This document shows, piece by piece, positions 1 through 34,909 of a stretch of 34,909 nucleotides of DNA. The position numbers and the translations under genes are program-made. Below the pieces are notes generated by a model that was not told the DNA's origin, ran no database searches, and saw only the letters and a list, made by a program, of their open reading frames with translations. Position 1 is the first letter of the stretch. Every line of letters starts with the position of its first letter. The stretch is taken from the NCBI GenBank assembly GCA_029553475.1, contig JAKPKV010000026.1:1-34909 (forward strand), written 5' to 3'. The stretch is from Armatimonadota bacterium (GTDB lineage: Bacteria > Armatimonadota > Hebobacteria > CAIYQO01).

Positions 1-1
1 T

Positions 2-1011
2 GCCGCCACCGAGAACGTCGTCACCATCACCTATCCTGGCAGCCAGACGATGCAATATGTGTCATTTGACGACGAAGGGCGGCTCACGGAACAAGTCGAC
101 GGCAAGGGAGTGCACAAGCAGTTCGTCTACGACGATGACGACGGATTGCTAACGTATATCCACTACCCGGCGACCCCGGCGTTAGATATCCACTTTGACT
201 ACGACGGCTATGGACGCCGGTCGGCGATGACGGATGCCACCGGCTCCACCCAGCTATACCTACGATGATGCGGATAACCTGCTGAGTGTGACCACCGCCT
301 TCGCCGACATGACGCCGGCGCAAAACAAGACCATCAGCTATACCTACTACCCGGATGGCAGCCGAGCGACGATGACGGTGCCTATCCCCGGCGGCACCGG
401 CACCTTCCGCTACCAGTATGACGCGGCGGGGCGGCCTGTCGCGCTGACCAATCCCTTCGGGTAGACGGCGGCCTGGGCGTATGATGCCGTGGGGCGGCTG
501 CAGCGGCAGACGTTGGGCAACCGCGCGTGGACGCGCTACGCCTACAATGACACGGGGCGGTTGGTACGCTTGACGAATTACGCGCCCACAGGCCGTGTGC
601 TCACGGACTTTACTGGTCTGACCTATAGCACCGCGGGGGAATTGACCCAGTTGCGGACGATGGTACCGGGGGTACCCGACGCCAGCGGGACGATGGACTA
701 TACCTATGGACAGCAGCGGGCAGTTGACGGAGGAGGCCTCCACGCGGCATGGCGGCTACACCGATGCCTTCACCTACGACGCTGCCGGTAACCCGACACT
801 CTTTAAAGGGGTAACGCTGACCCCGTACAACAGCAATAACCAGTTGACGGCGACCGGGTATGCCTATGACGGCAATGGGAATCCCACCACCTACCAGGGC
901 AACACGCTCACCTTTGACCCTGATAACCATCTGAACGAATTTAGGACCGCCCAGAATGTGGTGCTGATGGCGGCTGGGTATAATGGTGACGGACTACGGG
1001 CATGGAAATAG
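2..1011 (+). pseudogene. RHS/YD-repeat protein, upstream part, disrupted
   Basis: This is the interior of an RHS (rearrangement hotspot) shell protein, truncated by the left edge. Reading starts in the frame of base 2 and gives YD-type repeats such as FDYDGYGRRSAMTDATGS and YTYDDADNLLSV. The frame is lost near 243-255. It continues in the next frame until a TAG at 462-464, inside FG*TAAWAYDAVGRL. A second frame change lies at about 703-706, where one extra G would explain the move from MDYTY to DSSGQLTEEA. A second TAG at 1009-1011 separates AWK from TAVGRTYFLYDG. RHS proteins form a shell around a C-terminal toxin and are secreted or displayed in interbacterial competition. Two frameshifts plus two stops mean that no full-length product can be made. 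The YD repeats make the family assignment secure. Confidence 0.85.
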
Positions 1012-1017
1012 ACAGCG

Positions 1018-1764
1018 GTGGGACGCACCTACTTCCTGTATGATGGACACACCCTCGTCTGCGAATTGGATGAGACGGGGGCACCGATGGCAGTGATAAC
1101 CTGGGGGGCGACGGGGTTGCTAGCGCGGAATAGTACCTGGTATACCTACGATCCGCAGGGGAATGTGGCGCAGCGGCTGGACGCGACCGGCACGGTGCAG
1201 TCGACGGACCAGTATGACGCCTGGGGAAACCGGCTGTCGGGTGGATCGGCGAACGATCCGTATGGGTACCGAGCACAGTATGGGTACTACACGGATGCTG
1301 AGACAGGGTTGCTGCTGTGCACCTTCCGTTACTACAATCCGACACTGGGACGTTGCCTAACTCGTGATCCGATAGAATATCGTGATGGCAGGAATTTGTA
1401 TAGTTATGTTAAAAACAACGCCGTTAACAATATTGACCCGTCAGGTCTATATAGTCAATATCAAAGATTTTTTCTAAACTGTTACTATACAATTAGTATT
1501 GCACCTAAAATTCCTTTTAGTTGGAGTGCTACACTCGGTTTCATTTCAGCTATTCCTTATCTGGTAAGTCGAGAATCTATATGTCACAATGTAACAAGAG
1601 CTGGTATCGTGACGATTATTACAAAAATGCCTCAATGGGCGGTGTTAATTTCTACAATTTCTAGATATGTAGCTGTTGCAGCCGTTGGCTGGGAAGCTGG
1701 CTCTATGTCAACTTGCGCTTTTCCGTATTACCAAGATTATTGGTGCAGTAATGGGCCATATTAA
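1018..1764 (+). CDS. RHS core C-terminal fragment with variable tip
   Basis: This open 248-codon stretch continues the broken RHS gene after its second TAG, so it is probably a pseudogene fragment. The first 20 codons have no ribosome binding site of their own. YD repeats (YTYDPQGNVAQRLDATG) lead to the RHS-associated core end: YGYRAQYGYYTDAETGLLLCTFRYYNPTLGRCLTRDPIEY, then NLYSYVKNNAVNNIDPSGL near residues 127-145. The motif DPSGL ends the conserved core. The roughly 105 residues after it are a tip unrelated to the core: hydrophobic, with several Cys and a WEAGS segment. Base composition drops from GC-rich to AT-rich just before the tip (about base 1370), as is typical when tips are swapped by recombination. 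I do not recognise the tip's activity. It may be a toxin domain or a remnant of one. Confidence 0.7.
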   Translation: MGRTYFLYDGHTLVCELDETGAPMAVITWGATGLLARNSTWYTYDPQGNVAQRLDATGTVQSTDQYDAWGNRLSGGSANDPYGYRAQYGYYTDAETGLLLCTFRYYNPTLGRCLTRDPIEYRDGRNLYSYVKNNAVNNIDPSGLYSQYQRFFLNCYYTISIAPKIPFSWSATLGFISAIPYLVSRESICHNVTRAGIVTIITKMPQWAVLISTISRYVAVAAVGWEAGSMSTCAFPYYQDYWCSNGPY

Positions 1765-1858
1765 TGCCAGTGCAGGTTTGCAGTAATAGCCGGATTGTTC
1801 GCGATGATAAAAAGGGCAACAGACTGTTTTTGAGTTTGCGCGAAGAATTTCCTTCGTG

Positions 1859-1927
1859 AGTAGTCCGGCATAGGTAAGATTATATCGTGCTACTCCTGAA
1901 GCGTGAACTTGAGAAGATACAGACCTT
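1859..1927 (+). repeat. Hairpin-bearing direct repeat, copy A
   Basis: This is a 69-bp element about 80% identical to 4083-4150, in the same orientation. Both share GGTAAGATT, the centre CTCCTGAAG and the end GATACA(G)ACCTT. Copy A is the more diverged and forms only a weak stem. It lies about 95 bp after the RHS tip stop codon. The rest of 1765-1980 holds nothing else that I recognise, apart from the ribosome binding site of the next gene. Confidence 0.6.
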
Positions 1928-1980
1928 ACCTTACCACTGCCGTGGTAATATCGATGTGAGGACCATCGGAGGATATACAG

Positions 1981-2805
1981 ATGCCAATCTGGAAAGAAAA
2001 AGTGGGTCGTTGGATATTTGTCTATCTGTTATCAATGCTGATAGTAATATTTATCCCTTCAGATATTTATGGATATACGCTAATAGTAATCGGCGCAAGT
2101 CTTTTTATTATAAAATCAAATTGTGTGCGATCTAAACTGGAGGGATATAATTTTATTTTGATTTCAGCCATAGCTCAAATACTTGCATTAGCGCTTGTAA
2201 CTGTTGGGCTATTAGTGAATTCGATGTTCTTTGTTTTGGCTACCGTCTTAATGATAGGCAGCGCTTTACTTACTTACTTGGGAGAGAAGCATATAACTAT
2301 TGCTATTCCGCAATATGGTGCCGAGTCGATTATTTTAACATTGTACTCGATGTTACTATTATTTGGTATCAATTTTAATATTGGCCAGTCGTTCGGAAAG
2401 GTGCTTGTCGCCCATTTGGCATTGTTAACAATAGCATTAATGAGAAATACTAGACTGATTTTTACCCATGCAAACTCGCAAACAGCAAACGGAACATTGA
2501 TTGCGAAAGTAGATGTCCGTTTTTGCGATATAAAAGGTATGCAAGCGATTATAAATTCCTTCGGATTACCCTCTGGTTATATTGGAGGAATAATGATCGT
2601 TATTGATATAATTATTATAATAGTTGTTGGCTTAAAAACACATCCGTTTGATTTAAGGCAATTTATACTGCCGATGCAGAGCGCTATTCGGGCGAATAGA
2701 CAGTTGGATACCGTAGATACTGGCAGATTATCAGGGGAATGGGCAAAGATTTCGGTACCGAGGCGACGGGGATCACCTCAAGAGGATGTGGAGGTGTTCA
2801 GGTGA
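1981..2805 (+). CDS. AT-rich multi-pass membrane protein, unknown function
   Basis: The product is not recognised. The start is supported by GGAGG eight bases upstream of the ATG. The 274-residue product has about six to seven hydrophobic segments: residues ~12-40, ~55-100 (probably two), ~115-135, ~140-155 and ~198-220, the last being very rich in Ile and Val. There is no signal-peptide cleavage motif. The DNA is strongly AT-rich, unlike the chromosomal genes to the right, and sits directly behind an RHS tip, so a role as a membrane immunity protein or an orphan tip is possible but unproven. From about base 2745 the composition turns GC-rich and the last ~20 residues (PRRRGSPQEDVEVFR) look unlike the rest. 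The original C-terminus may have been replaced by sequence next to a decayed transposon. Confidence 0.5.
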   Translation: MPIWKEKVGRWIFVYLLSMLIVIFIPSDIYGYTLIVIGASLFIIKSNCVRSKLEGYNFILISAIAQILALALVTVGLLVNSMFFVLATVLMIGSALLTYLGEKHITIAIPQYGAESIILTLYSMLLLFGINFNIGQSFGKVLVAHLALLTIALMRNTRLIFTHANSQTANGTLIAKVDVRFCDIKGMQAIINSFGLPSGYIGGIMIVIDIIIIIVVGLKTHPFDLRQFILPMQSAIRANRQLDTVDTGRLSGEWAKISVPRRRGSPQEDVEVFR

Positions 2806-2837
2806 GCGATGTGCGGGTGGGGGAGCACTCAGTCTGC

Positions 2838-2888
2838 TCACCGGTAGGTATGATACAGCCCGCCGAGCAGCGGTTCCGCCTGTAATGG
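2838..2888 (-). pseudogene. Transposase (integrase-type) C-terminal remnant, copy 1
   Basis: The minus strand reads PLQAEPLLGGLYHTYR followed by TGA. This closely matches the end of the larger remnant at 4188-4549 (PLSAEPILGGLYHIYQRAA). Only the last ~17 codons are recognisable. The two remnants have the same orientation, so the island was probably hit by, or assembled from, related insertion sequences. The short plus-strand ORF that spans this stretch is therefore partly transposon DNA read backwards. Confidence 0.6.
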
Positions 2889-3025
2889 ATAACCTAGGAG
2901 AACTTGCTGGGCTAGCCAGGATGGGGAATTGGCAGGCGTATGTAAGTCGAATTATGGGGAGAACATTCTCCTTGTTTAAAATGATGGATAAAGCTATCGG
3001 TGAGGCGGAGAAATTGTTAAGATAG
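2885..3025 (+). CDS. Small hypothetical ORF, doubtful
   Basis: A 46-codon stretch starts at an ATG directly beside the transposase remnant (MDNLGELAGLARMGNWQAY...). No ribosome binding site is visible. The sequence is predicted to be helical and amphipathic (KMMDKAIGEAEKLL). It might be the tail of a displaced RHS tip or toxin, since the gene right after it resembles an immunity gene, or it may not be coding. The reading frame stays open further upstream to 2786, but that part overlaps the transposon remnant. Confidence 0.2.
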   Translation: MDNLGELAGLARMGNWQAYVSRIMGRTFSLFKMMDKAIGEAEKLLR

Positions 3026-3113
3026 CTTATTATATACTGCGTTGTACGGCTGGAATATGATAGTAGCTTCTGTCAGTATTATTGACAGCGTTAACACTAA
3101 TGAGGAGGGACCA

Positions 3114-3827
3114 ATGACCTCGTGTACTTATATTGATGTGAAAGAAGTACAATTCATATGTGAAATGCTGTTTTATGAGTTGAAAAAACATGGATATACC
3201 GCATACTATAATCGGTTTGGTGTTTATATGGAGTTTACAGACGACTATTTTCAGGCCATAGATTCTAATGAGGAACAATTAAAGAGTTCTATTGGTTATT
3301 TGTATATCGCAGAAGATTGCATGATGCCTATGATGGACGTGTCTACTGGTAAAGATGTGCCTTCGACGATGACTTTAAATCAACTTGGTGTCTTATTTCG
3401 TACGATAGGCACACTCCGTTCCGCTGTTTTAGGGATGGAGCCCTCTGCAGAGAGTTCGCTGGTATCTAATAATGAAGTATTGACTATAGCAGATATGAAA
3501 ACTGTAGCCGATTTACTCTTCGTTGAATATATTGAGAGAGGTATTGGGCGACTTGTGATACCTTTCAATCATTATTGGGATATCAGGGAAGACGTATCTA
3601 GATACATTTTCCCCGATACCTCTGAAGTAGATTTTCCAATATATTCCATATCAGATACCTGGGATGAGTTAATAGAAAACTGCACAATTAGAAAAGATTT
3701 TGTGAAGATGCTAGGTAATTATGATGAGTTGCCTGGTATTATTGAATACTTCAATAAAACAAGCGGTGGATTGTATAAGTTGTTTTCAATGGCAGGAATA
3801 ATATGCTATTTTAGCGAATTGCCATGA
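3114..3827 (+). CDS. Hypothetical acidic protein, possible RHS immunity protein
   Basis: The product is not recognised. The ATG at 3114 is chosen over the upstream in-frame start at 3042 because GAGGAGGGA lies just before it. The 237-residue product is soluble, rich in acidic and aromatic residues, and lacks signal peptide or membrane segments. Examples are CEMLFYELKKHGYTAYYNRFGVYMEF at the N-terminus and ISDTWDELIENCTIRKDF in the C-terminal half. The gene is AT-rich like the RHS tip and membrane ORF before it, and it sits where immunity genes usually follow RHS tips. Immunity function is inferred from position, size and composition only. It is intact and well initiated, unlike the debris around it. 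Confidence 0.6.
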   Translation: MTSCTYIDVKEVQFICEMLFYELKKHGYTAYYNRFGVYMEFTDDYFQAIDSNEEQLKSSIGYLYIAEDCMMPMMDVSTGKDVPSTMTLNQLGVLFRTIGTLRSAVLGMEPSAESSLVSNNEVLTIADMKTVADLLFVEYIERGIGRLVIPFNHYWDIREDVSRYIFPDTSEVDFPIYSISDTWDELIENCTIRKDFVKMLGNYDELPGIIEYFNKTSGGLYKLFSMAGIICYFSELP

Positions 3828-3878
3828 GTTGTTGTAGTTCCGCTATGAAAATATACAATTGTAGAGTGTAGAGTTTAA

Positions 3879-4136
3879 ATGGGTATCGGTGGAAGAGTTG
3901 GGTGCTTTGTTTGGGCCATCGGCATTCTCATTATAGGCTTACTGTCGCCAATCGTGCATCTAAGTTTGATGGGTATACACATCACGGACGAAAGGCTTGG
4001 CAAATGCAGTATGGCATTAAATAACAATATGAAACAAAAAATTAAAATCCCGAGGATGGATCTCTACCTTCTGATGCGTGTTACTACTCCGGCATTGGTA
4101 AGATTGTATCTCGCGCCTCCTGAAGTGCGAACTTAA
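3879..4136 (+). CDS. Small putative membrane protein, doubtful
   Basis: An 85-codon ORF with one hydrophobic segment at about residues 8-30 (CFVWAIGILIIGLLSPIVHLSLMG). No clear ribosome binding site precedes the ATG. The last ~18 residues are encoded inside repeat copy B and the stop codon lies within the repeat, so the C-terminus was probably created by the repeat's arrival or spread. It could be a fragment of an immunity or membrane gene, or non-coding. Confidence 0.3.
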   Translation: MGIGGRVGCFVWAIGILIIGLLSPIVHLSLMGIHITDERLGKCSMALNNNMKQKIKIPRMDLYLLMRVTTPALVRLYLAPPEVRT

Positions 4137-4150
4137 GGAGATACAACCTT
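4083..4150 (+). repeat. Hairpin-bearing direct repeat, copy B
   Basis: This is the partner of 1859-1927. It can fold into a long imperfect hairpin: AAGATTGTATCTC pairs with GAGATACAACCTT, and inside it CTCCTGAAGT pairs with ACTTAAGGAG around a GCGA loop. It lies 37 bases beyond the stop codon of the transposase remnant at 4188-4549, so it may be an insertion-sequence end, or an independent MITE-like element. Confidence 0.6.
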
Positions 4151-4187
4151 GGCGTCGGAGATCGGTGGTGGCATGGACGCGCGCTGG

Positions 4188-4549
4188 TCAGGCTGCTCGC
4201 TGATAGATGTGATACAATCCGCCGAGGATCGGTTCTGCTGACAACGGCGTCGTCATCGGGGTGGGTGTCGGCAGGATGGCTGGCAGCAGCGGGGTCTGCC
4301 GATCGATGCCTTGGTGGGTGCGCGCCGGGTTGTAATACTGACGGACGTATGCCGTCAGCATCCGCTGAAGATACCGTGCGTTAAGTGGGCGAGATGGACG
4401 AGGAATTCGTGGAGCACGATGCCGACTATTTGTTAACAGAGACCATTTGGCCGTGAATAATGATACACTGTGCGCATACTCTTGAAGCTGGCGTTATCGG
4501 TTAAGCGGGTCACGGCTTGACTGATGAAGGTGTTTTCATTGTTATGAGC
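4188..4549 (-). pseudogene. Integrase-type (rve, IS481/IS3-like) transposase C-terminal remnant
   Basis: On the minus strand from about 4549 the translation reads HNNENTFISQAVTRL, then RTVYHYSRPNGLC, a TAA stop, IVLHEFLVHLAHL, a frameshift near 4380, YLQRMLTAYVRQYYNPARTHQGI, and an end in GGLYHIYQRAA and TGA. This follows the layout of the rve catalytic core: a DN..F motif (here HNN, so the Asp appears lost), a rPNG region, then the conserved YYN..R.HQGI block near the C-terminus. One stop and one frameshift make it dead. The N-terminal half is absent, because the fusion gene at 4622 begins immediately to the right. The piece fills most of the gap between 4137 and 4621. Confidence 0.75.
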
Positions 4550-4621
4550 TAAGTATGCATATCGAGATGAAACAGCGTGGTTCCACTCTGGCAATCACGC
4601 CATTCAATTACTGAAGTCATC

Positions 4622-6505
4622 ATGCACCAGCAACATGGTACCCATCACCATCATACTGTAACAACCGGAACGGGAGTATGGCAGCGTTTGTATGCGCTGC
4701 TGGCTTTGCCACTGCTGCTTGTCGGTAGCTGGGCCTTTCCCTTTGTCGGCTTCATACTCTTCCTCTGGATGGGCGCTGCCGTGCTGCCGGCTTTCTGGCG
4801 CGGACGGACGTTTTGTCATCTCTGCCCACGTGGGATCTTCTTTGATGCTGTCCTGCCTCGGTTCAGTCGGCGAGTGCGTATCCCGGTGCTGTTCCGCGGC
4901 ACCGCCTTCCGTCTGATTATGCTGGGCACGTTGATAGCCGTGATGGGTTCTCTGCTCTGGCGCACCTGGGGCGTTCTTGACCGCATGGGCGCTGGATTGG
5001 GCAGCTTGTTGCTCGGCACCACGCTCTTCGGCATTGTGCTGGCTGTTCTCTTTGCTCCGCGTGCCTGGTGCAGCATCTGCCCCATGGGCACCATGGCCGC
5101 CTGGATTGGGCGTGGTAAATACCCGCTGCAGGTTGATGCCACCCGCTGCACTCAGTGTGGCGCCTGCGCGCGGGCATGTCCTCTGCAACTTCGCCCTGGC
5201 AGCTTTGCTGAAGGCGGGCAGATGGTCGCTGGCGACTGCATCAAGTGTGGTACTTGCGTGAAGACTTGCCGTCAGCAGGCCCTCGCCTTTCCCGGCTCCA
5301 CCCCTCCAGCCTCGCAACCCATCTATCTGAACCATGCCGCCACCTCATGGCCTAAAGCCCCAGGCGTTGCACACGCGATGACCGAGGTACTGCAGGCCAT
5401 GCCAGCCGTGATGGGCCGCACGCATGGCGTGTCCGACCCAACCCGCTGTCCCCTTGGGCCACTGGTACAGGAATGCCGGGAGCGCCTGGCGACGTTGCTC
5501 GATGTGGATGATATGCACCACAACGCGCTTACCGCCGGCGCCACCGCCGCCCTGAACCAGGCCATCTGGGGTATCGGCCTTACTCTACCACCCGGCGCGC
5601 ATATCATCACCTCCGTTGCCGAGCATAACGCCGTTCTCCGTCCCCTTCGCCACCTTCAGCGCCATCGGCAGGTGCGCGTCACCTATCTCGGTTTCGATGC
5701 CACCGGCGCCCTGGACGCTGGGGCCTTCAGTCGCCTCGTCGCCGACGACCCGCCAGCGCTGGTTGTCTTCACCCACGCCTCCAACGTCACTGGACGGGTC
5801 TACGCCATCGGCCCGCTCTTCGAGCGAGCGAAAGCTGTGGGCGCGATTACTGTACTGGATGCATCCCAGGCCATCGGTCATCGCCCGGTCCATCCGCGAG
5901 CGCTTCAGGCCGACCTGGTGGCGTTCCCCGCCCATAAAGGTTTGCTCGGCCCTGCGGGGGTCGGCGTGCTCTACATGGCTCCGGGCATTGACATGGAGCC
6001 GCTGCTCGTCGGCGGCACCGGGGAAGACAGCGACGCCGTCTTCCATCCGATGGCCATGCCGGCTCGGCTGGAAGCCGGCACTCCCAACAGCCCCGGCATC
6101 GCCGGATTCACTGCTGCCTTGCGCTGGCAGGAGCAGGACAGCGAAGCCTACCGACATCGTGAGCGGGAACTCGCTGCCTCCCTGCGCGCCGGCCTGCGTG
6201 CTATCCCTGGTGTGCGCCTGTATGATGACTTGCCGGATGGTGAATACGTTCCCGTTGTCTCCTTCACCTTCGACGGCCTCAGCGTGGAGGAGGCTGGCCA
6301 TCAACTCGCGGCACGCGGCATTGTCTGCCGTACCGGCCTGCATTGTGCACCGCTGATGCACAACGCCCTCGGCACCGCGCCGGAGGGGACGATTCGCTTC
6401 AGCGTATCAGGCTGCATGACGCATGAAGAGATCAAGCAGGCGCTCGGTGTGGTGACTGATTTGGCAATAAGACCTGCTATTAGAAGTCAAGAGGTCGAAC
6501 GATGA
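4622..6505 (+). CDS. Membrane polyferredoxin fused to class-V aminotransferase (cysteine desulfurase-like)
   Basis: This is a 627-residue two-part protein. Residues 1-~220 resemble NapH/RdxA-type ferredoxins: a His-rich start (HGTHHHH), hydrophobic helices near 22-58, 95-113 and 123-146, CxxCP motifs at C65/C68 and C150/C153, then two four-Cys cluster motifs (C176-C179-C182-C186 and C206-C209-C212-C216). Residues ~233-610 form a class-V aminotransferase close to the cysteine desulfurase family. Visible features are the opening YLNHAATSWPKAPG, H335 in EHN, D413 in LDASQAIGH, the PLP lysine K439 in AHKG, and C575 in RTGLHCAP, which sits where the SufS catalytic Cys is. It probably removes sulfur from cysteine at the membrane next to a redox relay; the substrate is unknown. 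An alternative GTG start at 4577 adds 15 residues; neither start has a strong ribosome binding site. Confidence 0.85.
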   Translation: MHQQHGTHHHHTVTTGTGVWQRLYALLALPLLLVGSWAFPFVGFILFLWMGAAVLPAFWRGRTFCHLCPRGIFFDAVLPRFSRRVRIPVLFRGTAFRLIMLGTLIAVMGSLLWRTWGVLDRMGAGLGSLLLGTTLFGIVLAVLFAPRAWCSICPMGTMAAWIGRGKYPLQVDATRCTQCGACARACPLQLRPGSFAEGGQMVAGDCIKCGTCVKTCRQQALAFPGSTPPASQPIYLNHAATSWPKAPGVAHAMTEVLQAMPAVMGRTHGVSDPTRCPLGPLVQECRERLATLLDVDDMHHNALTAGATAALNQAIWGIGLTLPPGAHIITSVAEHNAVLRPLRHLQRHRQVRVTYLGFDATGALDAGAFSRLVADDPPALVVFTHASNVTGRVYAIGPLFERAKAVGAITVLDASQAIGHRPVHPRALQADLVAFPAHKGLLGPAGVGVLYMAPGIDMEPLLVGGTGEDSDAVFHPMAMPARLEAGTPNSPGIAGFTAALRWQEQDSEAYRHRERELAASLRAGLRAIPGVRLYDDLPDGEYVPVVSFTFDGLSVEEAGHQLAARGIVCRTGLHCAPLMHNALGTAPEGTIRFSVSGCMTHEEIKQALGVVTDLAIRPAIRSQEVER

Positions 6506-6583
6506 AATTACGACAAAGCACGAACTTCATACGGACGACTCTGCTTCAGCCAATAGACCCGTGTTGGTGGTTGCCCGATATAT

Positions 6584-7816
6584 TTATGCGCCGAATTTTT
6601 CCGCGCGCAGGGTCAGGCTCATCAGCAGGTTCAACAGGTCGGTGCCGCGGATGCGGTGCAGGCCCCCGCGGGCGGCCGGGCGTTCTCCGTAGGCCGCAAC
6701 CTGGTCGGGGCGGGTGTGCGGGCCGTGGATGAGGAGCGGGAGGGGGTCGCCGGTGTGATCGCGAGCGAGGACGGGGGTGGAGTGGTCGCCGGTGACGGCG
6801 AGGTAGGTGTCGGGAGCGGCGTGCTCTCGCACGTAGCCGACCAGACGGTCTAGTTTTTCCACCGCCGCCAGTTTGGCCCACGCATCGCCGTCATGGCCGG
6901 CGACATCCGGGCACTTCAGGTTGCAGAGGACGAAGGGGTGATGGGTCAGCGCCGCCACCACCGCTTTCGCCATGGCGATTTCGTCGGTGGTCAGGTCGCC
7001 ATGCGCCTCCGGCACGTCCATCACCGCCATCTCCAGGTATTTTCCGATGCCTTTCACCAGTCCCACTTCCACCACCATGGCGCCGGTGAAGCCGTAACGC
7101 GCGTGAAAGGTGGGCAATTCCGGCGCGCTGCCGGCGCCGCGGGGGAGGGCGATATTCGCCGGAGGCAGCCCCTGTGCCTCCCGCGTGCGATTGATGGGAT
7201 GGTCTGTGAGCATCTCATGCGCGCGCATGACGAACCAGTTCACCAATGCCGCCGTTTTCCGCGAGGCGTCGTCCTCGCCGTGGGCGATCTGCGGCGAGAC
7301 GCCCTCCACGTGCGGATCGGCGTCAGAGACGCGGGGGCCAAGGCCGGGACCGCGGATGATGAGCGCCGCGCGATGCGCCACGGAGGCTGTGAAGAGGAAG
7401 GTGCAGCCGTCGTGCTCCAGGCCGTTGAGCGCGGCGGCCAACTGCGCCGTGCCGTCGGTGATGCGCCCCGCCCGGCGGTCGGTCACGCGCAGGTCGGCAT
7501 CCACGGTGGCGAAATTCACACGAAAACAGATATCGCCGCGGCGCACGTCCATGCCGATGCCCAGCGCCTCAAACGGCCCGCGCCCGGTGTAATAACAGGA
7601 GGGATCGAAGCCGAGGATGGCGAGGTGCGCGGTGTCGCTGCCGGCGCGCACCCCGGGCGCGATGGGGTCCATCAGCCCGTTTTCCCCTTCCAGCGCCAGC
7701 CGGTCCAGGTGGGGGGTGGGCGCCGCTTCCAGCGGCGTTTGGTCCGCCAGCTCGGGCAGCGGCCAATCGCCCAGGCCGTCGCCGATGATGATGACCATGC
7801 TGCCGGGTTCAGGCAT
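6584..7816 (-). CDS. apgM: Cofactor-independent phosphoglycerate mutase, archaeal (ApgM) type
   Basis: It interconverts 3- and 2-phosphoglycerate in glycolysis and gluconeogenesis in the cytoplasm, using a phosphoserine intermediate and divalent metal. The 410-residue product begins MPEPGSMVIIIGDGLGDWPL, where the GDG motif carries the first metal ligand. It continues with TPHLDRLALEGENGLMDP and GVRAGSDTAHLAILGFDP; the Ser in GSDTAH is the expected nucleophile. The C-terminal metal motifs follow as CPDVAGHDGDAW and VTGDHSTP. The ATG at 7816 is chosen because GGAGG lies 7 bases upstream; the reading frame stays open further but without support. It converges on the fusion gene (79-bp gap). Length and motifs fit the ApgM family, which is distinct from GpmI. 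Confidence 0.92.
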   Translation of the reverse strand: MPEPGSMVIIIGDGLGDWPLPELADQTPLEAAPTPHLDRLALEGENGLMDPIAPGVRAGSDTAHLAILGFDPSCYYTGRGPFEALGIGMDVRRGDICFRVNFATVDADLRVTDRRAGRITDGTAQLAAALNGLEHDGCTFLFTASVAHRAALIIRGPGLGPRVSDADPHVEGVSPQIAHGEDDASRKTAALVNWFVMRAHEMLTDHPINRTREAQGLPPANIALPRGAGSAPELPTFHARYGFTGAMVVEVGLVKGIGKYLEMAVMDVPEAHGDLTTDEIAMAKAVVAALTHHPFVLCNLKCPDVAGHDGDAWAKLAAVEKLDRLVGYVREHAAPDTYLAVTGDHSTPVLARDHTGDPLPLLIHGPHTRPDQVAAYGERPAARGGLHRIRGTDLLNLLMSLTLRAEKFGA

Positions 7817-7998
7817 CGTGCACCTCCGTGTTGCAGCGACATTCTGCCATGAAATGCCGCCGAGGACGGTGAGGAGAATCGCCCATTTCGGGCCGTTGTC
7901 AGAAAAGGAACGCGGCGGGGGAGCGCGAATTAAGGGGCAACAGACCTGACGAAACTGCTCCACGCGGGGCGTTTCGCGGGCCGTGGGGAGGTGTGATC

Positions 7999-8880
7999 GT
8001 GAAACTGGTGATGTACGGCGAGCCGTATCAGGAGCGCTTGGGGGTGATCCTGCGGGATGCTTTCATCTACGGCCTGGAGATCGCCGAGTTAGAGTCGCCG
8101 GCGAGCATCGAAGAGGTGCTGGAGTTCGATCTGCTGCAGCAGATCGAGGAGCTGACCTACGAGCCGGCGCCGGAGTCGGCGCTCATCCCGCTGGACAGCG
8201 TGCGGTTGGGGCCGCCGCTGGCGGGGATGGGGAAGATCATCGCCGTGGGCTTGAATTATCGCGATCACGCCGAGGAGATGGGGAACGCGCTGCCGAGCAG
8301 CCCGCTGTTGTTCTGCAAGGCGCAAACCTCCATCGCCGGGCCGACCGACCCGCTGATGCTGCCGCCGGACAGTTGGTCGCGCGAGGTGGATTACGAGATC
8401 GAGCTGGGCGTGGTCATCGGCCGGCTGTGCAGCGAAGTCTCCGTGGAAGACGCCCTGGCCTATGTCGCCGGCTACACGATTGTCAATGACGTGACGGCGC
8501 GCGACGTGCAGCGGGCAGAGAGCCAGTGGTTCCGCGCGAAGAGTTATGACGGCTTCTGCCCGGTGGGCCCCTATCTGGTGACCGCCGATGAGATCGCGGA
8601 TGTGGGCAACCTGCAGCTCATCACGCGGGTGAACGGCGAAGTGCGCCAGCGCGGCACGACGCAGAACCTGATCTTCAGCGTGCCGGAGCTGGTCAGTTTC
8701 GCCAGCAGGAGCATGACGCTGCTGCCGGGCGACATCATCGCCACCGGCACGCCGGCGGGCATCGGCGCGGGGATGCGCCCGCCCACCTATCTGCGGCCTG
8801 GCGATGTCGTGGAGCTGTCCATAGACGGGCTGGGGCAGCACCGCTACGCGGTGGTGGCGTATCAGCGGGAGGAAGAGTAA
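7999..8880 (+). CDS. Fumarylacetoacetate hydrolase (FAH) family protein
   Basis: FAH-fold enzymes hydrolyse or decarboxylate small beta-diketo acids with a divalent metal, for example in catabolism of aromatic compounds or as oxaloacetate decarboxylases. The ~293-residue product has an N-terminal lead domain (~1-70) and the catalytic FAH domain from IIAVGLNYRDHAEEMG. Metal ligands are expected in REVDYEIELGVVIG and VNDVTARD; the substrate-site segment SYDGFCPVGPYLV and the end GDIIATGTPAGIGAG are all present. GTG at 7999 is preferred over GTG at 7993 because GGGGAGG ends 7 bases before it. The substrate cannot be told from sequence. dapB follows 83 bases downstream on the same strand, so the two may be cotranscribed. 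Confidence 0.88.
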   Translation: MKLVMYGEPYQERLGVILRDAFIYGLEIAELESPASIEEVLEFDLLQQIEELTYEPAPESALIPLDSVRLGPPLAGMGKIIAVGLNYRDHAEEMGNALPSSPLLFCKAQTSIAGPTDPLMLPPDSWSREVDYEIELGVVIGRLCSEVSVEDALAYVAGYTIVNDVTARDVQRAESQWFRAKSYDGFCPVGPYLVTADEIADVGNLQLITRVNGEVRQRGTTQNLIFSVPELVSFASRSMTLLPGDIIATGTPAGIGAGMRPPTYLRPGDVVELSIDGLGQHRYAVVAYQREEE

Positions 8881-8963
8881 GCTGGGGTTGCGGGTTGCAG
8901 CGGGGCAGCGGGGCGGGGCGCGATGGGGATGCGGGAATGCCCTGGCGCGGCAAAGAGGAGCGT

Positions 8964-9761
8964 ATGTCGGAGATTCGCGTAGTGGTGGCGGGGGCCTGCG
9001 GCAAGATGGGGCGCGAGGTGGTGAAGGCGCTCTCGGCCGCGGAGGGGGTGGCGGTGGTGGCGGCGGTGGATATCGCCGGCGTCGGCACGGACGCCGGGGA
9101 GCTGGCCGGCATCGCGCCGCTGCACGTGCCGGTGACGGATGATCTGGAAGCGGCCATCCGCGATGCCCGCCCCCAGGTGATGGTGGAGTTCACCCGTCCG
9201 GACGCGGTGATGGCGAACCTGCGCGTCGCGGTGCCGCGGGGGGTGGCGGCGGTGGTGGGCACCACCGGCCTCACCGACGCGCACGTCGCCGAGCTGCGCG
9301 CGCTGGCCGACGGCGCGCGGACGCCCGTCTTCGTCGCGCCGAACTTCGCCATCGGTGCGGTGCTGATGATGCGGTTCGCGCAGCAGGCGGCGCCGTTCTT
9401 CGATTACGCGGAGATCATCGAATACCATCACGAGAAGAAGCTGGACGCGCCGTCCGGCACGGCGCTGCGCACCGCCGAGTTGATGGCGGAGGCGGCCGGC
9501 GGCCGATTGACTGCGCCGCCGACGCCGGAGGAGGGGGAAGCGAGCCGCGGCCTCGCGCGGGGGCATATCCGCGTGCATGCCGTGCGCATGCCGGGATACG
9601 TCGCCAGCCAGGAGGTGATTTTCGGCGGTCTTGGTCAGACGCTGATCCTCCGCCACGATGCCGTCAGCCGGGAATCGTTCATGCCCGGCGTGCTGATGGC
9701 GGTGCGCGCGGTGCGCGGACTGTGCGGGCTCACCATCGGGTTGGAACAGTTGCTGCCATGA
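8964..9761 (+). CDS. dapB: 4-hydroxy-tetrahydrodipicolinate reductase
   Basis: DapB reduces 4-hydroxy-tetrahydrodipicolinate with NAD(P)H in the diaminopimelate route to lysine and peptidoglycan. The 265-residue protein has the nucleotide-binding GACGKMGR at residues 10-17, the VEFTRPD segment, VGTTGL at 99-103, and the catalytic EYHHEKKLDAPSGTA with H155, H156 and K159. All are family hallmarks and the length is normal. The ATG at 8964 has AGAGGAG just upstream. It ends 69 bases before the end of dnaE, which converges on it. No other lysine-pathway gene is in view. Confidence 0.95.
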   Translation: MSEIRVVVAGACGKMGREVVKALSAAEGVAVVAAVDIAGVGTDAGELAGIAPLHVPVTDDLEAAIRDARPQVMVEFTRPDAVMANLRVAVPRGVAAVVGTTGLTDAHVAELRALADGARTPVFVAPNFAIGAVLMMRFAQQAAPFFDYAEIIEYHHEKKLDAPSGTALRTAELMAEAAGGRLTAPPTPEEGEASRGLARGHIRVHAVRMPGYVASQEVIFGGLGQTLILRHDAVSRESFMPGVLMAVRAVRGLCGLTIGLEQLLP

Positions 9762-9830
9762 TCGCCGCCCCGGGGCGGGCGTCATCGCACGGTCTGGCGG
9801 GCGCGCCCTCCCGATGGCGATGCGGGGGCA

Positions 9831-12800
9831 TCACTCCGCCACTGACACGCCGGGCAGGATGCGGAGGTGTTTGCTCACGCAGTCGGGATTGACGGTGATC
9901 GTCGGGACGCGCCAGCGGCGGCGGGCGCCGTTCGCGAGGATGACGGTGATCTCCACGGGCGCGTCGCCGCGGCAGGAGCACAGCAGGGCGGGCAAAGTGG
10001 CGAAATCATCGGACGTCACGAAAGCTTCCGAGAGGCAGATGCGGCAGGGGCGCGTCGCTTTGCCGTTGCCATTCGGTGCTCCAGTCATACCATCCCCCTG
10101 ATGTACCGGGCGTTCCGGTTTGTAGACGGGCAGCGCGGTGACGGCGGCGGACGTGCCGCCATGCCGGCCATTCCCGTTGCCATAGCCGTTGCCGCGGCGG
10201 CGCGCGGCGGCGCGCTGCAACTCCTGAATGGCGGCTTCGTCATCAATGGGGGCGATGGCGATGGCCAGGAGCTTGGGGTCCGGCTTCTCCTCTTCCTCGT
10301 CATCCGTCGTTGGCGTCCGTTGGAACGTGCCGAAATCCACCGTGCCTTTCACCAGCACGATGGCGTCCTGTTTCAAGAACGCGCGTGCCTTTTCGTAGGG
10401 TTCGGCGAAGACGGTGATCTCCACGGCGCCGGTGAGGTCGTCGAGCGTGAGGAAGGCCATCTGCTTGCCGTTTTTCGAGACGTGCGGCTTCACCACGGTG
10501 AGCATGCCGCCGATGACCACTTCGTCGCCGGCGCGGGCCTCCGCCAGCTCCTCCACCGAGGCGGTGCGGAACTCCAGCAGCGCCTCCTCGTGGGCGTGAA
10601 TCGGATGGTCGGAGACATAGAGCCCGAGGAAGTCGCGCTCCATGGTGAGGAGCTCCTGGGCGGAGAATTCCGGCAGCGGCGGGAGGTCGGGCACGATGGT
10701 CTGCACCGTCGCCGCCATATCGCCGAAAAGGTTCACCTGCCCGACGGCGCGGTCGCGGGCGGCGGATTGGCCCATGTCCACGGCGGCGTCGGCGAGGGCG
10801 AGCTTTTGCGCGCGATTGCCGGGCAGGCCATCCATGGCGCCGCTCTTGATGAGGGATTCCAGCGCGGCGCGGTTGCACAGCGTGCCGCCGACGCGGGCGC
10901 AGAAGTCGAAGAGATCGCTGAAGGGGCCGTCCGCTTCGCGGGAGGCGACGATGGCTTCCACCACGCCGGTGCCGACCCCCTTGATGGCGGTGAGGCCGAA
11001 GCGGATGCCGCCATCCTCCACGGTGAAGCCGACGCGGCTGAAGTTGACGTCCGGCGCGAGCACCTCGATGCCCAGCTTGCGGCATTCCGCCACGTAGAGG
11101 CTGACTTTATCCTGCGAATCCATCACGCTGGTGAGCAGCGCGGTCATGAACTCGACGGGATAGTTCGCCTTGAGGAAGGCGGTCTGGTAGGCGACCAGGG
11201 CGTAGCAGGCCGAGTGCGCCTTGTTGAAGGCGTACTTCGCGAATTCTTTCAGCCGGTCCCAGAGCGCCTCCGCCTGCGTGTCGGTGAAGCCGGAGGTGGT
11301 TTTGACGCCGGTGAGGAAGACGGGCTCCAGCTTCGCCATCTTGTCGAGATTCTTTTTTCGCAGCGCGTTGAGCAGGTCGTTGGCGTCGGCGGGATTGAGG
11401 CCGGCCACTTCGCGGCCGATAGCCATCACCTGCTCCTGGTAGACGAGCACGCCGTAGGTCTCCCGCAGGATGGGCTCTAGCGCCGGGTGCAGGTAGGTGA
11501 TGGTGCCCGGATCGTGCTTGCCCAGGCAGAATTTCGGGATCTCCGCCATCGGGCCGGGGCGATACAGCGCGACCATGGCGATGACATCGGAAATGCGGTC
11601 GGGCTTGAGCTGGCGCAGGGCGTTGCGCATGCCCACCGATTCCAACTGGAAGACGCCGGCGGTGTCGCCGCGCGCCATCAGCTCATACGCCCGGGCGTTA
11701 TCGAGCGGCAGGGTGGGGAGGTCGTAGGTGACGCCGTGATGCTGCTCGATGTAGGTGAGGGCATCCTTGAGCACGGTGAGCGTGCGCAGGCCGAGAAAAT
11801 CCATCTTCACCAGGCCGGCGGCTTCGGCCATGGGATATTCCCACTGGGTCTGGGCGCCCCCGTCCGGGGTGCGCTGCAACGGCGCCGTCTCCACCAGCGG
11901 CCCCTGCGAGATGACCACGGCGGCGGCGTGGGTGCCCAGGTGGCGCGCCAGTCCCTGCAGCTTGCCGGCCATCGCCAGCAGGTGGCGGACAGCGGGATCC
12001 TGGTTCTGCAGGTCCTGAATCTCCGGGTTGCCTGCGATGGCCTCCTGAATCGTCTTCGCCATGCCGATGGCTTTGCTGAGGCGGTCGGCGGTGGTCAGCG
12101 GCACGCCGAGGACGCGGGCGGCGTCGCGCACGGCCAGGCGGGGCTGCAGCGTGCCGAAGGTGGCCACCTGCGCCACTTTGTCCGCGCCGTATTTCTGCAC
12201 GACGTATTCGATCACTTCCGCGCGGCGCCGGTCTTCAAAGTCGCAATCAATGTCCGGCATGGAGGCGCGGTCCAGGGAGAGAAAGCGCTCGAACCAGAGG
12301 CCGTACTCCAGCGGATTGAGGTAGCTGATATTCGTGAGGTAGGAGACGATGGCGCCGGCGCCGGAGCCGCGGATGCCGACGAGAATGCCCTGCGCGCGCG
12401 CCCAATCGAGGAAGTCGCGCACAATGAGGAAGTAGGGGGACAGGCCTTTTTCGCTGATCACCCCCAGCTCGTAGTCCAGGCGCTCCCGCGCGCGTGCGGC
12501 TCCCGCCGGATCGTCCGCGTACATGGCGTTCAGCCGCGTTTCGCACGCCTCGCGCAGCACGCCGTCCCAGGTGGCGCCCGCGGGGATCGCGAATTCCGGC
12601 AACTGTGGTTCATCGAGGGTGATGGAGACGTCGCACAGCTCGGCGATGCGCGCGGTGTTCTCCAGCGCGCCCACGTCGTCCGGAAAGGCGGCGTACATCT
12701 CCTCGGTGCTCTTCAGGTACTGCTCGGTGGAGTAATTCATCTCGCGCTGGCGGTGTTCGTCCAGCGTCTTCTGCGTGCCGATGCAGATGAGCACCTCGTG

Positions 12801-13472
12801 GGCGTCAAAATCCTCGCGCAGCAGGTAATGGGTGTCGTTGGTGACGACCAACGGGATGCCGAGCTCGGCGGCGATGCCGCGCAGGGCGGCGTTCATCCGC
12901 GGCTGCTCGGCGTAGAAGACGCGCTGCGGCGTGTTGTGGTCCTGCAGCTCCAGGTAGAAGCCATCGGGACCAAAGAGCTCCTGGTACCAGCAGCAGAGCG
13001 CTTTCGCGCGCTCCAGATCGCCGGCGGTGATGATTTTCGGAATTTCGCCGCCCAGGCAGGCGGTGAGGGCGATGATGCCCTCGGCGTGGGCGGCCAGCAG
13101 CTCGTGATCCACGCGCGGGGTATAGTAGAAGCCCTCGAGGCTGGCGCTGCTCGCGAGCTTGAGCAGGTTGCGGTAGCCGGTCTGGTTGCGCGCCAGCAGC
13201 ACCATGTGGCCGGTGTTCGCGCGGCCGTCGCGCTTTTCCAGGCGGCTGTGGTCGCAGACGTAGGCTTCCATGCCGATGATCGGCTTCACCCCGGCTTTCT
13301 GGCAGGCGCGGTAGAACTCGATGGTGGCGTGCATATTGCCGTGGTCGGTGACGGCGATGGCGGGCATGCCGAGTTCGGCGGCGCGCGCGGGGATATCTTT
13401 CACCCGGCACGCGCCATCGAGCAGGCTGTATTCCGAGTGTAAATGTAGGTGGATGAACGGCACATCAGGCAT
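9831..13472 (-). CDS. dnaE: DNA polymerase III subunit alpha
   Basis: The replicative polymerase catalytic subunit, 1213 residues, a normal length for DnaE1. In order: an N-terminal PHP domain (HLHSEYSLLDG at ~8-18, AVTDHGNM), the palm with catalytic aspartates in MPDIDCDFEDRR (D405 and D407, bases ~12242-12259), KMDFLGLRTL with the third Asp, fingers including GLVYQEQV-like and FNKAHSACYALVAYQTAFLKANYP, a helix-hairpin-helix region (KGVGTGVVEAIV), and an OB fold near residue 1000 (VVIGGMLTVVKPHVSKNGKQMAFLTLDD). A Gly/Asn-rich linker leads to a ~70-residue tail containing CRICLSEA, which may vary between lineages. The ATG at 13472 starts the conserved sequence; the upstream ribosome site is weak (GAGAA). 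An extended -10 promoter lies ~75 bases upstream. Confidence 0.96.
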   Translation of the reverse strand: MPDVPFIHLHLHSEYSLLDGACRVKDIPARAAELGMPAIAVTDHGNMHATIEFYRACQKAGVKPIIGMEAYVCDHSRLEKRDGRANTGHMVLLARNQTGYRNLLKLASSASLEGFYYTPRVDHELLAAHAEGIIALTACLGGEIPKIITAGDLERAKALCCWYQELFGPDGFYLELQDHNTPQRVFYAEQPRMNAALRGIAAELGIPLVVTNDTHYLLREDFDAHEVLICIGTQKTLDEHRQREMNYSTEQYLKSTEEMYAAFPDDVGALENTARIAELCDVSITLDEPQLPEFAIPAGATWDGVLREACETRLNAMYADDPAGAARARERLDYELGVISEKGLSPYFLIVRDFLDWARAQGILVGIRGSGAGAIVSYLTNISYLNPLEYGLWFERFLSLDRASMPDIDCDFEDRRRAEVIEYVVQKYGADKVAQVATFGTLQPRLAVRDAARVLGVPLTTADRLSKAIGMAKTIQEAIAGNPEIQDLQNQDPAVRHLLAMAGKLQGLARHLGTHAAAVVISQGPLVETAPLQRTPDGGAQTQWEYPMAEAAGLVKMDFLGLRTLTVLKDALTYIEQHHGVTYDLPTLPLDNARAYELMARGDTAGVFQLESVGMRNALRQLKPDRISDVIAMVALYRPGPMAEIPKFCLGKHDPGTITYLHPALEPILRETYGVLVYQEQVMAIGREVAGLNPADANDLLNALRKKNLDKMAKLEPVFLTGVKTTSGFTDTQAEALWDRLKEFAKYAFNKAHSACYALVAYQTAFLKANYPVEFMTALLTSVMDSQDKVSLYVAECRKLGIEVLAPDVNFSRVGFTVEDGGIRFGLTAIKGVGTGVVEAIVASREADGPFSDLFDFCARVGGTLCNRAALESLIKSGAMDGLPGNRAQKLALADAAVDMGQSAARDRAVGQVNLFGDMAATVQTIVPDLPPLPEFSAQELLTMERDFLGLYVSDHPIHAHEEALLEFRTASVEELAEARAGDEVVIGGMLTVVKPHVSKNGKQMAFLTLDDLTGAVEITVFAEPYEKARAFLKQDAIVLVKGTVDFGTFQRTPTTDDEEEEKPDPKLLAIAIAPIDDEAAIQELQRAAARRRGNGYGNGNGRHGGTSAAVTALPVYKPERPVHQGDGMTGAPNGNGKATRPCRICLSEAFVTSDDFATLPALLCSCRGDAPVEITVILANGARRRWRVPTITVNPDCVSKHLRILPGVSVAE

Positions 13473-13544
13473 GGCATTCTCGCGCGCCGCGCAACGCCGG
13501 CGGGGGAGCGATTGGCCGTGAAACCCCAGCGGTGCGGCAGGGGT

Positions 13545-13553
13545 ATTGTACCA
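13545..13553 (-). promoter_or_regulatory. Extended -10 promoter for dnaE
   Basis: The minus strand reads TGGTACAAT, an extended -10 (TGn plus TACAAT), about 73-80 bases upstream of the dnaE start. No good -35 was found, which suits extended -10 promoters. The same pattern recurs upstream of other genes in the window. Confidence 0.4.
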
Positions 13554-13620
13554 CTCGCTAGATGTAGCGTGCAAGGCGAACACGCGTCTTTTTCGCGGGA
13601 GTGTCCGCTGCCCCCGGCGG

Positions 13621-13668
13621 GGTGACAAGGTGAAGGGGTGACAAGGTGAAGAGGTGACAAGGTGAAGA
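13621..13668. repeat. 16-bp tandem repeat, three units
   Basis: Three back-to-back copies of GGTGACAAGGTGAAGA (the first ends in G instead of A) are followed by a partial GGTGAGGTGACG. The array lies between the dnaE promoter and the end of the pseudopilin-like gene. It is a small minisatellite; no function is visible. Confidence 0.85.
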
Positions 13669-13745
13669 GGTGAGGTGACGCGCGGAAGGGATGGGGAAGA
13701 GCGTGGGCGGTCCCTCCGCGCGCGGGCGTGCGGCCGACCACAGTG

Positions 13746-14840
13746 TCATTCTTCGGGATTGTCGTAGACGCCGAATTCGCGCAGACCGGTGGGAGTGAAG
13801 CTGCCGGGGTGGGGGCCGGTGAGGGTGAGGCGCAGGGCGTCGGTGCAGACTTCCGGCGTTTCCAGGTCGTAGTCGCGCTCCTGGATGGAGCTGACGGCGG
13901 TGAGGGCGGGGCCGGGGCAGATGAGCGGCATGCTGTACGCGCCCCGCGCGTCGCGCGCGTACAGCGACCAGCCGGCGGCCCAACTGCTGTTTTTCCGCAC
14001 GCTGATGCGCACGGCGTTCAGATTTACCGTGTGGCGGAAGGTGAAGATGACGACCACCGGGTCAGTGAAATTCTGCCAGGCCGGCCCTTCGTTATCCGGC
14101 TCCAGATTGTCATCGCAGAGATCGGTGAGGAAGCCGTCGAAGGGCGCCGGCCCGCTGGATTGCGCCGCGGTGGTAATCATGGCGCCGGGCAGGCGCGGAG
14201 GCGCCCACGCCGGCTCGCGCACCGCCACGTCTTTCCCGTTGACCGCTTTCCAGGAGTTCGGCAGGGGCAGCACGCCGTTCCACCCCCGCAGCGCGCCGAC
14301 GCCGCCGGTGAGCCGCGCCAGGTGCGGGCTGGGGATGCGCGGGAAATGGACGGCATGTCCATCCACGAATGCCCAGGTGAAACCGCCCTGGTGGGGAGAG
14401 CGCAGGGGATGGTGGCAGGAGAACCACGGTGCCGTCGTCTCGCCGATGAGCACGGTTTTGACGGCCGAGCGCACGTCGCCGAGGGCGGCGCCGGCAAGCT
14501 GCTCGGTCATGCCGTAGCTCTGCGCCGCGCGGGTGCTGGGGCAGCGAAAGAGGCGGGCGTCGGTGACGTAAGGGCGGATGGCCGCCTGCCAGTCGCCGGC
14601 CGGGAACGATTCATCGAAATCCTGCACATACATCTGCACCGCGAGGGCGAGCTGCCGCACGTTGCTGACGCACTGGACCAGCTGCGCCTTCGCGCGCACC
14701 CGGCTGAAGACGGGAAAGAGGATGGCGGCCAGGATGGCGAGAATGGCGATGACGACCAAGAGCTCAATGAGCGTGAAGCCCCCGCGCGTTCGCGCCGGGA
14801 CGAGGTGTTTTCTACAGTTGCTGAGAAGGAAGCACATCAT
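13746..14840 (-). CDS. Prepilin-type N-terminal methylation domain protein (pseudopilin-like)
   Basis: The product is probably made as a type IV pilin-like precursor, cut by prepilin peptidase and embedded through its first helix. A ~20-residue basic leader (CFLLSNCRKHLVPARTRGG) precedes the cleavage motif G|FTLIELLVVIAILAILAAILFPVF; the conserved Glu at +5 is present. Next comes a DUF1559/H-X9-DG-like body: VSNVRQLALAVQMYVQDFDESFP, RLFRCPSTR and FTWAFVDGHAVHFP. Residues after ~190 form a beta-rich domain (WQNFTDPVVVIFTFRHTVNLNAVRISVRK), possibly a discoidin-like binding module. Paired ATG codons at 14840 and 14837 both suit; the ribosome site is poor. Many such proteins per genome is typical of Armatimonadota and Planctomycetota. 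Its exact role is unknown. It is divergent from purE. Confidence 0.85.
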   Translation of the reverse strand: MMCFLLSNCRKHLVPARTRGGFTLIELLVVIAILAILAAILFPVFSRVRAKAQLVQCVSNVRQLALAVQMYVQDFDESFPAGDWQAAIRPYVTDARLFRCPSTRAAQSYGMTEQLAGAALGDVRSAVKTVLIGETTAPWFSCHHPLRSPHQGGFTWAFVDGHAVHFPRIPSPHLARLTGGVGALRGWNGVLPLPNSWKAVNGKDVAVREPAWAPPRLPGAMITTAAQSSGPAPFDGFLTDLCDDNLEPDNEGPAWQNFTDPVVVIFTFRHTVNLNAVRISVRKNSSWAAGWSLYARDARGAYSMPLICPGPALTAVSSIQERDYDLETPEVCTDALRLTLTGPHPGSFTPTGLREFGVYDNPEE

Positions 14841-14909
14841 CCGGTGTCTAATAATGGGAAACCCGGTTAATGATGCAGCTATTCGCGCACAGAAAGGGCA
14901 ATACCTGCT

Positions 14910-15410
14910 ATGGCGGCAACAGTGGGCATTTTGATGGGCAGCGACAGCGACCTGCCGATTATGCAAGAGGCGGGGGTCGTGCTCGACGAGCTGGGCATCC
15001 CGTATGCGATGCATATCATGAGCGCGCACCGGACGCCGGATGACGCGGCGGAGTTCGCGCGCGCGGCGGCGGAGAAAGGGATGCGGGTGATTATCGCCGG
15101 CGCGGGCGGCGCGGCGCATCTGCCGGGCGTGCTCGCCGCCTTCACCGTGCTGCCGGTCATCGGCGTGCCGATCTCCTCCTCGATGGCCAGCCTGGGCGGG
15201 CTGGACGCGCTGCTCGCCATCGTGCAGATGCCCGGCGGCATTCCGGTGGCGACGGTGGCCATTAACGGCGCGCGCAACGCCGGCCTGCTCGCCGCGGAGA
15301 TCCTCGCTGTCGGCGATGACGCGCTGACGCGCACGCTGGTGGAGATGCGCCTGCGGATGGCGGAGAAGGTGCGCGCGCGGGATAAGGATTTACAGGCGCG
15401 GGGGGGATAA
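14910..15410 (+). CDS. purE: 5-(carboxyamino)imidazole ribonucleotide mutase
   Basis: PurE converts N5-CAIR to CAIR in purine synthesis in the cytoplasm. The 166-residue protein shows the class I hallmarks: [13 protein letters not shown] at the start (phosphate-binding SDSD), MSAHRTPD with the catalytic His, [14 protein letters not shown], and [34 protein letters not shown]. Length is typical. The ATG at 14910 has only a weak AAGGG about 12 bases upstream. The 69-bp gap to the divergent pseudopilin-like gene must hold both promoters; none is obvious. PurK is not in the window. Confidence 0.95.
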
Positions 15411-15425
15411 CGCTCCCTTTCGTAC

Positions 15426-15467
15426 GCGCACCTCCGCCGGGGGAGCGCTCGCGGGGGCGAGGTGCGC
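15426..15467. other. Inverted repeat between purE and the activase gene
   Basis: GCGCACCTC (15426-15434) and GAGGTGCGC (15459-15467) are perfect 9-bp arms around a GC-rich 24-bp loop, directly before the activase start at 15481. It could be a purE terminator without a T-tract or a leader structure that hides the next start site. Confidence 0.4.
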
Positions 15468-15480
15468 GCGAGAACCGCTC

Positions 15481-16389
15481 ATGAAGGTTAACGGCCAGGT
15501 CTTCAATATTCAGCGCTTTTCCCTGCACGACGGCCCGGGCATCCGCACCACCGTTTTCCTGAAGGGCTGTCCACTGCGCTGCCCGTGGTGCCATAATCCG
15601 GAGGGGTTGGAGGATGCCCCGCAAATTCGCGTCACCTTCAACCGCTGTACGCGATGTGGGCGCTGCGCGGCGGCGTGCCGCCTGGGCGGGCATGCCATCA
15701 CCGCGGAGGGGCACGCGCTGCAGCTGGAGTCCTGCGACCGCTGCGGCGCCTGCGTGGAGGCCTGTCCGGCGGGCGCCATCGAGATGGTCGGCCGGACGAT
15801 GGCGGTGGCGGAGGTGCTGGCGACCGTGCGGCGGGACATCCCGTTCTACCGGAACTCCGACGGCGGCATGACGCTCTCCGGCGGCGAGCCGTTGCGGCAA
15901 TACCGCTTCAGCCGCGCGCTGCTGGCGGCGGCGAAGGCGGAAGGGATACACACCGCCATCGAGACCGCCGCCCTCGACCGCTGGGAGCGATTGGCGGCGC
16001 TGGCGCCGTCGGTGGATCTCTGGCTGGTGGACCTCAAGCATACCGACAACGCCCGGCACACGGCGCTCACCGGCGTGCCGAACCGCCGCATCCTGGGGAA
16101 TATCCGCCGCATGGCGACGGAAGGCTGGCCCATCGTGCTGCGCATCCCCTGGGTGCCGACGATGAACGCCGAGCCGCTCTTTCTCGACGGATTGGCCCGT
16201 CTGCTGGGTGCGTTCTCCACGCCCCCGCCGGTGGAGTTCCTTCCGTATCACCGGCTGGGCCTCGGCAAGTGGGCGTCGCTGGGCGGCTGCTCGCCCATCG
16301 CGGCGGCGATTCCCGCCGCGGAGCAGGCGGAGATCGAGCCGTGGGCGGCGCGGCTGCGAGCTCTCGGGGGAGCCGTGAAGGTTGGATGA
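15481..16389 (+). CDS. Glycyl-radical enzyme activating protein (radical SAM)
   Basis: This enzyme family uses S-adenosylmethionine and a [4Fe-4S] cluster to place a glycyl radical on a partner enzyme under anoxic conditions. The 302-residue protein starts with NIQRFSLHDGPGIRTTVFLKGCPLRCPWCHNPE. C30, C34 and C37 form the CxxxCxxC radical-SAM motif. An inserted ferredoxin domain has two more clusters, C56-C59-C62-C66 and C85-C88-C91-C95, as in activases of glycerol dehydratase, benzylsuccinate synthase and choline lyase types but not pyruvate formate-lyase itself. GGMTLSGGEPL is the SAM-binding region. No glycyl-radical enzyme lies within the window, so the partner is elsewhere or absent. A MobA-like gene starts 4 bases after its stop, suggesting translational coupling. 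Confidence 0.9.
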   Translation: MKVNGQVFNIQRFSLHDGPGIRTTVFLKGCPLRCPWCHNPEGLEDAPQIRVTFNRCTRCGRCAAACRLGGHAITAEGHALQLESCDRCGACVEACPAGAIEMVGRTMAVAEVLATVRRDIPFYRNSDGGMTLSGGEPLRQYRFSRALLAAAKAEGIHTAIETAALDRWERLAALAPSVDLWLVDLKHTDNARHTALTGVPNRRILGNIRRMATEGWPIVLRIPWVPTMNAEPLFLDGLARLLGAFSTPPPVEFLPYHRLGLGKWASLGGCSPIAAAIPAAEQAEIEPWAARLRALGGAVKVG

Positions 16390-16393
16390 CGCA

Positions 16394-17170
16394 ATGAAAG
16401 CAGGCATGTTAGCGCACGCGCGGGTATGTGCCGTCGTCCTGGCCGGCGGGCGGGTGCCGAAGAAGCTGGCGGGGCTGTGCGCCTACCGGCCGCTGCTGCC
16501 CATTGGCGGGCGGCCGATGCTGGCCTACGTGCTGGAGGCGCTGCGCGCGACGCCGCTGGTGCGGGCGTCGGCGGTGGTGGCGCCGGGGGCGGTGCTGGAC
16601 GCCTTCCCTGACATGCCGGAGACGAAAGTGCCGGCGGGGGAGACGATTGTCGAGAACATGCGGAACGGCGCGGCGGCGCTGGGGGCGGCGGAGCCGACGC
16701 ATCTCCTCTTCCTCACCGGCGACCTGCCGCTCATCACCGGGCACGCGCTGACGGGATACCTCACCGCCAGCCTGGCGAGCGGGGCGGCGCTGACCTATCC
16801 GATCATCCCGCGCCAGGCGTGCGAGGAGCGTTTTCCGGGGGCGAAGCGGACGTATGTGAGGATCAGCGACGGCATCTTCACCGGGGGCAATGCCGTCGTC
16901 GCCACCGCCGACCTGCTCACCGATAAAGGCGCCCTCATCCAGCGCCTGTACGACGCCCGCAAGGAGCCGCTGAAGCTGGCGGGCATCCTCGGCTGGCCCA
17001 CCGTGTGGGGGATGCTCGGCGGCACGCTCACCATCGTGGAGCTGGAAGCCGTCGCCGCGCGCATCATGGGCGCGCCCATCAAAGCCATTATCACGCCGTA
17101 TCCGGAGATCGGTTTCGACGTGGACAAACCGGCGGACGCGGCGGCGGTGGAGCGAGCGCTGGCACGGTGA
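16394..17170 (+). CDS. MobA-like NTP transferase domain protein
   Basis: This protein belongs to the nucleotidyltransferase fold that attaches NMP to sugars or cofactors. The ~258-residue product shows the family's signature loop in VVLAGGRVPKKLAGLCAYRPLLPIGGRPMLAYVLEAL, followed by an acidic metal-binding stretch FLTGDLPLITGHALTGYL and a second acidic pair near the end (IGFDVDKPADAAAVERAL). The signature departs from G-G-x-S-x-R in having VPKK. The start is taken as ATG 16394, 4 bases after the upstream stop; TTG 16382 or ATG 16406 are possible. The substrate could be a sugar-1-phosphate, a cofactor or molybdopterin; coupling to a radical-SAM activase does not settle this. Confidence 0.8.
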   Translation: MKAGMLAHARVCAVVLAGGRVPKKLAGLCAYRPLLPIGGRPMLAYVLEALRATPLVRASAVVAPGAVLDAFPDMPETKVPAGETIVENMRNGAAALGAAEPTHLLFLTGDLPLITGHALTGYLTASLASGAALTYPIIPRQACEERFPGAKRTYVRISDGIFTGGNAVVATADLLTDKGALIQRLYDARKEPLKLAGILGWPTVWGMLGGTLTIVELEAVAARIMGAPIKAIITPYPEIGFDVDKPADAAAVERALAR

Positions 17171-17190
17171 AAAAAATGGAACGGTACCGC

Positions 17191-17398
17191 TGGGACTGAC
17201 TGCGCATGGCCAGACTGGCAATCCGTGCCGCGTTTGCGCCCGCGCCTCGCACACAACGCCGCGTCGCCATGCGGAGTCTGTCCCTTCCGCGCCGGTACCA
17301 AGGGACAGACTCCGCCTGGCATGGCGAACCTGTCAACAGGGCGTCTACGCACCGGTGCCGCCGAGTGCTGATCCGGCCAGGCGGAGTCAGTTCCAGTG
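17191..17398. repeat. Nested inverted-repeat element
   Basis: Outer arms near 17191-17211 and 17377-17398 match at about 19 of 22 positions when one is reverse-complemented (left TGGGACTGACTGCGCATGG; right arm core GGCGGAGTCAGTTCCA). Inside lies a perfect 16-bp hairpin: GCGGAGTCTGTCCCTT (17271-17286) against its complement at 17300-17315, with a 13-base loop. The inner and outer arms share the core GACTCCGCCTGGC, so one sequence appears in several orientations. It fills the gap between the MobA-like gene and the ADP-ribosylglycohydrolase. It may be a MITE-like element or a strong transcriptional hairpin. The 75-codon ORF crossing it is not supported. Confidence 0.6.
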
Positions 17399-17439
17399 GC
17401 GCTCGATACGAGCGAACGCGTGAGAGGTGAAGGTGAGAT

Positions 17440-18804
17440 ATGCAGACCATGTTCCGAACGAATTGGGCACAGCAGCCGTGGATGCTGCCGAACCGGGGTG
17501 ACCTCGAGATCGAGCGCGCGCAGTGCCTCGACGAGGGGAAAGACCTGTCGTCGCTGGAGGCGGAGTTCGCGGCGCTGGCGGCGCTGGAGGAGGGAAGCGA
17601 GGAATTTTTGGCGCGGGCGGAGGCGCTGCTGGACGCGACGGCGGCGCTGCCGGTGCGGGCGGATTTCCCGCATCGCGAGCCGTCCGACCTCGCCGGCATT
17701 CAGGCGGCGCGGCCGGCGGCGGTGGCGCTGCCGGGGGTGGATGAGGCCGCCGTGCTGGACAAAGCCCTCGGCGGGTGGCAGGGGCGCGCGGCGGGGTGCC
17801 TGCTGGGCAAGCCGGCGGAGGGGCGGCGGCGCTGGCAGATGGAAAAACTGCTGACGGCGCAGGGGCGCTGGCCGCTGGACCGCTACTTTTCCCAAAACGC
17901 GCCCGAGGAATTGCTGCGGGAGTGCGGCTTCACCCATCGCGGGCCGGAGCTCTTTGAAGAGGGCATCACCTGCATGGTGGAGGACGACGACACCAATTAC
18001 ACCGTCACCGGGCTGGCCATCGTGAAGGGGGGCGGCGCCGACTTCACCCCCGCCGACGTGGCGAGATTCTGGCTGGGAAATATCCCGCTCTTCCACGTCT
18101 GCACCGCCGAGCGCGTGGCCTACATCAACCTGACGATGGGCATCGCGCCGCCGGCGTCGGCGAGTGTTCGTAATGTCTACCGCGAGTGGATCGGGGCGCA
18201 GATTCGCGCCGACTTCTTCGGCTACGTGAACCCCGGCAATACGGAACGTGCCGCCGACTTCGCCTGGCGCGACGCCGCCATCAGCCACGTGAAGAACGGC
18301 ATCTACGGCGAGATGTGGGTCGCCGCCATGCTCGCCGCCGCCTACGTCTGCGACGACGTGGAGACGGTCATCCGCGCCGGACTGGCGCAGCTTCCGGCGA
18401 CCTGCCGCCTGGCCGCCGCTATCGCGCGCGTCATCGCCGACTACCGCGCCGGGAAGACGTACGGGCAGATGGTGGACGACCTGCACGCCCGCTGGGACGA
18501 AAATTTTGCCCACCACTGGTGCCACACCATCAGCAACGCGGAGATCGTCGCCATCGCCCTGCTCTGGGGCGAGCAGGATTTTGAAAAAACGATCTGCGGC
18601 GCGGTCATGCCCGGCTTCGACACCGACTGCAACGGCGCCACCGCCGGCAGCGTCCTCGGCGTCATGCTCGGCGCCGCAGCCCTCCCCGCTAAATGGATCG
18701 CGCCGATGCAGGACACCCTCCTCACCGGCGTGGCGGGCTATCACCGGGTGTCGCTGACGGCGATGGCAGAGGAGACGGTGCGGTTGATGGGACGGATGGG
18801 GTGA
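17440..18804 (+). CDS. ADP-ribosylglycohydrolase family protein
   Basis: Members of this family (DraG/ARH fold, all-helical, two Mg ions) remove ADP-ribose from proteins or act on other ADP-ribosyl compounds. The 454-residue product has the domain entry GGWQGRAAGCLLGKPAEG near 110-128, the first metal motif EDDDTNYT near 180, the HH-containing segment around 365, and the second metal motif MPGFDTDCNGATAGSVLG near 390-406. All three metal-binding areas are intact. The N-terminal ~105 residues, with many Glu and Ala, form an extra domain of unknown role. AGGTGAAGG precedes the ATG. It is longer than DraG (~300), so nitrogenase control is unlikely; the substrate is unknown. It is the last plus-strand gene before a convergent pair. 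Confidence 0.85.
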   Translation: MQTMFRTNWAQQPWMLPNRGDLEIERAQCLDEGKDLSSLEAEFAALAALEEGSEEFLARAEALLDATAALPVRADFPHREPSDLAGIQAARPAAVALPGVDEAAVLDKALGGWQGRAAGCLLGKPAEGRRRWQMEKLLTAQGRWPLDRYFSQNAPEELLRECGFTHRGPELFEEGITCMVEDDDTNYTVTGLAIVKGGGADFTPADVARFWLGNIPLFHVCTAERVAYINLTMGIAPPASASVRNVYREWIGAQIRADFFGYVNPGNTERAADFAWRDAAISHVKNGIYGEMWVAAMLAAAYVCDDVETVIRAGLAQLPATCRLAAAIARVIADYRAGKTYGQMVDDLHARWDENFAHHWCHTISNAEIVAIALLWGEQDFEKTICGAVMPGFDTDCNGATAGSVLGVMLGAAALPAKWIAPMQDTLLTGVAGYHRVSLTAMAEETVRLMGRMG

Positions 18805-18813
18805 AACGGGAGC

Positions 18814-19065
18814 TTACGCGGCCCGCTGCTGCGCCTGAATGTCCCGATACATGGTATCGGGGCAGAGGTCAATGTCGCCCGGCCAGGCGACGGTATGCGT
18901 GACCGGATCAACGTAGACGCGGGCAAAGGTTTCCAGATCGCGCAACGGCGCGAAGACACCCGTGCCAACCATCGGCGCCAGGTCAACGACGCCTTCAAGG
19001 CCGTCCGTGAACTTAACCCGGATGCGAAAGGGCTCCAGCGTTGTTACCTCGGATACGCGAGTCAT
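18814..19065 (-). CDS. DUF2442 domain protein
   Basis: A small protein (~83 residues) of the DUF2442 family: TRVSEVTTLEPFRIRVKFTDGLEGVVDLAP, then a GVFAPLRDLETFARVYVDP stretch and the hallmark HTVAWPGDIDLCPDTMY near the C-terminus. The ATG at 19065 has GAGGGA five bases upstream; a GTG at 19077 would overlap the upstream gene's stop by 4 bases. DUF2442 genes are often found next to DUF4160 genes, as here, and the pair has been suggested to act like a toxin-antitoxin module. That function is not established and I infer none. It converges on the ADP-ribosylglycohydrolase with a 9-bp gap. Confidence 0.85.
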   Translation of the reverse strand: MTRVSEVTTLEPFRIRVKFTDGLEGVVDLAPMVGTGVFAPLRDLETFARVYVDPVTHTVAWPGDIDLCPDTMYRDIQAQQRAA

Positions 19066-19073
19066 ATATTCCC

Positions 19074-19295
19074 TCACGCCAACGGTGCGATCTGACGAAT
19101 CGGCTGCTGGGCTTCAGCATCACGCCAGGCCTGCCGCAGTTCATCCTGATGAAGCGTTGCCCACTCAATCACCAGGCCCAGCGCACGTCCAGGCAGTCTT
19201 CCAGAGAGAATCGCGAGCGAGTCAATGGCGACAAGTGCTTCATCTTCTCCATAGAGCGCATGAAAATGCGGGGGTTGGTGCTCCCGATAATACAT
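19074..19295 (-). CDS. DUF4160 domain protein, N-terminus probably frameshifted
   Basis: The 73 residues from MYYREHQPPHFHALYGEDEA to LVIEWATLHQDELRQAW match the DUF4160 core; the H-x-PPHFHA motif is intact. Family members normally begin about 10-15 residues earlier with MPRIS...FFGIxIYMYY. Here the minus strand has exactly those parts, but in two frames. ATG at 19335 reads MPRIS and hits a stop, while FFGIEIYMYY lies in the frame of the core. A 1-base slip near the run CTTTTTC would join them. The 19335 start has an ideal AGGAG and an extended -10 promoter upstream, whereas the internal ATG at 19295 has none. The gene may thus be broken, slip-translated, or read from the internal start. It ends overlapping the DUF2442 leader. 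Confidence 0.7.
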   Translation of the reverse strand: MYYREHQPPHFHALYGEDEALVAIDSLAILSGRLPGRALGLVIEWATLHQDELRQAWRDAEAQQPIRQIAPLA

Positions 19296-19356
19296 ATAAA
19301 TTTCTATGCCGAAAAAGTTATGAAATCCGTGGCATGCTTGCTCCTATTTTTATATT

Positions 19357-19365
19357 ATTATACCA
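19357..19365 (-). promoter_or_regulatory. Extended -10 promoter for the DUF4160-DUF2442 pair
   Basis: The minus strand carries TGGTATAAT (a perfect -10 with TGn extension), followed by an AT-rich leader and AGGAGCAAGC just before the ATG at 19335. No clear -35. This marks 19335 as the original start of the DUF4160 gene. Confidence 0.55.
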
Positions 19366-19480
19366 CAGGTTGTGCAGCCATGATACCAAACCTACACGCC
19401 CAGCAGCGACGTAGCCCTATCATGACGATCATCCAGCGCATCCCTGCTGTCCTGGCGGAGGTGCCATCTCCATGGGGACA

Positions 19481-19557
19481 GTCCCCATGGGGCGGCACTC
19501 CCCCCTTCGCTAAAGCTACGGGGGACAAGCCGCGCCGCTGCGTGCCGCACGACGAAC
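19481..19557. repeat. 77-bp intergenic repeat, copy 1
   Basis: This nearly matches 21660-21737 (about four mismatches and one indel). The shared core is CTCCCCCCTTCGCTAAAGC followed by TACGGGGGACAAGCCGC. It begins with GTCCCCATGGGG, which is self-complementary. The two copies flank the coiled-coil gene in the same orientation. No coding content was found; the stretch 19336-19882 holds this repeat, a GACGAT-type low-complexity palindrome and a promoter. Confidence 0.85.
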
Positions 19558-19638
19558 GGGATGGTGTGTCTGACCCAGACTTTTTATGAAAAATAAATTT
19601 TTATTTTTACGTATTCACAGGCGCAGGGGGGCATAAGG

Positions 19639-19702
19639 GACGACGACGACGATGACGATGACGATGGGGGAAGCGGTCAATCGTCATCGTCGTCGTCATC
19701 GT
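19639..19702. repeat. GACGAT/ATCGTC low-complexity inverted repeat
   Basis: A run of GACGAC/GACGAT trinucleotide pairs (19639-19665) is mirrored by ATCGTC/GTCGTC (19680-19702) around a 14-base GC-rich spacer. It can form an imperfect stem of about 20 bp. It is probably slippage-generated; a terminator or structure role is possible. Confidence 0.6.
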
Positions 19703-19844
19703 ATTCGACTCCTCCCTGCAACCTGCAACCTGTATCACCCCGCATGGTGAACATTTGCGCGTGGTGCGGGGTGAGACACATCCGGGAACATGCGCCTCCG
19801 CCGCGCGGTCTAACCTGATGGCGTCGTTACGACGGCGCCCGGCG

Positions 19845-19853
19845 TGGTATACT
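19845..19853 (+). promoter_or_regulatory. Extended -10 promoter
   Basis: TGGTATACT lies 30 bases upstream of the ATG at 19883, giving a short leader that contains GGAGGAGGGAG. A candidate -35 (TTACGA, 19827) is spaced only 15 bases away and weak. Confidence 0.45.
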
Positions 19854-19882
19854 GTAGACAGCACGGCGCGGAGGAGGGAGCG

Positions 19883-21622
19883 ATGGCGGAGATGCATGAG
19901 GAACTGCATGAGCGGCTGGGGCCGTTTCGTGCGCGGCTGCGCCGGCTGCTCATCGAGCGCTATCTCGTCTTCGGCGCGGGGGTCGCGGGCGGGGCGGCGG
20001 TGCTGCTGGTGGTCCTCGATCACCTCTTCACCGGTTGGTACGTGGACGAATATGCGCTGCTCGCGCTCTTTGTGCTCGGCGCGCTGGCCGGGGCGATCTA
20101 CGGCGCCACCCGTCCGGTGACCGATTTCGCCACCGCGCTGACCATTGAGCGCCGGCGCAACCTGCGGGAGCGCGCCAGCACGGCGGTGGCGATGGCGGCC
20201 AATGCGGAGAGCCCCGCCGAGCTGCGCGACCTCATCACCCGCGACGCCATTGACCACCTCACCGCCGTCTCGCCGACCGAGCTCTTCCCGCGGCGCTTCA
20301 CCCGCCGCCAGCAGGTGCCGCTGGCGCTGTGGGCGCTGGCGATCCTCCTCGCGGTCATGCCGGCCATCCCCTGGCTGCACTCGCCGCAGTCGCGCGAGGA
20401 GCGACGGACGCTGAAGCAGTCCGGCCAGGAGTTGAAGCAATACGCCCGCGAGATGCTGAAGCATCCGGATGTCAAACACAGCAAGACCGCGACGCAACTC
20501 GTGCGCAAGATGCAGAAGCTGGGCACCGAGATGGAGCGGCTGCGCATCCCGAAGAAGGAAGCGCTGGTGCGGCTGAACAAGCTGCAGGAAGAGATGAAGA
20601 ACGCGGAGGCGAAGATCGGCAAGGAGTTGCAGGCGCACGACCGCGAGGCGATGCAGCGCGCGGCGGAGGCCATCCGCGACGGCCTGGAGAAACGCACGCA
20701 GGCGGAGAAGGCCAACGCGGCGCGCGCGCGCGAGCAGTTGGCGGCGGGCACCCCGCGCGAGAAACTGTCCACAGAAGCGCGCGCCGCGCTGCAGCGGGAA
20801 GAACGCCTACAGTCCTTGGCGAAGAACCTGGAGAAGGGCGAGGGCGCCGCCGCGTCCGAAGACCTGCGGAAGATGGGCGAGCAGTTGCAGCGCGATGGCG
20901 AGATGTCAAAACAGGATCGCCGGCAGCTCGGACAGACGGTGCAGCAGGCGGCGCGGGAGATGGAGCAGACGTCCAGCGCGAACCAGCCGATGTCGCAATC
21001 AATGCGGCAGGCGAGCCAGCAGCTGCAGCAGGGCACCGAGCAGGGGCAGCGGCAGGCCGGGCAGGCGATGCGCAACACGACGCCCATCCCGCCGAATATG
21101 ATGCCGGGAGCGCCCACGATGGGCCAGATGCGGCAGGGCGTGGGCCAGTGCCGCCAGGGCGTCGCCGCCAACAAGCCGTGCCCGCTGGCCGGAAAACCCG
21201 GCGGCCAGGGCAACAAACCCGGTCAGGGCCAGGGGCAAGGCCAGGGACAAGGCAACAACCAGGGGCCGAACGACCAGGTATCCACCAATAATCCGCACGT
21301 GAACAACTCCGGCAGCGGCGGCACTAGCGGCGGCGAGGGCGGTTCAAAGGACCACTTCGGCAATCCCGAAGGCCGGCTGGGCGCCTCTACCGACCCGGTG
21401 AAGGAAAATGCCGACATTGACCCGGAGAAGGCCGCGTACTCGGTGGACATCAAAGGCGCCCCCGGCAAATCCGACCGCACCAACGTGCCGTATTACGAAG
21501 TCCTCCCCGGCTACAAAGCCAGCGCGGAAAGCGCCATCAACAGCGATCAGGTGCCCGCCAGCGAACGCCAGCGCGTGAAGGAGTATTTTGACGGGCTGAA
21601 TCCGGAGACGGCGACGCGATAG
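19883..21622 (+). CDS. Membrane-anchored coiled-coil protein, unknown function
   Basis: The family is not firmly recognised. The start is supported by GAGGAGGGAG. Of 579 residues, ~25-45 and ~55-75 are two hydrophobic helices, ~145-165 is a third (LALWALAILLAVMPAIPWL). Residues ~170-370 are a long charged coiled coil rich in Glu, Lys, Arg, Gln (KNAEAKIGKELQAHDREAMQRAAEAIRDGLEK). Then comes a Gln/Met/Gly-rich linker with GQGQGQGQ tracts, and a short C-terminal domain with PYYEVLPGYKASAESAINSDQVPASERQRVKEYFDGLNP. That ending resembles tails of proteins encoded with MoxR/DUF58/vWA gene sets (DUF4175-like), but no such partners are next to it. Low-complexity repeats make it expandable. The role is perhaps envelope-related; this is inference. 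Confidence 0.7.
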   Translation: MAEMHEELHERLGPFRARLRRLLIERYLVFGAGVAGGAAVLLVVLDHLFTGWYVDEYALLALFVLGALAGAIYGATRPVTDFATALTIERRRNLRERASTAVAMAANAESPAELRDLITRDAIDHLTAVSPTELFPRRFTRRQQVPLALWALAILLAVMPAIPWLHSPQSREERRTLKQSGQELKQYAREMLKHPDVKHSKTATQLVRKMQKLGTEMERLRIPKKEALVRLNKLQEEMKNAEAKIGKELQAHDREAMQRAAEAIRDGLEKRTQAEKANAARAREQLAAGTPREKLSTEARAALQREERLQSLAKNLEKGEGAAASEDLRKMGEQLQRDGEMSKQDRRQLGQTVQQAAREMEQTSSANQPMSQSMRQASQQLQQGTEQGQRQAGQAMRNTTPIPPNMMPGAPTMGQMRQGVGQCRQGVAANKPCPLAGKPGGQGNKPGQGQGQGQGQGNNQGPNDQVSTNNPHVNNSGSGGTSGGEGGSKDHFGNPEGRLGASTDPVKENADIDPEKAAYSVDIKGAPGKSDRTNVPYYEVLPGYKASAESAINSDQVPASERQRVKEYFDGLNPETATR

Positions 21623-21659
21623 GGTGGAGTTTCAGCGTTTTCGGGTATCAGACCATCCC

Positions 21660-21737
21660 GTCCCCATGGGGACGGCACTCCCCCCTTCGCTAAAGCTACG
21701 GGGGACAAGCCGCTCCGCTGCGTGCCTCACTACGAAC
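21660..21737. repeat. 77-bp intergenic repeat, copy 2
   Basis: Same element and orientation as 19481-19557, located 37 bases after the coiled-coil gene. The high identity in non-coding DNA points to recent duplication or a dispersed repeat family. Confidence 0.85.
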
Positions 21738-21865
21738 ACTATCATCTGAAAAACACTCTGGTATTTTCGTGTGCCTGTGCGGCTTTGCGTGCGGCCATTC
21801 GACGAGGACTTTCCATCCCTCGCGTTGAACCATAACCGTCAACAAACCCAAACAGGCGAGGGAGC

Positions 21866-23137
21866 ATGATGACGACGACGACCCGTGTTGAGCAGGCGTA
21901 TGCGCTGGCGCGCGAGCAGTATGCGGCGCTGGGGGTGGATTGCGAGGCGGCGCTGGCGGCGCTGCGGGGGATTGCCATCTCGCTGCATTGCTGGCAGGGC
22001 GATGACGTGAGCGGTTTCGAACACGGGGATGACTTGAGCGGGAGCGGGCTGGCGGCGACGGGGCATTATCCCGGCAAGGCGCGCACGGCGGATGAGCTGC
22101 GGGCGGACCTGGAGGTGGCGTTCCGGGTGATTCCCGGCGCGCACCGGCTGAACCTGCACGCGCTCTACGCCGAGACGGGCGGCAACAAGGTAGACCGCGA
22201 CGCGCTGGCCCCCGAGCATTTTGCCAATTGGCTGTCCTGGGCGCGGGCGCAGGGCTGCGGGCTGGATTTCAACCCCTCCTTCTTCGCGCATCCGAAGGCC
22301 GCCGACGGCTTCACGCTGGCGCACCACGACGCGGGCATCCGCCGCTTCTGGATTGACCACGGCATCGCCTGCCGGCGCATCGGCGCGCATTTCGGCAAAA
22401 CGCTGGGCACGCCCTGCGTCACCAACGTGTGGGTTCCCGACGGGTACAAGGACACGCCGGTGGACCGGCTGGCGCACCGGCGGCTGTTGAAGGACGCGCT
22501 GGACGCCGTCTTCGCCGAGCCGATGGACCGCGCCTATCTGCGCGACGCGGTAGAAGGCAAACTCTTCGGCATCGGCTCGGAGAGTTTCGTCGCCGGCTCG
22601 CACGAGTTCTACCTGGGGTACGCGGTCGCTCATCGCAAATTGCTCTGCCTGGACGCCGGGCATTTTCACCCGACGGAGACCATCGCCGACAAGATTTCCA
22701 GCGTGCTGCTCTACCTGGACGAGATTCTCCTGCACGTGAGCCGCGGGGTGCGCTGGGACAGCGACCACGTGGTGGTGCTCTCCGACGATCTGCGCGCCAT
22801 CGCCGAGGAGATCGTGCGCGGCGGCTTCCTCGACCGCGTGCATATCGGCCTCGATTTTTTCGACGCCAGCATCAACCGCGTGGCGGCGTGGACCATCGGC
22901 GCGCGCGGCATGGAGAAGGCGCTGCTCCTCGCCCTGCTGGAGCCCACCGCGGCCCTGCGCCGGATGGAAGCCGCCGGCGACTTCACCAGCCGCCTCGCCC
23001 TCCTCGAAGAGCTGAAGACCCTCCCCGCCGGCGCGGTATGGGCGATGTATTGCCTGCGCGAGGACGTGCCGCTGGGGATGGCCTGGCTGGATGAGGTGCG
23101 CGCCTACGAGCAGCGGGTGCTGGCGGAACGGGGATAG
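21866..23137 (+). CDS. rhaA: L-rhamnose isomerase
   Basis: RhaA converts L-rhamnose to L-rhamnulose, the first step of rhamnose use, with a bound metal pair in a TIM barrel. The 423-residue product matches E. coli-type RhaA along its whole length: [91 protein letters not shown] and [14 protein letters not shown]. The metal and substrate residues (HxxE and DxxD-type positions in these blocks) are present. GAGGGAGC precedes the tandem ATGs at 21866/21869. No rhaB, rhaD or regulator is adjacent; two secreted beta-rich proteins follow on the opposite strand. Confidence 0.96.
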
Positions 23138-23195
23138 GCCTTGCCCGCCGATTGCGGCGCACGGTAAGGCGCGCGATGACATCTCCCCCCGTCCG

Positions 23196-24374
23196 TTACG
23201 GCATCCGCAGCGCCGCTGGCACCGGGAAGGTGATGCGGACGTGGGTGACATCTTGCAGGGCGGTATTGCCCCAGTCGGGGAACGGTTTGCTGAGGTCGGG
23301 ATCGAAGGCGAACGTCGGCAACGGCTGCCAGGGGCCGTTCTTCAGGCGGATATCCACGTGCGTGCGGTCCGCAAGACGGTTCAGCCAGTCCGGCCGCTCG
23401 ATATCGTCCGCCGCCCAGCTCGGCCGCAGGTAGTCGCGGAAGAGGGGCGCCACGCCCTCCCAGGAGGGGTCGCGGGCGTCCAGCGGGCCGATGACCATCC
23501 ACTGGGTCATGGTGCGGGCGCGCACCATCTCCGGGCTCATGGCGTGCTCGCGCGGGATGATCTGGAAGCCGCTGATAGTGCCGAAGACCGAGGTGGAGAT
23601 GTCAATCACCCCGTTATGGTTGGCGCGCAGCCGCCCGGCCGCCGCGTACTGCGTGCCGGTGAAGCGTCCCACGCCCGCCACCGGCTTCAACACCTGGCCG
23701 ATGCGCGTCTCGGCGCCATCCCAGCCGATGGCGGTGATGAAGCCGCCGAAGCGGTTGTCGAAGATGATAGCCTGCGGCAGATCCGCCGGCTCCATCACCG
23801 TGATGACCAGCACGTCGCCTTGCTGCGGACGATACCCGTCCGGCAGGCGCCGCAGCCCGTGTGCCTCCTCCAGATAGACCGGGTTGCCGAGGATGGGCGC
23901 CCAGTGCCCGCCGAAGATGCCGGTGCCGCCGGGGATGTCGGTATAGATGCTGGAGTCGGGCGAGAGGTAGGACTGCAGCTTCGCGCCGCCCGCGGTCGTC
24001 AGCTCCTTCGGCAGGATGGAGAAGACGATGCCTTTATCCGCCTTCGCGTTGTAGCCGACGCGGAGATGGATGGCGTTCACCGCCGTCGCCGCCACCGCGC
24101 CGACGGGCGCCCACTTGCTGGCGGTGTAGCCCTGGTCGCTCACCTTCGTAGTATAGGTCACGACATGACCGATAGGCTCCCAGGTATTGCCGGCGTCGCG
24201 CGAGCCGCTGATGGCGCCGTCGGCGTCATTGATGAGGCGCAGGCGGTAGATCTCCACCCGCGGGCTGTGGTGATACGCCTGCACGTCCGGCGACGGCCCG
24301 TGCAGCGCCGGGGTATCGGCAACTGCGGCCAGTAGGCAGCATGCGGCGATCAGGATGCAGACCAGGCTTCTCAT
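23196..24374 (-). CDS. Secreted protein of unknown function
   Basis: The product is not recognised. MRSLVCILIAACCLLAAVADT is a typical signal peptide, so the ~392-residue product is exported. The mature part is rich in beta-type sequence with Gly, Trp and Tyr (WEPIGHVVTYTTKVSDQGYTASKWAPVGAV, GYRPQQGDVLVITVMEP, FDNRFGGFITAIGWDG) and resembles beta-sandwich or propeller segments, but no clear catalytic motif is seen. GGAAGGTG sits just upstream of ATG 24374, which rules out the earlier in-frame start. It lies between rhaA (convergent) and the LamG protein (same strand, 53-bp gap). A TATACT box lies upstream at 24406. It is perhaps a polysaccharide-binding partner of the LamG protein; this is inference. 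Confidence 0.75.
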   Translation of the reverse strand: MRSLVCILIAACCLLAAVADTPALHGPSPDVQAYHHSPRVEIYRLRLINDADGAISGSRDAGNTWEPIGHVVTYTTKVSDQGYTASKWAPVGAVAATAVNAIHLRVGYNAKADKGIVFSILPKELTTAGGAKLQSYLSPDSSIYTDIPGGTGIFGGHWAPILGNPVYLEEAHGLRRLPDGYRPQQGDVLVITVMEPADLPQAIIFDNRFGGFITAIGWDGAETRIGQVLKPVAGVGRFTGTQYAAAGRLRANHNGVIDISTSVFGTISGFQIIPREHAMSPEMVRARTMTQWMVIGPLDARDPSWEGVAPLFRDYLRPSWAADDIERPDWLNRLADRTHVDIRLKNGPWQPLPTFAFDPDLSKPFPDWGNTALQDVTHVRITFPVPAALRMP

Positions 24375-24405
24375 AGCAGACACCTTCCGAACGAGAGTCG
24401 CCCGT

Positions 24406-24411
24406 AGTATA
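24406..24411 (-). promoter_or_regulatory. -10 box for the secreted-protein gene
   Basis: The minus strand reads GGGTATACTAC about 32 bases upstream of the start at 24374. No convincing -35. Confidence 0.3.
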
Positions 24412-24427
24412 CCCACCCGCGCCGCGA

Positions 24428-27400
24428 TTACCGCGCGGACGGCCCCGCGTCATAATGGCGTGTGACGTCCGCCTCGGTGAGGCAGCGGTCATGGATGGCC
24501 AGCAGGTAGTAGGTGCCGAGATAGGCGCGCGACAGATCCACCTGATTGCCGACGAGCAGCGGGTAGTCCTTCACCCATTTCTCCGGCTGCCAGGCAACGG
24601 CGCGCTCGGCCTGCTTCACCCCGTTGAAGTAGCTGCGCGTGGTGGTGCCGTCCCAGGTGATGACGTAGTGCTGCAGGCTGGTGCGGAAGCCCTGGGTGAC
24701 GAGGTTGCGCTGGTCGCCGCCGACGAGCGGCGCGGCGGGCGGCGCGAAGACCAGCGCGGTGGACTGGTGCCCCAGCGCGAAGTTGCGCCGCGTTTGATCC
24801 GCCTCCCAGGCGAACATGCAGCCCATCCACCCCGTGGGCGGATACACGGTGTCGGTGGAGAGCCAGGCTTCGATGGTACATTGTTTCGTCTGGGCGATGG
24901 CCATCAGCTTTTCGGCGCTGTTGACCGTCATCATCGGCTGCACGCCCTGCTGCGTCAGTCCCTGCCCGGGCACCCAGCGCGTGAGGGTACCCTCGGGAAT
25001 GGTGATATCCAGCGGTTTACCGATGGCGCTGCGATCATGCACGATGTCGCCCTTGCCTTCGTCAAAGCGGTAGAGCACCAGCGCGCGCGCGTCGTCGCGG
25101 CCCAACGCCGGGGTGAAGGCCCGGCCGAAGAGGTGGTGCGGCTGGGAGCGGTGCAGACCGTCGGTGGCGGTGATCTCATACCAGTATTCGCCGTTCACCT
25201 TCGGATTGGCGGTCACGGTCAGGCGATTCACGGTGATCTCCGCGGCGGGATCGGTTTCGACAGATGGGGCCATCCGCCGCTTCACTTCCAGCGTCACCGC
25301 GTTGCCGGTGGTGGACCAGCTTTCCGGGAAGTGGAGTTCCAGCGGCTTGCCGACATTCAGCCATTCCGGATACCAGGGCGTGTCAAGCAGCACGGTAGGC
25401 TCGTCGCGCGGCGCGGGCGGATTCGCAAAAAGCAGCCGCGCGCGCGCCATGGAGAGGCAGTTGTCGTGCGTCCAGATCGCCGGGACGCCGCCGGGGAGGG
25501 GTTTCGGGTCGGTATAGGTGATGGCCAGCCGCCCCTCGATCCAGAACTCGATGACGGCGCCGCGCTTTTTCAGCGCGAGGTCGAACCACTCGCGATGCGC
25601 CGCGCCGCGACCGGGCACGGTGATGGCCGCGGAGCCGACTTCGACGCCATTGCGCAGCAGCACGCTGCGGCGGTTCGGCGTCCCGGCCTCGTCCGGCGCG
25701 CCATAGATGCCGGTATAGCCAGAGAGCGGATTGCTGCCGTCGCCGCACAGGGTGATGTTGAAGTTCCGGTACCGATTATCGTAGATCTCGCGTTCGCGCG
25801 GGTATTCCATCTTCAGCCCGATGAAGGTTTCAAAGGCATGGTCGCCGGTGAAGCGCTTTTTATGCCAGAGCACGGCGTCGCCGCGGCTCCAGCCGGCGAG
25901 GAAGGACCAGTTCGGCGCGCAGGACCAGCGGGTGGTGGGCTGCCAGATGCCGTGACTCGTCCAGTCGGTGGGCGCGTCGGCGAACAGGTAGTCCAGCAGG
26001 TGGGCGCCGGTGACCAGCGCTTTGCGCACCGGCGCGAGATTCCCTTCGGCATAGTAGGCCGGGCGGAGACCGGTCAGCGGTTTCGGATCGGCAAACTGCA
26101 GCAGCGGCTCACCATCCAGCGCGAGCAGGATGGTATTGCCGGTGCGCGACAGGCGCAGCGTATATTCCGTGCCGGTCTCCAGCGGCTCCAGCGTCTTCGT
26201 CGCCACCGGTTTGGTGTCGCGAAAGAGGGTGCAGGTCGTTTTCGCCGGATTCGCGGCGTGCTCGATGACCGCGCGATAGCCGGTGGTCAGGTCGCCGCCG
26301 CTCCCGTTCACGCAGAGCAGCAGTTTGCCGGCTTTGCTGACGCGCGGCACCATGGTGGCCGCCAGCCGGTGATCGCCGTAGAAATCCAGCCGGTGATACG
26401 CGGTCTCCTTGCCATAGGTGGGGTCGCCGGGACTGATCTGCGTCAACGTCCAGTCGCTTTTCAGCGTGGCCCACTCCTGCATGCCCTGGTTGTCGTTGCG
26501 GATGCGGTCGGTGAGGGCGGAGAGCAGATTCTCGTCCATCAACGCGCGATTGAGGGTGCGGCCGTAGACGGTGATATCATCGAACACCACGCCGTGCGCC
26601 CCTTCGACATACAGGCCGACGCCGCCGCGCCAGGGGCTGACGTTTTTCACCGTGAGGCGTTGCTCGCCGTCTACCTGCACGCTGACGCCTTCCAGGGTGG
26701 ACACCATCGCGAGCTTGTACCACTGGCCGGGGAGATACCCGCCGCGCGACGAGGCCAGCAGCGCTTGCTCGCCATCCACCAGCTTGTAGAGGTTCAGGCA
26801 ATTCCCGCGGGTCGAACGGTCATGGGCGGGGGTCCAGCGGACAAGGATGCCATTGCGGGCATCGGTCATGTTGACGGCGATGCCCACCGCCCCGTCGGAC
26901 GCCGGCCGCACGGCGGCGGTGAAGGTGTAGTCTTCCCAGAACGGTTTGCCGGTGGTACAGAACGCGGGGCCGCCATCCGCGGCGCCGCTCCAGGCGAAGG
27001 GGTTTTGGGCGTAGCCGCTCTCCGCGTAGGTGAAGCGGCGGGTATTGCCCTGCGGCGCGGTGTCCCAGGCGGACTGCAAGCCCCACGCTCCGCTCTGGAT
27101 GGTCCACTGCGAATGCGCGCTGTCCTCTTCCCGCGTGCGCATGAAATTATCGGCGAAGAGGACCGGCTCCAGCCGCTGGACCCGCGCGGCTTTCACCGTC
27201 CACCCGGCGGCGGCGACCACGCCGGCTTCGCTGCCGGGCGCGCGGGGCAGCCGTCCCCGGTAGATGAGCGCGCCCCGTTCAATGATGCCGATCCAGTCAC
27301 CCCGGCGCATGAGCACGAGGGAATAGGGCTGGCCCGGGACGACGGCGCATTTCACCGGCGTGCGACTGAGGCGTTTGCCGTTCTGATAGGATTCGAGGCC

Positions 27401-27631
27401 GAGCGTACTCTTCTGGATCGTCAGGCGCGCGTACCTATTCCCCACGCCGGCGTCAAAGGTCAGGTTCACGGCGCTCGTCGTTGACAGCGTCGTCGCCGGC
27501 AGCAGCTCCAGCGTGCAATCATACAGATCAGTATCGAGCTCATCACTGATCAGGCCGGGCACCGCCGCCAGTGCAGCGCCGACGGCGCACAGGCAGCAAC
27601 AGAGTATGGCAAAGCGAACCAGGCGACGCAT
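24428..27631 (-). CDS. Large secreted multi-domain LamG/concanavalin-like protein
   Basis: An exported 1067-residue protein: MRRLVRFAILCCCLCAVGAALA is a signal peptide and GGAGGAAG precedes the ATG at 27631. It is built of several jelly-roll domains. The first (~160-360) begins FADNFMRTREE and contains WKLAMVSTLEGVSVQVDGEQ-type and GGVGLYVEGAHGVVFDDITVYGR segments, as in DUF1080-like glycoside hydrolase-associated folds. A similar one follows at ~380-550, and a third at ~570-760. A short Ig-like spacer (EVKRRMAPSVETD...LTVTANPKVNGEYWYEITATDG) leads to a C-terminal LamG domain (ALVLYRFDEGKGDIVHDRS ... QHYVITWDGTTTRSYFNGVKQ ... YLLAIHDRCLTEADVTRHY). These folds usually bind carbohydrate. The target is unknown, and no catalytic residues could be assigned. 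Confidence 0.85.
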   Translation of the reverse strand: MRRLVRFAILCCCLCAVGAALAAVPGLISDELDTDLYDCTLELLPATTLSTTSAVNLTFDAGVGNRYARLTIQKSTLGLESYQNGKRLSRTPVKCAVVPGQPYSLVLMRRGDWIGIIERGALIYRGRLPRAPGSEAGVVAAAGWTVKAARVQRLEPVLFADNFMRTREEDSAHSQWTIQSGAWGLQSAWDTAPQGNTRRFTYAESGYAQNPFAWSGAADGGPAFCTTGKPFWEDYTFTAAVRPASDGAVGIAVNMTDARNGILVRWTPAHDRSTRGNCLNLYKLVDGEQALLASSRGGYLPGQWYKLAMVSTLEGVSVQVDGEQRLTVKNVSPWRGGVGLYVEGAHGVVFDDITVYGRTLNRALMDENLLSALTDRIRNDNQGMQEWATLKSDWTLTQISPGDPTYGKETAYHRLDFYGDHRLAATMVPRVSKAGKLLLCVNGSGGDLTTGYRAVIEHAANPAKTTCTLFRDTKPVATKTLEPLETGTEYTLRLSRTGNTILLALDGEPLLQFADPKPLTGLRPAYYAEGNLAPVRKALVTGAHLLDYLFADAPTDWTSHGIWQPTTRWSCAPNWSFLAGWSRGDAVLWHKKRFTGDHAFETFIGLKMEYPREREIYDNRYRNFNITLCGDGSNPLSGYTGIYGAPDEAGTPNRRSVLLRNGVEVGSAAITVPGRGAAHREWFDLALKKRGAVIEFWIEGRLAITYTDPKPLPGGVPAIWTHDNCLSMARARLLFANPPAPRDEPTVLLDTPWYPEWLNVGKPLELHFPESWSTTGNAVTLEVKRRMAPSVETDPAAEITVNRLTVTANPKVNGEYWYEITATDGLHRSQPHHLFGRAFTPALGRDDARALVLYRFDEGKGDIVHDRSAIGKPLDITIPEGTLTRWVPGQGLTQQGVQPMMTVNSAEKLMAIAQTKQCTIEAWLSTDTVYPPTGWMGCMFAWEADQTRRNFALGHQSTALVFAPPAAPLVGGDQRNLVTQGFRTSLQHYVITWDGTTTRSYFNGVKQAERAVAWQPEKWVKDYPLLVGNQVDLSRAYLGTYYLLAIHDRCLTEADVTRHYDAGPSAR

Positions 27632-27651
27632 AGCTTCCTCCGGAACACGCT

Positions 27652-27692
27652 CCATCACACGCGCGAAGGGCAACCCCTGCGCCGTGTGATGG
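27652..27692. promoter_or_regulatory. Inverted repeat upstream of the LamG gene
   Basis: CCATCACACG (27652-27661) and CGTGTGATGG (27683-27692) are perfect 10-bp arms with a 21-base loop, 21-61 bases before the start of the divergent secreted gene. It is either a dyad operator or a leader hairpin. No factor can be named. Confidence 0.5.
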
Positions 27693-27792
27693 CATTCCTT
27701 CAGACACTGAGCGGTGAAAAAGGTTGTCTCGTGTACGCGGACAGCGCGCGCGATGGCAGATCAGGTGGAAGAAATGGCAGAATTATGGTAAA

Positions 27793-27807
27793 TAGTATGG
27801 TATACTA
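27793..27807 (+). promoter_or_regulatory. Extended -10 promoter embedded in a palindrome
   Basis: TGGTATACT (27798-27806) forms an extended -10. It is contained in the perfect palindrome TAGTAT-GGT-ATACTA. It lies ~65 bases upstream of the transglycosylase start. No -35 is convincing. Confidence 0.4.
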
Positions 27808-27869
27808 CCAATCGCCGCAGATGATCCGGCGGCGATGACATTCCACGGATGGCGAGAGGGAGCAGACGG

Positions 27870-28889
27870 GTGCGGATAGGCTGGATGATCGCGGTGACGG
27901 CGCTGCTGCTGGGGGCGACGGGAAGCCCGGCGCGCGCGGTCTCCGCCGCGGAATATCAGGCGCTGCGCGCGACGCTGGCGGTGACGCCGGTGGATCGGGC
28001 GGGGACGATGCTGGCGCAACTCCCGCTGCTGGCGGGCAACGTGCTCGAAATGGAAGGCACGATCAACGGCGCCTTCTCCAGCGGGGACGGTTCCGGATAT
28101 TTGCTGCGCGTCACCTCCGAGCAGATGGTGATGCTGCAGGCGAAGGCGAACGACCCGGGCATGGCGGTGGGCAATACCGTGCGCGTGCTGGCCCGCGTGC
28201 CGCGCGAAGGCGCGATCCTGGAGCATCTGGCGCTGACCCCGGCGACGTCTGCCCCGGCAAATGTCGCCGTTGACGATCCGGTGGCGGTGACGCCGGATGA
28301 GATGGTGGTTGACCGCCGCGCGCCCACCTTCTATCATTCATCCCCCAAGCCGGCGAAAGAGCCGCCGCCGATGTTCAGCGACGCCGCCGGCCTGGCGGGG
28401 CGTCCGGAAGTCGTGCAGTTGTACGCGGCGAAGATCAAAGCGTTCAACACGCGCCTCGACGATGCCGTCGCATTGCTGATTGCCTACCATATTCTGGAGA
28501 AGAGCGAGGCCAACGGCATTGATCCGCGGCTGACGATGGCGCTCATCGCGCGCGAGTCTCGCTTTAATCCGCGCGCGGTGTCGCCCGCCGGGGCGATGGG
28601 CCTGGGGCAGTTAATGCCGGGTACCGCCGCCGGGTTGGGCGTGAAAGACCCCTTCGATATCCCCAGCAACATTGATGGCTCGGTGCGGTATATCACCGCG
28701 CAGCTGCGGGCGTTCGGCCGCCTCTCGCTGGCGCTGGCCGCCTATAATGCCGGTCCCGGCGCTGTACGCCGCTACGGCGGCGTGCCGCCGTACCAGGAGA
28801 CGCAGAACTATGTGCGCCTGGTGTGGCAAACCTACGCTGAGTTAGCGGGCCTTGATCCGGAGACCGGGGAGAAGATCGGGCAGCGGTGA
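27870..28889 (+). CDS. Lytic transglycosylase, SLT domain
   Basis: It cleaves the glycan strands of peptidoglycan with anhydro-muramyl formation and acts in the periplasm. I prefer GTG at 27870 because GAGAGGGAG ends 7 bases before it, and the product then begins with a clean signal peptide (RIGWMIAVTALLLGATGSPARA). ATG at 27849 (346 residues) has no ribosome site. The N-terminal ~150 residues form an unknown beta-rich domain. The C-terminal SLT domain (~200-325) has DPRLTMALIARESRFNPRAVSPAGAMGLGQLMPGTA, where the Glu of ARES is the catalytic acid. It continues with NIDGSVRYI and LALAAYNAGPGAVRRYGGVPPYQETQNYV, as in Slt70/MltC-type enzymes. It is a single gene, upstream of cstA. Confidence 0.9.
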   Translation: MRIGWMIAVTALLLGATGSPARAVSAAEYQALRATLAVTPVDRAGTMLAQLPLLAGNVLEMEGTINGAFSSGDGSGYLLRVTSEQMVMLQAKANDPGMAVGNTVRVLARVPREGAILEHLALTPATSAPANVAVDDPVAVTPDEMVVDRRAPTFYHSSPKPAKEPPPMFSDAAGLAGRPEVVQLYAAKIKAFNTRLDDAVALLIAYHILEKSEANGIDPRLTMALIARESRFNPRAVSPAGAMGLGQLMPGTAAGLGVKDPFDIPSNIDGSVRYITAQLRAFGRLSLALAAYNAGPGAVRRYGGVPPYQETQNYVRLVWQTYAELAGLDPETGEKIGQR

Positions 28890-28989
28890 CGGGCCTGGTT
28901 GCCGCATCCCTCTGCGTATGCCATTCATCTGCCCGGGCGCGGCGCTCCTCATCGTCGCCGTACAATCCGGCGCGCGGCGGGCAGCGGGC

Positions 28990-29020
28990 TTGCGCGCGCT
29001 CGCGGGACATGGTGTATAAT
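28990..29020 (+). promoter_or_regulatory. Promoter for the cstA-like gene
   Basis: A perfect TATAAT (29015-29020) with TTGCGC at 28990 gives a 19-base spacer, somewhat long. The start codon at 29068 lies 48 bases downstream. Confidence 0.4.
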
Positions 29021-29067
29021 GCAGGCACAACGTCTTTCCGGCCCCCTGCCGGACCTGCGAGGCTCCC

Positions 29068-30879
29068 ATGAACGTACTGGTGCTGCTCCTCATCAGCGGG
29101 GCGATTTTCATCGTCGCGGCGCGGCTCTACGGCCGCCTGGTGGCGCGCTGGGTGGGTGAGGATGTCAACCGCCCGACCCCCGCCACGACGATGACCGATG
29201 GCTGCGATTACGTGCCGACGAATCCCAACGTGGTGTTCGCCCACCATTTTTCCGCCATCGCCGGCGCCGGGCCGATCGTCGGCCCCACGATGGCGATCCT
29301 CTACGGCGTGCTGCCGGTCTGGCTGTGGGTGGTGGTCGGCGGGGTGCTCATCGGCGCGGTGCACGATTTCACCACCCTGTTCATCAGCCTGCGCGAGCGC
29401 GGCCGCTCGATGGCGGAGATCGCGCGTACCACCCTCGGCGACCGGGGGTTCCTGCTCTTTATCTGCTTCGCCACGGTGATGATCATCCTCGTCACCTCCG
29501 CCTTCCTGGCGATGACCGCCACCGCGCTCACCAGCTTCGTGCCCCTCACGCTGCTCAAGCTGCCGCCGGACCAGCACTTGTTACGCACCGTGACGGATGG
29601 CGGCGTGGTGAAAGGCGCCATCGGCGGCATTGCCTCCACCTCGGTCGTGATCATCACCCTGTTCGCGCCGGTGCTGGGCTGGCTGCTCTTCAAAAGGAAG
29701 CTGACGCCGTGGGTCGGCTATCCGCTGGCGCTGCTGGTCAGTTTCGCCTCGATCTGGATCGGCGTGCACTGGCCCATCACGCTCGATCCGAAAGTCTGGA
29801 TGGTCATCATGACCGTCTACGTACTCTTCGCCGCCGGATTGCCGATCTGGCTGGTGCTGCAGCCGCGTGACTTCATCAACGTGCAGGTGCTCTACGCGGG
29901 CATCCTGGCGATGGTCGTGGGACTGGTCATCGGCGGGGCGCAGCATCTCCAGGTGACGTTTCCGGCGATGGCGGTGGCGCAGGGCACGGCGCAGCTCGGC
30001 GCGCTGTGGCCGATGCTCTTCATCACCGTCGCCTGTGGGGCGATCTCCGGCTTTCACGCGCTGGTCGCCACCGGCACCACCGCCAAGCAAGTGGCCCGTG
30101 AAGGTCACGCGCGCGCCATCGGTTTCAACGGCATGCTGCTGGAGTCGCTGGTGGCGGTGGGCGTGGTGCTGGTCGTCGGCTCGACGCTCACCCAGGGGCA
30201 GTATATGAGCTTCGTCTGGCCGGAGGCGCCGGGGATCAGCAACCCCATCGCCGCCTTCGCGGTGGCGCTGGGCACGCTGCTGGAACGCACGCTGCACCTG
30301 CCGGTGGCGTATGGCGCGATTTTCGGCATCCTCCTCGTCGAAGGATTCGTCGTCACCACCCTGGACGCCGCCGTGCGCCTGAACCGCTACCTCTTCGAGG
30401 AGATGTGGGGACTGCTGTTCAAGGGGAAGGTGCCGGCGGTGCTGCGCTGGCCGTGGTTCAACTCCGCGCTGGCGGCGGCGCTGATGCTGCTCTTCGCCTG
30501 GTACAACGCCTTCAAGGCGCTCTGGCCGCTTTTCGCCACCGGCAACCAGATGCTGGCGGCGCTGTCGCTCATTGCCGTCTCCGCCTGGCTGCTCACGCGC
30601 AAGCGGCAGGCGTGGTTCACGCTGCTCCCCGCCGGGTTCATGATCCTCACCACCATCGCGTCGCTGCTCATCCAGCTGCAGAAGTATCTGGCCGCGCTCT
30701 TTGGCTCGCCGGCGGCGTTGTTCACCCCCGCGCTGCGCGGCACGCTGCTGCTCTGCGTCACCGACCTGCTGCTGCTGGGGCTGTCCGTCGGCATGGTGGC
30801 GCTGGCGGTCCGCGCCATCAGCCGTTTTCGCGCGGGCGAGGGCGCCGCGGCGCCGCCGGAGCCGACGCTGGCGGGGTAG
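29068..30879 (+). CDS. cstA: CstA-family carbon starvation transporter
   Basis: This is an inner-membrane transporter of the CstA family, which takes up pyruvate and/or peptides when cells starve. The 603-residue product is almost entirely membrane helices (about 15). It carries the family signature near the start: RPTPATTMTDGCDYVPTNPNVVFAHHFSAIAGAGPIVGPTMA, followed by GAVHDFTTLFISLRERGRSMAEI. FHALVATGTTAKQVA and AAFAVALGTLLERT are also conserved. E. coli CstA is ~700 residues, so this one is in the shorter half of the family. GAGG precedes the ATG. It has its own promoter. The gene is followed by a 216-bp region with another promoter. The symbol is by family; the substrate is not shown. Confidence 0.92.
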   Translation: MNVLVLLLISGAIFIVAARLYGRLVARWVGEDVNRPTPATTMTDGCDYVPTNPNVVFAHHFSAIAGAGPIVGPTMAILYGVLPVWLWVVVGGVLIGAVHDFTTLFISLRERGRSMAEIARTTLGDRGFLLFICFATVMIILVTSAFLAMTATALTSFVPLTLLKLPPDQHLLRTVTDGGVVKGAIGGIASTSVVIITLFAPVLGWLLFKRKLTPWVGYPLALLVSFASIWIGVHWPITLDPKVWMVIMTVYVLFAAGLPIWLVLQPRDFINVQVLYAGILAMVVGLVIGGAQHLQVTFPAMAVAQGTAQLGALWPMLFITVACGAISGFHALVATGTTAKQVAREGHARAIGFNGMLLESLVAVGVVLVVGSTLTQGQYMSFVWPEAPGISNPIAAFAVALGTLLERTLHLPVAYGAIFGILLVEGFVVTTLDAAVRLNRYLFEEMWGLLFKGKVPAVLRWPWFNSALAAALMLLFAWYNAFKALWPLFATGNQMLAALSLIAVSAWLLTRKRQAWFTLLPAGFMILTTIASLLIQLQKYLAALFGSPAALFTPALRGTLLLCVTDLLLLGLSVGMVALAVRAISRFRAGEGAAAPPEPTLAG

Positions 30880-30961
30880 GGACGCGTGCGGGTCGCGCCG
30901 CGACAGCGCCGGCATGTCCCGTCAGGCGCACATGCCGGCGGGGCAGCGCTTTTGTGAACGC

Positions 30962-30990
30962 TTGCACGATCTATTTCGGCCGCTTATAAT
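30962..30990 (+). promoter_or_regulatory. Promoter for the Cas3-like gene
   Basis: TTGCAC (30962-30967), a 17-base spacer and a perfect TATAAT (30985-30990) make the best sigma-70-type match in the window. Transcription would start near 30997, leaving a ~100-base leader that contains a palindrome and a phased repeat before the GTG at 31096. Confidence 0.65.
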
Positions 30991-31003
30991 GGGAGCGCGT
31001 GCG

Positions 31004-31023
31004 AATGACCAACGCGGGTCATT
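31004..31023. promoter_or_regulatory. Palindrome just downstream of the Cas3-like promoter
   Basis: AATGACC and GGTCATT are perfect 7-bp arms around AACGCG, at about +7 to +26 of the predicted transcript. The spacing is right for a dimeric repressor. No regulator family could be named. Confidence 0.5.
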
Positions 31024-31030
31024 CCCCGGT

Positions 31031-31080
31031 ATTGTTGCCGGAATTGTGCGGAAATTCCCGAAAATTCCCGGCCATTTCCG
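31031..31080. repeat. 10-bp-period phased repeat in the Cas3-like leader
   Basis: Five consecutive 10-base units end in CG or CCG and carry an ATT core near the same place: ATTGTTGCCG, GAATTGTGCG, GAAATTCCCG, AAAATTCCCG, GCCATTTCCG. The outer flanks (TGCCGGAA at 31036-31043 and TTCCGGCA at 31076-31083) also pair. The ribosome site GCGGAGG follows at once. Helical phasing suggests protein binding or bending; RNA folding is also possible. Confidence 0.55.
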
Positions 31081-31095
31081 GCAGCGGAGGCCGTC

Positions 31096-33411
31096 GTGCA
31101 GCGAACGCTCACCGAGATTTTCAGTCCATCGGTATCCCCGCACGATCTCCGGGGCGGCTGGACGCCGCGTCCCTTTCAACTCGCCGTCACCGAGGCGCTG
31201 CTCTCCGGCCGGCGGGCGGTGCTGCGCGCTCCGGCGGCCAGCGGGAAAGCCATCGCCGCCTGGTCCGCGTGGCTGGCCAGCCGGCAATATCCGTACGATT
31301 TTCCGCCCTCGCTGCTGCACGCCGTGCCGGGCGGCATCTCGCTGAGCGGGCTGCACCGCCGACTGCAAACGTTGACCGCGTCGCACGGCGGGCTGCGCGT
31401 GAGCGTGCAGACCGAAGGCGACGCGTTTGATCCTTTCCTGATCAGCGATGCCGTGCTCACCACGCCGGAAGAGCTGTTGAGCATCGCGCTCACCCGTCCG
31501 ATGGGGCTGCATCCCGGCCTGGGGAATATCAATGCCGGCGCGCTGCTCGGCGCGTACCTGGTCTTCGACGAGTTTCCGGCGCTGGTCTCGCGCCTCCACC
31601 TCCTGGCCTGGCTCGGCCTGCTGCGCGCCTATCTGCCCATGGCCCCCTGCCTCTTCATGACGGCGACCTGGCCGCGGGCGCTCTGCGCGCGGGTGGCGGA
31701 GCTGCTCGACGCCGATCTCATTGACGCCAGCGCCTATGACGGCGGCGGCACGCGCACCTGGGAGGCGCTGCCCGCCGCGCCGGTGGAAACGATCCTGCGG
31801 CGGCACGAACGGCGCACGATGGTCGTCTGCAATACCGTGCGCGGCGCGCAGGTGCTCTACCGCGCGCTGCGGGGGCAGATGACGCACGGTTTTCGGGGGA
31901 CCGAGCTGCTGCTGCTGCATCAGCACCAGTTCTTCCGCGAACGAGACGCCATCGCGGCACGCGTCATTGACGCCTTCGCGACGCCCGGGCAGCAGACGAT
32001 CCTCGTCACCACCCCGGGCATCGAGGTCGCGGCGGATATCTCCGTGGACCTGCTCATCACCGACCCCGCGCCGCCCGACGCGCTGCTGCGCCGCGCCGGC
32101 CGCTGCGGACGGCGTCCGGGCGAGCAGGGCGAAGTGGTGGTGGGGCCGGTGAGCGAGTATGCCCCCGGCGAACAGTACCCCACGCCCGCCGCCGACGCGC
32201 TGCTGGCGCGCCTCACCGATGGCTCTCCGCATGCCTTCCCTGCTGAACTGGCGGCGCTGGATGCGGTATGGGAGACCGCCGGCGACGCGGAGCTGCCGGA
32301 CGCCGTGCGGCTGCCGCCGGGCACCGACGAAGCGGAGACAACCATCCGCGCGCTGATGGAAGCCCGCGAGAGCTTCCCGCCGGCGCTGTTTTCGCGCGTG
32401 GGCGCCTGCCTGCACCGCATGCCGGAGACGGTGGCGGATCCCTTCGAGCTGGAGCGCTTCTCGCTGGCGGTGCCGTCGCTGGAGCGCGGCTGGCGGCAGT
32501 GGCAGGCCAGCGGCGCCCCGGCGGAATGGTTCGCGCTGCTGCCGCGCTGGCCCGCCGGTCCTGAACAGCCGCCGACCTGGTCCGTGGTGCAGACGGCGGA
32601 GGAATTCCACGCCGCCTCGCGGCTGGTGGTGCTGAACGCCGACGCGGTGAGCTACGATCCGGTGATCGGATTGGAGCTGATGCCCGGCACGCCGTATGAA
32701 AGCGTGCGCCTTCCCGAACAGCACACCAAGTGGGCGCCCTTCGATCAGCACGTCGAATCGTACCAGGATCACGCGGCGGAAGTGCTGGCGATGGTCGAGC
32801 AATCGCTGCCCTGGTACCGGTTCGTGCTGCGGCAACTGGGCAAGCGCTGGCGCATGCCGCTGGTGGAGATGGAGCAGTGGCTGCGCATCTGCGTGCTCTG
32901 GCACGACGCCGGCAAGCTGACCGACGCGTGGCAGCGCTGCGCGGCGCGCTGGCAGGCGGAGGCGGTGCGGCGTCCTACCCGGCACGGGGTGCTGGCGCGC
33001 ATTGATTATCAGACGGCGCGCCACGGCCCCTTCCCCTGCGGCGATCACGCGAATACCTCCGGCTACGCGCTCATTCGCGCGATCTCCGTGCTGCTGGAGA
33101 ACCGGCCCGCGCTGCAGCAGGGGACGCTGGCCGCCATCATGCATCACCACGGGGTCATCACCCCGCGCCCGCCTGACCTGACGCCGCATCCCGAGGCGTG
33201 GGCGACGCTGCTGGACGTGGCGACGCCGGTGATAGACGATCGCCTGCTCAAGCGGATAGACCGCATGGGGTGGACGGCGTCGCTGCGCGGCAATCCGGAA
33301 GTGCCCCGGCACCCGCCGGTGGATCCGGATGGGTGGATGGCCTACGCGCTGCTCTCGCGGGCTATGCGCCTTGCCGACCGTGACCTCGCCGTTGGCGTGG
33401 TCGCCCGCTGA
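31096..33411 (+). CDS. Cas3-like helicase with C-terminal HD nuclease domain
   Basis: Cas3 proteins unwind and degrade DNA in type I CRISPR systems. Of 771 residues, 1-~370 form a superfamily 2 helicase: a Walker A variant APAASGK (K51), GNINAGALLGAYLVFDEF (D158, E159), MTATWP (188-193), LLHQHQFFRERD (274-283), TTPGIEVAADIS and LLRRAGRCGRR (331-340). Residues ~550-700 look like the HD nuclease Cas3'': H559, LWHDAGK (H603-D604), GDH (H651) and MHHHG (683-685). The usual order in Cas3 is HD first; here it is last, as I recall for some I-G (I-U) relatives. The helicase core is degenerate: GKA instead of GKT, DEFP instead of DEFH. GTG start with CGGAGG six bases upstream. No CRISPR array or other cas gene is in the window. 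Confidence 0.85.
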   Translation: MQRTLTEIFSPSVSPHDLRGGWTPRPFQLAVTEALLSGRRAVLRAPAASGKAIAAWSAWLASRQYPYDFPPSLLHAVPGGISLSGLHRRLQTLTASHGGLRVSVQTEGDAFDPFLISDAVLTTPEELLSIALTRPMGLHPGLGNINAGALLGAYLVFDEFPALVSRLHLLAWLGLLRAYLPMAPCLFMTATWPRALCARVAELLDADLIDASAYDGGGTRTWEALPAAPVETILRRHERRTMVVCNTVRGAQVLYRALRGQMTHGFRGTELLLLHQHQFFRERDAIAARVIDAFATPGQQTILVTTPGIEVAADISVDLLITDPAPPDALLRRAGRCGRRPGEQGEVVVGPVSEYAPGEQYPTPAADALLARLTDGSPHAFPAELAALDAVWETAGDAELPDAVRLPPGTDEAETTIRALMEARESFPPALFSRVGACLHRMPETVADPFELERFSLAVPSLERGWRQWQASGAPAEWFALLPRWPAGPEQPPTWSVVQTAEEFHAASRLVVLNADAVSYDPVIGLELMPGTPYESVRLPEQHTKWAPFDQHVESYQDHAAEVLAMVEQSLPWYRFVLRQLGKRWRMPLVEMEQWLRICVLWHDAGKLTDAWQRCAARWQAEAVRRPTRHGVLARIDYQTARHGPFPCGDHANTSGYALIRAISVLLENRPALQQGTLAAIMHHHGVITPRPPDLTPHPEAWATLLDVATPVIDDRLLKRIDRMGWTASLRGNPEVPRHPPVDPDGWMAYALLSRAMRLADRDLAVGVVAR

Positions 33412-33425
33412 GCGCGGTGTCACGC

Positions 33426-33449
33426 GCGAGACGCCACCGCGCGTCTCGC
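33426..33449 (+). terminator. Terminator-like hairpin after the Cas3-like gene
   Basis: GCGAGACGC and GCGTCTCGC pair around CACCGC, 14 bases beyond the stop codon. There is no T-tract, so it is at best a weak or factor-dependent terminator. Confidence 0.35.
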
Positions 33450-33641
33450 TGATGGGCCGGCGTTCCCGGAGATCTCTCCCGCACGTGGCATCACGCACCA
33501 ACATTCGCGGTTGAATCGCATCAAATATAATGAGAAAATATTCACGATAAAAATGAGATTGTGTGCGCGGGAACAAGCGGCTTTGAACTCAAAAGTTGGC
33601 GAAAAATTTCCTACCAAAATGGAAAAACGCGAAAAAACCAC

Positions 33642-33670
33642 TTTTCAGCGGGGAAAAATTCCGGTATAGT
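33642..33670 (+). promoter_or_regulatory. Promoter for the nuoE/hydC-like operon
   Basis: TTTTCA (33642-33647), a 17-base spacer and TATAGT (33665-33670) lie in an unusually AT-rich leader (~33505-33660). Transcription would start near 33677. The rest of 33412-33641 shows no coding content beyond the hairpin. Confidence 0.5.
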
Positions 33671-33678
33671 CCTAGTGA

Positions 33679-33696
33679 ACGTGAACACATTCACAA
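33679..33696. promoter_or_regulatory. Candidate Rex operator
   Basis: The site reads ACGTGAACACATTCACAA. The Rex consensus is TTGTGAA-N4-TTCACAA; only the first two bases differ. It starts 9 bases after the -10 box and so covers the transcription start. Rex is a repressor released when the NADH/NAD+ ratio is high, and it commonly controls NADH-oxidising enzymes such as the genes downstream. Confidence 0.6.
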
Positions 33697-33741
33697 AGTC
33701 CGGCCGCCCCGGCGCCGGACTACCCGCTGAGGAGCCATACG

Positions 33742-34242
33742 ATGAGCGCACAGATGACCACCTGCCGCTGCGGGGACGAGACCGAAGCGCAGAAGCGCGC
33801 CCGCGTCCTTGACGTTGTTGACCAGTATAAGGACCAGGAAGGCAGCCTGATCCAGATCCTCTACCTCGTGCAGGGGATTTACGGCTATCTGCCCATTGAT
33901 ATCCAGCAGCTCATTGCCGAGCGCATGGATCTCCCCCTTTCCGAAATCTATGGCGTCTCGACCTTCTATTCCTTCTTCTCCACGCAGCCGCGCGGCGAAT
34001 ACACCATCAGGGTCTGCATGGGCACCGCCTGCTACGTGCGGGGCGGGGCGAAGATCGTCAAGCGCCTCTCCGAGATGCTCGGCGTCGAGGTGGGCGGCAC
34101 CACCAGGGATCGGAAATTCACCCTGGAGGTCATGCGGTGCCTGGGCGCCTGCGGCCTGGCGCCGGCGATCATGATCAACGACCAGGTCTACCGCCAGGTG
34201 AACCCGGACAAGCTGCACCGCATCATCGAGAAGTGCGACTGA
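33742..34242 (+). CDS. NuoE/HydC-type thioredoxin-like [2Fe-2S] subunit
   Basis: A 166-residue subunit with the complex-I 24-kDa fold. The helical N-terminal half contains ILYLVQGIYGYLPIDIQQLIAERMDLPLSEIYGVSTFYSFF. The thioredoxin-like half carries the four cluster cysteines: C-x4-C in VCMGTACYVRGG and C-x3-C in VMRCLGACGLAPAIMIND. TGAGGAG precedes the ATG by 7 bases. The N-terminal CRCGDE is extra. The partner gene starts 95 bases later and has the NuoF family layout with an added N-terminal [2Fe-2S] domain, as in HydB/HndC of NAD(P)-linked or electron-bifurcating [FeFe]-hydrogenases and some formate dehydrogenases. I therefore favour HydC/HndA over respiratory NuoE, but the third subunit (HydA) is beyond the window. 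Confidence 0.85.
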   Translation: MSAQMTTCRCGDETEAQKRARVLDVVDQYKDQEGSLIQILYLVQGIYGYLPIDIQQLIAERMDLPLSEIYGVSTFYSFFSTQPRGEYTIRVCMGTACYVRGGAKIVKRLSEMLGVEVGGTTRDRKFTLEVMRCLGACGLAPAIMINDQVYRQVNPDKLHRIIEKCD

Positions 34243-34337
34243 CGGGGGTTGGTTTCGCGTTCCGCGTTTCGCGTGTCAAGTTTTGGGAGCCGTGGGGGCC
34301 GTCCGTGCCCCGTGCCACTGCGAGAGGGATCCACATC

Positions 34338-34909
34338 ATGGTGACGACCGTATCGAAAGTCACATCGCTGGCGGACCTGCGCGCCATGCGCGACCAGTAC
34401 CTGCGCCAACAGCAGGATACCCGGTATCGTCTGCTGCTCTGCGCGGGCGCGGGCTGCGTCTCCTCCGGCTGTCAGGCCGTGCGCGCCGCGCTCCTGAAGG
34501 CGCTGGACGACGCGGGCGTGCGGGACGAGGTGATCGTGCATGAGACCGGGTGCATCGGTTCCTGTGACATGGGGCCGACGCTGGTGGTGCAGCCCGACGG
34601 CACCTTCTACACCCAGCTCACGCCGGCGGACATGGCGCGCATCGTGCAGCAGCATCTTCGCCAGGGCGAGGTGGTGGAGCCGCTCTGCTACTTTGACCGC
34701 GAACGCAAAGCGCGGGTGACCGCTCTTCCGGAGATTGAATATTTCAAACGGCAGGTGCGGCTCGTGACCGCGCGCTGCGGCAGCATTCCCTACGCGTCGC
34801 TGGACGCCTACATCGCGACCGACGGCTACGCCGCGCTGGCGAAGGTGCTGGGTGCGTGCTCGCGCGAGGCGGTCATTGACGAAGTGAAGCGCTCGGGCCT
34901 GCGCGGCCG
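34338..34909 (+). CDS. NuoF/HydB-like flavoprotein subunit, N-terminal part (runs off edge)
   Basis: The gene runs off the right edge; 190 codons are visible. Residues ~35-115 are a thioredoxin-like [2Fe-2S] domain with CAGAGCVSSGC and ETGCIGSCDMGPTLVVQPDG. Then LVTARCGSIPYASLDAYIATDGYAALAKVL and the SGLRGR edge match the start of the NuoF/HydB FMN-NADH core, where GRGGxGF would follow. The ATG at 34338 follows GAGAGGG. NuoF of classic complex I lacks this N-terminal domain; HydB/HndC-type subunits have it. It would bind FMN, NADH and clusters and pass electrons to or from the upstream subunit. Confidence 0.88.
   Translation, partial: MVTTVSKVTSLADLRAMRDQYLRQQQDTRYRLLLCAGAGCVSSGCQAVRAALLKALDDAGVRDEVIVHETGCIGSCDMGPTLVVQPDGTFYTQLTPADMARIVQQHLRQGEVVEPLCYFDRERKARVTALPEIEYFKRQVRLVTARCGSIPYASLDAYIATDGYAALAKVLGACSREAVIDEVKRSGLRG

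Follow-up and report, generated by a model that had tools for sequence, protein, structure and literature searches.

Cas3 is known as a shredder that is recruited by, or built into, Cascade. Which role might be left, then, for a Cas3-like protein whose gene stands by itself on an Armatimonadota chromosome fragment? This question is raised by a stretch of 34,909 nucleotides, referred to here in its entirety as the window, which represents contig C118 of an assembly of 5.27 Mb (194 contigs; 99.5% complete).

A helicase-first Cas3 homologue and its surroundings

The open reading frame under study (Table 1) starts with a GTG codon preceded by a GGAGG ribosome site at 31086-31090, and its GC3 value (0.87) is similar to that of the neighboring genes. 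Its product is a true Cas3 homologue in which the helicase precedes the HD domain: the Pfam models DEAD (27.7 bits, residues 25-195; above the cut-off), Cas3-like_C_2 (PF22590; 71 bits, residues 239-340; cut-off 27) and Cas3_HD (PF18019; 29.9 bits, residues 546-691; cut-off 23.1) all match. The best match to an NCBIfam model is that to TIGR02621, the I-G Cas3 (cas3g), with 105.6 bits, a score far below the cut-off of 400 for this family.

Table 1. Position of the Cas3-like gene, its motifs and its conserved surroundings in the window.
Feature	Residues	Position	Strand	Remarks
cstA, conserved left neighbor		29068..30879	+	Left neighbor in G002 too
Probable own promoter, TTGCAC-17-TATAAT		30962..30990	+	Recognized by eye from the sequence; under the promoter-scan threshold
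Cas3-like gene, helicase then HD, 771 aa		31096..33411	+	ORF intact; Pfam and NCBIfam matches
Walker A, APAASGKA	45-52	31228..31251	+	T of GKT in 41/41 others; A here, S in G002
Motif Ia region, PGG		31327..31335	+	PLR or PVR in six aligned CRISPR-linked helicase-first relatives
Motif II, DEFP	158-161	31567..31578	+	H/Q in 40/41 others, P in 0/41; P also in G002
Motif IV, LLHQHQF	273-279	31912..31932	+	LLHSRF in others
Motif V, TTPGIEVAAD	305-314	32008..32037	+	Q307 absent here and in G002
Motif VI, RRAGRCGR	332-339	32089..32112	+	Arginines retained
HD nuclease domain	546-771	32731..33408	+	H559, H603, D604, H651, H684, H685, D761 kept
nuoE/hoxE-like 2Fe-2S subunit, conserved right neighbor		33742..34242	+	Right neighbor in G002 too

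An earlier note on this DNA had reported that neither CRISPR arrays nor cas genes are found nearby, and our scans bear this out. There is no CRISPR array in the window, the Cascade genes or array that would mark a CRISPR effector do not lie alongside the gene, and no dedicated defense gene was found among the ten other window ORFs scanned, which are housekeeping or unmatched genes. Direct repeats present in the window were rejected as a CRISPR array, their coding similarity being at chance level. The sole defense-type match comes from a cysteine-desulfurase-like aminotransferase that cross-matches the SspA/DndA models.

Relatives of the gene and CRISPR loci in the same genomes

Among 291 Armatimonadota genomes, a close relative is present in a single one, the MAG DeMMO6_22 (G002; completeness 91%), which belongs to the same family but to another genus; its protein is 60% identical to that of the window over residues 19-353. 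An assembly gap interrupts the G002 gene: its first 358 residues come after cstA where contig C144 ends, and its last ~53 residues stand before the nuoE orthologue where contig C79 ends. Both pieces are open reading frames, and from their matching order and identity we infer that they constitute one gene. The locus, between cstA and nuoE, is the same in the two genera. TTGTCA ... TATAAT is found directly upstream of the G002 copy, so that both copies carry a TATAAT box with a TTG-type upstream element; the remaining intergenic DNA is unconserved. The promoter-like sites ahead of both copies suggest a single-gene transcript made from its own promoter. A genome of the same genus (G001) was considered as a case of gene absence, and this was rejected: the contig in question (L069, G001:C320, 1-4637) breaks off ~18 nt past cstA and the nuoE orthologue is likewise absent, which points to an assembly gap.

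The other relatives in the 291 genomes are five proteins with 29-34% identity (G031, G019, G231, G235, G101), all of which are encoded next to cas genes. These five, and a copy on plasmid P2 of Deinococcus gobiensis, are encoded in CRISPR operons whose cas8a, cas7 and cas5 genes are I-A-like; the G019 operon is cut by a contig end inside its cas8-like gene. They resemble the window protein (24-34% identity) in domain order and length and have the HD ligands and a place in the helicase-first group of the tree in common with it, but they lie beside cas8a-cas7-cas5, mostly with cas1 too, and possess canonical motor motifs. No relative was detected among viral contigs, either by alignment of the pair or by a wider alignment, or among phage records; in the GTDB species contigs the G002 contig alone was matched by two narrow peptide patterns, which distant members could escape.

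As an observation in its own right, the I-A-like operons at loci L040, L041, L046, L047, L048 and L113, from Armatimonadota and Deinococcus, encode helicase and HD domain in one chain. In most descriptions, the I-A Cas3 is encoded by two genes. Three Cas8 proteins from these operons that we tested had no match in NCBIfam.

A helicase-first order is uncommon among Cas3 proteins overall, and the earlier note had drawn attention to it as a reversal and had proposed a phylogenetic comparison with I-G and other reversed Cas3s. In a tree built from 43 helicase cores, the window protein and the G002 protein form a pair (100/100) whose stem has a length of 1.08 changes per site, and this pair falls within a helicase-first group (91/90) together with the I-G and I-A-like Cas3s. 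The I-G proteins constitute a separate clade (100/100); the support for the placement of the pair pertains to the helicase-first group as a whole. The helicase-first arrangement is correct as noted and is confirmed by Pfam, but it characterizes a known branch, from which it is inherited, and is therefore not new in itself; it is the normal order in I-G Cas3 (PMC10482374) and in the I-A-like one-chain Cas3s. Like the I-G enzyme, the window protein carries its HD domain at the C-terminus, and unlike it, its gene has no csb1, csb2 or csx17 neighbors.

The genome from which the window derives is by no means devoid of CRISPR systems. The I-E locus on contig C12 is complete and includes a Cas3e of its own (625 bits) and a 13-repeat array, and C132 carries an I-C locus. 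On C36 (L037, G000:C36; 8864-15215) lies a second I-E locus, in which cas8e, cse2, cas7e, cas5, cas6, cas1, cas2 and the first part of an array are present and cas3 is absent; C36 ends inside this array, so that the absence of cas3 pertains to the sequenced side. Cas3 matches in this genome are limited to C12, C132, the window gene and, weakly, C186, and an I-A-like DevR-type Cas7 was found nowhere in it. A cluster lacking cas3, which the earlier note had named beforehand as speaking against a role outside CRISPR, is thus present, and the window protein might be viewed as the distant Cas3 partner of the C36 locus. We consider this very improbable. The repeats of the C12 and C36 loci are nearly identical, and the two loci possibly share one Cas3, that of C12, which can serve both. 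This Cas3e resembles the window protein in combining an SF2 helicase with an HD nuclease, but it has the HD domain first, canonical motifs and a complete locus around it, and the window protein does not group near Cas3e, being placed on the helicase-first branch. Furthermore, G002 retains the gene, and an I-E locus was not detected there: a gene-marker search of this 91%-complete MAG found no Cas1, Cas7e, DevR-type Cas7, Cas10 palm or other Cas3. By the cas markers tested, G002 is apparently CRISPR-free, with missing cas genes conceivable at this level of completeness.

Motor motifs, nuclease site and selection

The GKA ending of the Walker A motif and the DEFP version of motif II noticed previously are both present (residues 50-52 and 158-161), and the alteration of the motor exceeds them. 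This can be gleaned from an alignment of the pair with 41 other Cas3s, mostly from Armatimonadota. In motif IV, HSRF is replaced by HQ(H/Y)Q in the pair, R277 becoming H or Y and F278 becoming Q, with R and F each found in 36 of the 41 others. Position 307 is Q in 40/41 other Cas3s, P in the window protein and S in G002; position 332, Q in all 41, is an arginine in both members and in none of the comparators. The PGG of the motif Ia region also occurs in both. Four changed residues (E126, P161, Q278, R332) are identical in the two members at columns that are fully or nearly invariant in the 41 others. The intact SF2 motor set (GKT, DExH, TQ, QRxGRxxR) is consequently not found, with changes at 52, 161, 277-278, 307 and 332; the residues retained are GK, DE, TAT, H275, D314 and the motif VI arginines (RxGRxxR). 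At 20 of 47 helicase columns that do not vary among six CRISPR-linked relatives, the window protein has a different residue, and the same test applied to each relative in turn yields 1-14 altered columns out of 48-61.

Residues of motifs Ia, II, IV, V and VI in SF2 proteins contact DNA or couple both RecA lobes. In simulations of the NS3 helicase, the motif II residue H293 contacts the motif VI residue Q460 across the lobes (PMC4605317); in our pair, both of these positions, the H in DExH and the Q in motif VI, are substituted. Because motor residues at such coupling and contact positions have been replaced, translocation should be lost or altered in the window protein and its relative. Judging from its GKA, Mg-ATP handling may be impaired in the window copy as well, and ATP binding or hydrolysis may persist in G002, which has GKS. 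One might argue from the retained GK, DE, TAT and RxGRxxR, and from this GKS as a normal Walker A ending, that the SF2 module is an ATP-dependent motor with unusual residues and the protein an active Cas3-like helicase-nuclease outside CRISPR. This is rather unlikely in our view, as the replaced residues in Ia, II, IV, V and VI occupy positions generally known for DNA contact or lobe coupling and neither the proline of motif II nor the arginine of motif VI has a counterpart in the comparators. The new family that the earlier note had envisaged, a clade of isolated genes with the same motif changes, is borne out in so far as several changes are shared with G002; with two members known, this clade is a thin one.

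The HD residues that had previously been described as intact were all found in their places in the window protein, and D761, missing from that list, is to be added as a seventh ligand. None of these seven ligands varies when the window copy is aligned with five helicase-first relatives linked to CRISPR; in G002 the HD region falls into the assembly gap except for its last ~53 residues. Three of 16 invariant HD columns are altered in the window protein, none of them a ligand; the difference from the helicase is a trend (Fisher p 0.13). Conservation of the HD site is no proof of activity, because the metal-site D-to-A variant D625A of I-G Cas3 aggregates (PMC10482374), and it may in part be structural. 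The protein probably cuts DNA through its putative nuclease, in a role outside CRISPR. An AlphaFold2 model derived from the pair of family sequences had a mean pLDDT of 36.8 and was set aside.

Could the gene simply be what is left of an I-A-like CRISPR locus that has been lost, now decaying and without a function? The weakened motor motifs, some of them unlike between the copies (A/S at 52, P/S at 307, E/K at 310), and the long stem branch would fit such a history, but we regard it as improbable. All 771 codons are open, as are the G002 pieces, the HD ligands are complete in the window copy, and both copies have their promoter-like and ribosome sites. Over 350 N-terminal codons of the pair, pN is 0.29 and pS 0.49, compared with a pN of 0.72 for shuffled codon pairs; synonymous sites are near saturation, so that the pN/pS ratio is an upper bound. 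The gene is thus under purifying selection; with pN values of 0.22 for cstA and 0.14 for nuoE, the constraint is looser than that on its two neighbors.

A possible function outside CRISPR

The explanation that we favor, and judge to be reasonably probable, is that, in an ancestor of this family of Armatimonadota, a Cas3 lost its link to CRISPR, that its processive translocation was lost or altered, and that it was kept as a local HD nuclease. The ancestral protein would have been a helicase-first Cas3, nearest to the I-A-like one-chain type, and its gene would since have been inherited in place, between cstA and nuoE, as one gene transcribed from a promoter of its own. The SF2 module would retain its fold and some nucleotide contacts (GK, DE, motif VI arginines) and would have lost those residues expected to couple ATP to stepping: the T of GKT, the H/Q of DExH, the motif VI Q, the motif Ia R, the RF of motif IV and the motif V Q. 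It is probably a DNA-binding or nucleotide-gated clamp and not a processive translocase; its RecA pair would bind DNA or sense nucleotide and then offer a strand to the HD site. Equipped with a full metal site, the HD domain would cut locally, most likely ssDNA, with no guide complex. From the observed sequence, motifs, genome context and selection we infer the loss of translocation, the nuclease activity of the protein, the use of the promoter and the CRISPR independence of the gene. The earlier proposal of a nuclease with a weak or dead motor outside CRISPR is upheld in part, for the stand-alone putative nuclease, and its motor is better described as altered and probably non-processive.

Local cutting by a Cas3 whose motor is silent can be of use, since helicase-dead I-G Cas3 (K39A, D164A) continues to confer protection against plasmid and phage in E. 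coli (PMC10482374) and isolated I-A Cas3 has been described as a strong ssDNase (PMC11246428). In the absence of ATP, cutting by the I-G complex is confined to the loading site (PMC10482374). Local cutting without translocation is the feature that these mutants would share with the window protein; they differ from it in being laboratory-made and in still acting within Cascade. The I-A Cas3 of Thermococcus siculi is inactive without Cascade (PMC11246428). The mycobacterial "orphan Cas3" was rejected as a precedent, as it is a mis-annotated helicase according to the verdict of the authors themselves (PMC10333696), and a survey of isolated cas loci covered those of at least three genes, leaving single cas3 genes outside its scope (PMC5294841).

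As to the substrate, our guess is either invading DNA or host DNA that is damaged or being replicated, and we lean toward innate defense, the clearance of foreign DNA that contains ssDNA. Tentatively, and with slightly less than even confidence, we propose a new CRISPR-free, translocation-silenced family of Cas3 nucleases that arose by a single exaptation in an Armatimonadota lineage and has been maintained in its place by selection as a one-gene innate defense or DNA-maintenance nuclease. If this were true, Cas3 could be converted into a free-standing local nuclease and be kept by selection without Cascade, and nature would have provided a test of the motor's purpose, which has so far been probed by laboratory mutants (PMC10482374). 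Unusual is the combination of an isolated and constrained Cas3 with altered motor coupling residues, an intact nuclease site and one conserved locus in two genera.

Two further regions of the window deserve mention. Positions 1-4136 contain an RHS/YD-repeat remnant and, behind it, ORFs of low GC3 (1981-2805, 3042-3827, 3879-4136), of which the longest two have no Pfam match; this region looks like an Rhs tip with its immunity region. At 4577-6505, a class V aminotransferase follows a 4Fe-4S part (Fer4_5 and Aminotran_5), a fusion that seems unusual.
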